Shown: positions 1 to 64,000 of the stretch, one piece after another
Numbering within the stretch: the first letter of the stretch is position 1
Layout: every line of letters begins with the position of its first letter
Source of the DNA: Candidatus Nitrosopumilus sp.
Lineage (GTDB): Archaea; Thermoproteota; Nitrososphaeria; Nitrososphaerales; Nitrosopumilaceae
Assembly (NCBI GenBank): GCA_013911135.1
Contig: JACERO010000005.1
Location: 1-64,000, forward strand
Direction of reading: 5' to 3'
DNA length: 64,000 bases
The notes under the pieces: generated by a model
The model's input: only the letters and a program-made list of their open reading frames with translations
Told to the model about the DNA's origin: nothing
Database searches by the model: none
Program-made: the position numbers and the translations under genes

Positions 1-123
1 TTTTTTGCATGGCTCAAATGTGGATTTCATAGAACTGCAATCAGATACGAGAAGAATTGTGATAACTATCTTGGATTTGTTTACTTGGCATCAATTCTGA
101 TGTATTGGAGGGTTTTAGGATGA
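1..123 (+). CDS. IS5-family transposase, C-terminal fragment (cut by window edge)
   Basis: The reading frame is open from base 1 and ends at TGA 121-123. The 40 visible residues include FFAWLKCGFHRTAIRY followed by YLGFVYLASILMYWRVLG. This is the typical C-terminus of IS5-type DDE transposases, with the conserved R..IRYE and LASI..YWR blocks. The catalytic DDE core would lie to the left of the window. The right end of the element should fall between 124 and about 168, because the next gene ends at 169, but I could not define the terminal inverted repeat without the left end. Its presence fits the accessory, decaying character of the next 2 kb. Confidence 0.8.
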   Translation, partial: FFAWLKCGFHRTAIRYEKNCDNYLGFVYLASILMYWRVLG

Positions 124-168
124 GTTGTGAAAAGAAAAAGGAAAATCAGTTTGAAAAAATCTGATATT

Positions 169-504
169 CTATACATCTACTAGATTAAAGAAGTTCTTTC
201 CAGATGCTGATTTTTCACTTACACATTTGACTGGGCCTAAAGGTATCTTTTTGTTATTGATATCATCTCTAAGTTTTTCGTTGTTAAATTTCTGAACAAT
301 TGCCACTCTTGTTGTATGAAATTTGTTTTCTTGTTTTCCTTCAATTTCAAAACTTTCTTTTGTAGTGATCTTAATTCCTTTAGTTACTTCTTCACCTTGC
401 GTATAATTGGAGTCTTCAATGAATGTCACAGTAAATGACTTGTCTCCAATTTTAGCTAGTGATGCTGAATCTCCTGTTGTTTGGTAATCTGCTAAAGTTG
501 CTAT
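169..504 (-). CDS. Small hypothetical protein, apparent non-canonical AUA start
   Basis: I do not recognise this gene. Using the first canonical start (GTG, 427-429) gives 86 residues. The frame stays open upstream for 25 further codons to an ATA at 502-504, which sits 7 bases after a perfect GGAGGTG ribosome binding site. Only TGA, AAC and CAT precede ATA in frame, so there is no ATG, GTG or TTG in that stretch. The extended protein is 111 residues, begins (M)ATLADYQTTGDSASLAK, and is rich in K, E and T. It has no signal peptide or membrane segment. It lies directly beside the transposase end and is likely accessory. The ATA could be a genuine rare start, a mutated ATG or a base error. Confidence 0.6.
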   Translation of the reverse strand: MATLADYQTTGDSASLAKIGDKSFTVTFIEDSNYTQGEEVTKGIKITTKESFEIEGKQENKFHTTRVAIVQKFNNEKLRDDINNKKIPLGPVKCVSEKSASGKNFFNLVDV

Positions 505-511
505 ATGGTTT

Positions 512-518
512 CACCTCC
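512..518 (-). promoter_or_regulatory. Strong Shine-Dalgarno sequence GGAGGTG
   Basis: Read on the minus strand this is GGAGGTG, complementary to the 3' end of archaeal 16S rRNA, and lies 7 bases before the ATA at 504. It is the main evidence that translation of the neighbouring small gene starts at ATA rather than at GTG 429. Most genes in this window have very short leaders and no such site. Confidence 0.65.
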
Positions 519-586
519 TATATTTTTCAATACTGAAACAATACTGTCAAATCCATAAAAGGGATATTGGGTAGTATGCAATAACC

Positions 587-1732
587 TCAAGATTTATTCT
601 CCTGTAGTTGATTACCGTATCCAGTCCAACCTTTTCTTTCTTTCCTGGCATAACCTTCAAACATTTTACGGTTTGGAATATTCTTTGTTGCCTCTTCAAA
701 AAGTTCTTTGAATATGTTATTGGTTTCTCAGAATGTCTAGTAACTGATGCTTCTATAAAATTTGGTAGTTTACATCTAAATGGGTCTATTTTTCCTCTTA
801 CCCCCCCCCACTATACAATGCTCCATTTCACCTGCAAACTAATAACCTAACCCTCTACCACCAAAGATATTTTTTGGAATTAGTTTATGCCAAGAGATCA
901 TTGTTTTGTATGTAAATCCTAATCTTTCCAAGATTTGTAGTTGGACTATTTCATAAAGTAATGGAACTGGAACCCACATGAAAGCTACAGAGTTTTTTGC
1001 AATTATTTTTTTAAATTTTGGAACTTCTTGCTCTAAAATTAGTTTAGGTGCAAGTGTGGGATATTGATTTTTAGCTCCTGCGGTTCCTGTTATTCCTATT
1101 GATTGATTTTCATATCCCCAAGGAAAATCAAATTCTAATACATTCCATTGTCCTTTTGGTATTTTTACTATTGTAGGTTTTCTTGATTGGATTTGTAATT
1201 TCTGATGAACTGTGTTTACTGACTTCTTTTTAGAATCAAGATCTTCTAGTAACTGTTTATATTTTTTGGGTGCTTTTTTCACAGTTTTACTAATATCTAT
1301 GATTTTACCTGCTTGGCCTGTACTTATACCTGTAAGTTGTGCTACAATATCTCTTGTCTTTCCTGTTGAAAAGGGTGCCAAATTGGCACCCTTTTTTGGT
1401 CTGTGACCAATTCTGGTTTTTTCTACATATTTAGCAATGTCAACAATATCAGAAATTGCAAAGTTTTCTCTTTCTGTATTTTCTGAGATTTCACATAATT
1501 TTGTATCAACTTTTGTAGGATCAATGATTATACATGGAATCTTTTTCCAACCTAATTCTTTACATGCTTTTAGTCTACGAAATCCAGCAACTAACACATT
1601 GTTTGTATCAATTACTATATGTTGTAACAAACCTTTTTCTATAATATCATTCTTGAGGGATTTTATATCATCAACTTTTTTACGAAATCTTTCATTGACT
1701 ATGATTTCAGATATTGTAATTAAACGATTCAT
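587..1732 (-). pseudogene. ParB-like / MT-A70 adenine DNA methyltransferase, broken in its C-terminal part
   Basis: The intact first 297 codons begin with a ParB-N/sulfiredoxin-type domain (residues about 1-95, with ..GLLQHIVID.. and ..VLVAGFRRLKACKELGW). A helical segment with an HTH-like stretch follows, then an MT-A70 domain from about residue 195 with motif IV as DFPW, where the family usually has DPPW. The frame stops at TAG 839-841 after GLGY, where MT-A70 proteins continue with W, so TGG has become TAG. Homology continues beyond it (GEMEHCIVG, then PFRC.LPNFIEA). A run of nine C (801-809) changes the frame by +1 and a base is missing near 711. The tail KGWTGYGNQLQENKS ends at TGA 587-589. 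Three lesions point to a dead gene or poor sequence. It overlaps its upstream neighbour by ATGA. Confidence 0.8.
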
Positions 1733-2040
1733 GTATAGTATCGCCTTATTTCTTTATGACAGTTAGTACATTGGATTATTGTAACATCAGTAAATGGTAT
1801 TTTACACTGTTCTAATGTTTCATGTTTGTATATACCATAATTTAGAAAGATTTTTTGTTCAGGCGGCAGTTTAGCGTAATTGTTTTTAGGTGTAATGTTA
1901 TCAGAAATATTAGAAAGTGAATCAGTTAGTCCGATCGGGTTTTGGACTAGGTTTCTATCATTAGAAACCTCTAATTGCCAAGTATTCATCATTTTCACTT
2001 TCTGATTTTGTTTTGAAGATTTCTCTTCTACTTGGCTCAT
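1729..2040 (-). CDS. Hypothetical protein with a C-terminal CxxC knuckle
   Basis: 103 residues, not recognised. The N-terminal third is polar and lysine-rich. The C-terminal part contains IIQCTNCHKEIRRYYT, a single CxxC that could be half of a zinc site or a degenerate zinc ribbon. There is no signal peptide or membrane segment. The stop codon overlaps the ATG of the downstream ParB/MT-A70 gene (ATGA, 1729-1732), which implies co-transcription and translational coupling. A role as accessory partner of the DNA methylase is inference from that coupling only. Confidence 0.6.
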   Translation of the reverse strand: MSQVEEKSSKQNQKVKMMNTWQLEVSNDRNLVQNPIGLTDSLSNISDNITPKNNYAKLPPEQKIFLNYGIYKHETLEQCKIPFTDVTIIQCTNCHKEIRRYYT

Positions 2041-2123
2041 GTATAGAGGAATATACTATCCTCTTTATTAAAGTATAGTTTTTTCTTCTATACATTAATA
2101 AAACAATAAATTTATCTTAATAC

Positions 2124-2264
2124 ATGAATCCAGGATTACCTGAAAAATATAGAGAAAAGGTAAAAGAAAGGAGATTAGTAACATGTCAGGATTGTGGACA
2201 TGTAATTGCAACAAGGTATAAGAGGCCAAAGTGTAGTAAATGTGGATTTTACAATAATAATTAA
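2124..2264 (+). CDS. Zinc-ribbon microprotein, 46 residues
   Basis: ATG 2124 to TAA 2262-2264. The product begins MNPGLPEKYREKVKERR and carries two cysteine knuckles, CQDC and CSKC, separated by about 15 residues (CQDCGHV...PKCSKCGF). That is the layout of a small rubredoxin-knuckle zinc ribbon. The Lys/Arg-rich start suggests nucleic-acid or ribonucleoprotein contact, which is inference. Both knuckles intact in such a short open frame argues for a real gene. No partner gene is evident; both neighbours are on the other strand. The opposite-strand frame across it is a shadow. Confidence 0.65.
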   Translation: MNPGLPEKYREKVKERRLVTCQDCGHVIATRYKRPKCSKCGFYNNN

Positions 2265-2294
2265 TAAACTGACAGTTATTCAAAACTTTTTTTG

Positions 2295-2842
2295 TTATTC
2301 TAAGTTCTTTTTCATCTCTTCAAACATTTTTTTGGTGATTTCTCCTTGAGCATATCTTGTTTTCAGGATTATTAGCGGATCTACATATGATGTGGATGAA
2401 CTTTCCTTTTTTGGAGTCAGTTTGTCTTTAGTTAAACCACCCTTTAACATATCTTTATTTTTAATAATCATCGGTTTGTTGTAATAAGGTAACTTTTCTA
2501 TAATTCCTGTAATTTGCTTCTTTTTTCTTTCTGCAATCAATGTAATAACACTAAAATTCTGATTTCCATAATCATTAACATAACTAAATAATATTGAAAA
2601 TTTGTAACCACCACCCATATTACATTTTCTTTAATCCATTGAAAACTGATTATATCCTCATGCATAATGACATTTTTGTAATTGGAATTAGGCATGTAGA
2701 AAATAAGTCTTTGATTGGTGATGAATATTTCACCAGCTCCAGTGAGAGTGATGTGAAATTGAACTTTGAAAGTATCAATCCATTGCTCGTCTTCTAATCT
2801 AATAATTTTATCTCCTAGTGGATCCTTTTTCTTGTTGAACAA
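2295..2842 (-). pseudogene. GRAM/PH-like domain protein with C-terminal SHOCT motif, frameshifted
   Basis: The first part (ATG at 2842) reads MFNKKKDPLGDKIIRLEDEQ, then a beta-rich stretch ..GAGEIFITNQRLIFYMPN..., typical of GRAM/bacterial PH folds. Near 2618 one base is missing. The frame that continues the protein reads MGGGYKFSILFSY and ends with DPLIILKTRYAQGEITKKMFEEMK, a classical SHOCT motif (short C-terminal oligomerisation domain). GRAM plus SHOCT is a common bacterial and archaeal arrangement of unknown function, sometimes membrane-associated. The two pieces together would make a protein of about 180 residues. A sequencing deletion would explain the break as well as gene decay. Confidence 0.7.
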
Positions 2843-2921
2843 TTAACTATACTTTGATTTCAATGATTAAAACATTGTTGATATTTATTGATTCACATAA
2901 TCCCAGTTCTTATGATAACAC

Positions 2922-3224
2922 ATGAAATTTGAGGCAAACTTGCAGATTGCATCATCTCAGAAATACGCTGACTTTTACATTCTGGCAAGACAAAACGACA
3001 AGATATCTCAGTTTAAGGAACAGACGGTCTTTGTCTCATGTGATGATTTCAAATTTGATCTGGCATTTCCCGCAAAAGTACATTTTTCATCCCCGCATGG
3101 AAACGATTTGTACACGTATAATATTCCAAAACGGTTCATCCATGATATTGCTACAGCAGTAGCAAAAACAAAACGCATGAGAGGATACACTGTAACTATA
3201 ACACCTGATTCAAGGCTTAATTGA
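2922..3224 (+). CDS. Hypothetical protein, 100 residues
   Basis: Not recognised. MKFEANLQIASSQKYADFYI is followed by alternating beta-like segments (TVFVSCDDFKFDLAFPAKVHF, YTYNIPKRFIHDIATAVAK) and a basic C-terminus. There is no signal peptide, membrane helix or cysteine cluster. Codon use is less A/T-biased than in its neighbours, which favours a real gene over the overlapping open frames on both strands. It is intact, although the genes on either side are interrupted. The short leader and ATG start at 2922 look normal for this genome. Confidence 0.6.
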   Translation: MKFEANLQIASSQKYADFYILARQNDKISQFKEQTVFVSCDDFKFDLAFPAKVHFSSPHGNDLYTYNIPKRFIHDIATAVAKTKRMRGYTVTITPDSRLN

Positions 3225-3278
3225 TACTCCATCTTTGTCATTGGATGGATTTATTAATATTGATAATTTAGGGCTAAC

Positions 3279-4714
3279 ATGTCACAAACTCCTATGCTTT
3301 GTAAATGCACGCCTAGTGACTTTTACAACCATTGAAGGGGAAGTTGTATGTAGTTGTGGTTTGGTTGTAGGAGAAGACCACATCTACACTTCAAGTAATA
3401 TTTCAAAAACAAATCTTGCACAGGATTATCAGTTAGGTGGAAAGAAGACTGGAAAATTCATTAACCAGTACTCTGAATTATCCATGATTTCAAATATTTG
3501 TCATTCATTAGATCTTCCAACATACGTATCACATGATGTTTGGAAATGGTATCATAGAATTAATGGTATTTAGATATGACAAGAACAAAGATTATTTTTC
3601 TTGTAGTATACACAATGTGTAGATACAATACAATTCCATTAGATGAAGAAAGATTACAAAGTATAATTCAAACTTTTTTACATGTACAAAATACACCAAA
3701 TTCATTAAAAGTAATATCAAAATCATTGTCATTTTTAGATGAAGCAGGGATTCCAATTTTACAAAAAATAGGATTCACTGAATTTTTAAAAAACGATTAC
3801 AAATTTTTATTATTCTCTAAATTGAAATCATTAGAGGAAAAATATCCAGAAGAAGTAATTACACAAATGCGAAAGTGTTGTTTTGAATTGTTTCCTAAAA
3901 TGTCTGACACCCCACAATCAATGAAAAAAGTTATAAAAATATCTATGAAGAGGTGTGGCATTTGTTAAGATCAACAACTGAAAACTTTCCAATATTATCT
4001 GTTTTGATTCATAGACTTAGCGTAGTTGAGAAAATTGCAAAGCAAACTGACATGTTTTGTGATATTGCAAATGTTTCACAAAGAGAACTACCATTACCTA
4101 TAGTTGGATGTGTGAAAGAACATTTCTATCTTTTATCAGGATTTGATGTTTTTTATGGAGTTCAAAAATCTAATCTAGATAATATCGAGTGTACTATACA
4201 TGATTTTGATACAGAAGTAGAATTTTTAATTGAACACGTAAGATTAAATAAAAATCCAACTGTGTTTAATCCATTAAGCTTATTTCCATTAATTGAATTC
4301 ATAAAAACAAATGGTGTCAGTGATGAACAAATTAGTGGATTACTACAAATTCATAACACAATTTATGAAAAAATAATTAATCAAAATTTACATTCTGATA
4401 CAATAAAAAAATTATCTGAACTTTATTCTTTTCTTGCAGAGAATTTGACACAGCCAAATATTCCATTTTATGCAATTAAACTAATTGCACAATGTGATTT
4501 ATCAGAACAAACAAACGCAGTTGAGTTAATGCGAAAACTTGTTACTGCCATACAAGTAAAAGATACCAAATTTATTTTTCCTTCTTATGAAGAATTAAAG
4601 ATTCAGTTAGAGAATCCAGAATTTTATCAAGCTAAACATGAATCAGTAATAATTAATCCTAAAGGCGATGCTACTTCAACAACAGAAATAAAAATATCTT
4701 TGAAATGCTGGTAA
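3279..4714 (+). pseudogene. Zinc-ribbon (TFB-like?) gene with several frame changes
   Basis: From ATG 3279 the frame gives MSQTPMLCKCTPSDFYN, shifts by +1 near 3330, and continues IEGEVVCSCGLVVGEDHIYT. This resembles the N-terminal zinc ribbon of TFIIB/TFB, with CxC in place of CxxC knuckles. LDLPTYVSHDVWKWYHRI follows, like a first cyclin-fold helix. Two further +1 changes fall between 3555 and 3600 before LVVYTMCRYNTIPLDEERL, and a -1 change near 3945 leads into a 250-residue helical C-terminal part that I do not recognise. Each piece is open for 100-250 codons, so the breaks are recent or artefactual. The C-terminal part does not match a second TFB repeat, so a zinc-ribbon protein of other function is possible. 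Confidence 0.5.
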
Positions 4715-4780
4715 AAATGCTTGTAAAACCTGTTCCAAATGAGTAGATATTACCTAATTTAAATTAGCTAAATTATAATT

Positions 4781-5344
4781 TTGTTTAACTTGTCAAGTGA
4801 AAATAATTCTGATGAAATTCCTGTAGATGTGGTATCTGAAAATGAACCTGATTCTTCTGAAGAATCAAAACTAACAGAAATAACTATTGAAGAATTATCA
4901 AAATTATTAGAGTTAGAAAAACAAAAAGTATCAGAACATGAAGAAAAATTGAAACATGTTTTAGCAGACTTTCAGAATCTCAATCGAAAAACCCAATCTG
5001 ATATAGAAAATGGCGTTAATACTAAAATTGATAAATTTGTCTTAGATTTTTTAAAAATATATGATGATTTTATTAGAGCAAAAGACGTTTTTTCTGAAAG
5101 TAAAGTCAATTCTGATGGTCTAAATTCTATTTTGAAAAATATGAATTCATTGTTGAAAAAATATAATGTAAGCCCAATTGATGCGTTAGGAGAAATTTTT
5201 GATCCTAATTTTCACGAAGCCATATCTACTATTACTGATTCTAATTTAGATGATAACACAATTACAAAAGAGATCAGGAAGGGATATATCTCTAAAAATA
5301 GGGTTATAAGACCAACATTAGTAGAAATTTCAAAAAAAGGATGA
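4781..5344 (+). CDS. grpE: GrpE, nucleotide exchange factor of DnaK
   Basis: 187 residues. An acidic, Ser-rich N-terminus leads into a long coiled coil (about residues 30-75, LSKLLELEKQKVSEHEEKLK) and then the GrpE dimer/beta region, with VLDFLKIYDDFIRAKDV and a C-terminal GYISKNRVIRPTLVEISK. GrpE releases ADP from DnaK. The start is TTG 4781, with a second in-frame TTG at 4790. A TATA-like AAATTATAATT lies just upstream, so the message is almost leaderless. dnaK begins 6 bases after the stop, so the two are one operon. Length is normal for archaeal GrpE. Confidence 0.93.
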   Translation: MFNLSSENNSDEIPVDVVSENEPDSSEESKLTEITIEELSKLLELEKQKVSEHEEKLKHVLADFQNLNRKTQSDIENGVNTKIDKFVLDFLKIYDDFIRAKDVFSESKVNSDGLNSILKNMNSLLKKYNVSPIDALGEIFDPNFHEAISTITDSNLDDNTITKEIRKGYISKNRVIRPTLVEISKKG

Positions 5345-5350
5345 TAAAAT

Positions 5351-7195
5351 ATGGCTAAAATTATTGGTATTGATTTGGGAACAAGTAACTCTGCTGCTGC
5401 AGTTGTTATGGGTGGTAAACCAACAATTATTCCTGCTGCAGAAGGAGCTACTGTAGGTGGAAAAGCATTTCCATCAGTTGTAGCATTTTCTAAAGACGGT
5501 GAACTTTTAGTTGGGGAACCTGCACGAAGACAAGCAGTAACAAATCCTGATAACACTATTGTTGCAGCAAAAAGAAAAATGGGTTCTGATCATACTTTTA
5601 AAATTCAAGATAAAGAATACAAACCTCAACAGATCTCTGCCTATATTCTACAAAAAATCAAAAAAGATGCTGAAGCATTTGTTGGTGAGTCTGTGGAGAA
5701 AGCAGTAATTACAGTTCCTGCATATTTTGATGATAATCAACGTCAAGCAACTAAAGATGCTGGAACGATTGCAGGACTTGATGTAGTCAGAATTATCAAT
5801 GAACCAACAGCTGCATCTTTGGCATTTGGATTAGATAAAGCAAAAGAAGACATGAAAATTCTTGTCTTTGATTTTGGTGGCGGTACATTAGATGTTACAA
5901 TTATGGAAATGGGTGGAGGTGTCTTTGAAGTACTAAGTACATCTGGAGATACTCAGTTAGGTGGCACAGATATGGATGCAGTTCTAATTGATTATATTTC
6001 TGATGAATTTAAGAAAAAAGAAGGCATTGATCTTTCTCAAGATACAACTGCAATGACAAGAATTAGAGAAGCTGCTGAAAAAGCCAAAATTGAATTATCG
6101 ACAGTTATGGAAACAGATGTTAATTTACCCTTTCTTGCACATGATCAATCAACAGGTGCCAAAAATCTTGAATTAAGAATAACTAGGTCCAAACTGGATG
6201 AATTAGTTGGACCAATTGTAGAACGATGCAGGCATTCTATAACAAAAGCACTTGAAGATGCCAAACTCTCTAACTCTGATATTAAAAAAATAGTAATGAT
6301 TGGTGGACCAACAAGAATGCCATTAGTTAAAAAATTTGTTAGTGAAGTTGTTGGTAAGGAAACTGAATCCGGAGTTGATCCTATGGAAGCTGTAGCAATG
6401 GGAGCAGCAATACAGGCAGGAATTATTGCTGGAGATGTTACTAGTGATATAGTTTTACTTGATGTTACTCCACTAACACTAGGAATTGAAACTTTGGGTG
6501 GAGTTCGAGAACCATTAATTGAAAGAAATACAACAATTCCAACTTCCAAGAGTAAGGTTTTCACAACTGCAGCTGATAACCAGACAGCTGTAACTATTCA
6601 TGTTGTTCAAGGTGAACGCCCAATGGCAACTGACAATGTTTCATTAGGAAGTTTTAATCTAACTGATCTACCACCAGCTCCTAGAGGAGTTCCTCAAATT
6701 GAAGTAAAATTTGATATTGATGCAAATGGAATAATTAATGTCACAGCAAAAGATCTTGGAACACAAAAGGAAGCAAAAATTACTATTGAATCTTCATCAA
6801 AACTATCTAAAGAAGAAATTGAAAAATTAAAAGAAGATGCAGAAAAATTCTCTGATGAAGACAAAAAGAAGAAAGAAAAAATTGATCTTAAAAATGAAGC
6901 AGAGAGTTATATTTACACTACCGAAAAATTAGTTAACCATGATCTAAAGGATAAAATTTCTCAAGAACAAGGAATAAAAATTACTGATGCTGTAAAAGAA
7001 GTCAAAGAAGTTTTAGATAAAGAACCAACTGAATTACAGCCTAAACTTGATGCATTACAATCTTTAGTTAATGAAGTAACAACTGAACTTTACAAAAATG
7101 CATCACCACCTCCTGGTGCAGAAGGACAACAAAGTGCTGGTGCAGAAGACCAAACAACAGAATCTTCTTCAACTGATGAAACAAAAACCAACTAA
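5351..7195 (+). CDS. dnaK: DnaK (Hsp70) molecular chaperone
   Basis: 614 residues and complete. The ATPase domain opens with [16 protein letters not shown] and has the connect motif [16 protein letters not shown], phosphate 2 [14 protein letters not shown] and adenosine motif MIGGPTRMP. The substrate domain carries the inter-domain linker region [14 protein letters not shown]. The lid is helical and the tail is GA/ST-rich ([16 protein letters not shown]). It refolds proteins in the cytoplasm together with DnaJ and GrpE, encoded on either side. Hsp70 is not universal in archaea and was probably acquired from bacteria in ancestors of this group. Frame and motifs are intact despite many broken genes nearby. 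Confidence 0.97.
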
Positions 7196-7211
7196 TTTTT
7201 CAAATTCAACC

Positions 7212-7220
7212 ATTTATACA
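7212..7220 (+). promoter_or_regulatory. TATA-like box A before dnaJ
   Basis: The sequence ATTTATACA lies about 25-30 bases before the dnaJ ATG at 7245. This is the distance expected between archaeal box A and the start site, which would give a nearly leaderless dnaJ message. It suggests dnaJ can be transcribed apart from grpE-dnaK. Confidence 0.5.
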
Positions 7221-7244
7221 ATAATTATGATTAAGGAATAAATC

Positions 7245-8327
7245 ATGTCTGCAAAACGAGATTACTATGAAGTTTTAGGAGTTACAAAATCATCTTCTGT
7301 AGATGAAATCAAACAACAGTATAGAAAATTGGCATTAAAATTTCACCCAGATCGTAACAACTCTTCAGAGGCACCAGAGCATTTCAAAGAAATCTCTGAA
7401 GCATATGCTGTTCTTTCTAATACTGAAAAAAGGCAACTCTATGATCAACATGGACATGCTGGTGTAGATGGCAGATATAGTAGTGAAGATATTTTTCAAG
7501 GTGCACGTGGAAATTTCAGTGATATATTTAGTCGTGGAGGTGGAGGATTTGATTCCATTTTTGAATCAATCTTTGGTCGTGGAGGAGGATTTGGTTTTAG
7601 TCAACAACGTGGTTCTGATATTCTCTTTGAAACCTCAGTAACTTTAGAGGATGTTCTTCATGGAAAAAAAATAGAAATTAATCTACAAAAACAAATCCAA
7701 TGCGATATTTGTCATGGTTCTGGTTGTAAACCTGGTACTAACAAGAAAACATGTGCTACATGTAACGGTCAAGGACAAGTACGACAAACTCGTAACATGG
7801 GATTTGCTTCATTTGTAACAACTGCACCATGTCCTACTTGTAGAGGTCAAGGGTCTATTATTGAAACTCCCTGTGGAGATTGTAAAGGACAAGGTAAGAA
7901 ACAAGGTTCCAAAAAAGTTACTTTTGAAATTCCACCTGGAATTGATTCTGGTGATTATACTGTTCCAGAAGAAGGAAATGAAGTTCCTGGTGGGTCTAAT
8001 GGTGATTTGATTGTTAGAGTCAGAGTCCAACCCCATTCCAAATTCAATAGAGATGGAAAAGATATTTTCTATGATCAGGATGTCTCAATGGTTGATGCTG
8101 CATTAGGTTGCGAAATTGTGGTTCCAACCTTGGAAGGTACAGAAAAAATTAAAGTTAATTCCGGTAGTCAACCAAATACAATTATAAAATTAAAAGGAAA
8201 AGGAGTTTCCCATATCAATTCTAGAGGTAAGGGAGATCAATATGTGCGAATTGTAGTAAATATTCCAAAAAAACTCAATAAACACCAAAAAAACCTTCTA
8301 GATGAATTCCAAAAAACTAGTGACTAA
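7245..8327 (+). CDS. dnaJ: DnaJ (Hsp40) co-chaperone
   Basis: 360 residues. The J domain (residues 5-70) has the essential HPD in [10 protein letters not shown] Gly/Phe-rich region follows (about 85-120, [20 protein letters not shown]). The central zinc domain has four repeats: [24 protein letters not shown] and CGDCKGQG. The C-terminal client-binding domains include [15 protein letters not shown]. It delivers clients to DnaK and stimulates its ATPase. It lies 49 bases after dnaK on the same strand, with its own TATA-like box. This is the complete type I (DnaJA) architecture. Confidence 0.97.
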
Positions 8328-8337
8328 TTGAGATAAA

Positions 8338-8876
8338 ATGAAAATTGCCTTAGATGTAATGGTGTACTTGCGGATGTAATAAAATCTTGGTTAAATTATA
8401 GTAATACAATTAGACCAAAACTCTCTAAACATGATATTACTGATTGGGATTTTTGGAAGAAATTTTAGATCAATCGCTATGATTTTTACGCTGAATTAAG
8501 TTCCTGTTGGAAAAATTGGAGTTCTATTCCTACTACTGAAGAAAATTTATCATCTGCTACAAAAGATCTTTCAAATATAGGTCAAGTAGATATTGTTACT
8601 GCAAGAGAACGTTCTACTGATTCTTTTGTAAAAAATTGGCTCAATCATCATAATATTTCATATGATAATTATGTGTCCGTAATTGATGGACCGATGAAGA
8701 CTAATTTAGATTATGATGTGTTTATTGATGATTCACCTCTAAATGCAATAAACATTATTCAGCATAATAAAAAAATGATTCTATATTCACAACCATGGAA
8801 TAAACATATTTCAGATAATCACATTCATAGAATTTCAAATCTTTCAGAGGCAATAGAAAAAATAAAACTAATTTAA
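8338..8876 (+). pseudogene. HAD-type 5'(3')-deoxyribonucleotidase-like protein, broken twice
   Basis: ATG 8338 gives MKIALDV, then the frame is lost by one missing base within the first HAD motif. The correct frame resumes as GVLADVIKSWLNYS. An in-frame TAG at 8466-8468 interrupts it again (..DFWKKF*INRYDFYAEL). The remainder is collinear: VDIVTARERS (motif II region), VIDGPMKTNLDYDVFIDDSP (motif III/IV) and a C-terminal helix ending IEKIKLI. Pieced together it is about 178 residues, the size of NT5C-type nucleotidases. One indel and one nonsense change together favour true decay, although read errors cannot be excluded. It begins 10 bases after dnaJ. Confidence 0.75.
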
Positions 8877-9037
8877 TCTTTTACAACTTTTTTAATAATA
8901 ACTTGATGTCCACTTCTTACATGAATAGAATGAGTTGTTTTTAATAACTCTCCAATTTTGTCTTCATTGTAGAATTTAATATTGTAGCTTCCAAGTGTTT
9001 TTTTACAATTTATACAATATACTTCTCTAAATTCCAT
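8873..9037 (-). CDS. Small CxxC protein, 54 residues
   Basis: ATG 9037 to TAA 8873-8875. The product begins MEFREVYCINCKKTLGSY and is then a small mixed alpha/beta sequence with LLKTTHSIHVRSGHQVIIKK. The single CxxC and two later histidines could form a zinc site, so it may be a mini zinc ribbon. It converges on the broken HAD gene with a 4-base overlap of the stops. It is not recognised as a named family. Support comes from the compact knuckle, a strongly basic end and a complete open frame filling the otherwise empty space before the tRNA. Confidence 0.6.
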   Translation of the reverse strand: MEFREVYCINCKKTLGSYNIKFYNEDKIGELLKTTHSIHVRSGHQVIIKKVVKD

Positions 9038-9114
9038 TCCATCACTTGATTAACTGAATGTGTTTGTTTCATGTATAATAAAGAAACTTATTCTAGATTT
9101 CAAAAATTTACAAT

Positions 9115-9199
9115 GTGGGAGTCGCCCAGCCTGGTCAACGGCGTAAGGTTCAGATCCTTATCTTCTAGGAGTTCGTGGGTTCAAATCCCACCTCCCGCA
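9115..9199 (+). tRNA. tRNA-Leu(CAG)
   Basis: 85 bases fold as a class II tRNA. The acceptor stem GTGGGAG pairs with CTCCCGC, with one U-G pair. The anticodon stem AAGG/CCTT encloses loop TTCAGAT, giving anticodon CAG (codon CUG, Leu). A long variable arm follows, and the T arm GTGGG-TTCAAAT-CCCAC is perfect. The discriminator is A and CCA is not encoded. No intron is seen. A TATA-like TGTATAATAAAG lies about 40 bases upstream. Confidence 0.92.
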
Positions 9200-9217
9200 C
9201 TAACTATTTCCATTAGA

Positions 9218-10320
9218 TTATTTTTCAACCAAATATGCTGTACCGCGATTGGTTTGATAGCTTCCAGCTGAGCTCCCAATTGATACTGCACACAAATCTT
9301 TAGGATCAATTCCTGTCTGCTCAGTTGTTGTCTTCTTTACTTTTCTATTACTCCATACAAAAAAACATACGGCAACTCCAACCATAATACCAGATATTGC
9401 ATACATTATTGTAATCTGAGAATCTCCTTCACCGGCATTATCTCGAATAGTGAATATCTCGATTTCTCCAAGATAATCTTCATTTACATATCCTTCAATG
9501 ATTATGGTTGCATCATCTTGGGATTCTATTGATTTTATGAGATATTGTTCTCCATCAATCACAAATTTTTCTTGATGAATTTTGTCTTGGCACACTTCAC
9601 TGAAAATTGTACAAATACCCATGGAATAGTTTGTAATGATATTTCCTGAGAATTCATAATCCTTAACTTCGCTCATTTTGGAAGTAGGATCAAATATAGA
9701 CTCCCATTCTGAAAGTGGTAATTCAGAGAGGCCACTTGTATCTACTAGTTTCAATTCTAATATTTTCATGGCATCTGATTCTGAAATATACTCTAGTGTA
9801 TTTGTAATCTGACTGCAAAAGCAGATTTGGGGGAGTTGATATCATATATGCCAGATTCTGTTTCCACTGGAATCTCTTTGAGAATCTTAAATCCCCTCCA
9901 TTGTGAATCAAGAGTAGCAGAATTTCCAATAAAATGATTCTGCATGGTAGGACGCAATATCATGTTGTATTCTAGGGTGACTGAATCTTTTTGAGGACGA
10001 ATAACGACAGTATATTCCCCATTAATGTCAGTCACTTTGACAAAGGATTTTTTTTGCAACTCTGAATTTATTAAATTAACTAGTGTTGCAGCGTTCTCTG
10101 AATTAATGTCAAATGTTATTTTATGTTGCACATCACCAATTAGTTCTGCTAATTTACTGTTCTCATCATACTGTATTTTTATTATTCGCACAAATTGAAA
10201 AGTTGGGATAAATTTTTCTGAATTTTTTGCAATTCCTGCATTTAGCTGAACTGCATGTACCGGAATGATTGAAGTCACAATTACTAGCACAACAAACAAT
10301 GAAACATATTTCATTGACAT
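9218..10320 (-). pseudogene. Exported protein with a C-terminal membrane anchor, frameshifted
   Basis: The start at 10320 (or the second ATG at 10314) gives a signal peptide, YVSLFVVLVIVTSIIPVHA. About 145 residues of mostly beta-type sequence follow (..VVIRPQKDSVTLEYNMILRP..). The frame is lost near 9795-9812 after SAFAVRLQ. The other frame continues NTLEYISESDAMKILELKL, runs through a second extracellular part, and ends with one transmembrane helix (IMYAISGIMVGVAVCFFVW) and a short basic cytoplasmic tail. Joined, it is a type I membrane protein of about 365 residues outside the cell. I do not recognise the family. The single frame change could be a base-calling error. Confidence 0.65.
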
Positions 10321-10419
10321 ACTTTGTATAACAAAATTTTAGTATAAAATAAAGACACAAAATTATTTTTTCTGAGAAAACGTTTCTGTTTTTTTATATC
10401 ATTTCTGTTAATCATCTTT

Positions 10420-10721
10420 ATGCAAAAAAACTATGCAATCTTTGCAGGAATATTTTTTACAGCAATGTTGGGAATTATAGCACAACCAGCATTTGCAGAG
10501 TACAATGATCTTGACAAGGGATTGTATAAACAAATGGAAAAATCCGGAGATAAAGTTGTGATTGCAACAAAGGAGGGTCAATTGGTCCAGGAGTTCCAGT
10601 CTTTGCTGTAGATGGAGTACTTGGCGCCTCTCTTCTGTCAGGTGGAATCTTTGGAGGAACTGCTGCAATGTTTTTCATCAGAGGAAGAAAGGGCAAATAT
10701 GCAGCCATGGGCAGGGAATAA
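10420..10721 (+). pseudogene. Small exported membrane protein, frameshifted
   Basis: ATG 10420 gives a signal peptide, IFAGIFFTAMLGIIAQPAFA, cleaved before EYNDLDKG. The mature part reads DKVVIATK before one base is lost near 10574 and a stop is met at 10609-10611. In the continuing frame the sequence is GGSIGPGVPVFAVDGVLGAS, then a Gly-rich transmembrane helix (LLSGGIFGGTAAMFFI), then a basic tail RGRKGKYAAMGRE, ending at TAA 10719-10721. The repaired protein would be about 100 residues. No named family is recognised. It is divergent from the broken exported gene to its left and could share its promoter region. Confidence 0.65.
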
Positions 10722-10830
10722 ATCCCTTTTTTATATCTAATTTTTGATCGAGTATTTAAAGAAAAAATATTTTCTCAGAAAAAAGAAAGTATGGCATTTC
10801 TTAAGTATCATTTTGACGTATTATACAGTA

Positions 10831-11340
10831 ATGCCGAATCAGTTTTCTCAATTATTGTGCATGGATACAATAAGGAATGCAAATAATCATCTTGAGCCCG
10901 GAGAACGAGTTATGCTTGCTTGTGAAAACAATACACCAAACTCAACAGTAAATTCTGCAATGTCTATTCATAAAGATCATGATTATACTCTATGGATTGA
11001 ATTTCATGAACATCGTCTATCTGAAAGAATTATTGGAATCTATTCAGATCCAACAAAGCGTCAAATTCTTTTGTTAATAGACCAACCTATTTCAAAAGAT
11101 GAAATACTAAAAAAATGTGGAAAATCACAATCTTCAGTATACCGCAAGTTCAATGAGCTATTACAATTGGGTATTATTTTGCCAGTTGGATATACTAAAA
11201 CCTTGAACCGTGTACGACTATACGACAAGATAATATCAAAAGCTGAGTTTAGTGTATCTACAAAAATAAGTCAGATAAGACTTCAGATAAACTTGTCACG
11301 TTTACCAGAACATCCAATAGAGGAGCCTGTTTATCCATGA
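10831..11340 (+). CDS. Winged-helix transcriptional regulator
   Basis: 169 residues from ATG 10831 (MPNQFSQLLCMDTIRN). The frame extends 29 codons further upstream, but that extension crosses the presumed promoter (GTATTTAAAG near 10751). A central winged helix (about residues 75-135) reads ..DPTKRQILLLIDQ.ISKDEIL, SQSSVYRKFNELLQLGII, a typical recognition helix plus wing. There are no sensor-domain or metal-ligand motifs. Its stop overlaps the start of the next regulator (ATGA), so the two are translated together and may work as a pair. Targets are unknown. Confidence 0.75.
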   Translation: MPNQFSQLLCMDTIRNANNHLEPGERVMLACENNTPNSTVNSAMSIHKDHDYTLWIEFHEHRLSERIIGIYSDPTKRQILLLIDQPISKDEILKKCGKSQSSVYRKFNELLQLGIILPVGYTKTLNRVRLYDKIISKAEFSVSTKISQIRLQINLSRLPEHPIEEPVYP

Positions 11341-11918
11341 CTGCAATGGAAACTCTTCTAGCATCTTCTTTTGAGAAGACGTTTTCAGAATTTGCTGATG
11401 TTGATGAAATTAAACAAATAAAAAATTCGCTGTTTGAACGATATCATATGACATTATTGTCATCCATTAAAGATTTTAAGAAATTTGAATCAATTACAGA
11501 ACAAGTTCTAGGTGGTAGTGGAACACTGTTAATTAAAAAAACATTTGACCAGATTTGTCATCTTGAATCAAAACTTTATCATATAGTTGAGATAAAAGAT
11601 GAATCTCTAAGAAATGCAATTTTGTTATCTTTTGAAGAACCAACAAAAAAACATATTTTAGATATTGCATTTGATTATCCCCTCACACTTTGGGAGATTG
11701 CAGCTAAAACAAAAATGCAAGCAAAGATTTCAGAAAATATTTCATATCTGATTTCATGGGGATTACTTGCAACATGTGATTCAGAAGATTCTGAGGACAA
11801 TAAGAAATATTATTCTACAATAGACAGCTTTTCAGTAAATATTGAAGATGGGCAATTTCAAATGTATGTTACAATTAACGATATTTTAAATCTAGAACCT
11901 CTAAAATCAATTTCCTAG
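11337..11918 (+). CDS. Second winged-helix-like regulator of the pair
   Basis: 193 residues. The N-terminal half is helical (MTAMETLLASSFEKTFSEF). The C-terminal half carries a degenerate winged helix: LLSFEEPTKKHILDIAFDYP, then WEIAAKTKMQAKISENISYLISWGLL. The pattern of EEPTKKHIL followed by a helix-turn-helix repeats the layout of its upstream neighbour (SDPTKRQILLL), so the two genes are probably paralogues. They overlap by 4 bases. A heterodimeric or cascade role is inference. No ligand or metal site is visible. Confidence 0.65.
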   Translation: MTAMETLLASSFEKTFSEFADVDEIKQIKNSLFERYHMTLLSSIKDFKKFESITEQVLGGSGTLLIKKTFDQICHLESKLYHIVEIKDESLRNAILLSFEEPTKKHILDIAFDYPLTLWEIAAKTKMQAKISENISYLISWGLLATCDSEDSEDNKKYYSTIDSFSVNIEDGQFQMYVTINDILNLEPLKSIS

Positions 11919-12053
11919 GCACGAAATTCTCTTTTCAAATTGATAAATTCTAATCTTAACGTATGAATTATTGTTAGTATTTGAACATTGACAAGATTTT
12001 TTTTTATGAGAATTAATTGCCTGATTTATCTTTGATTATGAGTATATCATATC

Positions 12054-12428
12054 ATGAGTGTTGTCGGAATGTATATGCTAAATACCCCACAATACAATCA
12101 TGAAAAAATTCATCAAGCATTTGATATGCTGTATTTGGATAGGAAAAATCAATTTCGTGAATTATCTCAAGTGCTTCTTAGTGACAAGGCACTAAAAGTC
12201 ATGCCAAACTGGAAAGAATTTGTTTTAAATTTTTGCTTGGATGTTGAAGAGGCATTTAAGACATGGTCTGGCCAAAATTCTCTTCTAACAAGTTCTCCAC
12301 AAAAAGCTTTGACGTTGTTACGACAACTAGGACATGACAAAACATCTATAAATCAACTTGTCCATCTACTTAACATGTCATACAATCTTTCAGTTGAATT
12401 CAAAGAGATCTATAGGAGACTAAAATAA
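12054..12428 (+). CDS. Hypothetical helical protein, 124 residues
   Basis: Not recognised. It is largely helical and soluble, with no cysteines in clusters and no signal or membrane segment: KIHQAFDMLYLDRKNQFREL, VMPNWKEFVLNFCLDVEEAF, then a TPR-like or HTH-like end, DKTSINQLVHLLNMSYNL. It starts at ATG 12054; later in-frame ATGs at codons 6 and 8 are alternatives. It follows the regulator pair on the same strand after 135 bases of A/T-rich DNA, probably as a separate unit. Confidence 0.6.
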   Translation: MSVVGMYMLNTPQYNHEKIHQAFDMLYLDRKNQFRELSQVLLSDKALKVMPNWKEFVLNFCLDVEEAFKTWSGQNSLLTSSPQKALTLLRQLGHDKTSINQLVHLLNMSYNLSVEFKEIYRRLK

Positions 12429-12533
12429 TATCTTCTTGATTTTTTTCTAACTTTGTTTAGATTTACTAGATTAGACAAACTCTAAAATTATATTAAATTA
12501 AAACTATTTTTTGTATCTAACTAATTATCATTA

Positions 12534-12549
12534 ACTCATTATAATGAGT
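12534..12549. promoter_or_regulatory. Perfect 16-bp palindrome, operator candidate
   Basis: ACTCATTATAATGAGT reads identically on both strands. It sits 79 bases before the ATG of the VWA-domain gene, in the 200-base gap 12429-12628 that otherwise holds nothing recognisable. The flanks (ATTATC on the left, ATCATAAT on the right) extend the symmetry imperfectly. The centre resembles a TATA element. A dimeric winged-helix repressor, perhaps from the pair encoded at 10.8-11.9 kb, could bind here; that link is inference. Confidence 0.45.
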
Positions 12550-12628
12550 ATCATAATATAGAATTTCTATTTTTTGGTAAAATTCAATTTTCATCAAAGG
12601 ATATTAGTAAATTTATAATTATTCTATT

Positions 12629-14627
12629 ATGCAAATGAATTTACTTTTTGATAGTAATACTTATAGCGTTTACAAAAATCTTAACACTGTGAAATTTATT
12701 TTTTTGATTATTGTTGCATCTTTGTTAGTATTTGGAATAGTTTCTTTGTCATATGCAGCAGATTATCCTTCTCCAAACAAACAGTTGCAACAGGGAATTT
12801 CATCTGAAGATATAATGTGTAATGGAGATCTAGTTTTACTAATTAAAAACAATGGAAATCCAGCATGTGTAAAAGAAGATAATGTTTTTAGATTATTACA
12901 AAGCGGTTGGGCAGAAAAAATTATTCCAAAAAAGGAATCTATTCCATTTAATCCTCAAGTAAAATCTGATACTTGGAATGATCAAGATTCTGTGTCAAAT
13001 GAATCACTATCTGCTTCTAGTGCTCCTGCTATTCCACCCCTAGAAAGAGCTCCTGCCCCATCATATTCAAGTGAGCCTACAGCTGATTCATGGTCTTCTG
13101 GTGAATCTATAGGGTTTGCAGTTGGTGGGGCACAAGATATTAACAATTTTAGAGAAAATATAGCAAATGAATTCCTTCCATTACATACAGATATCACGTA
13201 TGAGGGTCTGTTCTATGACTATTACTTTGATACAGGTTCAGTAACCCAAGAATGTGAAAAACTATTTTGTCCATCATACAGCTATGCCATATCAAAAGAT
13301 CCATTCTCAAATAATGACGAATACTATCTTTCAGTCGGATTAAATTCAGGATTAAAAGAATCTGATTTTCAGAGAAAGAATCTGAATCTTGTTGTGGTTC
13401 TTGATATTTCAGGTTCAATGAATTCACCCTTTAACAAATATCATTATGATTCATTTGGAAATCAAATACTACGTGATGACTATACAGACAATGACATTAA
13501 AACAAAGATGCAACTTGCAAACGAATCAGTTGTAGGATTATTAGACCATCTAAATGATGATGATATTTAGGTGTAGTTCTTTTTGATGGAAGTGCTCATT
13601 TGTCAAAACCATTAGAAAATATGAGATTTACAGACAAAGAAAAACTCAAAGAAAATATTTTGAATATTCACTCTTCAGGTTCAACAAACATGGAGGCAGG
13701 TATGAAATTGGGTACATCATTGTTTGATGAATTTACAAATGTTAATTCCAATGAATATGAAAACAGAATCATCTTTTTGACTGATGCAATGCCCAATCGT
13801 GGAAATACTTCTCAGCAAGGATTGTTTGGAATGATATCTGAGAATTCTAAAAACAAAATCTATACTACATTTATTGGAATTGGAGTTGATCTTAACACAG
13901 AACTTGTTGAGGAGATAACCAAAGTACGTGGAGCAAATTACTATTCAATTCATTCTGCAAGTGAGTTCAAAAATAGAATGGTTGACGAGTTTGAGTTTAT
14001 GGTAACTCCGCTTGTGTTTAATCTTCTTCTAAATCTTGATGCAAATGGATACAATATCAAAAAAATCTATGGTTCACCAGAAGCTGATGAGTCAACTGGC
14101 CAAATTATGAAAATAAACACCTATTCCCATCAAAAACCAAGGATGGCCAGACTAAAGGTGGAATTGTTCTACTAAAACTTGAAAAGACCTGATGATTCTA
14201 GTCTTGTACTAAAGACAAGTTATGAAAACAGGGTTGGAGAATTAGGAGGAGAACAAATTACTATAGAATTGGGCTCTCTCAAACATCAAACTATTATGAA
14301 AATTCTGGAATTCAAAAGGGAATTTTATTATCAAGATATGCAGAACTCATGAAGACATGGGTATATGATGAAAGAATGTCACAAAGTGGGAGTGATGATA
14401 TCCTATTACCATTGGTATATTATGAACACGGAATACACATCCCAGACTATGTCAAATCAAAAAGTCTTAGACAATGGGAGCGCCAATCAATGTCATTGCA
14501 AGTATCAGATCAATATGAAAAACTAATTGCAGAATTCAATGAATACTTTAATCAAGAAATGACTGCAATTGATGATGATACACTACAGCAAGAAGTAGAT
14601 ATACTAAACAAACTAGAGAATTACTAA
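12629..14627 (+). pseudogene. Exported von Willebrand factor A domain protein, four frame changes
   Basis: The N-terminal hydrophobic segment FIFLIIVASLLVFGIVSLSYA acts as a signal peptide. A short domain with LLIKNNGNPACVKEDNVFRL follows, then a Ser/Pro-rich linker and a VWA domain with the MIDAS motif DISGSMN at residues about 258-264. It continues across a -1 change near 13570 with GVVLFDGSAHL, the second MIDAS part SSGSTNMEAG and FLTDAMPN. Further changes near 14155 (-1), 14187 (+1) and 14272 (-1) precede the last intact stretch (14349-14627), a helical C-terminus. The product would be a metal-binding surface adhesion or scaffold protein of about 665 residues. Four lesions in 2 kb make a functional product unlikely unless the sequence is faulty. 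Confidence 0.75.
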
Positions 14628-14729
14628 GATTACTTCTTAACATTGCTAGAATATTGCAAATTCCTCTTATTTTGATATAATTTATGTATCCCTACATGTA
14701 AAGTGCGAATCCCACTTATCTCACTACAA

Positions 14730-16637
14730 TCAAATACTTGCTAATTTTTTCTTGATATTTTTTAAAAGAAGTTTGTTTACTGTTTCACCAGAGGCTTTAC
14801 CTCTTAATTCCTTCATGGCAATTCCCATGAGTGGTCCAATAGCTCTTTCTTTTTGATTTTTAATAATATCTTGATTCTTTTCAACTATTTCTTCAATAAT
14901 TTTCTCCAAATCTGATTCATTTACAGCCTCAATTGCAGTATTTTTCATTGCTTCTTCAATAGTATTGGCTTTTCCAGCCATAATATTTTCAAAAATTATC
15001 TCAATTGATTCTTTGGCAATTTTTCCTACTTCTAACAATTCAAATGATTTTACAATATTTTCATTTTGTAATAAATTAGAATTTAATCCACTTCTCTCTA
15101 AATTAGTAATTGTAGAGCAAAGTACAGATGCAACAAATGTAGGACTAACTTTAGTTTTTTCAACAATTTTTTCAAATAATTCTATGTATCGTGAATCAAA
15201 AATCTGTTCTGTAAGTTGTGAATTAATTTCATATTTTGTTTGTAATTCTTTTATAGATTCATCCCATGATTTTGGTATATTTTTTTTTGCATCTTCTAAT
15301 TCTTCTTTTGAAATAATAATTGGAGGAATATCTGTCTCAGGATACATTCTTGCAGCACCAGGTCTAGGTCTAAGAAATTTTGTTTCGCCTGTTTGAGTAG
15401 CTAATCGTGTATCTATTGGTATACCTTCATTTTTGATGTGTTCAATTCTTAAAATTATTTGGTCAACAATAGTATGAATTTTTTCTTCAGGAATAGCTAA
15501 TATCAAAAATCCATCATTTTCATTAATTTTTAGAAATTCTTTTAGATTTTCTAGATCTGATTCTTCTACTCCATAATTAGGTAATTCATCTGAATGAAAA
15601 ACACCACCTAGACCAAAAAATCGTACTAATTCTGCTACTTCTTTTCCTAATCTTATGCCTTCATATGGTGAATATCCAAACATTCCAGCCATATTTCTAA
15701 AAGATACGGCAAAAATTTTCTGATTTTTCTTTATGGCATTCTGAATAATCTTTGATTTACATTTTGAAAATAATTCTGTAATGTCTTTTCTATCATCATT
15801 ATAGTTATGCATCCAATTTTTCTCTTGTAATTTTTTTGAAATTTTTAGTAATCCATGCTGTCTTTTTGCCTCATATTCTACAACTTTTTCTAATTGTTCT
15901 AATTGCTGCACTCCTTTTACTTCAATGACAACTCCTCCTTCTTTGATTGATACATTCACATCTTGTCGGATTGAACCTAGACCTCGCTTCACTTTTTTGG
16001 TACTTCTCAAAATTCTTCCTAAAGATAATGCAATTTTTCTAACTTCTTGAGGTTTTACTTCAAAAGGTTCTGTTGCAATTTCTACTAAAGGCACCCCGAG
16101 ACGTTCTAAACCATATTTTCTTATTGATCCTTCTTCCCCTAGGATTTTAGCAGCATCTTCTTCAAGACAAATTGATTGAATTCCTATCTTTGTTCCATCT
16201 ACATCATAAAATCCACCCTGTGAAATTAACATCGTACGTTGGAATCCAGTTGTATTGGAACCATCAACAACTGTTTTTCTCATAGGATAAATTTCACTAA
16301 AAATATTTGATTTTAATGCAGAAGCAATAATTAATGAAATTTTTCTTGCATCCTTATCTAATTCATGTGGAGGTTCCTCATCTTGCTCTACTAGACAGCT
16401 ACTTTCTGGGTTTGCATAATACATTATTGTTTTTGATTTAGATTTTTCAAATAATGCAGCAGGATCAAACTCTCCCAATTCACTTTTTGATGCTCGTAAT
16501 TTTCTCTGAAATTTTATAAAATATTCATCTGACTCTATTGGCGTACAATTACAAAACAACTTTTTGTTAGTTGCTAATTGCTGATGAATTTCTAGTCCTA
16601 CTTTTACTCCAACATCATTTATGGAAAATTCTGACAT
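14730..16637 (-). CDS. gatE: Glu-tRNA(Gln) amidotransferase subunit E
   Basis: 635 residues, the normal GatE length. The kinase core is GatB-like: VGLEIHQQLATNKKLFCNC, EFDPAALFEKSK, and ..LGSIRQDVNVSI. An AspRS-like insertion sits in the middle, and the C-terminal YqeY-like tail includes IGPLMGIAMKELRGKASGETVNKLL. With GatD it converts Glu-tRNA(Gln) to Gln-tRNA(Gln), the archaeal route that replaces direct GlnRS charging. gatD lies 13 bases upstream on the same strand, so the two form an operon. It is intact, in contrast to the genes immediately to the left. Confidence 0.95.
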   Translation of the reverse strand: MSEFSINDVGVKVGLEIHQQLATNKKLFCNCTPIESDEYFIKFQRKLRASKSELGEFDPAALFEKSKSKTIMYYANPESSCLVEQDEEPPHELDKDARKISLIIASALKSNIFSEIYPMRKTVVDGSNTTGFQRTMLISQGGFYDVDGTKIGIQSICLEEDAAKILGEEGSIRKYGLERLGVPLVEIATEPFEVKPQEVRKIALSLGRILRSTKKVKRGLGSIRQDVNVSIKEGGVVIEVKGVQQLEQLEKVVEYEAKRQHGLLKISKKLQEKNWMHNYNDDRKDITELFSKCKSKIIQNAIKKNQKIFAVSFRNMAGMFGYSPYEGIRLGKEVAELVRFFGLGGVFHSDELPNYGVEESDLENLKEFLKINENDGFLILAIPEEKIHTIVDQIILRIEHIKNEGIPIDTRLATQTGETKFLRPRPGAARMYPETDIPPIIISKEELEDAKKNIPKSWDESIKELQTKYEINSQLTEQIFDSRYIELFEKIVEKTKVSPTFVASVLCSTITNLERSGLNSNLLQNENIVKSFELLEVGKIAKESIEIIFENIMAGKANTIEEAMKNTAIEAVNESDLEKIIEEIVEKNQDIIKNQKERAIGPLMGIAMKELRGKASGETVNKLLLKNIKKKLASI

Positions 16638-16650
16638 TCTATTCTCCTAT

Positions 16651-17949
16651 CTAACTTGATAATTCCGATGCAATATTTTCAAGCATAATTTTCTTCATTT
16701 CTTCTCCATTCTGAACATTTCCCATTGTCCACATTGCTTTTACTAGTGCTACTTCTGGAATCATATTTTCTAATGGAATTATGCCTAAATCAAGCAAATC
16801 TCGTCCACTTTCATACACTGTCATTCTAATTCTACCATCAATACATTGAGAAGTCATACCTAGAAAGATTCCTTTTTCATTTGCTTTTTTTACACTTTCA
16901 TACATTGTATTTCCAATATGACCTAATCCGGTTCCTTCAAAAATTATTCCTTTATACCCCATCTCAATAATTTGATCTAATAACTTAGGATTGTATCCAG
17001 GATAATATTTTACTAAAGCAACACGTGTGTCTAGTTTAATTCTTGGTTGAAATTCATTAATTTTGAAAAAATTTTCAGAAATATTTTTTTGAATTTGATT
17101 CTCTGCAATAATGAATGCAGGATTATCTCCAATTGTTTGGAATGCTCCTCTTTTACTTGTATGATTTTTTCTTACTCTTGTTCCAACATGACATGCTAAA
17201 GTGTCATCATTTTCATCTTGATGCATAACAATGTAAACTCCTTTAGTATTACTTTTTGTGATAAATTTTGTTGCTCCAATCAAATTTAATGCTGCATCTG
17301 ATGAAGCACGATCTGATGATCTTTGAGATCCAACCAATACAATTGGAATTGGAAATCCTGCAAGTGCAAATGAAAGAAAAGATGATGTATAATGCATGGT
17401 ATCTGTACCCTGGGCAATAATAATTCCTGAATAATCTGATTTAGAATACTCATTAATTTTTTCAGCTATTTGTAACCAATGCTCTGGCATTATATTTTCA
17501 GAATATTCTAACAATAGAGCTTCTGCATCTATATTTGCAATTTTAGCAAGTTCTGGAACAGACGAATTCAATTCCTCAGCTGTTAATACAGGTGTAACTG
17601 CTCCTGTTCTATAGTTAATTTTGCTTGCAATTGTTCCTCCAGTTGACAATAACAAAATTTTTGGCAATCCTGCAACTTTTTCTAGTTTTTCATCTTGTTG
17701 AACAATTATTTCAGCAGATTTGATTTTCTCAATTTTCTCAATTTTCTCTATTTTTTCAATTTCTAAACCAATATTGTAACCACTTCTTAATTTCAAAACA
17801 ATATGTTTATCGTCACTGTGTTCATATCTTGGCATTATTATGCCTGAATAAGTGATATCTGCCAATATCTTAACAGAATCTCCAACTGAAACCTGATTTG
17901 TCTTTAGGAATTCTAATGAATCTCCCTCATATCCTCTATATTCTGACAT
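16651..17949 (-). CDS. gatD: Glu-tRNA(Gln) amidotransferase subunit D
   Basis: 432 residues. An N-terminal SH3-like domain (about 1-80) precedes an L-asparaginase-type domain. The nucleophile motif is LLSTGGTIAS, the second active-site block is IAQGTDTMHYTSSFL, and the later block is LIGATKFI. GatD releases ammonia from glutamine or asparagine and channels it to GatE. Between the SH3-like and asparaginase parts lies a short EKI tripeptide repeat caused by tandem 9-base units. The start at ATG 17949 follows a short A/T-rich leader. Confidence 0.95.
   Translation of the reverse strand: MSEYRGYEGDSLEFLKTNQVSVGDSVKILADITYSGIIMPRYEHSDDKHIVLKLRSGYNIGLEIEKIEKIEKIEKIKSAEIIVQQDEKLEKVAGLPKILLLSTGGTIASKINYRTGAVTPVLTAEELNSSVPELAKIANIDAEALLLEYSENIMPEHWLQIAEKINEYSKSDYSGIIIAQGTDTMHYTSSFLSFALAGFPIPIVLVGSQRSSDRASSDAALNLIGATKFITKSNTKGVYIVMHQDENDDTLACHVGTRVRKNHTSKRGAFQTIGDNPAFIIAENQIQKNISENFFKINEFQPRIKLDTRVALVKYYPGYNPKLLDQIIEMGYKGIIFEGTGLGHIGNTMYESVKKANEKGIFLGMTSQCIDGRIRMTVYESGRDLLDLGIIPLENMIPEVALVKAMWTMGNVQNGEEMKKIMLENIASELSS
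17722..17763 (-). repeat. Tandem 9-base repeat within gatD (EKI repeat)
   Basis: Four units of about 9 bases (on the plus strand GATTTTCTC, AATTTTCTC, AATTTTCTC, TATTTTTTC, then a partial unit) encode the repeated tripeptide Glu-Lys-Ile in the linker between the SH3-like and asparaginase domains. Copy number may vary between strains without breaking the frame. Confidence 0.75.
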
Positions 17950-17981
17950 TTACGAGAATTAGATTTGTTATTTTATTAAAA

Positions 17982-20168
17982 CTACCTGTAATAGGAAGCT
18001 ACTAGTTTTTCGCCCAACTTTAGGTCTTTTTGTTCTCTGACTTTCTTTACTGATTTTTCAAAGTGTTCCATAGTTACTTTGGCATCAATACTTTGTTTCT
18101 CAATATCTTTGACATCTGGATGCTTATCTAGGAACTCATGAATGATTAAAGAAACTGCAGTATTTGCAATTGCTGCTGTATCTGCACCACTTAGTCCATC
18201 AGTTAGATCAGCAAGTTTCTCAAAATCAACGATTTGAGAATTATTTCCCTCAGTAATCATTGGTATTTCTGCAGCACTAATTTTCAAGATGCTTTTTCTG
18301 CTTTCTTTATCTGGTAACGGAATTTGAATAATCTTATCAAATCTACCTGGTCTTAACAATGCAGGATCAATCATGTCTGCTCTGTTTGTTGCAGCTAAAA
18401 CTATAACACCGTGCATATTTTCCATTCCATCTAATTCTGTAAGTAATTGACTAACAACTCTTTCACTTACTGCAGTTTCTCCTCCTGCTCCTCTGATTGG
18501 TGCTATTGAATCAATTTCATCAAAGAATATTACACATGGTGCAGACTGACGTGCTCTTTTGAAAATTTCTCTTATGCCTCTTTCAGATTCACCTACCCAT
18601 TTTGATAAAAGTTCAGGACCTCTCACTGAAACAAAGTTTGCTTCACTTTCTGTAGCAACTGCTTTTGCAAGTAAAGTTTTTCCTGTACCACTTGGTCCAT
18701 GAAGTAAGATGCCTCTTGGCATTTTATGTCCTAATTTATCATAAAGACCTGGATATTTCATTGGCCATTCAACAGCTTCTTGTAGCTCTCGTTTGACTTC
18801 CTCTAAACCTCCAACATCTGTCCACTTTACGTCTGGATTCTCAATGAAGACTTCTCTCATTCCAGATGGTATTACTTCAATCAATGCTTTTGAAAAGTCC
18901 TCCTGATTTACAATTAGTTTATCCAAAGTTTCTGGAGGAAGTTTCTCTTCTTGTAAATCAAGAATAGGTAATAGTCTTCTCAAACATTTCATTGCAGCTT
19001 CTTTACAGAGATATTCTAAATCTGCGCCAACATATCCGTGGCTTACTGATGCGAGTTTATCTATATTGACATCATCTGTTAATGGCATATTTCTACTGTG
19101 AATCGAAAGTATGTCTTTTCTTCCTTTTTTGTCTGGAACTTTAATCTCAATTTCTCTATCAAATCTACCTGGTCTTCTAAGTGCAGGATCAATTGCATTT
19201 GGTCTATTTGTTGCAGAAATGACAATTACTTTACCTCTTGCCTCTAATCCATCCATTAATGATAACATTTGAGAAACAACTCTTCGTTCAACCTCTCCTG
19301 TTACTTCTTCTCTTTTTGGTGCAATGGAATCAATTTCATCAACAAAGATTATTGATGGAGATTTTTCTCTTGCTTCTTTGAAAATTTCTCTTAGTCTTGC
19401 TTCACTTTCTCCGTAAAACTTACTCATAATTTCTGGACCTGAAATACTGATAAAGTGAGCATTACTTTCATTTGCAACTGCTTTTGCAAGTAGAGTTTTT
19501 CCTGTTCCAGGTGGACCATACAATAAGACACCCTTTGGTGCTTCAATTCCTAACTTTTCAAAAATTTCTGGATGTCTTAACGGAAGCTCAATCATTTCTC
19601 TAACTTTTTTAATTTCATCAGTTAAACCACCAATGTCTTCATAGGTGACTTGTGGAACTCCACGTAGTGTCTCTCCTTTTTCTGCAATATGAAAAACAGT
19701 TTTTTGAGTAACTAAAACTGCATCAGCTGCTGGTGTTACTCCTATAACTTGAAAAGTTAAACGTCCGCCAAAATATGGAACCATTACATTATCTCCTTTA
19801 ATCAAAGGAACACTCTCTAAAGCATCTGCAAGATATCTTTCATCAATTGGAGGAATTGCTTCTAGTGGGGCAACCACTACTTTTTCTGCAGCTACTGCCT
19901 TTATCTTTCTAACAGAAATTGTATCTCCAATAGCAATCCCTGAATTATTTCTACCAAGCCCATCAATTCTGATTATTCCTTTTCCTTCATCAGATGGATA
20001 TAATGGAAGACATTTTGCAACTGTCCTTCTTTTACCTTTAATTTCTATGACATCACCAGTAGAGGCATTTAGTGTATCCATAGAATCATAATCAATTCTT
20101 GCTACTCCTCTTCCAACATCTCTTGTATATGCCTCAAGTACTTTGAGTGAAAGAGCATTTTGACTCAT
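17982..20168 (-). CDS. cdc48: Cdc48/VCP-type AAA+ ATPase
   Basis: About 728 residues. An N-terminal double-psi barrel and CDC48_2 region (1-190) is followed by two AAA+ rings. D1 has Walker [16 protein letters not shown] and Walker [16 protein letters not shown]2 has Walker A as [15 protein letters not shown] and Walker [13 protein letters not shown]. Arginine fingers sit in the [11 protein letters not shown] and [11 protein letters not shown] boxes. It unfolds ubiquitin-like-tagged or damaged proteins and feeds the proteasome. I chose ATG 20168 ([17 protein letters not shown]) because the next start, five codons upstream, adds only MGPFF and lies in the leader. It is divergent from rpl2. Confidence 0.95.
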
Positions 20169-20239
20169 AAAGAAAGGCCCCATGTCTAATTCTTATACCT
20201 TTGTGGTAATTTTCTTAAATTACATAGAAAAAACCACAA

Positions 20240-20248
20240 GCTTAAAAT
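20240..20248 (+). promoter_or_regulatory. TATA-like box A before rpl2
   Basis: GCTTAAAAT lies about 27-30 bases before the TTG start of rpl2 at 20274, the box A distance for a leaderless archaeal transcript. It occupies the 105-base divergent gap between cdc48 and rpl2. Confidence 0.5.
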
Positions 20249-20273
20249 CATCTGTGCATAGGAAACGATCAAC

Positions 20274-21008
20274 TTGGGTAAGAGACCATTAGTTAGAAGA
20301 CGTGGCCATGGAGGACATCAATTTAGATCTACATCTACTGGAAAAGTAGGCTCCAAAGCAAATTATCCTCGTTTTTCACTATCAGAACAACATGACGGTG
20401 AAATTATCGATCTGGTTCATGAACGTGGAAGAGAAGCACCTTTAGCTAAAATCCGATTTGAGGATGGTTCTGTTTCATTTGTTCCAGCAGTGCTAGGAAC
20501 TAAAGTGAGTACAACTTTACAATTTGGATTAAAATCAAAAATTAAAAAAGGAAATGTCATTAGTGTTCAAAACATTCCTGATGGAACAATTGTATGTAAC
20601 ATTGAAAGACACTTTGGAGACGGTGGTGCTATAGTAAAATCCGCAGGCACTGATGCAACTATTTTCTCTCATGGTGATGAAGGTGTTACAGTTAAACTTC
20701 CTTCTGGAAAATTTACTACTCTTAATCCAAAAAACAGAGCCATGATTGGTACTCTTGCTGGAGGAGGATCTGGTGAAAGACCATTTATGAGTGCAGGTAA
20801 TAAATGGAGAAATTTCAGAGCAAAGGGAAAGAAATTCCCAATTGTTAGAGGTGTTGCTCAAGCTGCTTATGTTCATCCACACGGTGGTGGTCGTCATCAG
20901 CACGTTGGACAAAGTTCAACTGTTTCAAGAAATGCACCTCCTGGTGCAAAGGTAGGTAGTATTGCTGCCAGAAAGACTGGTAGAGCTAGAATTAAAGAAA
21001 GAAGATAG
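20274..21008 (+). CDS. rpl2: Ribosomal protein uL2
   Basis: 244 residues, start TTG 20274 (MGKRPLVRRRGHGGHQFRS). The family is recognisable by GTVCNIE-like NIERHFGDGGAIVKSAGT, the peptidyl-transferase-proximal loop AAYVHPHGGGRHQHVG with its conserved histidine, and the basic tail GRARIKERR. It binds 23S rRNA and is needed for subunit association. It stands alone here and not in the S10-type ribosomal cluster. The archaeal/eukaryotic insertions match archaeal L2. Confidence in the TTG start is helped by the TATA-like box just upstream. Confidence 0.95.
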   Translation: MGKRPLVRRRGHGGHQFRSTSTGKVGSKANYPRFSLSEQHDGEIIDLVHERGREAPLAKIRFEDGSVSFVPAVLGTKVSTTLQFGLKSKIKKGNVISVQNIPDGTIVCNIERHFGDGGAIVKSAGTDATIFSHGDEGVTVKLPSGKFTTLNPKNRAMIGTLAGGGSGERPFMSAGNKWRNFRAKGKKFPIVRGVAQAAYVHPHGGGRHQHVGQSSTVSRNAPPGAKVGSIAARKTGRARIKERR

Positions 21009-21058
21009 TTTTTCTTTTAACCTAAAATTGATTAATAGCTCACTGAAATACAATTTGA

Positions 21059-21337
21059 ATGTCAAATCAACGAATTAGAATTATTGTAACTGGTAAAGTA
21101 CAAGGTGTATTTTTTCGCCAAGCACTAAAAGTGATGGCAAAGAAAAATAATGTTTTTGGATGGGTAAAAAATCTCAAAGATGGTCGTGTTGAGGCTGTTT
21201 TAGAAGGAGATGAAGAAAAAGTTAGTAGACTAGTTGAATGGTCTCATGGAGGACCTGCTAATGCCAGAGTTGAAGATGTAGAAATACGTAATGAGAAATT
21301 TTCTGGCAAATTTTTAAAATTTGATGTTTTGTATTAA
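21059..21337 (+). CDS. acyP: Acylphosphatase
   Basis: 92 residues. The signature IIVTGKVQGVFFRQALKVMA contains the catalytic arginine in VFFRQ, and GWVKNLKDGRVEAVLEG carries the conserved asparagine. It hydrolyses carboxyl-phosphate bonds of acyl phosphates in the cytoplasm. It starts at ATG 21059, 50 bases after rpl2, and its stop overlaps that of the convergent gene by 4 bases (21334-21337). Length and fold order are typical. Confidence 0.94.
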   Translation: MSNQRIRIIVTGKVQGVFFRQALKVMAKKNNVFGWVKNLKDGRVEAVLEGDEEKVSRLVEWSHGGPANARVEDVEIRNEKFSGKFLKFDVLY

Positions 21338-21666
21338 TGAATCTCTTCAAATGCAACTTTGAGCATTTGACTAAACTCTGAAATTTTCTGGTCTTTTTTA
21401 ATCTGAATAATTTGTATAGGTTCTTTTCTGTTTTTCTGAATTTTGATGATGACTCCTTCTCTTTGAGGTTCTACATCTACAAACCATCTAAATGTCATTG
21501 ATTTACAAAAAACTACTCTATGCATTCTGATATCTTCAACTACATTTTCTCCCAAAGAGAAGCAAAATTCTCTAATTGAATCAAAAAGAGGCAATACTGA
21601 ACTTGGAATTTGTTTCTTAAAGTCATCATAACTTCTCTTATTACCAAATGAGATTATTCCCTCCAT
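21334..21666 (-). CDS. Hypothetical protein, possibly DUF5655-like
   Basis: 110 residues. The order is a helix (RSYDDFKKQIPSSVLPLFDSI), a short beta hairpin with VEDIRMHRVVFCKSMTFRWF, and a strand-helix end, IIQIKKDQKISEFSQMLKVA. This resembles small nuclease-like or DUF5655-type proteins, where a basic hairpin follows an acidic helix, but I cannot confirm the assignment. It is soluble, with no signal peptide. It converges on acyP with a 4-base stop overlap and precedes the SRP RNA gene on the same strand as that RNA. Confidence 0.6.
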   Translation of the reverse strand: MEGIISFGNKRSYDDFKKQIPSSVLPLFDSIREFCFSLGENVVEDIRMHRVVFCKSMTFRWFVDVEPQREGVIIKIQKNRKEPIQIIQIKKDQKISEFSQMLKVAFEEIH

Positions 21667-21695
21667 GATTTTGCAAATCTAATTTTAATTATAAA

Positions 21696-22012
21696 GGTAG
21701 TAGATCTGTTGGTTCCAATCTAGACGAATAGCCCCATTTCAAGGCATACAAGATCCGCCACGTTGACGAGGAAGCATGGATGTCCCACCTTAGGATTGCT
21801 CCCTCCCGGACCTCATCCCTTTCAATGGCTCGGTCTTAGAAGTTATCCCTTCGGATAATTCTAGTCCTGCAACCATCCGCCTCGGCGTGATTTCATTTCC
21901 GCACACCAAGCGGGAATTACTCATCTATAGATTTACCCAACAGTTACTGATCTCTGCATATAGCCGGTTTCAGAATAGGGCACGGCTGGCACCCTGATCT
22001 TACCTACTACCG
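21696..22012 (-). ncRNA. Archaeal signal recognition particle (SRP, 7S) RNA
   Basis: Read on the minus strand, the 5' end GGTAGTA (from 22012) pairs with the 3' end TACTACC (to 21696), and GATC with GATC just inside, forming the closing helix 1 of archaeal SRP RNA. Helix 6 is the hairpin TTATCC-GAAG-GGATAA. The S-domain helix 8 core contains GAGGTCCGGGAGGGAGCAA, the SRP54-binding motif seen in all SRP RNAs (compare the GGTCCGGAAGGAAGCA core). The length of 317 bases and local G+C richness fit. A TATA-like box lies 24 bases upstream of the proposed 5' end. Confidence 0.9.
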
Positions 22013-22030
22013 TTTTTCCTAAAGAAAGTA

Positions 22031-22040
22031 TGTTATATTT
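22031..22040 (-). promoter_or_regulatory. TATA-like box A of the SRP RNA gene
   Basis: On the minus strand the sequence is AAATATAACA, centred 24 bases before the predicted 5' end of the SRP RNA, the standard archaeal spacing. It falls in the short gap after the tRNA-thiolation gene. Confidence 0.65.
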
Positions 22041-22043
22041 GCA

Positions 22044-22958
22044 TTAGGTTTGATTCGCTTTTAGTTTTAAAACCATGTTACAAACTGAGCATATGTTACC
22101 TGTACATTCATTACCACACTTTTCACAAATTGTTTTTTCTTTATAATTAGAATTCTTTACAATTTGAGATACTTTGAGAACTGATTGATACAAATTATTT
22201 TTAATTCCACTATGCTGGTTTTCCAACGAATTTAGAAATTCACGAATTTCGGTTCTTATTCCTTCACTCATGTGTGGACAAGGTTCTGATTGAAATGGAA
22301 TGTCATTTGTAAATGCATAAAATACTATTTCAGATTCATAGATCTCGCAAAATGGTTTTATTTTTCTTAAAGAATTTGTAGATGTATCAGGATCCATCCA
22401 TCCTATCTTATTTGTATCACCTGAAAGCATGTTTATAACAAATGTTTGTAATGTATCATCTAGATTATGACCTGTTGCAATTACATTTGCTCCAATATCT
22501 TTTGCTGCAAAATCCATTGCACGTCTTCGAAGAGTTCCACAAATTGAACATGAAGACGTTTTTTTACTTTCTCTTAATTCTAATGCTTCATCAAGTGTCA
22601 ACTCAAACAGATCTTTGTAAGAGTAAACTTTGTGTTCTACATTTAATTCACCACAAAATTTTTCAACAATTTCTAATGCCTCATCTCTGTATCCTGGAAT
22701 TCCCTCATCAATTGTAATTGCCTTAATTCTAAAATTATGGGTTAATGCCATTTCATGAATAATTTTTAGTAATGCCAGGGAATCTTTTCCACCAGATACT
22801 GCAACAGCTACTAATTCATCATTTTGAATCATATTGTATTTTGAAATAGTTTTAGCAGTTTTTCTTACGATGGAATTTGAGAAGCATTGTGAGCATAGTT
22901 TCTGCCCTGAATATTTTCTAGTATAGACTGCCTGGTTTTCACATCTATCACATTTCAT
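22044..22958 (-). CDS. tRNA 2-thiolation enzyme (TtuA/Ncs6 family)
   Basis: 304 residues. An N-terminal zinc site CDRCENQA...LCSQCF is followed by the PP-loop AVAVSGGKDSLALLKI. Cysteines that could hold an Fe-S cluster occur in SSCSICGTLRRRAMD and near FQSEPCPHMSEGIR. A C-terminal zinc ribbon (CEKCGNECTGNICSVC) completes the TtuA/NcsA architecture. The enzyme adenylates a tRNA uridine and replaces O2 with sulfur; archaeal members act on U34 or m5U54. I cannot tell which from sequence alone, so I give no symbol. It ends 32 bases before the SRP RNA on the same strand. Confidence 0.88.
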   Translation of the reverse strand: MKCDRCENQAVYTRKYSGQKLCSQCFSNSIVRKTAKTISKYNMIQNDELVAVAVSGGKDSLALLKIIHEMALTHNFRIKAITIDEGIPGYRDEALEIVEKFCGELNVEHKVYSYKDLFELTLDEALELRESKKTSSCSICGTLRRRAMDFAAKDIGANVIATGHNLDDTLQTFVINMLSGDTNKIGWMDPDTSTNSLRKIKPFCEIYESEIVFYAFTNDIPFQSEPCPHMSEGIRTEIREFLNSLENQHSGIKNNLYQSVLKVSQIVKNSNYKEKTICEKCGNECTGNICSVCNMVLKLKANQT

Positions 22959-23001
22959 AAATTTATGTATTTTTTTCCATTAATGATTCTTTAGGTATTT
23001 T

Positions 23002-24198
23002 CTATATTGTAAACCATCCAGATTTCATGTATGATAAAGCAATGTTTAGACCAAACAATACAAAGGTAAATGCGTAAATTCCCCACATAACACCATTTAC
23101 TGCATTATCTGAAATTCTTTTATCAATAATTATATGAACAAATTTTCCTCCATCTAATATTGGTAAAGGAAGCATATTGATTATTCCTATAAAAAATGAA
23201 ATCATCCAGAGCCATAACAAGAACATTGAAACGTTTGGATCATTCCATTCAATGAAATTCATTACAGGTTTGTAGGCAAATGAGTTATCTCTCATGATAC
23301 CTATCAATCCTCTTTCCGAATCTTCAGGTGCTGGCATAATGTCTACACCAAATTCTAATGTTTGACTATCTCTAAGTACAGTAACACTTGCAGTTTCCCC
23401 AGGATTTAAGCTGGGAAAATCAACTGGACTAAAAATCGGTATTCCATTAATTGAAGTAATGATATCATTTGCTTGCATTCCTGCTTTTTCAGCTCCCGAG
23501 TTTTCTATGATTGAAAGAACCAAAACTCCTTCAGGTAATTCATAAAATACACTTAGAAGTGGTTCAGGTAATACCATTGCAAAAAATGGGTTTGTTAATA
23601 AAATGGCACCTAATACAAATGCAAAAAGTACATTAGATGTAGCTCCTGCTCCAATCACTCTTAATTTTGAAATCTTTTTTGCTTTGTCGAATTCTTCCTC
23701 ATCTGGTTCTACAAATCCTGCAAACAATGCAATGAATATTGCAAAGCCTCCTGTTTTGATCCTTATTTTTTCTAGAGCAGCTACTATTCCGTGTGCTCCT
23801 TCGTGAATAACTAATATAATTGGAATCGATAGTAAAAAGTATGTAATTGCTGGTGCTGATGTTAATGTAACTCCTGGAATAAGTACTGTTAATTCTGCAA
23901 AATCATCTTGTGCAACAAAATAGTTTAATACATTATTTCCCAAAAACCAAAATGCAAAACCCATCATTAGAAAACCTGCAATTACACTTACATCCGCAAA
24001 AACCCTGATTCCTCTCTTTGTTCTACTTAGAATTTTAATCAAAATTGAATTAACTTGTTTGTTTTTGTATACTAGGCTGTATGCCTTTATCTCAAAGCCA
24101 TATTTTTCTAATTTCAAGCCTTTTGCAACTGCAACAATGACAACCCAAGCAATTAACACATAGATTATCGGATTCTGAGTAATAAAATCAAGTTCCAA
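23002..24198 (-). CDS. Site-2 protease family (M50) membrane metalloprotease with PDZ domain
   Basis: 398 residues. The zinc motif HEGAHG is HExxH within a hydrophobic helix (IPIILVIHEGAHGIVAAL). The second motif, NMLPLPILDGGKF, supplies the third ligand (LDG). Between them lies a PDZ-like domain (VLSIIENSGAEKAGMQANDIITSINGIPI). Several transmembrane helices are clear, including PIIYVLIAWVVIVAVA at the N-terminus and the last helix. It would cleave membrane-embedded regulators or signal peptides. It is a single gene, divergent from cutA. Confidence 0.9.
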   Translation of the reverse strand: MELDFITQNPIIYVLIAWVVIVAVAKGLKLEKYGFEIKAYSLVYKNKQVNSILIKILSRTKRGIRVFADVSVIAGFLMMGFAFWFLGNNVLNYFVAQDDFAELTVLIPGVTLTSAPAITYFLLSIPIILVIHEGAHGIVAALEKIRIKTGGFAIFIALFAGFVEPDEEEFDKAKKISKLRVIGAGATSNVLFAFVLGAILLTNPFFAMVLPEPLLSVFYELPEGVLVLSIIENSGAEKAGMQANDIITSINGIPIFSPVDFPSLNPGETASVTVLRDSQTLEFGVDIMPAPEDSERGLIGIMRDNSFAYKPVMNFIEWNDPNVSMFLLWLWMISFFIGIINMLPLPILDGGKFVHIIIDKRISDNAVNGVMWGIYAFTFVLFGLNIALSYMKSGWFTI

Positions 24199-24241
24199 AT
24201 TAATTGTTAATTTTTTAAAGTACGTACATTTATCGGTTACT

Positions 24242-24553
24242 ATGAAATCAGTAATAATTATCTCAACTTATCCTAACAAAAAATCAATTATAAAAATTGC
24301 AAATGAATTTGTAAAAAATAAGACAGTTGCATGTGTCAACATTTCAAAAATTTCTTCAATTTACTCTTGGAATGGAAAAGTGGAAAATACATCTGAATAT
24401 CTTGCAATATTCAAAACTACAACAAAAAACAAGAAATTGCTAAAAAAGAAAATTAAAGAAACTCATCCATATGATGTTCCTGAAATAGCAGAAGTTGATA
24501 TCACTTCGATTAACAAATCATATCTAAATTGGCTAATAGAATCTACAAACTAA
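24242..24553 (+). CDS. cutA: CutA1 divalent cation tolerance protein
   Basis: 103 residues. It reads MKSVIIISTYPNKKSI, ..VACVNISKISSIYSWNGKVE and ..KETHPYDVPEIAEVDI, the three signature blocks of CutA1 trimers. CutA binds divalent metals and is linked to copper tolerance in bacteria, although its exact role is uncertain. It starts at ATG 24242 after a TATA-like TTTTTTAAAG. The last 4 bases overlap the convergent pelota gene. Confidence 0.92.
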   Translation: MKSVIIISTYPNKKSIIKIANEFVKNKTVACVNISKISSIYSWNGKVENTSEYLAIFKTTTKNKKLLKKKIKETHPYDVPEIAEVDITSINKSYLNWLIESTN

Positions 24554-25599
24554 GATTCTACTGCATATCGTAATAAAGAAATTATTCCACCTAAACCTGT
24601 AACTCTTAGACCAATATCTGTGGATGAATCAACACTGTAAATTTTTACTCCTTTGCTTTCAACATCATTTAGAAAATCTATCATTTTTTGTTCATTATCT
24701 TGAATTGCTTTGTCTGAAAATACAAGAGATTCAACTGCTCCTATTTGATTTGCACTAAATGTTTCATCAAAACCCATAGTGAATTTTCTACTCTTCTTAT
24801 TTGCAAGAAGCATTACCTCATCAATAATTGATGATACCTTGGCCAGCTTACTATCTGACATTATCTCCTTCATTGATTGAGATTTTGTAAATATGTAAAT
24901 TCCATCTTCTCCACCTGAATCAACTCCATCAACAACTTGAACTTTGTATTTTTGTGTGTTTTGCAATTTTTGAATGAAATTAGAAAATCTTTTTTTTGTT
25001 TCACCAGGACCAAAAATTACTATCGAATCTCCTTCCTTGAGTACAGTTGACACTGCTAGTTGTACTTGTTCAAAGAATTTTTCAATATTGAAATTAGTTT
25101 TGTATCTCTTTCCACTAGAACCAGAATAGATGTTTGGAATAAACTCTAAATGTGTACCTCTTAGTTTTGCAATTCCACAATCACCAGTATCAATTGCAAC
25201 AAGTACAAAACCTACTTGATTATTACTTGATTCTAGAAGATTCTTTTCAATTGGTAACCATTTTTTCTTTGAAATTGTTATTCCATCATTAATTTTTAAA
25301 ATAAATGAATGATGTGAGCCATGTGGTACTGATTCGTTACTTGATTCAGAAATTGTTCCACCAATTCTTAACTTGTCCAATACATCATCAAGTGAAATTT
25401 TTTCTACCATTAATGCAATTCTGACTTTAATTCTCTCTCCTTTATCAGGTCTTGAGTAATCTTTATCTTGTTTTAAAACTCTAGTTGTATCTCCAATTAC
25501 TTTGTCATCTTTTTTAATTATACGACGTAAATTCAAAAGATCATCAGAATCTTCTGGCTTGACAGAAATTGAATTCTCATCAATTATCTTTGTAATCAT
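24550..25599 (-). CDS. pelA: Pelota (aPelota/Dom34) ribosome-rescue factor
   Basis: 349 residues. The N-terminal Sm-like domain (about 1-130) has DDLLNLRRIIKKDDKV and GERIKVRIALMVEKI. The central eRF1-type domain 2 has VGFVLVAIDTGDCGIAKLRG. The C-terminal eRF1 domain 3 has the ends FDETFSANQIGAVESLVFSD and GLGGIISLLRYAVES. The protein binds empty A sites with archaeal EF-1A/aABCE1 and recycles stalled ribosomes. Unlike eRF1 it lacks GGQ, as expected. A 138-residue conserved-type gene lies 32 bases upstream on the same strand. Confidence 0.93.
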   Translation of the reverse strand: MITKIIDENSISVKPEDSDDLLNLRRIIKKDDKVIGDTTRVLKQDKDYSRPDKGERIKVRIALMVEKISLDDVLDKLRIGGTISESSNESVPHGSHHSFILKINDGITISKKKWLPIEKNLLESSNNQVGFVLVAIDTGDCGIAKLRGTHLEFIPNIYSGSSGKRYKTNFNIEKFFEQVQLAVSTVLKEGDSIVIFGPGETKKRFSNFIQKLQNTQKYKVQVVDGVDSGGEDGIYIFTKSQSMKEIMSDSKLAKVSSIIDEVMLLANKKSRKFTMGFDETFSANQIGAVESLVFSDKAIQDNEQKMIDFLNDVESKGVKIYSVDSSTDIGLRVTGLGGIISLLRYAVES

Positions 25600-25631
25600 G
25601 ATATTATTCTAATATACAAAAAGAAAAGAGT

Positions 25632-26048
25632 TTAGCTTGTAACTTCGTTTGTCTTTACTTCTTCAGATTTTTTCTTTAGATAGTTTTCAACCCAATCTAA
25701 AGTGAGAACACCTGATTCTGATAGATTTGTTAGAGAGTTTGCAGAAGCTTCTCCTGTTACTTTACCATTGTTTCTTCGCAACTGACGCCATTTTAGCGAT
25801 GTATTGCCACTTTTTGAATTATAAATTATTCCAAGAATATCTCTTGCGTTTACAAATGTAATGTCTCTAATTTTTTTCAAAGTTACTTTATCTGCAGCTT
25901 CTACGTAAACTGATCCCAAATTATCTTCTCTTTCTGGAAATACCTCAAAATCCTCCAGATAGCTTCTTGGTGCATAAGATTTGCATGTACTTGAAAAGAT
26001 AAATCTTCGAAAACTTTCCACTGAAGCTAGAGTATCAATTGTAACCAT
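25632..26048 (-). CDS. Hypothetical protein upstream of pelota
   Basis: 138 residues, not recognised. The sequence MVTIDTLASVESFRRFIFSS, then YLEDFEVFPEREDNLGSVYV, ends in a helical tail, LTLDWVENYLKKKSEEV. It has no cysteine cluster, membrane span or signal. The basic central stretch (SLKWRQLRRNNGKVTGEA) could contact RNA. It is 32 bases upstream of pelA on the same strand, so the two are probably co-transcribed and a translation-related role is possible. The C/D box sRNA candidate lies in its upstream gap. Confidence 0.6.
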   Translation of the reverse strand: MVTIDTLASVESFRRFIFSSTCKSYAPRSYLEDFEVFPEREDNLGSVYVEAADKVTLKKIRDITFVNARDILGIIYNSKSGNTSLKWRQLRRNNGKVTGEASANSLTNLSESGVLTLDWVENYLKKKSEEVKTNEVTS

Positions 26049-26123
26049 TTTGAATGAATGATCTATTAGCCATTTATCAAGCTTATTGAAAGACTCAATA
26101 GGAATCTGCCTGAAATATGACTT

Positions 26124-26183
26124 GCGGGCAGTGATGAACCTATCCCTTTGAATGATGATGAGGATCTTGAGTTCTGAGCCTGC
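26124..26183 (+). ncRNA. C/D box sRNA candidate (rRNA/tRNA 2'-O-methylation guide)
   Basis: In the 171-base gap between two divergent genes, the plus strand carries box C GTGATGA (26131-26137), a C'-like ATGATGA near 26156-26162 and box D CTGA (26174-26177). The outer stem GCGGGC (26124-26129) pairs fully with GCCTGC (26178-26183), forming the kink-turn that L7Ae binds. The spacer before D is GGATCTTGAGTT (12 nt) and the spacer after C begins ACCTATCCCT, both of archaeal guide length; D' is degenerate (TTGA). The total of 60 nt is typical. Confidence 0.72.
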
Positions 26184-26219
26184 CTTAGGATTTTAATGGA
26201 TGATTTACTTTGAGCAAAT

Positions 26220-26639
26220 ATGAAATCTTTAACTGAATATTTGACATTTAATGTCAAAACACGAAGAGCCTTTGTGAACATTACTCCTAATGTAAGCAAG
26301 TTAGTTACAAAAAGCAAAATCCAAGAAGGACTTTGTCTTGTCAATGCAATGCATATCACTGCTAGTGTTTTCATTAATGACAATGAAAGTGGTTTGCATA
26401 AGGATTATGAAAAATGGTTAGAAGGCTTGGCACCACATGAACCAATTGATCAGTATGATCACAACAAAACTGGTGAGGATAATGCAGATGCGCATCTAAA
26501 ACGACAAGTGATGGGACGAGAAGTGGTAGTTGCTATTACTAATGGTGAATTAGATTTTGGTCCATGGGAACAAATTTTCTACGGAGAATTTGATGGAAAG
26601 AGACCAAAAAGAGTTTTAGTTAAAATAATTGGCGAATAG
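26220..26639 (+). CDS. YjbQ/UPF0047 family protein
   Basis: 139 residues. Family marks are [39 protein letters not shown], and the metal-site region [23 protein letters not shown] with the following [15 protein letters not shown]. YjbQ proteins have weak thiamine-phosphate synthase activity in vitro and an unclear cellular role. It is a complete single gene with an A/T-rich promoter region (TTTTAATGGATGATTTA) just before ATG 26220. Confidence 0.9.
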
Positions 26640-26643
26640 TTTT

Positions 26644-26808
26644 CTATCCAAAGTCTACATCGCGTTTTTGACTTTGTGATTCTTTCTTTCTTGCAGCTTC
26701 TCTAAACTCATCCTCATGATTTTGAGGTCCATGTCCACATTTTACACATGCTATCTTGAATCCATCATCATTTTTTTCATATGTTTCACAGCCGCAAAAA
26801 CATGTCAT
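26644..26808 (-). CDS. Zinc-binding microprotein, 54 residues
   Basis: ATG 26808 to TAG 26644-26646. The product is MTCFCGCETYEKNDDGFKI, then ACVKCGHGPQNHEDEF and a charged tail, KKESQSQKRDVDFG. Four to five cysteines (CFCGC and CVKC) form a compact zinc ribbon with CxC and CxxC knuckles. It fills the gap between the YjbQ gene and the DtxR gene and stops 4 bases beyond the YjbQ stop. The family is unnamed to me; a nucleic-acid-binding role is a guess. The intact knuckles support a real gene. Confidence 0.7.
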   Translation of the reverse strand: MTCFCGCETYEKNDDGFKIACVKCGHGPQNHEDEFREAARKKESQSQKRDVDFG

Positions 26809-26857
26809 GCTTAAATTTAATTTCTAAGATGATATATCTTTTAGGATATAATTCCAC

Positions 26858-27307
26858 TCAAGCTGATTTACAACATTCGCCTGTTGGAATATCGTGATCA
26901 TGCGGACATTTTCTTGGATGTTTTAGCATTGTACACAGAGCATCTGTAAATTGCTTGTTCATATGATGCTCAATACCACATACCATTTCCTCATCAATTT
27001 CTACTTTTAGTGCGCTTTCCATGAGAACCTCTAATAATCTACTATTTCTCATCATACTTGCACCAACTCTTTGACCCTCCTCTGTGAGTTTTACTCCTGC
27101 TTTGTTGTAATGAACTAACTCTTTGGTGTTTAATTTCTTGAGCATTTGAACTACACTTGGCTGTCTAACATTGAGCATTTTTGCAATAGTACTAATTTTG
27201 ACATCTTCTCCTCTTTCTTTGATATGCCAAATTGCTTTTAGATACATCTCTACATGCTCTGCTTCTGCAGTTCCTACAAATAGAATTTCATCATTTAGTA
27301 TGTCCAT
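26858..27307 (-). CDS. DtxR/MntR-family metal-dependent transcriptional regulator
   Basis: 149 residues. The N-terminal winged helix has VEMYLKAIWHIKERGEDVKI, NVRQPSVVQMLKKLNTKELV and the wing YNKAGVKLTEEGQRVG. The dimerisation/metal domain carries MVCGIEHHMNKQFTDAL, with Cys/Glu/His ligand candidates, and ends CPHDHDIPTGECC. There is no SH3-like third domain, as in MntR. It probably senses Fe or Mn. The TrmB gene ends 1 base upstream on the same strand, so the two regulators form one operon. Confidence 0.9.
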   Translation of the reverse strand: MDILNDEILFVGTAEAEHVEMYLKAIWHIKERGEDVKISTIAKMLNVRQPSVVQMLKKLNTKELVHYNKAGVKLTEEGQRVGASMMRNSRLLEVLMESALKVEIDEEMVCGIEHHMNKQFTDALCTMLKHPRKCPHDHDIPTGECCKSA

Positions 27308-27308
27308 A

Positions 27309-28076
27309 TCATACCTTCTTTGAATCTTTTAATAAATATTCAAAGTATTGACGTGCAAATCCTGCCAATCCTGCATGATCTGCCCAAATTGCAACTATAT
27401 CTGAAGATCTTTCACCTGCTATTTCTGGACCTAATAATATTACAACATATTTTTTGTCAGATATTATACCTCCTCCAAACAATCCTTTCTTGATTTTTAC
27501 AGTTGCAACTCTTTTGATTGCCTTTATAGATTCTTTATCCATTGTATCTGAAGCAAGTATTGTAATATCTACTCCTTTATCATGAAGTGATCTTAATTTT
27601 GGTAATGCTTGTTTGACTAGTTCTTCTCCAGCTTGAGGTAATGCAATCATTACTTCATTTCTACACGACTCTACCATCTCTAAAATTTTAGCAGCAATGT
27701 TGACTCCTCCTGAAAGTACCCAAATGTCTGGTTTTTCACTTGTTCCACTTTTCTCATACAATGGAACTAATTCGTTTAGAATCACACTTTGATGCTGTAA
27801 AAAATCATTTTCTATTCTTTGTTTTGTAGTTTCTAGTCCTGTTGATGGTGATTTTGCAAAATATTTTGTTGGTCTTGAATCATCTGAGCCAATCCAACTT
27901 TTTTCTTCTAGAGTTCCTAGTACTTCATAAATTTTTGAATATGGCACTCCTGACTTTTGGCTAAGATCTGATGCTGTTTGTTCTCCTGCTTTGAGTAAAG
28001 CAGAGAATGTTCTAATTTCATAACTTGTAAGCCCAATTTTTTCTAAAGCCTTTTTTGTTCTATCAGATATGCTCAT
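27309..28076 (-). CDS. TrmB-family transcriptional regulator
   Basis: 255 residues. The N-terminal TrmB winged helix reads LEKIGLTSYEIRTFSALLKA, SGVPYSKIYEVLGTLEEKSW and YFAKSPSTGL. A phospholipase-D-like sensor domain follows, with VSCRNEVMIALPQAGEELV-type helices and a glycine-rich GLFGGGIISDKKYVVILLG strand. TrmB regulators often bind sugars or respond to metabolites. It is divergent from the tetraether lipid synthase gene, sharing a 116-base regulatory gap, so control of that gene is a reasonable hypothesis but not shown. Confidence 0.9.
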   Translation of the reverse strand: MSISDRTKKALEKIGLTSYEIRTFSALLKAGEQTASDLSQKSGVPYSKIYEVLGTLEEKSWIGSDDSRPTKYFAKSPSTGLETTKQRIENDFLQHQSVILNELVPLYEKSGTSEKPDIWVLSGGVNIAAKILEMVESCRNEVMIALPQAGEELVKQALPKLRSLHDKGVDITILASDTMDKESIKAIKRVATVKIKKGLFGGGIISDKKYVVILLGPEIAGERSSDIVAIWADHAGLAGFARQYFEYLLKDSKKV

Positions 28077-28131
28077 GCGATCTTTTCGATCAGTTTTGGT
28101 ATTTAAACTACATATGCCTACCTCCTAAACT

Positions 28132-28142
28132 CCCCACGGGGG
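28132..28142. promoter_or_regulatory. GC-rich inverted repeat in the trmB/tes gap
   Basis: CCCCACGGGGG forms a short perfect arm pair (CCCC/GGGG) around AC(G). In this A/T-rich genome such a block is conspicuous. It lies 16 bases before the TATA-like box of the lipid-synthase gene, a plausible operator position. It is also inside the leader region of the divergent TrmB gene, so it may act on either. Confidence 0.4.
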
Positions 28143-28157
28143 CAAGTATGAAATGCA

Positions 28158-28164
28158 TTATATA
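28158..28164 (+). promoter_or_regulatory. TATA-like box A of the tetraether lipid synthase gene
   Basis: TTATATA lies 29 bases before ATG 28193, giving a predicted start site only a few bases upstream of the ATG. This is the normal archaeal spacing and a near-leaderless message. Confidence 0.6.
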
Positions 28165-28192
28165 CTAATTCAGAAAAATTCCCAATGTAGGC

Positions 28193-29857
28193 ATGGCTCT
28201 AATTCAGATATCTAATCAAACGACTAAAAATCTAAGCAAAAAGACTACTATTCGATTCACTCAAAGTATCTGTCCTGATTGTAATATGATTTTGGATGCT
28301 GAAGTCTTTGAACGAGATAATCAGGTCTTTATGACCAAAGTTTGTCCAACTCACGGCGAATGTGAAGAGTTGTATTTTGGTTCTTATCAAATGTATAAAA
28401 AATTCAGTACATATTGGGTAGATGGAAAAGGTGCCCATTCTCCAAATGTAATGATTGACAGATGTTCTTGTCCAAATAATTGTGGATTATGTTCAAACCA
28501 CCTATCTCACAGCGGACTTGCAAACATGATTGTAACTAACAGATGTGATTTAACATGTTGGTATTGCTTCTTTTATGTCAAGAAAGGCCTTGAAGGCGCT
28601 TACATGTATGAGCCAGATCATACTCAAATCAGAGCAATGATGAAGACTCTAAGGGCTGAAAGACCAATTCCAGGGAACTCTATGCAAATCACTGGTGGTG
28701 AACCAATGCTCAGAGAAGACATTGCTGATGTTATTAAAATAATGAAGGAAGAAGGTGTTGATCATATCCAAATGAATACAAATGGAATTCGACACGCAAT
28801 GGATCCAGAAGCAGCAAGAGAAGTAAGACTTGCTGGATGTAACAACTTGTATCTTTCCTTTGATGGTGTAACTGCAAGAACAAACCCAAAGAACCATTGG
28901 GAGATTCCATATGCACTTGATAGTTGCAGAAAGACTGGTACTTCTGTAGTATTTGTTCCAACAGTAATCAAATCAATTAATGATCACGAATTAGGTGGAA
29001 TTATCAGATATGCACAAAAGAACATGGATATAGTTCATGCTGTAAACTTTCAACCAGTATCCCTAACTGGAAGAATGGGCAAAACTGAACGTGAAAAATA
29101 CAGAATTACAGTTCCTGATTGTGTTCAAAGAATTGAAGAGCAAACAAATGGTGAGGTAACTGTTGATGATTGGTTCCCAGTACCAAGTTGTATGCCACTA
29201 ACAAATGTAATTGAAGCATTCTCAAGCAAACCAAAATATGAATTATCAATTCACTTTGCTTGCGGGGCTGGAACATACATCTTTGAGGATGCAGATACAA
29301 AGAAGTTTGTCCCACTAACAAAATTCTGTGATATTCAAGGTATGTTGGAATTATTTGAGGATAAAGCAGAAGAGATTCGTTCTGGTAAAAACAAGTACTT
29401 TACAATGCTAGAAGTGGTTAGAAAACTCAAAGGATTTGTTGATTCTAAAAAACAACCAGCAGGACTAGACCTAGCAAAGATGTTTGGTAATATACTCATG
29501 AAGAGATCATTTGATTCAATTGGTTCATGGCACGTCAAGGGATTATTCCTTGGAATGATGCACTTTCAAGACAAATACAATGAAGATTTGGAAAGACTAC
29601 AAAGATGTGATATTCACTATGTAACTCCAGACCTTAGAATAGTTCCATTCTGTGCATTTAATGTAATTCCTGAATGGTATAGAGATAGAATACAAAAGAA
29701 ATTCTCTATTACTGTAGAGGAATGGGAAGAAAGAGAAGGCGTCAAACTAGAAGATGGTCTTTATCGTGGTCTTATGAGACGTGGTGCAGGCGATGAACTT
29801 GCTGCTGGCTGTGCAAAAAGTCAGATGTTCCATGACGCAGCACAAGCAACAATGTGA
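28193..29857 (+). CDS. tes: Radical SAM tetraether lipid synthase (Tes/MJ0619-type)
   Basis: 554 residues. The N-terminal zinc/Fe-S segment has SICPDCNMILDAEVFERDN and VCPTHGECEELYF. A second cysteine-rich block is RCSCPNNCGLCSNHLSHSG. The radical SAM motif is TNRCDLTCWYCFFY (CxxxCxxC), followed by QITGGEPMLREDI. Further cysteines occur at CGAGTYIF, CDIQG and CAFNV. This four-cluster architecture matches Tes of Methanosarcina acetivorans and MJ0619, which join two phytanyl chains into GDGT membrane lipids. The family assignment is by pattern only. Nitrososphaerota make GDGTs including crenarchaeol, so the role fits. It sits at the head of the envelope locus and is divergent from TrmB. Confidence 0.85.
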   Translation: MALIQISNQTTKNLSKKTTIRFTQSICPDCNMILDAEVFERDNQVFMTKVCPTHGECEELYFGSYQMYKKFSTYWVDGKGAHSPNVMIDRCSCPNNCGLCSNHLSHSGLANMIVTNRCDLTCWYCFFYVKKGLEGAYMYEPDHTQIRAMMKTLRAERPIPGNSMQITGGEPMLREDIADVIKIMKEEGVDHIQMNTNGIRHAMDPEAAREVRLAGCNNLYLSFDGVTARTNPKNHWEIPYALDSCRKTGTSVVFVPTVIKSINDHELGGIIRYAQKNMDIVHAVNFQPVSLTGRMGKTEREKYRITVPDCVQRIEEQTNGEVTVDDWFPVPSCMPLTNVIEAFSSKPKYELSIHFACGAGTYIFEDADTKKFVPLTKFCDIQGMLELFEDKAEEIRSGKNKYFTMLEVVRKLKGFVDSKKQPAGLDLAKMFGNILMKRSFDSIGSWHVKGLFLGMMHFQDKYNEDLERLQRCDIHYVTPDLRIVPFCAFNVIPEWYRDRIQKKFSITVEEWEEREGVKLEDGLYRGLMRRGAGDELAAGCAKSQMFHDAAQATM

Positions 29858-29907
29858 TTTTATTAAAAACTTTGATTTATGCTGTTAATATTAGTAATAA
29901 TGATTAA

Positions 29908-31395
29908 TTGCAGTTAAATAAAATTTTAAAATTACAGCCTATTTTATTTGCTATTTATTTTGTTATATTTCTATATAATGAAAATTTAGATGAATTAATT
30001 TTCGCTGATTTACTTCTTCCTTTTGCAGTAATTATTCCAATTGTTTTACTTTTTTCAATTGTAATTGGATTAATTATTAAAAATGACACTAAATCTATTT
30101 TATCATCATCATTTTTCACAATCTTGTTTTTTGTTTATATCCCACTTCATAATGTGTTATATGAATTCCAAATAGGAAGACATGTGATTTTACTTCTAAT
30201 CTTTTTTATCTGTTCACTAATTGTAATTTTCTTCTTTATTAAATCAAAAAAGAATTTTGACAAATTATTGCAAATTTCATATGTAATTGTATTAGTATTA
30301 ATAATTTTCAATATTAGTGAAATTAGTTTCTATTCAAATATTTCTTCAATCACTATGAATGAAAATCTTATTCAATCTTTTTCAATTAATAAACAAGACT
30401 ATCGAGATGTTTATCATATTATTTTAGATGAACATGCTGGCACTGATGCATTGCAACAATATTACAATTATAATAATTCCAAATTTGATAATTCTCTACG
30501 AAATATGGGTTTTTTTATACCTGAAAAATCGCTTAGTAATTATTTATCAACTTATTTGGCTATACCTTCTATTCTCAATATGGATTATATTGAACAGGAA
30601 TTTGATCCTCAGGAAAAAGAATCCAATATTTTGGTAGACAAAATGGTAAGAAATAATGTAGTCACTAAAATTTTTGAAGAAAATGGATATCAAATAATTT
30701 ATTCGTATAATGAATACAATTTAAAACCAACAAATAATTCTGCTCATGAATTATGTAATACCAGTATTGGTAGTACTCAATTTATGACATTTATTCTTGA
30801 TAATACTCCTATATTCATTGTACAAAGTTTGATTGAACAAGGTAACTATTCCCCATTTGTACAAAATAGATTATGTGTGTTTAACGAATTACCATTTTTA
30901 GATGAAGAATTTTTGGGGCCTATATTTGTACATGCTCATGTTTTGTTGCCTCATTACCCATTCATTTTTTCTTCTGATGGAAGTATTAATCCATATCAAA
31001 CACAAATGACAAGAGATGAGTTCGATTCGTTATATCTGTCTCAACTAATGTATACTGATTCTTTGGTTTTGGAACTTGTAGAAAAATTACTTGCTAAAGA
31101 ACCACAACCAATTATTCTTATTCAATCAGATCATGTTGATAGACAAGAAGAAACTGATAATAGTAATGGATACTCTTTTTCAAATTTTGCCGCTTATTAT
31201 TTTCCTAATGTTGAATTAAAAACAAATGATTATCCTCTTCTTACACCTGTTAACAGCTTTCGTATATTATTCAATAATAATTTTGGAACCAATTATGATC
31301 TACTTGAAAATAAAATGTATGTAATAGAAGACAATAAATTTAAAGATGTGACAACTACCCTTATTTCCAATAACACTTTTAATAAAATAGATTAA
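29908..31395 (+). CDS. Sulfatase/alkaline-phosphatase-superfamily membrane protein
   Basis: 495 residues, start TTG 29908. Four to five N-terminal membrane helices (for example FAVIIPIVLLFSIVIGLII and LLLIFFICSLIVIFFFI) precede an extracellular domain. That domain begins YHIILDEHAGTDALQQYY, the place of the metal/nucleophile loop of sulfatase-like enzymes, and later has HAHVLLPHYPFIF and IILIQSDHVDR (metal ligands D and H). The layout resembles LTA-synthase or phosphoethanolamine-transferase relatives, so it may add or remove phospho or sulfo groups on surface glycans. Whether the nucleophile is Thr or Ser is unclear. The next small gene probably works with it. Confidence 0.75.
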   Translation: MQLNKILKLQPILFAIYFVIFLYNENLDELIFADLLLPFAVIIPIVLLFSIVIGLIIKNDTKSILSSSFFTILFFVYIPLHNVLYEFQIGRHVILLLIFFICSLIVIFFFIKSKKNFDKLLQISYVIVLVLIIFNISEISFYSNISSITMNENLIQSFSINKQDYRDVYHIILDEHAGTDALQQYYNYNNSKFDNSLRNMGFFIPEKSLSNYLSTYLAIPSILNMDYIEQEFDPQEKESNILVDKMVRNNVVTKIFEENGYQIIYSYNEYNLKPTNNSAHELCNTSIGSTQFMTFILDNTPIFIVQSLIEQGNYSPFVQNRLCVFNELPFLDEEFLGPIFVHAHVLLPHYPFIFSSDGSINPYQTQMTRDEFDSLYLSQLMYTDSLVLELVEKLLAKEPQPIILIQSDHVDRQEETDNSNGYSFSNFAAYYFPNVELKTNDYPLLTPVNSFRILFNNNFGTNYDLLENKMYVIEDNKFKDVTTTLISNNTFNKID

Positions 31396-31627
31396 TGTAT
31401 GATATAAAAATTAAATTTTAGTTATTTTTAACTCCCTCTGGAAGTTACATAGAATTCATTCATTTGTAGATCAAATCAGATCTTCAGGATCAGCAATTCA
31501 TTTTTCATTATACAATTTTATGAATAAAAAATATTAACGTATAATCCATGTCAATTACCCATATCATAGAAAATACGTTTACTATTGACATTTACACTTT
31601 AAATAATCACATATTTGATAAATTTTA

Positions 31628-31849
31628 TTGAATTTAAAAAAGTTTACTGGGATAGTATTTCCATTATTTACATTGGCGTTGATATTTAGAGGATTGTTTA
31701 TTTCTGATGCATATGCATACTTAGATCCAGGTACAGGTAGTTTAGTAATTCAAATCGTAATAGGAGCTTTAGTTGGAGCAGGAATTGCGGTAAAGGTATT
31801 TTGGATAAAATTAAAATACAAATTTTCATCAATCTTTAAAAAGGGATAA
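31628..31849 (+). CDS. Small membrane protein with DPGTGS motif
   Basis: 73 residues, start TTG 31628. A signal-like N-terminal helix (FPLFTLALIFRGLFI) is followed by AYLDPGTGSLVIQIVIGALV and a second helix, then a basic end, KYKFSSIFKKG. The YLDPGTGS motif defines a small membrane protein family that is often found beside sulfatase-like or glycosyl-transfer genes. Here the sulfatase-like gene is 232 bases upstream. The function is not established. The start codon is chosen because no ATG precedes the signal-like helix. Confidence 0.75.
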   Translation: MNLKKFTGIVFPLFTLALIFRGLFISDAYAYLDPGTGSLVIQIVIGALVGAGIAVKVFWIKLKYKFSSIFKKG

Positions 31850-31965
31850 TTTGATTTTGATGCTTTATGATATTGCTCAAACTACAATGTAAAAGCAATC
31901 CATTCTTTTCTAATTTTAAATTTATTTTAGAAATTTTCTAAGAATTTTTTTAGTAAATCTAAAAT

Positions 31966-32826
31966 TTATTTTGTTCCATTAACACTTACTCCACTTTCAA
32001 TTTCGTTAAAGTAGATAATTTTTAATTTTGAATCTTTAAACCATTTTTTTACTTCTTTTGGAGAGTGTCGATAAGCATATTCCGGAAAATACCAATCAAA
32101 ATTTGTCGCAACACTCTGATCAAAAGGAACATCCCCAAACCACCAGCATTTTAGAAAATTCCAATAAATAAATCTCTGTATATCATAAGTTCCTGCTTTG
32201 ATTTGCAAAACTGGGATGTCTCTAGGAATGATTATTGTTTTTTTAATTTTTGAGAGATTTTTACCTAGTATTGCCATATCTTTAGAGAATTCAATACATT
32301 GTTTTTCAGTCATCTTCACTGTAGATTCTCGTATGAAATTATCTGCAAACTCACGTATTGGTCCTTTAATCTTGTAAACATAAATTGAAATTATTCCATT
32401 TTTAGTAAGAAGTTTTGTAAGTATCTTAAATGAGCTTTCTGTATCTTTTGTGTGATGTAATACTTGGTCAGAACAAATAAAATCAAAGAAATTTTTCTTA
32501 AATGGAAGTTTTCTAATATCTGCCTGTAAAAAGTGGACATTTGGTAAATTTCCATATTTTTTGTATGCAAAGATCACGCTTTCACTAGCATCAATTGCAA
32601 ATACATCAGCTTTTGGGTTTGAGGAAAATAATTTTGCACTATTCCCAATGCCAGTTCCTGCATCTAAAATCCTAGTTCGTGTTTTCAAAAATTTATTAAA
32701 ATTAGACGATGTTTTCCAACCAAATCGCTCAAGAAACCATTTCTTCTGACTATCAAACCATTTCTTAGTGTGATATGTTTTGTTATAATTTCTCCATTTT
32801 GATGAAAAAGAATCTTCAGTTTTCAC
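31966..32826 (-). CDS. SAM-dependent methyltransferase (Methyltransf_11), main body
   Basis: 286 residues from GTG 32826. The class I SAM fold shows motif I TRILDAGTGIGNSAKLF, an acidic motif II (VFAIDAS), LPFKKNFFDFICSDQVLHH and a long C-terminal region typical of sugar O-methyltransferases. An in-phase zinc-binding N-terminal domain continues upstream but is cut off by a frame change in an A8 tract (see 32827-33005). The main body alone may be functional. The gene converges on the DPGTGS small gene from the other side. It likely methylates a glycan. Confidence 0.8.
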   Translation of the reverse strand: MKTEDSFSSKWRNYNKTYHTKKWFDSQKKWFLERFGWKTSSNFNKFLKTRTRILDAGTGIGNSAKLFSSNPKADVFAIDASESVIFAYKKYGNLPNVHFLQADIRKLPFKKNFFDFICSDQVLHHTKDTESSFKILTKLLTKNGIISIYVYKIKGPIREFADNFIRESTVKMTEKQCIEFSKDMAILGKNLSKIKKTIIIPRDIPVLQIKAGTYDIQRFIYWNFLKCWWFGDVPFDQSVATNFDWYFPEYAYRHSPKEVKKWFKDSKLKIIYFNEIESGVSVNGTK

Positions 32827-33005
32827 AAAAGTTTTAGTTTTATCTACTACAAGTCTTGGAATACCTCCTTTGATGAAAAATCGATGATTTTTTGAGCAAA
32901 TAAGATCCCCTTCTAAAATTTCATTAGATTTTTTTTGCTACATTTTAAAATAAATTTTTGACTACATTTTGGACAAATTAGATGTTTTGCTAAAGTTTCT
33001 TTCAA
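32827..33005 (-). other. Detached Trm112-like zinc domain of the methyltransferase
   Basis: From TTG 33005 the sequence reads LKETLAKHLICPKCSQKF and LKCSKK, then crosses a run of eight A (plus-strand T8, 32929-32936). If one A is added, the next codons read SNEILEGDLICSKNHRFFI and GGIPRLVV, running directly into the methyltransferase frame. This is the zinc-ribbon N-terminus (CPKC...C...H) seen on many SAM methyltransferases of this type. The current sequence is one base short in the A tract, so the gene is either broken, slip-corrected, phase-variable or mis-sequenced. Confidence 0.7.
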
Positions 33006-33081
33006 AGCTATTCAACTAATATACTTGAAGGGGAATAAAAATCAGTAATGTGAAAAAATCTATTATCTAATCAAAGATTTG

Positions 33082-34293
33082 TTACATACTAAGAGTAGCA
33101 TCTTCTCTCATTTCTTTTGTGATGAAGATTCTATACCATATTTCAAACGCAAGTAACCCTAAAAATTTGTTAACATATCTTACATCAAGATCTTTATCTA
33201 ATTTTTCAAAACGAGTTTTTAGCCAATCTTCATTGATCCATCTATCTTGTACTATTCTTGCTTTATCTAAGTAATAGTTACATAATTTTTCCCCGTGTGT
33301 TTTCCATAAATTTACAGTATTGACTGAAAATCCTTGTTTATTTGGTGTGATAAGATTAGGATCAATATGTTTAGCTAAAATCTTTCTTAATGGTATTTTT
33401 CCAACATTTGTTTTTTGATCATATTTTATTGAATTATCAAGATGAGAAGCATATCCCATCAATTCTTTTGATAACAATGGTGTAATTGCTCTTAACTTAA
33501 AATGTCTATGAAATCTTGAATTCAATGGAATCCAATTGTAAAGTAATTTTCCATTAATATCTGCTAAAAACACTTGATCAAGTGGTGATAATGAATTTTC
33601 AAAATAAGGTACAAGTTTTGAATAAATATCATTCCATGAAAAGTTTGCTTTTTCTCCAAACAAATTTTCTTGATCTAAAACCCAATCTCGTTGATGACAA
33701 TCTAAATACAATTTTGTTTTTTCTAAGGGAGTCATTTTAGAATCATAATTTGATAAGAATTTTTTATAACGAAATGTGTATCCGCCAAACAATTCATCTC
33801 CACCATCTCCTGAAACAAGAGATTTAGAAAATTTTTGTGCAGTTTTTGCTATGTGATACCAGTGTGTATCCCAAAATGGCATCTTGATAATACTAATCGC
33901 TTTAGGTAATTCTTCTAGAAAATTTTCAATTGAAATAATATGCTGATTTGCCCCAAACTTGTTTGCAATTTTTGTTGCAATTTCTGTTTCATCTAAACTA
34001 TCAGCAAATTTAACAGATATTGCTTCAATCTCTATGTCTGGTAATGTCTTTCTTAATAATGCAATTACAATAGTAGAGTCAACTCCCCCACTTAGAGCAA
34101 CAGAAATTCTTTTTTCATTAATTTCATTTTGAATTTTTTTTAAAATTGAATTTTCTATATACTCTAAATGATTTGATTTTTCTTGAACTATAAAATCACT
34201 TGAAACAAATTTTTCATTATCAATTTTTAATGATGGACAATATCTTAAACTAAGAATTTCTTTTATTATTGTAGACTTTTCACTCATTTCCAA
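33082..34293 (-). CDS. Asparagine-synthase-like amidotransferase without glutaminase domain
   Basis: 403 residues. The synthetase half of AsnB is present, with pyrophosphatase loop VALSGGVDSTIVIALL, a second block DGGDELFGGYTFRY and the end region LNSRFHRHFKLRAITPLL. The usual N-terminal class II glutaminase (Cys1) is missing; the protein opens at MEMSEKSTIIKEILSLRY. It may use free ammonia or work with a separate glutaminase. In glycan clusters such enzymes make uronic-acid amides, which fits the nucleotide-sugar dehydrogenase in this locus. True asparagine synthesis is the alternative. Confidence 0.8.
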   Translation of the reverse strand: MEMSEKSTIIKEILSLRYCPSLKIDNEKFVSSDFIVQEKSNHLEYIENSILKKIQNEINEKRISVALSGGVDSTIVIALLRKTLPDIEIEAISVKFADSLDETEIATKIANKFGANQHIISIENFLEELPKAISIIKMPFWDTHWYHIAKTAQKFSKSLVSGDGGDELFGGYTFRYKKFLSNYDSKMTPLEKTKLYLDCHQRDWVLDQENLFGEKANFSWNDIYSKLVPYFENSLSPLDQVFLADINGKLLYNWIPLNSRFHRHFKLRAITPLLSKELMGYASHLDNSIKYDQKTNVGKIPLRKILAKHIDPNLITPNKQGFSVNTVNLWKTHGEKLCNYYLDKARIVQDRWINEDWLKTRFEKLDKDLDVRYVNKFLGLLAFEIWYRIFITKEMREDATLSM

Positions 34294-34394
34294 TATTTTT
34301 CACTACTCTAAGCGTTGTTTCAGTATTGTGTGTTTATATGATTCTCGTTTTTTATCTTACCAAGATTTAAAGATATGATAGAGTCAACAAACTC

Positions 34395-35294
34395 GTGAAA
34401 TTTGTAGTTACAGGAGGCTCAGGATTCATAGGAAGCTATATTGTAAAACATCTCCTAAGTAATGATCATCAGGTCACTGTAGTTGATAATTTTTGTCGAG
34501 GAAGATTAGAAAATCTAGCTGGTTTTGAAGAAAAAATTGATTTTCAAAAATTAGACATTCTTGATTATGATGCATTAAAAGAAATTATTAGTGATTCAGA
34601 TGGCATATTTCATCAAGCGGCACTTACTTCTGTTCCTGAATCTTTCATTCAAAAGGAAAAATATCATAGTGTAAATGTTGTTGGAACTGAAAATATTTTC
34701 AAACTAGCAAGAGATTTTGGAATCAAGGTTGTATATGCTAGTAGTTCAAGTGTATATGGCAATACAACATCAATTCCTATAAAAGAAGATTTTAAGAAAA
34801 ATCCTATCAATCCATATGGAATTACAAAATTAGATGATGAAAAACTTGCTGAAAAATATTACAACTTAGGAGTTTCAATAATTGGATTAAGATACTTTAA
34901 CGTTTATGGAATTGGACAAACAAATGATTATGCTGGAGTAATTACTAAATTCTATGATTATATTCAAGCAGATAAACCACCAATAATTTTTGACGATGGT
35001 TCACAAATTCGTGATTTTGTTTCAGTTGAAGATGTTGCAAAAGTAAATCTATTATCAATGCAAAGTAATGCTGATTTTGCATTTCTAAATATTGGTACTG
35101 GAATTACTACATCTGTAAAAGAATTAGCATATTTAATGATCAAACTTTCTGGAAAATCATTAGAACCTATTTTTGATAAATTACCTCAAGGTGATGTCAA
35201 AGAAAGTCAGGCAGATGTTACTCTTGCAAAAAAATTGATTGGATGGACATATGAAATAAGTCTAGAAAATGGTTTGAAAAACTTCTTTTTTTAA
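34395..35294 (+). CDS. NAD-dependent nucleotide-sugar epimerase/dehydratase (extended SDR)
   Basis: 299 residues from GTG 34395. The Rossmann motif is FVVTGGSGFIGSYIVKHLL; the active-site S and YxxxK occur in ASSSSVYG and NPYGITKLDDEK. DGSQIRDFVSVEDVAK is typical of UDP-glucose 4-epimerase/GalE-like and UDP-glucuronate epimerase enzymes. It acts on UDP- or dTDP-sugars; exact substrate not decided. The last 4 bases overlap the convergent glycosyltransferase gene. Confidence 0.88.
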   Translation: MKFVVTGGSGFIGSYIVKHLLSNDHQVTVVDNFCRGRLENLAGFEEKIDFQKLDILDYDALKEIISDSDGIFHQAALTSVPESFIQKEKYHSVNVVGTENIFKLARDFGIKVVYASSSSVYGNTTSIPIKEDFKKNPINPYGITKLDDEKLAEKYYNLGVSIIGLRYFNVYGIGQTNDYAGVITKFYDYIQADKPPIIFDDGSQIRDFVSVEDVAKVNLLSMQSNADFAFLNIGTGITTSVKELAYLMIKLSGKSLEPIFDKLPQGDVKESQADVTLAKKLIGWTYEISLENGLKNFFF

Positions 35295-36241
35295 GAATTT
35301 TTCAAATCTTCATAAAATTTTACGTATTTAGGCAGTAAAATCTCCCAAGTTAGATTTTCTCTTACAAAATTATAACCAGATTCCGCAAGTCTCTTTGCAG
35401 TTTCTTTGTCTCCAAGTAAATCATTTACTGCCTTGAGTAATTGATTTGGATCATTTGGAGGAACAAGAATACCCGATACATCATTTTCAATTAATTCTGG
35501 AATTCCACCTACATTAGTTGCAACAATAGGTACTTTGAGATAAAATGCTTCTTTTATCACTTGAGGAATACTTTCCATCCTTGATGGAATAACAAGTAAA
35601 TTTGACGCCTTTAGATTAGTCATAGCATCTTTCCACTCCATATTTGTACAATAGACCACTTTACCATCAATTTTAGATTCAATTTCTCTTAGAACATCTA
35701 TGCCTTTTTCATAACTGTCCCTTCCCACATACACTACTTGATTTTTATTTTTTACAATATCATCAAGTGCATTAAATTTTGAAGTGTCAAGTGGTGCATA
35801 TAAAAATTCAAAGTCAAATCCTAATTTTTTTTTATACATTTTTTGTACCGTCTTTGAATCTGTTGTTAACTTATCTGCCCATTTCAAAACTTTTGTTTCA
35901 GTAATTCTAGCAATTGTAGCTGTTGTATCTGAATGTAGAGCATTAACCTGTTCAGAATATATTCCATGAATAGATAGAACTTTTTTCTTTGCTTTTGTAT
36001 ATTTCATCGCAAACGCGGAAGGAACATTAAATGCATGAACAATATCATATTTTTCTCCTCCCATCATAGCTTTCAAAGAACTTAAAACTGCAAAACTTGG
36101 ATTTTTTAATTTGTTTACTGGAATATGTGGTGTATGCATTAATTTAATATCAAAACCATAATCTTGTAACTTTTCAGCTACTCTGGATGCATGACCACCA
36201 ATTCCTCCAGAATATTTAGGTGCAATAAAAAGAATTTTCAT
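35291..36241 (-). CDS. Glycosyltransferase family 4
   Basis: 316 residues from ATG 36241 (MKILFIAPKYSGGIGGHASR). The open frame begins 9 codons earlier, but the GT-B glycine loop MKILFIAP..GGIGGHA marks the natural start. The C-terminal donor-binding part has VVYVGRDSYEKGIDVLREI and LVIPSRMESIPQVIKEAFYL..PIVATNVGGIPELI, the EX7E-type block of GT4. It transfers a sugar to a growing lipid-linked or protein-bound glycan, probably in the cytoplasm. It is convergent with the SDR gene and divergent from wecB. Confidence 0.88.
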   Translation of the reverse strand: MKILFIAPKYSGGIGGHASRVAEKLQDYGFDIKLMHTPHIPVNKLKNPSFAVLSSLKAMMGGEKYDIVHAFNVPSAFAMKYTKAKKKVLSIHGIYSEQVNALHSDTTATIARITETKVLKWADKLTTDSKTVQKMYKKKLGFDFEFLYAPLDTSKFNALDDIVKNKNQVVYVGRDSYEKGIDVLREIESKIDGKVVYCTNMEWKDAMTNLKASNLLVIPSRMESIPQVIKEAFYLKVPIVATNVGGIPELIENDVSGILVPPNDPNQLLKAVNDLLGDKETAKRLAESGYNFVRENLTWEILLPKYVKFYEDLKNS

Positions 36242-36382
36242 TTCTATATGATTTGGTTTACAAACCATTCCTTAATGAATATGACCAGAATAATTTGTAG
36301 ACGAATAAACTAAAAATTCAGTAAAAATTGAGTTATTCCTATACTCATAATAATGTCTTAAAAATATGGGAATTAGATTTAC

Positions 36383-37453
36383 ATGAAAGTTGCAATAGTT
36401 TTAGGAACGAGGCCTGAAATAATCAAACTAGCGCCAATTATTAAAAAATTGGGTAGCAAAAAATGCTCTGTAATTTTTACAGGTCAACATTTTGACTATC
36501 AAATGGGAATGCAATTTATTCACCAATTAGAATTACCAAAACCTAATCATTCATTAAAAATTTCCAAAACCAACCCTTCATTACAAATAAGTGAAATAAT
36601 AGCAAAATTATCAAAAATTATCTCTAGAGAAAAGCCTGATACTGTAATAGTTCAAGGTGATACAAATACAGTTTTAGCTGCTGGAATTGCTTCTCTCAAA
36701 TCCAATATTCCTATAAGCCATGTTGAAGCTGGATTACGAAGTTATGACTGGAGAATGCCTGAAGAACATAATAGAATTGCAATTGATCATCTATCTGAAT
36801 TGCTTTTTGCTCCAACAAATTTATCAAAAAATAATCTTGTTTCTGAAAAAGTTCATGGGAAAATATTTGTTACTGGAAATACAGTAATAGATGCAATCAA
36901 TCAATTTTCGTCAATTTCAAAAAAGAAATCTAAACTTTCAGTTGCGATAGATGATTATGTTCTATTAACATTACATAGATCTGAAAATGTGGATAACAAA
37001 CAAATTTTATCTTCTATCATTAAAGGAATTATTGATTCAGATCAAGATTTTATTTTTCCAATTCATCCTCGTACTCTAAAGCGTCTACATGATTTTAATT
37101 TACATGCCAAATTAAAAAAATCAAAAAATATTCTAATGCTTGATTCTATTGGATATTTTGAAATGTTAGAGTTGATGAAAAACTGTCAGTTTATAATGAC
37201 TGATTCAGGTGGTATTCAAGAAGAGGCAACGGCCTCATCAATAAGGAAAAAAGTCATAATTGTTCGAAAAACTACTGATAGACCTGAAGCAGTTTCCAGT
37301 GGATTCTCTGAAATTGTAGGCACGTCATATAATGAAATTCTGAAATCTTTGAAAAAAACATCCAAAAATCCTCGAGTTCCTAAAAAGAAATCTCCTTATG
37401 GGAAAGGAAATTCTGCAGAAATTATTATTAATCATTTGAAGAAAAATCTTTAA
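36383..37453 (+). CDS. wecB: UDP-N-acetylglucosamine 2-epimerase (non-hydrolysing)
   Basis: 356 residues. The family is clear from MKVAIVLGTRPEIIKLAPII, VIVQGDTNTVLAAGIAS, SHVEAGLRSYDWRMPEEHNR and TDSGGIQEEAT. It interconverts UDP-GlcNAc and UDP-ManNAc. UDP-ManNAc feeds the dehydrogenase at 40.5-41.9 kb to give UDP-ManNAcA, a common constituent of archaeal N-glycans. It starts at ATG 36383 with a TATA-like AAAAATAT upstream. It is the first gene of a three-gene plus-strand stretch. Confidence 0.94.
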   Translation: MKVAIVLGTRPEIIKLAPIIKKLGSKKCSVIFTGQHFDYQMGMQFIHQLELPKPNHSLKISKTNPSLQISEIIAKLSKIISREKPDTVIVQGDTNTVLAAGIASLKSNIPISHVEAGLRSYDWRMPEEHNRIAIDHLSELLFAPTNLSKNNLVSEKVHGKIFVTGNTVIDAINQFSSISKKKSKLSVAIDDYVLLTLHRSENVDNKQILSSIIKGIIDSDQDFIFPIHPRTLKRLHDFNLHAKLKKSKNILMLDSIGYFEMLELMKNCQFIMTDSGGIQEEATASSIRKKVIIVRKTTDRPEAVSSGFSEIVGTSYNEILKSLKKTSKNPRVPKKKSPYGKGNSAEIIINHLKKNL

Positions 37454-37510
37454 TTTTCAACCATTTAATAATATCATTTTAGTTGACAGTAACTTAGTTG
37501 GTAAAAAAAT

Positions 37511-38185
37511 ATGAAAGATAAGTATGATGATAAAGATCTTCAAAGAATATATGATGGAAAATATTTTTCAACTCGTTCCAGACCTCCAATGTGGATAAGA
37601 CGAGGTGAATTTATTATTGAAAAATTTCATCCAAAAACAGTTTTAGATATTGGTTGTGCTTATGGTGAGCTTGTTAAAGCACTCAATGATATGAGTGTCG
37701 AGGCTTATGGAATTGATGGCTCTGACTATGCAATTAATAATTCTGATCCATCAATTAAATCAAAGTTGTTCAAAGTTAATCTAAATTCAGATCCATTTCC
37801 ATTTGATGATAAAACATTTGATGTTGTAGGTAGTTTTTATTCTGTAGAACACATTCATGATATTGATTTTTTTGCTAAAGAATTGCATAGAACTCTAAAA
37901 GATAATGGTATTGCATGGTTTCTTACTCCAAATGAAGGTTTAGAAGGGCGAAATGAAACTGATGTTTTTACAAATAAATTTGAAGACTGGAAAAAGATTT
38001 TTGAAGAAAGAAATTTCAAAGTAACAAAATTTAGTCCTCATGAAATGATGGCACTTCATGGAAAGCTTGGTAAATTCAAATTTTATTATTGGCCAAAATC
38101 TCTACAAAACATAATAAAACGAGTTGCATATGATTATTCTAATAGAAAAATGAAAGATGCTTCTTTTATTTTGACAAAGAACTAA
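37511..38185 (+). CDS. SAM-dependent methyltransferase
   Basis: 224 residues. Class I motif I TVLDIGCAYGELVKAL, acidic EAYGIDGSDYAI, and a later FDVVGSFYSVEHIHDIDFFA. It lacks membrane helices and extra domains. The last 20 bases overlap the convergent glycosyltransferase gene. Context points to methylation of a sugar hydroxyl or of a glycosylated lipid. A small-molecule methylase is an alternative. Confidence 0.85.
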   Translation: MKDKYDDKDLQRIYDGKYFSTRSRPPMWIRRGEFIIEKFHPKTVLDIGCAYGELVKALNDMSVEAYGIDGSDYAINNSDPSIKSKLFKVNLNSDPFPFDDKTFDVVGSFYSVEHIHDIDFFAKELHRTLKDNGIAWFLTPNEGLEGRNETDVFTNKFEDWKKIFEERNFKVTKFSPHEMMALHGKLGKFKFYYWPKSLQNIIKRVAYDYSNRKMKDASFILTKN

Positions 38186-39320
38186 TTATTTTATATTCAT
38201 TAATTATTGATTCAGCAATATTTTTCCAATCAAATTTTTTTACCATTTCTCTTGAATTTTGAGCCATATCATTCATGACAGTCTCATTTTCTAACAAATG
38301 GATAATTCTATCTGATAATTCTTTTGAATTTTCAATGGAATAACCGTTAAACCCATTCTTCAAAACATCTTCTGGTAGAGTTCCATTTATTGCTAAAATA
38401 GGAAGGGATGATGCCATGTATTCTAGAACCTTGATTGGCAATGCTCCTTTAGTCACATCAGTACTTCTAAGCGGTCCTATTCCTATAGAGCTATTGGCTA
38501 GAAATTCTGGAATTTCATCTCGATCAACCCATCCTTTAAAAATCACATTTTCAGTAAGATGGTTTTCTTTAACAATATCTTGTAATTTTTGCATTTCAGG
38601 ACCATCTCCTAACAAAAGAAATTCAACATCAGGAATTTTCTTTACCACTTTCTGTACACTGTCTAATAAAATATCAATTCCTCTATGATTATACATTACG
38701 CCAGAAAAAACTATCCTCTTTTTTCTCTCTTTAGAATTATAGAATTTTTTTAAATCAGTTCCATTTGTCACTATGGAAATTTTTTCTTTAGATATTTTGT
38801 AATAATTATTAATTAATTCTTTAGTGGAATCATTTGCAACTAATAGTTTGTCTGCATTTCGTAAGGTTCTAGAATTATACACTTTCTCAATTTTCCTTTG
38901 AATATTTTTTAATCCTTTTGCTTTTTCATAAATTGCATCATCAATTTTTATTAAAACTGGTTTTTTCAATTTTTTCCCACATGACACAGCTGCTTTTGGA
39001 ACAAGATGAAACGGATGGAAAATTGACAAAATAAAATCATAATTATTCTGTTTTCCTAATTCAATACCTTTTTTTTTCATGTTATCATAACACATTCGTG
39101 CAGCAATTTTCAAATTTGATTTTGACGGTGTAGACACTTTGTGTACTAGAATCTTTTTATGAATATCAGGTTCATATTTTTCACCATTCCATTCCAAGTC
39201 TGGTGTTAATACTGTTACTTCATGACCAAGTTCAGCAAATTTGTTTGCTAGTTCAACAATTACTACTACTCCACCACCACTAATAGGCGGGAAATGAAAA
39301 ACCATAAAAAGAATTTGCAT
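38166..39320 (-). CDS. Glycosyltransferase family 4
   Basis: 384 residues. The N-terminal loop is MQILFMVFHFPPISGGGVVV, followed by VELANKFAELGHEVTVLTPD. The donor domain has KRIVFSGVMYNHRGIDILLD and NSSIGIGPLRSTDVTKGALP..VLEYMASSLPIL, the GT4 E-rich active-site block. It is a retaining GT-B enzyme in the cytoplasm. It converges with the methyltransferase gene and is divergent from the next gene. Confidence 0.88.
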   Translation of the reverse strand: MQILFMVFHFPPISGGGVVVIVELANKFAELGHEVTVLTPDLEWNGEKYEPDIHKKILVHKVSTPSKSNLKIAARMCYDNMKKKGIELGKQNNYDFILSIFHPFHLVPKAAVSCGKKLKKPVLIKIDDAIYEKAKGLKNIQRKIEKVYNSRTLRNADKLLVANDSTKELINNYYKISKEKISIVTNGTDLKKFYNSKERKKRIVFSGVMYNHRGIDILLDSVQKVVKKIPDVEFLLLGDGPEMQKLQDIVKENHLTENVIFKGWVDRDEIPEFLANSSIGIGPLRSTDVTKGALPIKVLEYMASSLPILAINGTLPEDVLKNGFNGYSIENSKELSDRIIHLLENETVMNDMAQNSREMVKKFDWKNIAESIINEYKIISSLSK

Positions 39321-39361
39321 GTGTTTATCCTTTTAAAGAAGAACAAAAATGTTATGCTAAG

Positions 39362-40498
39362 TTGACAAATTCACATGAAAAAATCCAAAACTGGTTAATG
39401 TCATCAGGACTTTTTATTTCTAATGTTAACGATAAAAACTGTGGAGGTGTTCATTCTTTTTATGATGAAAAAACTAAACAGTATAGTTTTCTTTATCCTG
39501 AAATAACTGGTTATTTCATCAGTACTTTGCGGTTTTTAGATAACCAAAATCACGAAGAAAAATTTTTTCAGTACGCTAAATATTCTTCAGACTGGTTAAT
39601 TGATATTTATGAAAAATTTGGAAATATTATTCAGGGAATTGATTCCGATTCAAAGAATAATTTTTCATACTCATTTGATTCAGCTATTTGTGCAAAAGGA
39701 TTATTAGATTATTATGAAATGAGTAAAGAAAAAACATATTTGAATTACGCAAAAAAAATTCTATCTGATCTAAATCATGAAGCTATTAATTCTAACGGTT
39801 CAGTTAAACCATTCAAAGATATCTCCACAAACAAATATTTGGAAAGTGAACAGGTCTGGTATAAACAAGAAGGCTGTTTCCATATTAAGATTGCAATTCC
39901 TTATTTTCAATTATATGGAATTTCTAATGATGAAGAACAATTAAAAATTGCATCAAGAATATGTGATAACATAAGTAGTTATCAAAATTCAGATGGTTCC
40001 ATTAGATTACATAAGAACTCTCAAATCATAAACCTACATACATTATGTTATGCACTAGAAGGATTACTATATGGTTTTCATGTAACCAATAACAAAGAGT
40101 ATCATAAAAAATGTGAAAGAGCTGTAAATTGGTGTTTAAATCAGATTGGTGAAGATGGAAGTATTTCTTTATGGTTTAATTCAAAATATACTGGCAAGGC
40201 AGCATATCCTATAGCACAACTTATTCGATTAATGATTTTATTAGATAAAGTAAATAATAATTCAAATTATAAAGTACACATTAATCGTCTTTATGAATTT
40301 CTCATAACACTTCATGCATCAAATTCTGATTCAAAAATTGATGGAGGATTTTATGAAGAATTTTACAAATATCTATTTGGGTGGAAAAAACGATTACGTG
40401 TTAACTCATGGACCTCAATGTTTGCTTTACAATCTATCTATTTGTACCAAAATTATGAAAATATCACATTTGATGAACAAATTAATTTTCTATACTAG
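39362..40498 (+). CDS. Alpha/alpha-toroid protein, possible glycan-acting enzyme
   Basis: 378 residues from TTG 39362. It is a chain of helix pairs with repeated aromatic-rich segments: FLYPEITGYFISTLRFLDNQ, ALEGLLYGFHVTNNKEYHKK and AYPIAQLIRLMILLDKVNN. That pattern is typical of (alpha/alpha)6 barrels such as GlcNAc 2-epimerases, unsaturated glucuronyl hydrolases or terpene-cyclase-like toroids. No catalytic signature can be fixed, so the substrate is unknown. No signal peptide is seen, hence a cytoplasmic role. The position between two carbohydrate genes suggests a glycan precursor. Confidence 0.65.
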   Translation: MTNSHEKIQNWLMSSGLFISNVNDKNCGGVHSFYDEKTKQYSFLYPEITGYFISTLRFLDNQNHEEKFFQYAKYSSDWLIDIYEKFGNIIQGIDSDSKNNFSYSFDSAICAKGLLDYYEMSKEKTYLNYAKKILSDLNHEAINSNGSVKPFKDISTNKYLESEQVWYKQEGCFHIKIAIPYFQLYGISNDEEQLKIASRICDNISSYQNSDGSIRLHKNSQIINLHTLCYALEGLLYGFHVTNNKEYHKKCERAVNWCLNQIGEDGSISLWFNSKYTGKAAYPIAQLIRLMILLDKVNNNSNYKVHINRLYEFLITLHASNSDSKIDGGFYEEFYKYLFGWKKRLRVNSWTSMFALQSIYLYQNYENITFDEQINFLY

Positions 40499-40513
40499 TT
40501 TCAATAAAGATGA

Positions 40514-41863
40514 TTAGTTACCTAGACAATTTAAAATTGTTTTTGAATCTGGATCTTTTCTGATCTTGTTTTGACAATCATATATTAATGGAATTTTTGA
40601 ATTTTGATAAATCTCATCAATTCTTTGTCTAGATATATCATGATGTTGAACAATGCATATACAACTTATTTTTTTTAATACTTCCTCATCTAAATTATCT
40701 ACCCTACTGAAATTCATCTCTTTGAGATTGTTTTCAATCAAATATTTTTTTGTAACTTCTTTTTTAAAGTACGGATCATATCCAAAAACTTCAAATCCAT
40801 TGGTGATTAATTCATTAATAATTTTGAAACTAGCGGAATCTCTCATATCTTCAACATTTGTTTTATAGCTTAATCCCGATACTAGAATAGATTTTTTCAA
40901 ACCTAATTTTTTGATTGAATTTTCAATAGAATTTGAAATATATTTTGGCATTTTTACATTTATACTCAAAGCATTTTCAATTGTATCAAAATTTGTTTGA
41001 AATTTTTTGGCAGATTCCAACAAAAATCTGGGATCCTTGGGAATACAATGACCACCAGCACCTGCTCCTGGATAATGAGGCATAAAACCAAAGGGTTTTG
41101 TTGCTGCAGCATCTATCACACTTTTCACATTTATTCCTAAATTATCGCATAATATGGCTAATTCATTGACCAAAGAAATATTCACCAGTCTAAACGCATT
41201 TTCAAATGATTTTACAACTTCGGCAACTTTTGGAGATTCAACTCTAATCAGATTTCCACCATTTACATTATTGTAAATTTCTTTAGAAATTTCAAAAGTT
41301 ACATCATCAGATGAATAAATTATTCTTGGTATATTTTCTATTCCCCATTCTTTATTGGAGGGATCAATTCGTTCTGGACAGAATGACAACCCAAAGTTAA
41401 CTCCAATTTTAAATCCTTTATCTTCAATTAATTTTTGCATGCTTTCAGTTGTACCAACCTCTACACTACTTTCTAAAATTAAACAATCCCCTTCTTTTGC
41501 ATTATTTAGAAAATTTTTAACAGCCTTTCTAACATAAATATCAGAACTGATGTTTATGTCAGGGATGGGAGTTGGAACACAAATTATTCCAATTTTTGCT
41601 AATTTACTTTCTTTAGATTCTTCAGATAAAGTTAGATTTTCTTTTCTACATTCAATAAATTTTTCTTTCAAAAGTTCTTCAGAATCTTGTAATTCATTGT
41701 TTTTTAATCTCGATATTCTTTCAGCATTAACATCTATACCTATTATCTTAAACCCAACAAATGATAATTTTACAGCAAGAGGAAATCCTACATAACCTAA
41801 ACCAAAAATTTCTATAATACATGATTTTGATTTTATTTTATCAAGTAACCCTTTCATCTTCAT
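40514..41863 (-). CDS. UDP-N-acetyl-mannosamine/glucosamine dehydrogenase family
   Basis: 449 residues. The NAD Rossmann motif is IEIFGLGYVGFPLAVKL and the middle block is VPTPIPDINISSDI. The catalytic Cys is in GAGAGGHCIPKDPRFL, and the C-terminal UDP-binding domain has ILVSGLSYKTNVEDMRDSAS. This is the WecC/WbpA/TviB branch, which oxidises UDP-HexNAc to the uronic acid. With wecB it supplies UDP-ManNAcA. The exact HexNAc is inferred. It converges on the toroid gene and is co-directional with the following GT4 gene. Confidence 0.9.
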   Translation of the reverse strand: MKMKGLLDKIKSKSCIIEIFGLGYVGFPLAVKLSFVGFKIIGIDVNAERISRLKNNELQDSEELLKEKFIECRKENLTLSEESKESKLAKIGIICVPTPIPDINISSDIYVRKAVKNFLNNAKEGDCLILESSVEVGTTESMQKLIEDKGFKIGVNFGLSFCPERIDPSNKEWGIENIPRIIYSSDDVTFEISKEIYNNVNGGNLIRVESPKVAEVVKSFENAFRLVNISLVNELAILCDNLGINVKSVIDAAATKPFGFMPHYPGAGAGGHCIPKDPRFLLESAKKFQTNFDTIENALSINVKMPKYISNSIENSIKKLGLKKSILVSGLSYKTNVEDMRDSASFKIINELITNGFEVFGYDPYFKKEVTKKYLIENNLKEMNFSRVDNLDEEVLKKISCICIVQHHDISRQRIDEIYQNSKIPLIYDCQNKIRKDPDSKTILNCLGN

Positions 41864-41916
41864 AACCTTTTACTGAAATACAAAATTGATTTTTAACTAT
41901 TTGTATTTTTAACTTC

Positions 41917-43056
41917 TCACTTTGTCTCATTTTTAACTAATTCCTTATAAATTTCTGCTTCACGTTTTTCAAGTTTATCAACATTAAAGTTTTGAGCCTC
42001 TTCTAATCCTCTTGATGAACATTTCAGTCTTAATTTATCATCATTAAATAACTGATTAATTTTTTGACAAAATGAATTTACATTACGCTCTGAAAACTGT
42101 ATTGCATCTCCCAATTTTTCAGAATCCATAGATTTTGGAATAACGACAGGTATTCCCGCAGACATAGCTTCCATTATGGGCATAGGTAACCCTTCTTGAT
42201 TTGTATCATATGGTAGAGCAAAAATATCTGCAGATTTGTAATATTTGGGAATTTCCTCATAAGGAACTGATTTTATAATAAAAATTTTATTTTCTAAATT
42301 GTTAGATTTTATTTCATTTATTAATTCATAATATAATTCTCCATTTCCAATTATCAGCAAATTAGCATTGATTTTTTTCATTGCTTGAATTAATAATCTA
42401 TGATTTTTTCCTTCAATTAAATTTCCTACAGATAAAATCAATGGTTTAGATAAATTCTCAATAATTTTTGAATTAAAAAATTTTTTACAATTAACTTTGT
42501 TATAGAGTAATTCTGGTTTAGTAGATGTGTATTTTAAAACATATGGTTCAATAATTTTATAGACAATTGAAATTTTATCAGCATTTTGTAAGACATATGG
42601 TTCAATAAATTTTTCTGAATATTTTAAAACAAAAAATCTCTTCAAATTTTTCTTCCTAATTAATCGTCTATTGTAATCGTATTGAGTATGTAATGAAACA
42701 TAAAATGGAATTTTAAGCTCTTTTGCTGTATAAGCTGCACACCAACCTGCCACAAGTGGATTATATGATCTAATTACCTGTGGTGAAATTTCTCTTACTA
42801 AATTTATGATTTTAAAAATTTCTTTTTTTCTATTTTTTATATTAATTTTTCCAACTGTGTGAATAATTAATTTTGCTCTCCCTGCAATTTTTTGTACTTT
42901 AGATTCTTCTATCTCTTTGTCAGTAAATGAAATTATGTGTACTTCATCAAAAATATTTTCAGGATTAAAATAACGCTCTTTAATTTCACCTTTTTCATAA
43001 TATGCAATAATTGGATCATTAGGAAAAATACATATTTTCATTACTGTTTGTTTCAA
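41917..43056 (-). CDS. Glycosyltransferase family 4
   Basis: 379 residues; the ATG at 43041 (MKICIFPNDPIIAYY) is an equally good start. The C-terminal domain has PLILSVGNLIEGKNHRLLIQA, then SADIFALPYDTNQEGLPMPI and MEAMSAGIPVVIPKSMDS, the GT4 E-x7-E active-site block. The N-terminal acceptor domain is divergent. It is probably a retaining hexosyltransferase of the glycan assembly line. Its gene follows the UDP-HexNAc dehydrogenase upstream on the same strand, 53 bases apart. Confidence 0.88.
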   Translation of the reverse strand: MKQTVMKICIFPNDPIIAYYEKGEIKERYFNPENIFDEVHIISFTDKEIEESKVQKIAGRAKLIIHTVGKINIKNRKKEIFKIINLVREISPQVIRSYNPLVAGWCAAYTAKELKIPFYVSLHTQYDYNRRLIRKKNLKRFFVLKYSEKFIEPYVLQNADKISIVYKIIEPYVLKYTSTKPELLYNKVNCKKFFNSKIIENLSKPLILSVGNLIEGKNHRLLIQAMKKINANLLIIGNGELYYELINEIKSNNLENKIFIIKSVPYEEIPKYYKSADIFALPYDTNQEGLPMPIMEAMSAGIPVVIPKSMDSEKLGDAIQFSERNVNSFCQKINQLFNDDKLRLKCSSRGLEEAQNFNVDKLEKREAEIYKELVKNETK

Positions 43057-43142
43057 TAATGTTCAATTTATAGAATCCTAAATATGTAAAAATGTAGACA
43101 AATTATTTATGAAATAAATAAAAGAGATTTCTTACGATAATA

Positions 43143-44204
43143 TTGTCTTTATCTGTAGAGATTACAAACACTGTTGGAAGTGAATGGAATCAAAAATTAC
43201 TTGAATGTGAATACTCTACATCTTTTCAAACCTCTGAATGGTGCGAATTATATAAAAAAAGTTTTGAATCAAAACCATTTTTTATCAGCATAAAAGATAA
43301 ATCTGGAAATCTCGTGGGACAGATGGCAACCATACTTCATAGAAATTACAATTGGAGAAATGCTAACCTAACAAAATTTGTTGGAAAAAAAATGAAATTA
43401 GGATCATCATTAGAATGGGAACGTGGACCAATAATACATAATGATAATTTAATGCAAGAAATTACCAACAAAATTTTTTCATCTATACAAAAAATCTGTG
43501 TTCAAAATAATGTTTCAAATATTCGTGGAACATCTCCTACCAATTCTAATATCTCTTTATTCCCATTCAGTGATATTGATTTAGTTCGGAATCCATGGTC
43601 TACATACATTGTAAAATTAAAAAATAAAGATGAGTTGTTTAATAATTTAGATAAAAAAACTAGATATGATATTAGAAAATCAGAAAAATCAAATCTAGAA
43701 TTTGTTGAAGTAAAGAAAAAATCTGATTTTATTGATTATGTCAAACTAAAATTAGAACCAAAAGGAAATATAGGATTAAAAAATTATCCTGATTTTTTTG
43801 AACAACATTGGAAATTATTACATTCAAAACATTTGGAACAACTTTTCTTAGCTAAATTTGAAGAAAAAATTGTTTCAGGTATTTTATGTTCTACATTCAA
43901 TGAGAATATGATTCAACATGGAGTCGTAACATCTAATGACGTACCAATTTCTGGAAGTTTTTTAACTTGGAAAACAATTCAATGGGGAATTGAGAATGGC
44001 TTTAATACATATGATATGGGAGGAGTAAATCCTGCTCCCAATGAAAAAGAAAAAGGAATTGAATTTTTTAAAAGTAAGTGGGAAGGAAAAAAAGATGATT
44101 ATCTGATTTTAACCAAAATTTTAAGGAAACCCAACTATGGAATATCTAGAATTTTACAGGATCCAAAAAAAATTGCTGGTAAACTAAAAGAAAAATTTGG
44201 TTAA
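43143..44204 (+). CDS. FemAB-like GNAT acyltransferase
   Basis: 353 residues from TTG 43143. A double GNAT fold is apparent: TSFQTSEWCELYKKSFESKP in the first half, and SGILCSTFNENMIQHGV with NGFNTYDMGGVNPAPNEKEK in the second, which is the FemAB/CelD-like signature. Such proteins transfer aminoacyl or acyl groups to cell-wall precursors; in archaea, which lack murein, they may act on S-layer glycans. It could cooperate with the AsnB-like and aminotransferase genes here. No membrane helix. Confidence 0.75.
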   Translation: MSLSVEITNTVGSEWNQKLLECEYSTSFQTSEWCELYKKSFESKPFFISIKDKSGNLVGQMATILHRNYNWRNANLTKFVGKKMKLGSSLEWERGPIIHNDNLMQEITNKIFSSIQKICVQNNVSNIRGTSPTNSNISLFPFSDIDLVRNPWSTYIVKLKNKDELFNNLDKKTRYDIRKSEKSNLEFVEVKKKSDFIDYVKLKLEPKGNIGLKNYPDFFEQHWKLLHSKHLEQLFLAKFEEKIVSGILCSTFNENMIQHGVVTSNDVPISGSFLTWKTIQWGIENGFNTYDMGGVNPAPNEKEKGIEFFKSKWEGKKDDYLILTKILRKPNYGISRILQDPKKIAGKLKEKFG

Positions 44205-44285
44205 AAAAATAACAAAAATATGTAGACAATTATTTTGTACAAAAATTAAGAAAAGATTAGATATGTCTTTTTCAGAAAAAATGTA

Positions 44286-46127
44286 ATGAAATTATTTTAT
44301 GGTTCAACTTTGAATAAAAAACAAAATGATATTTTGTACATAAATGATGCTAATTTATCTCTGCCTTTTGGAATTACATATTTTGAGAAATCAATGCCAT
44401 TTTTAGATAATCTCAGTTATCAAAAATGTTTAGGAAAAATTCTACCAGAATTATTTTCATATCAAAATTTCTCTTTCTGGTGGCTAATTTTACCAAGTTT
44501 AACGTATTCAATAATTGATTCCATAAATTTTATTGATAGATTTGAATCTTTTTTAAAAAAAACTAATCCTGAATCCGTTAAAATTATTGGAAATTTTGAA
44601 AAATTTTATTTAGTGAAACAAATTTGTCAAAATAATAATGTGTCATTTTCTTTTTCTAAATTTTCTTTTTTCAAGTATTCAATTAAAAATAAATTAAAAA
44701 TAAAATTTCGTGAAAAATATTATTCAAATATTTTACAAAAAAAATTTAAAAAACGTTTAACAAGTTTTGAAAAAAAATCAAATATAATTCCTACATTTAA
44801 AAATAAATTAGTAATTTTTTCAGCAAATGTTTACAGAAGAAAATATTTTGATTTCGAAAAAAATTTAGAAACTACTCGTGAATTTGTAATAGATCCTTTA
44901 ATCCCAAAAATTAAAGAAATGGGTGAAGAGTTAGTTGGTATTGATGTAGATTATAGTTTTGTTGGGGAAACTGACATTTTGGAACAGAGATTAAATGAAT
45001 CTATGTCTTGGATTCCTTTAGAGGTAATATTGAGTGACATTCCTAAAAAAAATAAATCACAATCTCTTGTTTTATCTTATCAAAAAATTATTTCAAATAA
45101 TGAATTTCAAACTCTATTTTGTTATAATGGGATAAATTTTTGGAGCCGATTAGAATCTGATTTTAAAAAAATCTCTTCCTCATATTATCTACCTTTTTTA
45201 ATAGATATGATAGAAAAATTTGAAAGATTTCTTTTTAATTCTAAACCTAAAGCTGTTTTAATTCCATATGAAAAAGGATCATATGCATTAGCCTTGATAA
45301 TAGCATGTCAAAAATTGGGAATCAACACAATTGGTATTCAACATGGTGCATTTGATTCTCTAGGTCATAATGATTATGCCCATACATATCTTAAATCTGA
45401 CAAAATCCCATTTGGAATACCTATCCCAAAACATATGTTGGTATGGGGAAATTCTGCCAAGAATTTCTTATTAGCTAAAGGATATCCTAAAAATAAAATA
45501 TCTGTAATTGGAAATCCTGAATTTCTCAATATTGAAAAAATTACGAATAACCAAGAAACTTTGAGAACTAAATTCAATTTTTCATCTGAAAAAAAAATTA
45601 TTCTATTTGCAACTTCAAAACTTCAGCGTGGTTATATTTCTGATGAAAAAAGAGCTTATGATGAATATGTTCTTGAAGAGCTATTAAAATTATATTCTAA
45701 CGACCCTAATTATATCATCATTTTGAAACCTCATCCAGTTAAAGAACCTATTTTTGTTTATGAAAAAATTATTCAAAAATATAGTTCAAAAAATTGTTTT
45801 ACTAAAACTGATAATATTTTGGAGTTAATACAATTATCAGACGTACTTATTTCAGTTGAGTCATCTACTATAATAGATGCTATTGCTTTGGGAAAAATGG
45901 TTATTGAAATAACTTTTGATGATAGTAGCTGGATGGATCCAAAAATTGCAAAAAATATTTTGATTTTAAGTGACCTTAAAAATTTAAAAACTAATATTGA
46001 AAAAATGTTAAGCGATGAAAAACTTCAAAGTATTTTACGTGATGAACAACAAAAGTTTTTGTTAGAACACTATAATTTTCCTAATACTGATATCAATGAA
46101 ATATTGAACTCTGTAATTAATTCCTAA
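44286..46127 (+). CDS. Large GT-B-like surface polysaccharide biosynthesis protein
   Basis: 613 residues. The N-terminal half (to about 200) is basic and unrecognised. The C-terminal half resembles CDP-glycerol transferase or UDP-GlcNAc epimerase-type GT-B folds: GINTIGIQHGAFDSLGHNDY, HMLVWGNSAKNFLLAKGYP, VIGNPEF, IILKPHPVK, and LIQLSDVLISVESSTIIDAI, which precedes LGKMV. It likely transfers a sugar or polyol phosphate. A second protein of the same length and C-terminal plan lies at 56708-58522. Strong A/T-richness and lysine/asparagine bias are apparent. Confidence 0.7.
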   Translation: MKLFYGSTLNKKQNDILYINDANLSLPFGITYFEKSMPFLDNLSYQKCLGKILPELFSYQNFSFWWLILPSLTYSIIDSINFIDRFESFLKKTNPESVKIIGNFEKFYLVKQICQNNNVSFSFSKFSFFKYSIKNKLKIKFREKYYSNILQKKFKKRLTSFEKKSNIIPTFKNKLVIFSANVYRRKYFDFEKNLETTREFVIDPLIPKIKEMGEELVGIDVDYSFVGETDILEQRLNESMSWIPLEVILSDIPKKNKSQSLVLSYQKIISNNEFQTLFCYNGINFWSRLESDFKKISSSYYLPFLIDMIEKFERFLFNSKPKAVLIPYEKGSYALALIIACQKLGINTIGIQHGAFDSLGHNDYAHTYLKSDKIPFGIPIPKHMLVWGNSAKNFLLAKGYPKNKISVIGNPEFLNIEKITNNQETLRTKFNFSSEKKIILFATSKLQRGYISDEKRAYDEYVLEELLKLYSNDPNYIIILKPHPVKEPIFVYEKIIQKYSSKNCFTKTDNILELIQLSDVLISVESSTIIDAIALGKMVIEITFDDSSWMDPKIAKNILILSDLKNLKTNIEKMLSDEKLQSILRDEQQKFLLEHYNFPNTDINEILNSVINS

Positions 46128-46128
46128 A

Positions 46129-46887
46129 TTAGAACGAATTTGTTTGTCCACCATCAATGACAAATATTGAGCCAGTAATAAAAGAGGCTTTTGAAGATGA
46201 CAAAAATGAAACTATACTTCCTATTTCTTCTGGCTTTCCAAATCTTTTTAATGGAACCTGATTTTTAATGAAATTTTTCACTTTTTTTGGATTTTCTTTT
46301 TGTTTTTTCTCCCAAACTGAACCTTCAAAAAATATGTTCCCAGGAACTACTGCATTAATTCTAATTTCCATTTCAGCTAAAGGTTTGGATATCTGTTTTA
46401 CATAGGTATTAAGTGCTGATTTTGCAGAGGCGTATGCTATAGGAACACTAATAGTTTCTATTCCTGCAATAGATGAAATACACGTAATGACACCATTGTT
46501 TTTTGATAACAATTCCTTGAATGTTTGAATTACATTAACAGCACTAAAGAAATTAACTTCAAACATTTTTTGCCATTCTTTGTGAGTTTCATTTCCTGAA
46601 GGAAATGATGTACCATCTCCTACATTACATACAAGAATATCTAATCTTCCATACTTTTTTGAGATATAATCCCTTAATTTTTCACATGCTTTACTATTAG
46701 TTACATCTGCAACAAAATAATCTGTATTTTCTCCCATTGAGTTAGCTGCATTTTTTAATGTAGAATTTGTTCTTCCGTTTAGGATTATCTTGCATTGTTC
46801 TTGTTTTAAAGAATCAGATATAGATCTTCCTATTCCCTTACTTGATCCTGTTATTAATGCTATTTTATTTTTTAATTTTAAGTTCAT
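46129..46887 (-). CDS. Short-chain dehydrogenase/reductase
   Basis: 252 residues. The cofactor motif is ALITGSSKGIGRSISDSL; NNGVITCISSIAGIE and AYASAKSALNTYVK hold the catalytic Ser and YxxxK. VPGNIFFEGSVW and FLSSSKASFITGSIFVIDGG are typical of the classical SDR family. It reduces a ketone on a sugar or related precursor. It converges with the large GT-like gene 2 bases before it and is in a run of four minus-strand genes with the class IV aminotransferase. Confidence 0.9.
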   Translation of the reverse strand: MNLKLKNKIALITGSSKGIGRSISDSLKQEQCKIILNGRTNSTLKNAANSMGENTDYFVADVTNSKACEKLRDYISKKYGRLDILVCNVGDGTSFPSGNETHKEWQKMFEVNFFSAVNVIQTFKELLSKNNGVITCISSIAGIETISVPIAYASAKSALNTYVKQISKPLAEMEIRINAVVPGNIFFEGSVWEKKQKENPKKVKNFIKNQVPLKRFGKPEEIGSIVSFLSSSKASFITGSIFVIDGGQTNSF

Positions 46888-46898
46888 GATATCTCTAT

Positions 46899-47882
46899 TT
46901 ACTTTTCTTGTGAAAATTGATATGGACTTGGTGCATTTTTATTGCTAGATTTAACCTCGTCTGAAAATCTCTTAATTTGTTCTTCAATATTCACATTCAC
47001 ATTTTCACTCCATTTCGATAACAACTTGTCAAAAGTTTTTCCTCTATGTCCATCATTAATTTTAATTCCATTAATTCCAGTTACTGGTAACATACAAAAT
47101 GGAGTTCCTGTCATAAAAGCTTCATCTGCAGTAATCACATCATAAACTTCAATATTCTTTTCTATGTATGTAATTCCAAGTTCATCAGCAAGTTCAAAAA
47201 TATATTCTCTACTAATTCCTCTTAGAATATTTCTTGGTTCTGGGGTATACAATTTATTTTCTTTAACAATAAAAAAATTATCTCCTGTACCCTCTGAAAT
47301 GAAACCATCTGTATCTAGTAATAATGCCCAATTATTGTCACCTTTCCAACTTGAAACTTCAATATTTGCCATCATGTAATGAATTCTACTTCTGTTTTTG
47401 ATTTTAGGATCAAGCAAATAACTAGGGATTTGTCTTTGAGATGGAATAACTGCGTTAATTCCTCTATCAAATAATTCACCCATTCCAGCTACTGTCCACT
47501 TTAATGGAAAATCAGCTACAATTAGAGTAGGCTCTAGTTTGTTATTAAAAACATGAGAATAAATTGACAATGGACCTCTACTGACATTTATGACTAGCCT
47601 GTGTTCATCATTTTCATCAAATATTGATGCATTTTTTGCAATGACTTTTTCACAAATTTCTTCCATTTCGTCAATTGTTACTTTTAAAGGAATTTGAACA
47701 AACTTTATGGAAGAATAAAGTCTTTCCAAATGTTCTCTTAGTTTAAATTGTTTCTGATTAAATGAACGAGTCATTTCAAAAACCATGTCACCAAACATTA
47801 ATGCTGAGTCATAAATTGAAACTTTGGCTTCACTTTCAGGAACGAAATCACCATTAATGTATACTTGTCTTACCTTTTCCAT
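46899..47882 (-). CDS. Class IV PLP aminotransferase (IlvE/D-aminoacid type)
   Basis: 327 residues. INGDFVPESEAKVSIYDSAL, then FEMTRSF, is the fold type IV start. The probable PLP lysine is in PKIKNRSRIHYMMANI. ALLLDTDGFISEGTGDNFFI and TPEPRNILRGISREYIFEL complete the family pattern. It interconverts branched-chain or D-amino acids, or makes an amino precursor. Its position 12 bases from an SDR and 2 bases from a methyltransferase suggests a glycan-decoration amine rather than general leucine synthesis; this is inference. Confidence 0.85.
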   Translation of the reverse strand: MEKVRQVYINGDFVPESEAKVSIYDSALMFGDMVFEMTRSFNQKQFKLREHLERLYSSIKFVQIPLKVTIDEMEEICEKVIAKNASIFDENDEHRLVINVSRGPLSIYSHVFNNKLEPTLIVADFPLKWTVAGMGELFDRGINAVIPSQRQIPSYLLDPKIKNRSRIHYMMANIEVSSWKGDNNWALLLDTDGFISEGTGDNFFIVKENKLYTPEPRNILRGISREYIFELADELGITYIEKNIEVYDVITADEAFMTGTPFCMLPVTGINGIKINDGHRGKTFDKLLSKWSENVNVNIEEQIKRFSDEVKSSNKNAPSPYQFSQEK

Positions 47883-47883
47883 A

Positions 47884-48747
47884 TCACTTTATTCCATTAA
47901 TCATTTTTTTCATACTGTCATATTTATTTTGAAATATTTTATCATCTAAAAGTGATCTACCGTAATTATAGTTTCGTAAATCTTTAATGTTTAGTGAATC
48001 AATATTTTCTTCTTTTTTAGCTTCAACAATTAGTGATGTAACAGGATCTCTATCAAATCCAGTTAAGACAAAATTTGTTTCATACATTTTTTTCTTAGAG
48101 TTATATTGGTTGATTAAATTATGTTTTTCAAAGAATTTTTTATTTAGATCTTGCCATTCAGGTTTCGTTCCTTCAACATGTAATGGTTCTTCATAATCCT
48201 TTAATTCAGATTCACAAAATTTCTTTTGTTTTATTTCATAAAAACCATAGCGTTCTAATAGTGTTTTTAACATTTCAAAATCGTACAAGTAAATATGTCC
48301 TACACCCCCAATGAATTCTGTTAATGAATTATTAAAAATTACAGTATCTTGACCAGGAGAAACAATACAATTCATAAATGTTCCACCATATCCAAGATCT
48401 TTTCTTATATTTTCATCTTCATTTAATAATTTTTCATAAAATATTTTGTCTTTTTTAACATAAGCTTTTGCTAAAAGGAATAAATCAGGAGATAAAATTC
48501 GTAATATCCCATCTTTTTTGAGTACTCTATTAAATTCTAAAAGAACTTTTTCAAATTTATAATTTGGAATATGTTCGATTACATGACTACAAAAAATTGT
48601 TTTACAAGATTCATTTTCTAGAGGGATATTATCTGCATCACCTAATATTGTCTTTTGATCAACACGACTGGGTTTATGATCTAATGTCACCCAATCTTCT
48701 TTTTTCCAAATAGGACTTGGTCCAACGTTTAACTTTATGTCATTCAA
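47884..48747 (-). CDS. SAM-dependent methyltransferase
   Basis: 287 residues. The Methyltransf_11 core shows TIFCSHVIEHIPNYKFEKVL and FNRVLKKDGILRILSPDL, with LGDADNIPLENESCK as the binding region. The N-terminal part begins LNVGPSPIWKKEDWVTLDHK. The C-terminal extension has no known motif. It lies 2 bases from the class IV aminotransferase gene on the same strand. A sugar O- or N-methylase is likely. Confidence 0.8.
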   Translation of the reverse strand: MNDIKLNVGPSPIWKKEDWVTLDHKPSRVDQKTILGDADNIPLENESCKTIFCSHVIEHIPNYKFEKVLLEFNRVLKKDGILRILSPDLFLLAKAYVKKDKIFYEKLLNEDENIRKDLGYGGTFMNCIVSPGQDTVIFNNSLTEFIGGVGHIYLYDFEMLKTLLERYGFYEIKQKKFCESELKDYEEPLHVEGTKPEWQDLNKKFFEKHNLINQYNSKKKMYETNFVLTGFDRDPVTSLIVEAKKEENIDSLNIKDLRNYNYGRSLLDDKIFQNKYDSMKKMINGIK

Positions 48748-48800
48748 TTATCATCGTATTTACTGTCTATTTTAAAAACGTAGAGCATTTTTCATGCATG

Positions 48801-49481
48801 TTATTTTAACAAATATTTTTTCATCAAGGTTTCACAAAATCTCAAACTTTCAAAGGAATCAATTTCAAAAGATTTCCAAAATTCTAACTCTGTTACATCT
48901 ATTTTACCTCCAAGTCGATTGTTTAATTTTTTAATAATTTCTGGTTTAAATATATAAAAAGAGCCATTTTCCAAATACTGTTCTTTAATTTCTTGTCTTC
49001 TTCTACGATTCTTGTAATCATAGTTTAAACTAGAATATCTATTATTTTGTTTTTTCCATAAGAAAAAATCATTTAATTTTGAACATGAAAACATAGAGTC
49101 CGCATTTATCCTCTTAAATTTTTTGATTGCTGTATCCAAGTCCTTGGATTCTCTTAGAGGTGATGTTGCTTGTAATGCAATCACCAGATCTACTTTCTGT
49201 TTTTTTTCAATTTCTTTAATTGCGTGAATCCATCCTGATTCTGATGATGATTTATCTGTGGATATTGATTTTGGTCTTTTAATAACTTCAACTTTTTCTT
49301 TTTTTGCAATATTCAAAATTCCTTTATTATCTGAACTTACCCATATTGATGAAATATTTTTTGCATTTTTTGCTTGTTTAATAGACCAACTCACAAGTGG
49401 CTTCCCACAAAAATTTATGATATTTTTTTTCGGAATTCCTTTTGAACCACCCCTTGCTAAAATAATTGCTACTATGTTCAT
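48801..49481 (-). CDS. neuA: Acylneuraminate cytidylyltransferase (NeuA-type)
   Basis: 226 residues. The motif VAIILARGGSKGIPKKNI is the nucleotide-binding loop of CMP-sialic acid synthetases; LVIALQATSPLRESKDLDTA and YLENGSFYIFKPEIIKKL complete the family. It activates a nonulosonic acid as CMP-sugar. It is smaller than NeuA proteins with extra C-terminal domains and consists of the catalytic domain only. A cytidylyltransferase for a different nonulosonate (PseF/LegF) is an alternative, since homologues are hard to split by sequence. Confidence 0.88.
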   Translation of the reverse strand: MNIVAIILARGGSKGIPKKNIINFCGKPLVSWSIKQAKNAKNISSIWVSSDNKGILNIAKKEKVEVIKRPKSISTDKSSSESGWIHAIKEIEKKQKVDLVIALQATSPLRESKDLDTAIKKFKRINADSMFSCSKLNDFFLWKKQNNRYSSLNYDYKNRRRRQEIKEQYLENGSFYIFKPEIIKKLNNRLGGKIDVTELEFWKSFEIDSFESLRFCETLMKKYLLK

Positions 49482-49580
49482 TATTGTTTAAACAATATTC
49501 TAGATTAATTTAGATTTGACGGTTTTAAGAATTTGAAATTCTAATTAGTTATATATATACAAGTTACATAATTTCAATTT

Positions 49581-50576
49581 ATGCAAGTTTCCAAACTTGA
49601 TGAAATCTACTCGTTATCTAGTACTCTTACTTGTAAAGAAATGACATCAAAAATAACTGATTATGCTATTCAATCTCAAATTGAAAATATGGAGCCATCA
49701 AAATACATTGATCGTTTTACAGGTAAAGCAAAAAATGAACTTGTAATATATCGATCCAAATGTCCACTTTGTGATTCTAAACAATTTGATTTTTTGTTTA
49801 CTAAGCAAGGATTTGATCATATCTTGTGCAATAATTGTGACCTTATTTTTACTCTGCAAATTCTCGATCATGAAAAGATCAAATTTCTTGAAGTAGGAAA
49901 AGAAGGTGATAACTATGGAGATTATAAATCAGATGCAGTTGTTAGTGACAGAGACAAAAAAAAATATGAAATTGTTTTTGAAGAATTAAAAAAATATTCT
50001 ACAATTAACAAAATATTTGATTTTGGAAGTAATGCAGGTGTATTTCTTGATTGGGCTAAATTAAAAAATTACTCAATTATTGGACATGAATATCATGATG
50101 CATTAAGAAATGGATGTATTTCTAAAGGTCATACTGTTTTGAATGATAATCTTGAAACAATACATTTGGATGAAGTTGATCTCATTACTTGTTGGGATTA
50201 CATTGATCATGTATTAAATCCAAAAACAATGATTGAAAATATTGGGAAATATCTCAAAAAAGATGGGTTATTCTTTTTTGCAATAAATAACAGAGATAGC
50301 TTATCTGCAAGAATTATGCATGAAAGATCACCTATTTTCATTGGACCGCATCATACAATGCATTATGGTATTAACCAACTCAATTTATTGATGAAAGATT
50401 ATGAATTACTGTATTCCGAATCTTATGTTTCTGAACTTAATTGGATTTCTAATTGGTTGAATTTTAAAAATGCAGAATTTGGTGATTCATCATTAATGAA
50501 AGATCTTTTATCTCCTAAGAAAATTTGTGAATTAGGAATGGGTTTTAAAGTAAATGCAATATATAGAAAAAAATAA
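49581..50576 (+). CDS. SAM-dependent methyltransferase with N-terminal zinc ribbon
   Basis: 331 residues. A zinc site reads CPLCDSKQFDF, then CNNCDLIFTL (about residues 61-95). The SAM domain has INKIFDFGSNAGVFLDWAK, YSIIGHEYHDALRNG, and DLITCWDYIDHVLNPKTMI. The zinc ribbon plus SAM plan is seen in sugar C-methyltransferases and thiopeptide or glycan methylases. The N-terminal 40 residues are not assigned. It is a single gene between two minus-strand runs. Confidence 0.8.
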   Translation: MQVSKLDEIYSLSSTLTCKEMTSKITDYAIQSQIENMEPSKYIDRFTGKAKNELVIYRSKCPLCDSKQFDFLFTKQGFDHILCNNCDLIFTLQILDHEKIKFLEVGKEGDNYGDYKSDAVVSDRDKKKYEIVFEELKKYSTINKIFDFGSNAGVFLDWAKLKNYSIIGHEYHDALRNGCISKGHTVLNDNLETIHLDEVDLITCWDYIDHVLNPKTMIENIGKYLKKDGLFFFAINNRDSLSARIMHERSPIFIGPHHTMHYGINQLNLLMKDYELLYSESYVSELNWISNWLNFKNAEFGDSSLMKDLLSPKKICELGMGFKVNAIYRKK

Positions 50577-50580
50577 TTCT

Positions 50581-51150
50581 TTAGATATTTTTTTCAACTA
50601 ACTCACAAATGATATGAATCACTATTCTGTGACCTTCTTGTATTCTTGGAGTACTCTCTGAAGGAATTTTTAATATTATATCTGATATTTTTTCTAAATC
50701 ATTTCCATTTTTACCTGTAATGCTAATGATTTTAGCTCCTTTTTCTTTCCCTTTTTTTATACCATTTATGATATTTTTTGATTTACCACTTGTGGATATG
50801 GCAAAAATTATGTCCCCTTTGTTTGCTAGAGCATCACATTGTCTTGAAAAAATTTCATCAAAATCATAATCATTACCAATTGCTGTTAAAATTGAAGAAT
50901 CTGTAGTAAGAGCAATTGCTGGAAAACTTTGTCTTTCTAAAAGAAATCTACCTATAAATTCTGCAGCCATATGTTGTGCATCTGCTGCACTTCCACCATT
51001 TCCAAAAATTATAATTTTATTTCCATTTTTAATACAATTAATTATTTCGTGTATGGCAAGTAAGATTACTTCAGTAATTTGTTTTGAATCATTTATTGTA
51101 TTTTTACTTTCTTCAAATAATTGAAAAATACTGTCTTCAGAAATAATCAT
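50581..51150 (-). CDS. gmhA: Sedoheptulose-7-phosphate isomerase (GmhA-type SIS protein)
   Basis: 189 residues. The SIS-fold motif is IIIFGNGGSAADAQHMAAEF; DFDEIFSRQCDALANKGD and AISTSGKSKNIINGI follow, with RIQEGHRIVIHIICEL at the end. GmhA converts sedoheptulose-7-phosphate to D-glycero-D-manno-heptose-7-phosphate. The matching kinase and guanylyl- or adenylyltransferase genes are not in this window. The neighbouring KdsC-like HAD phosphatase may be the partner. Ends 5 bases before the methyltransferase stop on the other strand. Confidence 0.9.
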   Translation of the reverse strand: MIISEDSIFQLFEESKNTINDSKQITEVILLAIHEIINCIKNGNKIIIFGNGGSAADAQHMAAEFIGRFLLERQSFPAIALTTDSSILTAIGNDYDFDEIFSRQCDALANKGDIIFAISTSGKSKNIINGIKKGKEKGAKIISITGKNGNDLEKISDIILKIPSESTPRIQEGHRIVIHIICELVEKNI

Positions 51151-51185
51151 AATAAAATCAATGATTTGTTGTTAATTATCTTTAC

Positions 51186-51692
51186 CTACTTTACGTTAAC
51201 TATCATATCAGCCAATTCTCTAAAAGCTCCTTGACCTGAATTTCTTTTACAAATGTAATCTACTTCTTTTTTTACTTCATTAACACAATCTAGAGGGGCA
51301 AGAGACAAACCTACTTTTTTTAATAGTTCTACATCATTCACATCATCACCAATATATGCAATTTGAGAAGGAGTAACATTGTATTTTTCATAAATTTTAT
51401 CTAGAATCAATTCTTTTTGAATAACTCCACCAAAAACTTTTTCTATTTTCATTCGTTTTGCCCATTCTCTGACAATTTTAGTTTTTTCTTTTGTAACAAT
51501 GATTGTTGGAATATTTTTTTTTCGAAGTAAAGTGACACCCATACCATCTCTCACAAAAAATTTTTTTATTATATCTCCTTTATCTGTATAATACATTCCA
51601 CCATCAGTTAAAACTCCATCAACATCAGTTAAAACAATTTTAATTTTTTTACATTTATTTAATATATTATTTTTCATAATATTAAGGTCCAT
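51186..51692 (-). CDS. KdsC-like HAD phosphatase (nonulosonate/KDO-8-phosphate type)
   Basis: 168 residues. HAD motif I is KIVLTDVDGVLTDGGMYYTD, motif II VTLLRKKNIPTIIVTKEKT, motif III/IV IAYIGDDVNDVELLKKVG. This is the compact C0-cap class of KdsC and of the phosphatase domain fused to some NeuA proteins. It removes the phosphate from a 9-carbon or 8-carbon sugar acid after condensation, which fits the NeuB-type synthases here. The ATG five codons in (at 51677) is an alternative start. It lies 35 bases before gmhA. Confidence 0.85.
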   Translation of the reverse strand: MDLNIMKNNILNKCKKIKIVLTDVDGVLTDGGMYYTDKGDIIKKFFVRDGMGVTLLRKKNIPTIIVTKEKTKIVREWAKRMKIEKVFGGVIQKELILDKIYEKYNVTPSQIAYIGDDVNDVELLKKVGLSLAPLDCVNEVKKEVDYICKRNSGQGAFRELADMIVNVK

Positions 51693-51728
51693 TTTAACTA
51701 TATTTCAGTGTTGATAACAAATACAAAA

Positions 51729-53225
51729 TTATTTTCCTTTTACTTCATTAAAAATTGCTTTAGTTAGATTTTTTGTTTTTTTATCAATTAAGATTAAAAT
51801 TCCAAAGTATATTGCAAATGAAAAAATTACATAGAACAATACATTAGGTAAGAATACAAATATTTCTTTTTCATAAACTAAAAACTCTTCCATGAAAAAA
51901 TATGATAAAGAAAATATTCCAATACTCGTGATTGTATATTTTGCAAGATCTAATAATTTAATATCAAATTTAAAATTGTGTAGAACTAATTTTAGACGAT
52001 ACAATGCAAATGGAATTGGAATTATTGCTGCAATTATAGCCCAATAAGTAATTAATTCCAGGTCTGTTCTACTAGTTTGAGTAAGTATTAGTAGTACTAT
52101 TGTCAAACTTGATACATATACAATTCTCTGAATAATTGTTAAAGTAGGCAAAAAGAATAATTTACTTTTTATATAATCTCTAAAACTTCCATTCTTTTCC
52201 AAATCTATTTTTTCAAGTCCCTTTAGTGATGTTTCAAAAATATTGTTTACAGATTGAAATAACACTCTGATTGCTAGAAAAATTACCACTACGGTAGCCC
52301 CTTCATAGATCGGATTTAACGTAAATAATGCAGGTCTTGCAAATACCACTGTAAATGCAAATAACGGAATTGCAAAAAATAATACTAGTCTAAAGTTTTC
52401 TCCAAAATATTCTCTTTTTCCACCACTTAGAATTTTTGCATAAAGTCCATTAGATACTGCACCTGAATGACCTACTATTGCAGCTATTGCAATTGCTACA
52501 GTCCAATATGATAATCCAATTACACTGCCAGTAATTAGTATAAATATTAACACATCAAAATATTGAATTGTAGCATGTAATTTTCCTGAATAAAGTGATA
52601 ACCATGACAGTTTTAACCATTTCACAAGAAATTCTTTTTTAATTCCATTAACAATTTGGTCTCTTGCTGAATAAAATAAAATTGAATTACTTACAACATA
52701 AGCAAGTGTACTTGCTATTATTGCTCCATGAATTCCTAGATCTAGAAAATATACAAAAATTAGTCCAACAGGAATCTTTGCAATTTCGAACCCTATGGTT
52801 CCATAACTTACAACTTGTGGCTTTGAACCCAAATTGATCGCTGTAAGTATTCTGTTTAAAAACAACATAGGAACCATGATTACTCCAAAATACAGGACTT
52901 CAATTTTCACTTCAGAATTTTGAGCTACAAAGAATGCAATTACTAAATAAGCAATAATTCCTATTAATGAAAAACTACTACTTGAAACAATAGCTGTTTT
53001 TGCAGATTTTATTCCTCTTGCAATTTCTCTTGTAGTCCAAGTAGATATGATTGGCTCAATAACAATCACATATGTCAATAATCCTCCAATCAAACCCCAT
53101 GTGCCAAGATCTTCAGGTGATAATCTTCTTGTTACAATTAACGTAAAAATTATTCCTGTGAAAAGAGTAGAAAGTGTAATTATAAACGATATTAAACCTG
53201 AATATGTAACTCTAACATTTGACAA
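51729..53225 (-). CDS. Wzx-type polysaccharide flippase (MOP superfamily)
   Basis: 498 residues, start TTG 53225. About 12-14 membrane helices, for example SGLISFIITLSTLFTGIIFT, IGLSYWTVAIAIAAIVGHSG and the C-terminal VLFYVIFSFAIYFGILILI. The N-terminal pair of helices with LSPEDLGTWGLIGGLLTYVI is the hallmark of polysaccharide flippases. It moves lipid-linked glycans to the outer face. It is the first gene of the three-gene minus run that also carries the KdsC-like HAD and gmhA. The upstream frame has a stop just before the TTG. Confidence 0.85.
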   Translation of the reverse strand: MSNVRVTYSGLISFIITLSTLFTGIIFTLIVTRRLSPEDLGTWGLIGGLLTYVIVIEPIISTWTTREIARGIKSAKTAIVSSSSFSLIGIIAYLVIAFFVAQNSEVKIEVLYFGVIMVPMLFLNRILTAINLGSKPQVVSYGTIGFEIAKIPVGLIFVYFLDLGIHGAIIASTLAYVVSNSILFYSARDQIVNGIKKEFLVKWLKLSWLSLYSGKLHATIQYFDVLIFILITGSVIGLSYWTVAIAIAAIVGHSGAVSNGLYAKILSGGKREYFGENFRLVLFFAIPLFAFTVVFARPALFTLNPIYEGATVVVIFLAIRVLFQSVNNIFETSLKGLEKIDLEKNGSFRDYIKSKLFFLPTLTIIQRIVYVSSLTIVLLILTQTSRTDLELITYWAIIAAIIPIPFALYRLKLVLHNFKFDIKLLDLAKYTITSIGIFSLSYFFMEEFLVYEKEIFVFLPNVLFYVIFSFAIYFGILILIDKKTKNLTKAIFNEVKGK

Positions 53226-53341
53226 ATTTACTCTTGATTTTTTTAACCAAGGTTAATTATTATAACATTATTGTGGACTAATTTGCTTGAAATCAAAATA
53301 TTATCAATTCTTTGTAAACCCAAATCTTAAGATACCACGAA

Positions 53342-54247
53342 ATGTTAGATACTGTGCTTATCTTGGATTCAAATGAAAGTTTGAGAACATTAACAGAATT
53401 TGAAGTATCTAGACGAAAATTTAGAAAAAAACTCAAAAATCCATTATTGTATAATACTGCACGTTCATTTTATAATGTCTATTGTAATTTTTCAGGGCCA
53501 TTTCGCAAGCTTCCTGATTATTTAATCATAGGTGCATCTCGTTGTGGAACCACATCCCTTTTTGAATATTTGATGAAACATCCAAGTGTAGAATACCCCA
53601 CAACAAAACAAGTTCATTACTTTGATAAACACTATCATTTCGGAAAAAATTGGTACAAAATGCATTTCCCTTTAAAATGGAAAAAAGGAATTTCAGGTGA
53701 TGCTACACCCTATTATCTTAATTCTCCTCATGCACCAAAAAGAGTTCATGATCTTATTCCATCTGTCAAAATAATCGTAATGTGCAGAAACCCAGTAGAT
53801 AGAGCTTATTCTCAATATTATTTAGAATTTTATGGGAAAAATGAAACTCTATCATTTGAAGAGGCAATTGAAAAAGAAGATGAAAGAATTAAAGATGAAT
53901 ATGAGAAAATGGTGGCAGATCCACATTTCTATAGCAAAAAATATCACACATTTTCATATGTTGATTCTGGAAAATATGAAAAACACTTGCAAAAATGGTT
54001 AGATTACTTTCCAACATCTCAATTTTTATTTATTCAAAGTGAAGATTTTTACAAATCCCCTTCTACAATTTTTTCACAAATTCTTCAATTTCTTAATCTA
54101 CCTAAATACAATTTACCTGAATACAAAATCTTCAGAGCAGAAAAATATTCTAATATGGATCACAAACTAAGAACAAAACTTGAAGATTATTTCAAGCCTT
54201 ATAATGAAAAATTTTACAAATTGATAGGAAAAAACTGTAATTGGTAA
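53342..54247 (+). CDS. Sulfotransferase (PAPS-dependent)
   Basis: 301 residues. The 5'-phosphosulfate binding loop is DYLIIGASRCGTTSLFEYL and the 3'-phosphate block is KIIVMCRNPVDRAYSQYY, the standard sulfotransferase signature pair. No membrane helix. It transfers sulfate from PAPS to a sugar hydroxyl or amine. It is first in a plus-strand run with a sugar epimerase, SDR, NeuB-type synthase and a large GT-B-like protein. The predicted leader has a TATA-like box about 40 bases before ATG 53342. Confidence 0.85.
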   Translation: MLDTVLILDSNESLRTLTEFEVSRRKFRKKLKNPLLYNTARSFYNVYCNFSGPFRKLPDYLIIGASRCGTTSLFEYLMKHPSVEYPTTKQVHYFDKHYHFGKNWYKMHFPLKWKKGISGDATPYYLNSPHAPKRVHDLIPSVKIIVMCRNPVDRAYSQYYLEFYGKNETLSFEEAIEKEDERIKDEYEKMVADPHFYSKKYHTFSYVDSGKYEKHLQKWLDYFPTSQFLFIQSEDFYKSPSTIFSQILQFLNLPKYNLPEYKIFRAEKYSNMDHKLRTKLEDYFKPYNEKFYKLIGKNCNW

Positions 54248-54298
54248 ATTTACAAATATTATAAAAAAATCTATATCTGTTACATTTTTAAATTTGTT

Positions 54299-55141
54299 AT
54301 GAACCCTATTGGAATAATGTTGGGGAGACTATCACCTGCCATAAATAAGCAAATTCAATCTTTTCCAATCAAATCGTGGATGCAGGAATTTCAATTAGCT
54401 AATAAATTGGGTTTTGATTTAATTGAATGGATTTATGATTTATCTAAAAATAATCCAATTATTTCAGAAAATTTAAGTGAATTAAAAACACTTTCATTAG
54501 AAAATAACATAAAAATTAATTCTGTTTGTGCTGATTATTTTATGGAAAAAAAATTATTTGATGTTTCTAATTTTGAACTATCTTCTAATTTGAGAGTTTT
54601 AAAACAACTAATTGAAAATTGTCATAAATTGGATATAGAAATTTTAGAGATACCTCTTGTTGATTCATCTTCTATACAAAATGAAATATTTAGAAAAGAA
54701 TTTGTTTCTAATTTGAATTCTGTTATACCTTTTGCAGAAGACAACCAAGTATTTCTAACGTTAGAAACAGATTTACCTCCACAATTTTTTCGTGATCTTT
54801 TACTAGAATTTAATCATCCTAATATCATGGCAAATTATGATATTGGAAACAGTATATCATTAGGATATGATCCTTCTATTGAATTAGATATTCTTTCCAA
54901 ATGGATAAAAAATATTCATGTAAAGGATCGTTTGTATCATTCTAATACTGTACCTTTAGGAACTGGTGATGTTGATTTTGATTTATTTTTTTCTGCTTTA
55001 TCAAAAATCAAATATTCTAATTCTTTAATAATTCAGGGAGCGAGAGAGGATCTCGAAAACTTTCATATTTCTCCAGAACAAACATGTTCAAAATATCTAA
55101 AATTTGTAAAAGATTATGTATCTAAACATTTGATTGAATGA
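54299..55141 (+). CDS. Sugar phosphate isomerase/epimerase-like TIM-barrel protein
   Basis: 280 residues. The Xylose isomerase-like (AP endonuclease 2) fold appears from GIMLGRLSPAINKQI and FDLIEWIYDLSKNNP, followed by LTLETDLPPQFFRDLL, NIMANYDIGNSISLGY and NIHVKDRLYHSNTVPLGTGD, which hold the predicted metal-binding Glu, Asp and His residues. The substrate is unknown. It overlaps the next SDR gene by 4 bases (ATGA), so the two are translated together. Isomerase-SDR-NeuB order suggests a precursor step for nonulosonic acid. Confidence 0.8.
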   Translation: MNPIGIMLGRLSPAINKQIQSFPIKSWMQEFQLANKLGFDLIEWIYDLSKNNPIISENLSELKTLSLENNIKINSVCADYFMEKKLFDVSNFELSSNLRVLKQLIENCHKLDIEILEIPLVDSSSIQNEIFRKEFVSNLNSVIPFAEDNQVFLTLETDLPPQFFRDLLLEFNHPNIMANYDIGNSISLGYDPSIELDILSKWIKNIHVKDRLYHSNTVPLGTGDVDFDLFFSALSKIKYSNSLIIQGAREDLENFHISPEQTCSKYLKFVKDYVSKHLIE

Positions 55142-55821
55142 TAGAAGAATTGAAAATTATTATTACTGGTTCAGAAGGTTTGATAGGATCTCAACTATCT
55201 GACTTTTTGGCAAACAATTATGAAATTATTAAACTTGATTTATTGTTAGGACATGATCTGACTGATGAATTATTTGTAAAAGATTGGTTTAGTAAAAATA
55301 ATGCACATGCACTAGTTAATTGCTTTGCATTAAATGATCATGTAAAAGAAGGAGAGAAACGTGGAACATTATTTGATCAAAATTTACAAACTCTTTCAAA
55401 ATATTTTGATGTAAATCTTGTTTCATTATTTTCTGTTTGTAGAGAATTCGCTCGAAATAATTCTAAAGGTGCAATAGTCAATTTTGCGGCTACAACAGGA
55501 ATTGTTTCAGCAAGACCTGATCTTTATGACGGTTCTCATAAAGATATTGGATATTCTGTATCAAAAGCTGGAGTCATAAATTTAACAAAATATTTGGCAA
55601 CACATTTGGCGCCTAATTTTCGAGTAAACTGTATTTCTCCTGGAGGAATTGAACACAACCAAGATGAATCATTCAAACAAAAATATTCTCAATTAACTCC
55701 AATGAGAAGAATGATGAAAAAAAATGAATTAAATGATATCATTGAATATCTTTGCAGTGATAAATCCTCTTATGTAACAGGTGCTAATTTTATTATTGAT
55801 GGTGGCTGGACAAGTTGGTAG
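55138..55821 (+). CDS. Short-chain dehydrogenase/reductase
   Basis: 227 residues. The cofactor motif is IIITGSEGLIGSQLSDFL, GAIVNFAATTGIVS carries the catalytic Ser region and DIGYSVSKAGVINLTKYLA the YxxxK. VNCISPGGIEHNQD and YVTGANFIIDGGWTSW complete the family. It is translationally coupled to the TIM-barrel gene and precedes a NeuB-type gene by 50 bases. It resembles PtmA-type oxidoreductases of legionaminic clusters, though the substrate is unproven. Confidence 0.85.
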   Translation: MIEELKIIITGSEGLIGSQLSDFLANNYEIIKLDLLLGHDLTDELFVKDWFSKNNAHALVNCFALNDHVKEGEKRGTLFDQNLQTLSKYFDVNLVSLFSVCREFARNNSKGAIVNFAATTGIVSARPDLYDGSHKDIGYSVSKAGVINLTKYLATHLAPNFRVNCISPGGIEHNQDESFKQKYSQLTPMRRMMKKNELNDIIEYLCSDKSSYVTGANFIIDGGWTSW

Positions 55822-55870
55822 ATTTGATACTTACTAAAGTTTATAACAAAATAACTGAATGATCAAATAA

Positions 55871-56704
55871 TTGACTTTCATTACTGCAGAAATTGGAATT
55901 AATCATAATGGTGATTTGGAAATTGTCAAAAAACTAATTGATTTAGCTGTTGTTGCTGGATGTGATGCAGTTAAATTTCAAAAGAGAACTATCGAAAAAG
56001 TTTATTCAAAAGAAGTTTTAGATTCTTCTAGAGAAAGTCCATGGGGAACTACAACTAGAGAACAAAAACTAGGATTAGAATTTTCATTAAAAGATTACAA
56101 AATCATTGATTCATACTGTAAAAAGAAACAAATTCAATGGTATGTTAGTTGTTGGGATGTTAAGAGCCAGCTTCAAATGAGAAAATTCAATCTGAAATAT
56201 AACAAAGTGGCCTCGGCAATGCTTATTCACAAAAAATTACTACATACAATTGCTGAAGAAAAAAAATATACTTTTATTTCTACAGGTATGAGTACCATGA
56301 AACAAATCACTGAAGCCATAAAAATTTTCAAACAACATTCATGTCCTTTTGAATTAATGCACTCTCATAGTGCATATCCTATGCTTCCAAGTGAGGCAAA
56401 TCTCAGAATAATTCAGACTTTACAAAAAAAATTTAAATGTAATGTAGGTTATAGTGGTCATGAAACAGGTTCATACCTAATTTGTGTAACTGCAGTCATT
56501 TTAGGTGCTACTTCAATTGAGAGACATATCACATTAGATAGAGCTATGTATGGCTCTGATCAAGCAGCATCCTTAGAAGCTGCTGGTTTACTTCGAATGG
56601 TCAAAGATATTCGTGATCTTGATAAAATATTTGGTGATGGTGTTAAACGAATATGGGATTCTGAAAAACCAGCTATGAAAAAATTACGAGATATATTATC
56701 TTAA
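55871..56704 (+). CDS. neuB: N-acetylneuraminate synthase-like protein without SAF domain
   Basis: 277 residues, start TTG 55871. The NeuB TIM barrel is clear: TAEIGINHNGDLEIVKKLI, DAVKFQKRTIEKVYSKEVL, FISTGMSTMKQITEAIKIF, GYSGHETGSYLIC, and GATSIERHITLDRAMYGSDQ. It condenses phosphoenolpyruvate with a 6-carbon sugar to form a nonulosonic acid. The C-terminal antifreeze-like (SAF) domain of typical NeuB (about 60-70 residues) is missing, so the active-site lid is absent or supplied elsewhere. A second short homologue lies at 61558-62289. Confidence 0.85.
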   Translation: MTFITAEIGINHNGDLEIVKKLIDLAVVAGCDAVKFQKRTIEKVYSKEVLDSSRESPWGTTTREQKLGLEFSLKDYKIIDSYCKKKQIQWYVSCWDVKSQLQMRKFNLKYNKVASAMLIHKKLLHTIAEEKKYTFISTGMSTMKQITEAIKIFKQHSCPFELMHSHSAYPMLPSEANLRIIQTLQKKFKCNVGYSGHETGSYLICVTAVILGATSIERHITLDRAMYGSDQAASLEAAGLLRMVKDIRDLDKIFGDGVKRIWDSEKPAMKKLRDILS

Positions 56705-56707
56705 CTT

Positions 56708-58522
56708 ATGTATTGTAAGATTTTTCATATAGATAAAGAAACAAAATGTGAATCAATAATTGAAAATTTAGAATTAGGTAAAAATTGTAATATTATAACA
56801 GATGATATATGTATTAAATATGATTTAGAAAAAAATGGTTATGAATGTAGATCTCTATCAGAAATTTTTCCTGATGTCGATCCCATCTCATCCAAAATTT
56901 ATGATTTAACAGTAAAAAAAATAGAAGAATATAAAGTTCATTTGTCGTCAATTAACTATGGTACTATTCCAATTTTTACTATTATAGAACCAATTTTAAG
57001 AGATGATTTAGTACTAGTTAACAAATTTAGTTTTTTATTAAGTAAAAAACAAGATATAATTTTTATATTTAGGAGTCCAGATTATTCTTTATTTTTATTA
57101 AATAAATTGGCTAGAGAAGAAGATTTTGAAACTTTTCATAAATCAAAAATAAATCATATTTCAAAAAATAAAATTACTTTGATTTCATCTTTTAAAGAAA
57201 AAACTTCATTTAAGAAAAAATTATTTCTTACTTTTAATAAAAATTCAGAAGAAAATATTTTAAAATCAATTAAAGATAAAATCAAATTCCTAAAAAATCA
57301 GCAAAAATTAACTTTATTTTTCTTAACACCTTCTACACGCTATGTTCTTAATCCAATTTTTTCTGTTGTTGAACAATTTCAAAAAAATAATATTTCTAAT
57401 CATATGATTTCTTTTGATCATACACTTGTAGATGAATTAAAAAAAGATAATTTTTCTATATCTGATTTTTCAAGAGAATCTTTAGTTTTATCATCTATTA
57501 TACAAAATAATGATGATGGCAAAAAATTGATTGATCATATTTTAAATATTGCTAAAGAAAAAAAACTTGAATTAATAATTTTTGAGAATTTTATAAATCC
57601 AAAAATTTTTAATATTTTTAGATTTATTGCGATTTTCAAGATAACCAAAATTATACTTCAAAATACCAATACTCAATCCTTGGTAGTTGCTTTTGATGGA
57701 AATAGTATGGGTAATGCTATTACCCTGGCATCAACAATACTGGAAATTCCTTCTTATTCAATTTGCTCTTTGGCAGTAATAAATAATCCACTTACAAAAT
57801 TTATCTATACTGCTGACAAAATTTTAATTTATGGTACACATGGATATGATCTTTTACAAAAATTTGAGTATCCCTCAAACAAAATAATAATCACAGGAAA
57901 TGTAATGTATGAATATTTCTCTGAGATTGATTATGAAAAATGCAAAGATCAAATCAACAAGCTATGTAATTTTGATTTTGATAAACCATTGATTGTTTTA
58001 GGTGGTAGATGGTATCCTAATGATGAAAATTGGATCTCAAAATTTATCAAGTTTTGTAATCACCAAAATTTTAATGTTTTAATTAAAGTTCATCCTCTTT
58101 ATCTAACAACTAACACAGAAATTCATCAACACATGATCCAAAAAATTCAAGAATTATGTCATGATCTCAATTTTTCTATTCAAATAGATATCAGCCCTTC
58201 TATATTACTTCCAGCAGCTGACTTGGTTATTACTGATGAATCTCAATTAGGTGTTGAGGCTGGCTTGTTAGGCAAACCATGGATCACAAAAAACTTTCAT
58301 AATGATAAAGAAAGATTCCTTTTTGAAATGTATGGACATTTAATAAATTCTGTTCATGTGACAAATTATGAAGATCTAGAAAAAACAACTCTTGAGATTC
58401 TTATTGAAAAAAAACATTCTAAATTTATTGAACAGAATAAAAAGGAGTTATTGAAAAAATTTAGCAATCAAAATAATGATAAATCTTCTGAAAAAATCTT
58501 TTCGATTATTAGAAAACTATGA
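56708..58522 (+). CDS. Large GT-B-like surface polysaccharide biosynthesis protein
   Basis: 604 residues, 3 bases after neuB. The N-terminal half is unrecognised; the C-terminal half reads ILIYGTHGYDLLQKFEYPSN, IITGNVMYEYF, VLIKVHPLY and AADLVITDESQLGVEAGLLG. This order matches the C-terminal half of the 613-residue protein at 44286-46127 (the same G.P.NKI..GNP, KPHP, SDVLI..ES order). They are probably distant paralogues of the CDP-glycerol-transferase/UDP-GlcNAc-epimerase-like GT-B type. A nonulosonate-transferring function is plausible from its position next to neuB. Confidence 0.65.
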   Translation: MYCKIFHIDKETKCESIIENLELGKNCNIITDDICIKYDLEKNGYECRSLSEIFPDVDPISSKIYDLTVKKIEEYKVHLSSINYGTIPIFTIIEPILRDDLVLVNKFSFLLSKKQDIIFIFRSPDYSLFLLNKLAREEDFETFHKSKINHISKNKITLISSFKEKTSFKKKLFLTFNKNSEENILKSIKDKIKFLKNQQKLTLFFLTPSTRYVLNPIFSVVEQFQKNNISNHMISFDHTLVDELKKDNFSISDFSRESLVLSSIIQNNDDGKKLIDHILNIAKEKKLELIIFENFINPKIFNIFRFIAIFKITKIILQNTNTQSLVVAFDGNSMGNAITLASTILEIPSYSICSLAVINNPLTKFIYTADKILIYGTHGYDLLQKFEYPSNKIIITGNVMYEYFSEIDYEKCKDQINKLCNFDFDKPLIVLGGRWYPNDENWISKFIKFCNHQNFNVLIKVHPLYLTTNTEIHQHMIQKIQELCHDLNFSIQIDISPSILLPAADLVITDESQLGVEAGLLGKPWITKNFHNDKERFLFEMYGHLINSVHVTNYEDLEKTTLEILIEKKHSKFIEQNKKELLKKFSNQNNDKSSEKIFSIIRKL

Positions 58523-58548
58523 TAGTCAAGTTCTAAATTGATTTTTAA

Positions 58549-59592
58549 TCATACTAATTCAGGTGTAGCTTCACCTGATGATTTTGAAACTGGAGCAAGA
58601 CATTTACGACAAATTTCTATCTCTCTATACCTTCCAGTTTTTTGATATTCTCTCATTCGAGTTAATTCTTCTCCATGCCATATTTCTTTAATTGTGTGTT
58701 CATGAATATTCCCTAGTGAATATTCTTTTTTAGCATCTAAGCAGCAAGGAGTGCAAGTTCCATCATACCTTATGAACATTCTCTGAAATGGTTGTGCACA
58801 AACAAAATCTGGATTGTATTCTTCATAATCTCCATGTGCAGTAGTATGGTTAACCCATTCGATAAATCCAACAGTTCCAACTATTGGAATCCAGAAATTT
58901 TTGTATGCTTCTATTTCTTCAGTTTTTGTACCAGGAAACAATACCATGGATACACGTGTTTGAACAGAATCATATCCTCCTTCTTTTTTAATTTTCATAA
59001 ATTTTTTGATATTGTCAACTACTTGATTATAATCTGCTCCGATTCTAATTTTTTCAAATTTTTCAGGGATTATTGAATCTACAGAAAAAAAGAGATCATC
59101 TATACCTGCTTCTAAAAGTCTATGTGACATTTCTTCAGTCAATAAAGTTGCATTTGTATTAAACATCACATCCATTATGCCTTTATCTTTTGCATACTTG
59201 ACTCTCTCAACAATTTTTGAATCAGCTAAAGGTTCACCCAAGTATTGGAGTTTAAGAGAACACAATCCATTTTCTGCGCACTCATCAATAATTCTTTTAT
59301 ATTCATCCATAGGAAATTCAACATCATTTCCAGGTAGATAATCAAATCCTTCTTTCGATTGAATTGTACGTGGACACATAACACATTCTAAATTACAATA
59401 ACTTGTAGTTTCAATATCCAAATGAATTGGGAAATCTGTAACTATCATAGATTTTGGAATGGATGACCATTTCTTTCTATATTCCCAATATTCTTTACTT
59501 CTGTGTTCAGTCCATATCACATCTTTAGATCTAAACTCACTATAATATTGCCAAGGTTTTATTTCCTTAAGTCCATCTATTTCTTGGGCCAT
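58549..59592 (-). CDS. Radical SAM protein with SPASM domain
   Basis: 347 residues. The radical SAM motif is TTSYCNLECVMCPRTIQS (CxxxCxxC), followed by GLCSLKLQYLGEPLADSKIV. The C-terminal SPASM part has CAQPFQRMFIRYDGTCTPCC, SLGNIHEHTIKEIWHG, and CRKC near residue 333, giving several ligands for auxiliary Fe-S clusters. SPASM proteins modify peptides or sugars. It stands divergent from the SpsF gene inside a glycan region, which could mean a glycan or glycoprotein modification. Confidence 0.85.
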   Translation of the reverse strand: MAQEIDGLKEIKPWQYYSEFRSKDVIWTEHRSKEYWEYRKKWSSIPKSMIVTDFPIHLDIETTSYCNLECVMCPRTIQSKEGFDYLPGNDVEFPMDEYKRIIDECAENGLCSLKLQYLGEPLADSKIVERVKYAKDKGIMDVMFNTNATLLTEEMSHRLLEAGIDDLFFSVDSIIPEKFEKIRIGADYNQVVDNIKKFMKIKKEGGYDSVQTRVSMVLFPGTKTEEIEAYKNFWIPIVGTVGFIEWVNHTTAHGDYEEYNPDFVCAQPFQRMFIRYDGTCTPCCLDAKKEYSLGNIHEHTIKEIWHGEELTRMREYQKTGRYREIEICRKCLAPVSKSSGEATPELV

Positions 59593-59688
59593 GGTTGTAT
59601 TGCCTCAAATTACCATATATACTAATTTGTGGACATTTTCTTTTATGTTTGACATGAAATTAATTAATCCAAGAATTATGTGTATATT

Positions 59689-60414
59689 ATGATTGGATGT
59701 ATTATTCAGGCTAGAACTGGATCTTTAAGACTCCCTAGTAAAATTTTAAAAAAAATTGATCAAATTAATACCGTTCTTTCATTTACTGTAAAACAAGTTA
59801 AAAATTCCAAAATTATTCAAAAAATTGTTGTAGCTACAACTAATCTACCAGAAGATGACGTTCTTTTGAACCATACTAAAGAACTTCGTGTAGATTATTT
59901 TCGAGGTAATTCATTTGATGTTTTGGACAGATACTATCAATGTGCAAAAAAATTTTCATTTTCAATCATTGTACGAATTACATCTGATTGCCCTCTTGTC
60001 GATCCAATAATTATGGATGAAATAATTTCAAATTTTGAAAAGAATAAAAATTCACTTGATTATTCTAGTAATGTACATCCAAATAGAACATTTCCTCATG
60101 GTACTGATGTTGAAGTATTTTCATTTGAAACACTAGAAACTGCTTGGAAAGAAGCCAAAAAACCAGCTGAGAGAGAACATGTAACACCTTATATTTATAA
60201 CAATAAAAAATTTAGATTATTTAATCTAACAAACCAAAATAATTTATCCAACTTCCGTTGGACTATAGATTATAAAGAAGATCTAGAATTAATACAAAAA
60301 ATAATATCAAAAATAGATGCAAGACCTATTTTAATGAATGATATACTTGAATTATTATCAAAAAATCCAGAATTGATTAAAATTAATCAAAATATCCATA
60401 AAGAAAAAATTTGA
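59689..60414 (+). CDS. SpsF-type cytidylyltransferase (spore-coat/pseudaminic type)
   Basis: 241 residues from ATG 59689 (MIGCIIQARTGSLRLPSKIL); the three codons before it (MYI) are unlikely to be real. The nucleotide-binding loop IIQARTGSLRLP, IIVRITSDCPLVDPIIMDEI and LDYSSNVHPNRTFPHGTDVE identify the SpsF/PseF-like family, which activates sugar acids with CTP or converts related precursors. A DegT aminotransferase follows 51 bases downstream, as in PseC-PseF clusters of bacteria. Confidence 0.85.
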   Translation: MIGCIIQARTGSLRLPSKILKKIDQINTVLSFTVKQVKNSKIIQKIVVATTNLPEDDVLLNHTKELRVDYFRGNSFDVLDRYYQCAKKFSFSIIVRITSDCPLVDPIIMDEIISNFEKNKNSLDYSSNVHPNRTFPHGTDVEVFSFETLETAWKEAKKPAEREHVTPYIYNNKKFRLFNLTNQNNLSNFRWTIDYKEDLELIQKIISKIDARPILMNDILELLSKNPELIKINQNIHKEKI

Positions 60415-60465
60415 TTAACAAGAATAAAGAGTTTTTAAAAAGTAATTTGCTTTCAAATTAACCAT

Positions 60466-61548
60466 ATGACAAAAATTAAATTATTTGATCCTTCTATCAA
60501 CAAATTAGAAGAAAAATCAATTGTAAATGTTCTCAAAAGTCATTTTTGGGCGTCTGGGGCAGGAACAAATTATGTACAAAAGTTTGAAAAACAATTTCAA
60601 AAATTTGTTAACTCAGATAACACAGTAGCAGTAAATAGTGGAACAGCCGCATTACATCTTGCTCTTTCATTGTTTAATTTGTCAAATAAAGAAGTAATTC
60701 TTCCCTCATTGTCTTTTGTCTCTACAGCTCATGCTGTTATTTTAAATCAAGCAAAACCTGTTTTTGTTGATGTAGATCCATCTACCTTGTGTATAGATCC
60801 TGAAAAAATCAAAAGTTTAATTTCTAAGAAAACTGAGGCAATTTTACCTGTTCACTTTGGTGGATTTCCTTGTAATCTTGATGCAATTTCAAAAATTTGT
60901 ATTGATAACAATATTCCTCTTGTTGAAGATGCTGCTCATGCTGCGGGAGCATCCTACAAAAATAACAAGATTGGTACTCATGGAAAATTTGTATGTTTTA
61001 GTTTCCATCCAGTAAAAAATCTCTCTATGCCTTCAGGTGGATTAATTTCGATAAATGGCACTAATCACAAAAATTTTAAAAAAATTCTAAATTCTAGACG
61101 TTGGTGTGGAATAACAAACCGAATTGGTTCTGAATATGACGTTAAAGAACTTGGCTGGAATTATTACATGAATGAATTTTCAGCTGTTTTAGGTTTGGTT
61201 CAATTAGATAAACTAGATAAAATGAATAAAAAGAGAAAATTGATTGCAAAAAAATATTTTACAAAAATAAATCTAGAAGAGAAAATGCCATTTAATACAG
61301 AATGCTCTTATCACTTATATTGGATATTGGTAAAAAATCGAACCAAATTTCGTAAGAATTTACATGATGTGGGAATAGAAACTGGTATCCACTACAAACC
61401 AATTCATTTGATGAGCATGTACAAAAATAATAGAAAATTACCAATTACTGAAAAGATCAGCAAACAAATTGTATCTATTCCTATACATCCTAATCTAACA
61501 AATAGTCAAACCAATAAAATCATTAATGCAATAAATAAATATTCATAA
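60466..61548 (+). CDS. DegT/DnrJ/EryC1 sugar aminotransferase (PseC-like)
   Basis: 360 residues. Cofactor and substrate motifs are NTVAVNSGTAALHLAL, FSFHPVKNLSMPSGGLI (PLP lysine in VKN) and VEDAAHAAGASYKNNKIGTH. The family makes amino sugars on nucleotide carriers, here most likely from a 4-keto intermediate made by the PseB-type dehydratase at 62.8-63.8 kb. The position 51 bases after SpsF supports a pseudaminic- or legionaminic-type pathway. WecE/ArnB-like functions are alternatives. Confidence 0.9.
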   Translation: MTKIKLFDPSINKLEEKSIVNVLKSHFWASGAGTNYVQKFEKQFQKFVNSDNTVAVNSGTAALHLALSLFNLSNKEVILPSLSFVSTAHAVILNQAKPVFVDVDPSTLCIDPEKIKSLISKKTEAILPVHFGGFPCNLDAISKICIDNNIPLVEDAAHAAGASYKNNKIGTHGKFVCFSFHPVKNLSMPSGGLISINGTNHKNFKKILNSRRWCGITNRIGSEYDVKELGWNYYMNEFSAVLGLVQLDKLDKMNKKRKLIAKKYFTKINLEEKMPFNTECSYHLYWILVKNRTKFRKNLHDVGIETGIHYKPIHLMSMYKNNRKLPITEKISKQIVSIPIHPNLTNSQTNKIINAINKYS

Positions 61549-61557
61549 AACATTTTT

Positions 61558-62289
61558 TCAAATTTTTAATTTTTCAATAATTCTAATATGGGACACTAAT
61601 TGAGATAATTCATCTGTATCTATTGACGTAGATGCATCAGGACCTTTTGATTCTTTTAGTTTTACATGTTTCTCAATCATGATTTGTTTTGAACCACTTT
61701 GTTTTTTTAAAATAGTAAACAAAATGGGTGCAGTAATTCCGAGAGTATGATCTGAAAAACCATCAAATTTTTTTGCTTGTTCCCAATTAATTTTCTTAAT
61801 ATCTGTAGGATATTTAGATATACAATAACAAAAAGTAACTTTGTTCTTTGCAAAAATTTTTTCTAAATATTTTTTATTTCCACCCATTCCCATGCTGATA
61901 AAAACTGGTTTTTTTGTTATTGATTTTTGCAATAATGTTTCTTTTGAATTAGGATCTTTTAGAAGGCAGGTTCTTGAAGCAATTTTGTATCTTTTCACGT
62001 TTAAAGTTTCTAAGAAAGGAATTGCCTCTGGATAAAAAGCACTACAAAAAAATTCAATCCCTTCTTTGTCTGCAATTTTTTTAAATTTTTCAGCTTTTTT
62101 AAAAGTCACTTCTGATTTTTTAATAAATTTCCATTCTGGATATTTTTCTGAATAAAGATCTGTTGCTCGCCACATTTGAAATTTTACCGCATCTGCACCA
62201 GCTTTTTTTGAATTTTTAATTAATTTTTCAGCTTTAATAATATCTCCTTCCCAATTGGATGCAATTTCTGCTACAACAAAAGTTTTCAT
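61558..62289 (-). CDS. Short NeuB-like synthase, truncated
   Basis: 243 residues. The N-terminal TIM-barrel motifs are present (VVAEIASNWEGDIIKAEKLI, DAVKFQMWRATDLYSEKYPE, FISMGMGGNKKYLEKIFAKN, GFSDHTLGITAPILF, MIEKHVKL). Sequence ends at LIRIIEKLKI without the antifreeze-like SAF domain. Compared with the 277-residue homologue it lacks further loops. It may be a second specificity or a regulatory relative. The substrate is unknown; it converges on the DegT gene with a 10-base gap. Confidence 0.8.
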   Translation of the reverse strand: MKTFVVAEIASNWEGDIIKAEKLIKNSKKAGADAVKFQMWRATDLYSEKYPEWKFIKKSEVTFKKAEKFKKIADKEGIEFFCSAFYPEAIPFLETLNVKRYKIASRTCLLKDPNSKETLLQKSITKKPVFISMGMGGNKKYLEKIFAKNKVTFCYCISKYPTDIKKINWEQAKKFDGFSDHTLGITAPILFTILKKQSGSKQIMIEKHVKLKESKGPDASTSIDTDELSQLVSHIRIIEKLKI

Positions 62290-62352
62290 AGTCTACCAAA
62301 AGATTCTTAAAAATTTAACTGTTTAATACTGCTCATTGTCTTTCTGATTAGT

Positions 62353-62760
62353 ATGATTAATTTAAGAAAAGTTTCAAAATCAGATTATCGATTTCTGTAT
62401 AATTTACTTAAAGAAAGAGAATCAACTACTAATATTTCTCATAAAAAAATGCCTACATATAGCGAACATGTTAAATTTGTTTCATCAAATCCTTACTTTA
62501 GATGGTATATCATTGAATATCAAGGAAAAAAATCTGGTTCTATTTATCTATCAAAAAATAATGAAATTGGAATATTTATCAAAAATTCATCTCAAGGAAA
62601 CAATATGGGACAAACAGTTCTTAAATTGTTAATACAAAAACATCCAAGATCAAGATATCTGGCCAATATAAATCCAAAAAATAAAAAATCAATTAAGTTT
62701 TTCAAAAAAAATGGTTTTAACTTAATTCAATATACATTTGAATTATCTAAAGATAATTAA
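62353..62760 (+). CDS. GNAT acetyltransferase (PseH-like candidate)
   Basis: 135 residues. The GNAT fold is shown by MINLRKVSKSDYRFLYNLL, IEYQGKKSGSIYLSKNNEIGI, and the acetyl-CoA loop SSQGNNMGQTVLKLLIQ, with RYLANINPKNKKSIKFFKKN as the C-terminal strand. In the position between a NeuB-like gene and a PseB-type gene it fits PseH, which N-acetylates UDP-4-amino-4,6-dideoxy sugars. Alternative: an unrelated amino acid N-acetyltransferase. Confidence 0.8.
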   Translation: MINLRKVSKSDYRFLYNLLKERESTTNISHKKMPTYSEHVKFVSSNPYFRWYIIEYQGKKSGSIYLSKNNEIGIFIKNSSQGNNMGQTVLKLLIQKHPRSRYLANINPKNKKSIKFFKKNGFNLIQYTFELSKDN

Positions 62761-62761
62761 A

Positions 62762-63778
62762 TTAATTATTTTTTTTTAACAATTCTGATTTTTTTAACGT
62801 ATTGACAATATCTTTTTTAGAAAGTTTTTCTACTTTGTCTGAAGAATAGACATTTAATTTTTTTATTTTTTTAATTCCACTGTAAACTTTTTCAATTTGT
62901 TTTCCATGAAACATTGGATAAAATGGATTCGCAATCATGTACATATTATTATATTCCCAACTGTATCGCATTTCATCTTTATCAATCAATGTCTCATGAA
63001 GTTTTTCTCCTGGTCTTATTCCAATTACGTCTTGTTTGATTTTTCCAAAAATGTCAGATAGTGCATCACTAATAGTTAAAATTGAATATGCCTTTAAACG
63101 TGGTACAAAAATTTCTGATCCTTTTCCAAATTTTATTGCATTTAAAATAAAATCTAGTGCTTCATCCATTGTTATACTAAATCTTGTCATTTCAGGCTCT
63201 GTAATTGTGATTTTCTGGTTTGATTCAATCAATTCAATAAATTTTGGAATCACAGAACCACTACTCCCAAAAACATTTCCATAACGAGCAGCAATGAATT
63301 GTGTTTGATGTCTTTTTATATCTAGATAATTATTTGCTGAAACAAATAATTTTTCCATTAATCTCTTAGTTGCACCATATGCATTCAATGGTGCCACAGC
63401 TTTATCTGTACTAATACAGATAGCTTTTTTTACATTATTATGAAAACACGCTTCAATTACATTTTGAGAACCTATTACATTTGTTTTAATTGCTTCAAAT
63501 GGATTGTATTCAATTTTAGGAACATGTTTTAATGCCGCAGCATGGAAAACAAAATCTACATCTTCTAATGCTTGTGTCAGTCTTGGCAAATCTTTTACAT
63601 CTCCTAAAAAAAATCGTAATTTCTTGTTATTGAATTTAGATTCCATTTCAATTTGTTTACTTTCATTTCTACTAAAAATTCGAATTGAATCTACATCAAA
63701 TGTCAAAAGTCTTCTTGTTAGTGCTTGTCCTAATGAACCTGTTCCACCAGTAATTAAGATCTTTTTACTTTTAAACAC
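62762..63778 (-). CDS. UDP-GlcNAc 4,6-dehydratase (PseB/FlaA1-type)
   Basis: 338 residues. Motifs ILITGGTGSLGQALTRRLL, VFHAAALKHVPKIEYNPFEA, AICISTDKAVAPLNAYGATK (catalytic S and YxxxK variant) and FIAARYGNVFGSSGSV identify the soluble extended-SDR dehydratase that starts pseudaminic acid synthesis. It converts UDP-GlcNAc to a 4-keto-6-deoxy sugar. No N-terminal membrane helices are present, unlike the CapD/WbpM type. It converges with the GNAT gene 1 base away. Confidence 0.9.
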   Translation of the reverse strand: MFKSKKILITGGTGSLGQALTRRLLTFDVDSIRIFSRNESKQIEMESKFNNKKLRFFLGDVKDLPRLTQALEDVDFVFHAAALKHVPKIEYNPFEAIKTNVIGSQNVIEACFHNNVKKAICISTDKAVAPLNAYGATKRLMEKLFVSANNYLDIKRHQTQFIAARYGNVFGSSGSVIPKFIELIESNQKITITEPEMTRFSITMDEALDFILNAIKFGKGSEIFVPRLKAYSILTISDALSDIFGKIKQDVIGIRPGEKLHETLIDKDEMRYSWEYNNMYMIANPFYPMFHGKQIEKVYSGIKKIKKLNVYSSDKVEKLSKKDIVNTLKKSELLKKNN

Positions 63779-63849
63779 GGTTTTGATCCTTTTTACTATT
63801 GTAAAAAACCTTACTTAGAAAATTTTTGTCAGACAAAATATAGTTTTTA

Positions 63850-64000
63850 CTAAGCTGTAGGCTCAGTATTTTCATTTGACATGTGGATTCCTTGATCTGC
63901 ATCGATAGCTCTTTCACAAGTGGCACACGCAGGTATCTTGTAAAACTCTCCTTTTTTTAATGTCTCTCTAATCTTGTTTAATTTAATTGATTTCCAAATT
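63850..64000 (-). CDS. Small zinc-binding protein, N-terminus outside the window
   Basis: Partial: the stop (TAG, 63850-63852) is visible and the frame is still open at the window edge. The 49 visible codons read ...ETLKKGEFYKIPACATCERA, then IDADQGIHMSNENTEPTA. CATC is one zinc knuckle; the rest may lie outside. The ending resembles small conserved zinc-ribbon or DksA-like C-termini, but no family can be assigned from this length. Its 5' end lies beyond base 64000. Confidence 0.6.
   Translation of the reverse strand, partial: IWKSIKLNKIRETLKKGEFYKIPACATCERAIDADQGIHMSNENTEPTA

Follow-up and report, generated by a model that had tools for sequence, protein, structure and literature searches.

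The gap between a minus-strand open reading frame that starts at position 26048 and a yjbQ-like gene that starts at 26220 on the plus strand is divergent, as a first-pass annotation had described it, and raises two questions: is the boxed element inside it a C/D box sRNA gene, and if so, which RNA does it guide? The analysis covered a 64,000-nt stretch of DNA (the window) from a Nitrosopumilaceae genome of 1.71 Mb. Judging from comparison of sequences, the locus is very probably an archaeal C/D box sRNA whose D guide pairs with nucleotides 30-41 of tRNA-Leu(CAA) and directs 2'-O-methylation of the wobble cytidine (Cm34).

Positions 26124-26183 of the plus strand hold a complete archaeal C/D box sRNA gene (see Table 1). 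Boxes C, C'-like and D, which the annotation had reported in the correct order, are all located there, together with the six-base outer stem (GCGGGC with GCCTGC), whose pairs covary in relatives. The spacers said to have archaeal guide length correspond to guides of 10 and 12 nt. Two overlapping ATGATGA copies had left the exact C' and D' boxes in doubt, and this is settled by the relatives: D' has the form NTGA (here TTGA), and C' is taken to be the 3' copy because only its TGA is invariant. Box C lies near the 5' end, box D near the 3' end and a short closing stem joins the two, as in a C/D kink-turn.

Table 1. Features of the C/D box sRNA locus, in window coordinates.
Feature	Position	Strand	Remarks
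Conserved upstream element CATTTATCAAGCTTATTGAAAGACTCAATAGGAATCTGCC	26070-26110		Strong conservation in 36 aligned upstream regions
C/D box sRNA gene, 60-nt core	26124-26183	+	89.9 bits with a covariance model built on 13 orthologues
Closing stem, 5' strand GCGGGC	26124-26129	+	Pairs with 26178-26183
Box C GTGATGA	26131-26137	+	TGATG invariant in 13 close relatives; UGA retained in 45/45 aligned sequences
D' guide region ACCTATCCCT, 10 nt	26138-26147	+	Orphan; core TATCCCT in Nitrosopumilaceae, TAGCCC in other families
Box D' TTGA	26148-26151	+	In 13 close relatives TGA invariant, first letter variable
ATGATGATGA	26152-26161	+	Between box D' and D guide
Box C' ATGATGA	26155-26161	+	3' of two overlapping copies; TGA at 26156-26158 invariant
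D guide GGATCTTGAGTT, 12 nt	26162-26173	+	Against the tRNA-Leu(CAA) anticodon arm; G26169 (position 5 from box D) opposite C34
Box D CTGA	26174-26177	+	No change in 13 close relatives; covarying kink-turn partners in distant ones
Closing stem, 3' strand GCCTGC	26178-26183	+	Pairs with 26124-26129

On the two strands of the window together, a single site has C, D', C' and D in this order within a closing stem of 6 bp, and none of 200 Markov-simulated windows of equal dinucleotide make-up has one. When the covariance model is run against the sRNA's own genome, the runner-up reaches 29.9 bits against 89.9 for the sRNA. The single-strand folding energy is unremarkable (z = -0.21), as is expected for a C/D RNA.

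At a threshold of E <= 0.01, the covariance model finds matches in 323 of 400 Nitrososphaeria genomes, and in 195 of the 220 good genomes of the class; the search filters were strict, so that genomes without a match do not count as evidence of absence. The guide GATCTTGAG is kept in all 30 distant matches that were read (the best match per genome, from about 15 families, picked mainly from distant ones), with the proviso that the model itself favours this guide. Boxes, stem and guide occurring jointly at such scores cannot be of chance origin. Among close relatives, guide plus box D reads GATCTTGAGTTCTGA in 13 of 13 aligned sequences, while four of the six closing-stem pairs change on both sides, with 98.7% of cells paired and a covariation score that none of 500 shuffles equals. 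Across 45 aligned sequences (44 orthologues plus the Met guide described below), all six stem pairs and both pairs of kink-turn stem II have two-sided changes, which amount to 77 cells against a shuffled mean of 20; for instance, C-G/C-G replaces U-U/G-C in stem II of L190 and L204. The C and D boxes are thus retained in relatives, the conservation on which the first-pass annotation had made its reading depend.

Several relatives depart from the common layout. In two families (f3 and f4; L200, L205 and L207, and L190 and L204) box D reads AAGA/AGGA or GGGA instead of CTGA, and some members have matching changes in box C. In a GC-rich relative (L040:2885-2966) a hairpin-like insert, GGCCGACGGCC, separates D' from C', and box D is CGGA. 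The genome G316 (L249, L259) has a 23S rRNA gene of 6,753 nt and a 16S rRNA gene of 2,409 nt, far over normal length, which suggests rRNA introns, and the 16S matches of G189 and G273 are interrupted at model position 828.

The sRNA ends 36 nt upstream of the yjbQ start, and it precedes yjbQ at 13 other Nitrosopumilaceae loci too. A cis-regulatory repeat or a yjbQ leader could occupy such a place, and yet we regard this reading as next to impossible: outside Nitrosopumilaceae the sRNA is retained, usually without an adjoining yjbQ, and its stem and guide show the covariation or conservation of an RNA with C/D boxes.

As to the target of this sRNA gene, the D guide GGATCTTGAGTT matches nucleotides 30-41 of tRNA-Leu(CAA) (GACUCAAGAUCC) with one G-U followed by 11 Watson-Crick pairs, and the D+5 rule, under which guide bases are counted from box D and the fifth marks the target, singles out the wobble base C34 exactly. 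The genome contains the 10-mer ACTCAAGATC at three places: antisense at the sRNA, inside a tRNA gene at C99 that ARAGORN identifies as an intron-containing tRNA-Leu(CAA), and at one other place. In a scan of 46 of the genome's own rRNAs, tRNAs and SRP RNAs (8,278 nt), tRNA-Leu(CAA) is the top site with 23 points, the next best having 20. It should be noted that with the window's guide by itself, 23 points are also attained in 2 of 300 letter shuffles, so the assignment leans on register and conservation as well. The mean target score over the guides of 14 species is 22.4, a value reached by none of 300 column shuffles. In addition, in every one of the 22 genomes where both genes were read, the guide and the mature tRNA-Leu(CAA) of the same genome form an unbroken run of at least 9 Watson-Crick pairs, or of at least 10 pairs if G-U is counted.

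The annotation had assigned no targets and proposed that complements of both guides be sought in rRNAs and tRNAs. This search succeeded by half: it leads from GGATCTTGAGTT to C34 of tRNA-Leu(CAA), but yields no convincing target for ACCTATCCCT. That the main target is instead an rRNA, reached for example at 16S own position 1403 or through a D' site, is very unlikely in our judgement. The D guide does pair with 16S 1399-1410 through 8 Watson-Crick and 4 G-U pairs (score 20), but this best 16S site scores under tRNA-Leu(CAA) and places a G-U pair where methylation would occur; it was rejected as the D target. On the D' side, the core is conserved (the two forms are given in Table 1), which suggests some pairing, yet the bases upstream of it drift freely and candidate sites are inconsistent between species. 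When 14 Nitrosopumilaceae and 25 outgroup D' guides were compared with their own rRNA, tRNA and SRP RNA against column shuffles, no cross-species site emerged, nor did a site consistent between species appear when each guide was set against the aligned 16S and 23S of its own genome. A 5-bp match (AGGGA) of the D' guide to the anticodon stem of the genome's own tRNA-Leu(CAA) was also rejected, because five species with AAGGA keep TCCCT and the pairing is not maintained. In a published survey, one guide of tRNA-directed archaeal sRNAs is usually without a target (PMC7994747).

In Nitrosopumilaceae a canonical intron after G37 splits the target in tRNA-Leu(CAA). The first three intron positions are A/G, U and C/U (RUY) in 23 of 23 canonical introns examined, with position +4 onward variable, and in all 23 pre-tRNAs the first intron bases, in every variant, still pair with the guide. 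Since the intron starts with nearly the bases of the 3' exon, a duplex is possible on both the precursor and the mature tRNA, and methylation could, as far as these sequences indicate, come before or after splicing. We did not accept the conservation of +1 to +3 as proof of pairing with the pre-tRNA: U+2 may pair inside the bulge-helix-bulge, which leaves only +3 (C or U, 23/23) unexplained by that structure. The RUY pattern is therefore suggestive only.

The same observations could be read as a role in splicing, in which the sRNA masks or opens the bulge-helix-bulge of tRNA-Leu(CAA) instead of, or besides, guiding methylation. The guide footprint does span the 37/38 splice site in Nitrosopumilaceae, and the RUY bases pair with the guide, but other families keep the same guide where the tRNA-Leu(CAA) intron is absent or lies beyond the footprint. 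The intron, and with it the splice site, is thus not the reason for the guide, and together with the bulge-helix-bulge explanation of U+2 this leaves the splicing role a slighter chance than the rRNA target. Methylation guiding at C34 remains our preferred reading. A more elaborate form of it is possible, but we hold it doubtful as a whole: an ancestral, class-wide wobble-methylation guide, an intron that copies the first bases of the 3' exon so that Cm34 can precede splicing, and a second partner for the conserved D' core.

The genome encodes two of the proteins that such a guide would need. Fibrillarin is present (E = 3.1e-89), and directly upstream of its gene lies that of a protein with a Nop snoRNA-binding domain (Nop5; E = 3e-68). 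Archaeal C/D RNPs are built by binding of L7Ae to the C/D kink-turn and the C'/D' kink-loop, after which Nop5 and fibrillarin join. The same three proteins would assemble on the C/D and C'/D' motifs of the sRNA, which is presumably transcribed from this gene. The D guide would then capture the anticodon arm of tRNA-Leu(CAA) at nucleotides 30-41, possibly also in the unspliced precursor, and fibrillarin would methylate the 2'-hydroxyl of C34, chosen as the base that faces guide nucleotide 5, counted upstream from box D, to give Cm34.

Guides of a similar kind are known. In Pyrococcus, a C/D sRNA is predicted for C34 of tRNA-Leu(CAA), as one of four tRNA wobble guides that PMC7994747 reviews and PMC7668247 lists for three species of the genus; among the tRNAs of P. 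furiosus analysed in PMC7668247, most sRNA-predicted positions were undetected. This predicted guide shares with the present one the target nucleotide, the guide logic and a stand-alone sRNA gene, but belongs to another phylum. The sR49-type guide directs Cm34 of elongator tRNA-Met in Haloferax and Pyrococcus (PMC2584109). It too aims a D guide at C34 of an anticodon loop, whereas its target is tRNA-Met(CAU) and its guide GGATTATGAGTA. The genome of the window has an sR49-type counterpart, another C/D sRNA (L173:1501-1563; G000:C40:2250-2312, plus strand). The pairing of its D guide GGATTATGAGTA with tRNA-Met(CAU) (L117) extends along 12 positions and sets C34 at D+5, and the D' guide of this RNA agrees with 23S own position ~2606-2617 (GTCGGCTTTTCC) at 11 of 12 positions.

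No Rfam family reaches its threshold with the sRNA. The top-ranked match, RF00095 snoPyro_CD (E = 1.3e-7), shares the boxes and their spacing, but its 39.8 bits are below the gathering threshold of 45 and its guides differ. RF01132 sR48 (23.1 bits against a gathering threshold of 40, E = 0.019) aligns through the boxes only and has a different D guide. The snoPyro_CD similarity, ranked first even if below threshold, joins the box order, the class-wide conservation, the compensatory stem changes and the fibrillarin and Nop genes in bearing out the C/D box sRNA gene, which at the level of sequence is confirmed as real and correctly read by the first-pass annotation. The C/D RNA within the tRNA-Trp intron (sR50) guides Cm34 and Um39. 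It resembles our case in the methylation of a wobble C in an intron-containing tRNA, but its guide sits inside the intron, whereas here action in trans from a separate gene is predicted.

Guide-directed tRNA methylation has been described chiefly in hyperthermophilic and halophilic archaea. With the present locus, a specific predicted guide for wobble methylation is placed among the mesophilic ammonia oxidisers and the rest of their class, with the guide invariant, and Cm34 in tRNA-Leu(CAA) is predicted for cultured Nitrosopumilus and Nitrososphaera. Neither a description of this RNA in Nitrososphaeria nor one of C/D sRNAs from these two genera was found in the literature searched, most subscription journals lying outside it. 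The kind of RNA is already known; what is added is its assigned target and its class-wide conservation in Nitrososphaeria. Since no Rfam model attains its threshold, the gene is probably missed by current annotation, and the alignment could seed an Rfam family.

Among named organisms, the neighbouring gene is closest to those of Nitrosomaritimum, Nitrosarchaeum and Nitrosopumilus MAGs. On the minus strand, 25632-26048 encodes a 138-aa protein that is ~50-70% identical to homologues in other families of the class and has no match in Pfam, NCBIfam or PDB; its predicted structure (AlphaFold) has a mean pLDDT of 42 and is unusable. This gene adjoins the C/D sRNA at 23 of the 30 distant loci (22 clear, one at E = 1e-7). 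Directly downstream of it, and probably in the same operon, lies a Pelota-like gene (24550-25599, minus strand; TIGR00111 at 173 bits, slightly below the cut-off of 177.65).

The conserved element at 26070-26110 is probably a shared divergent promoter region. Its sequence, CATTTATCAAGCTTNTTGAAAGACTCAATAGGAAT, is conserved nearly as well as the sRNA within Nitrosopumilaceae. In it, TTTATCAAG is placed like a TATA box, ~27-35 bp ahead of the minus-strand start codon, and TTGAAAGACTCAA persists where the minus-strand gene has moved away (L015) and may be the sRNA promoter. Elsewhere in the window there are an ordinary archaeal SRP RNA gene (21698-22009, minus strand) and an ordinary tRNA-Leu(CAG) gene (9115-9200, plus strand).
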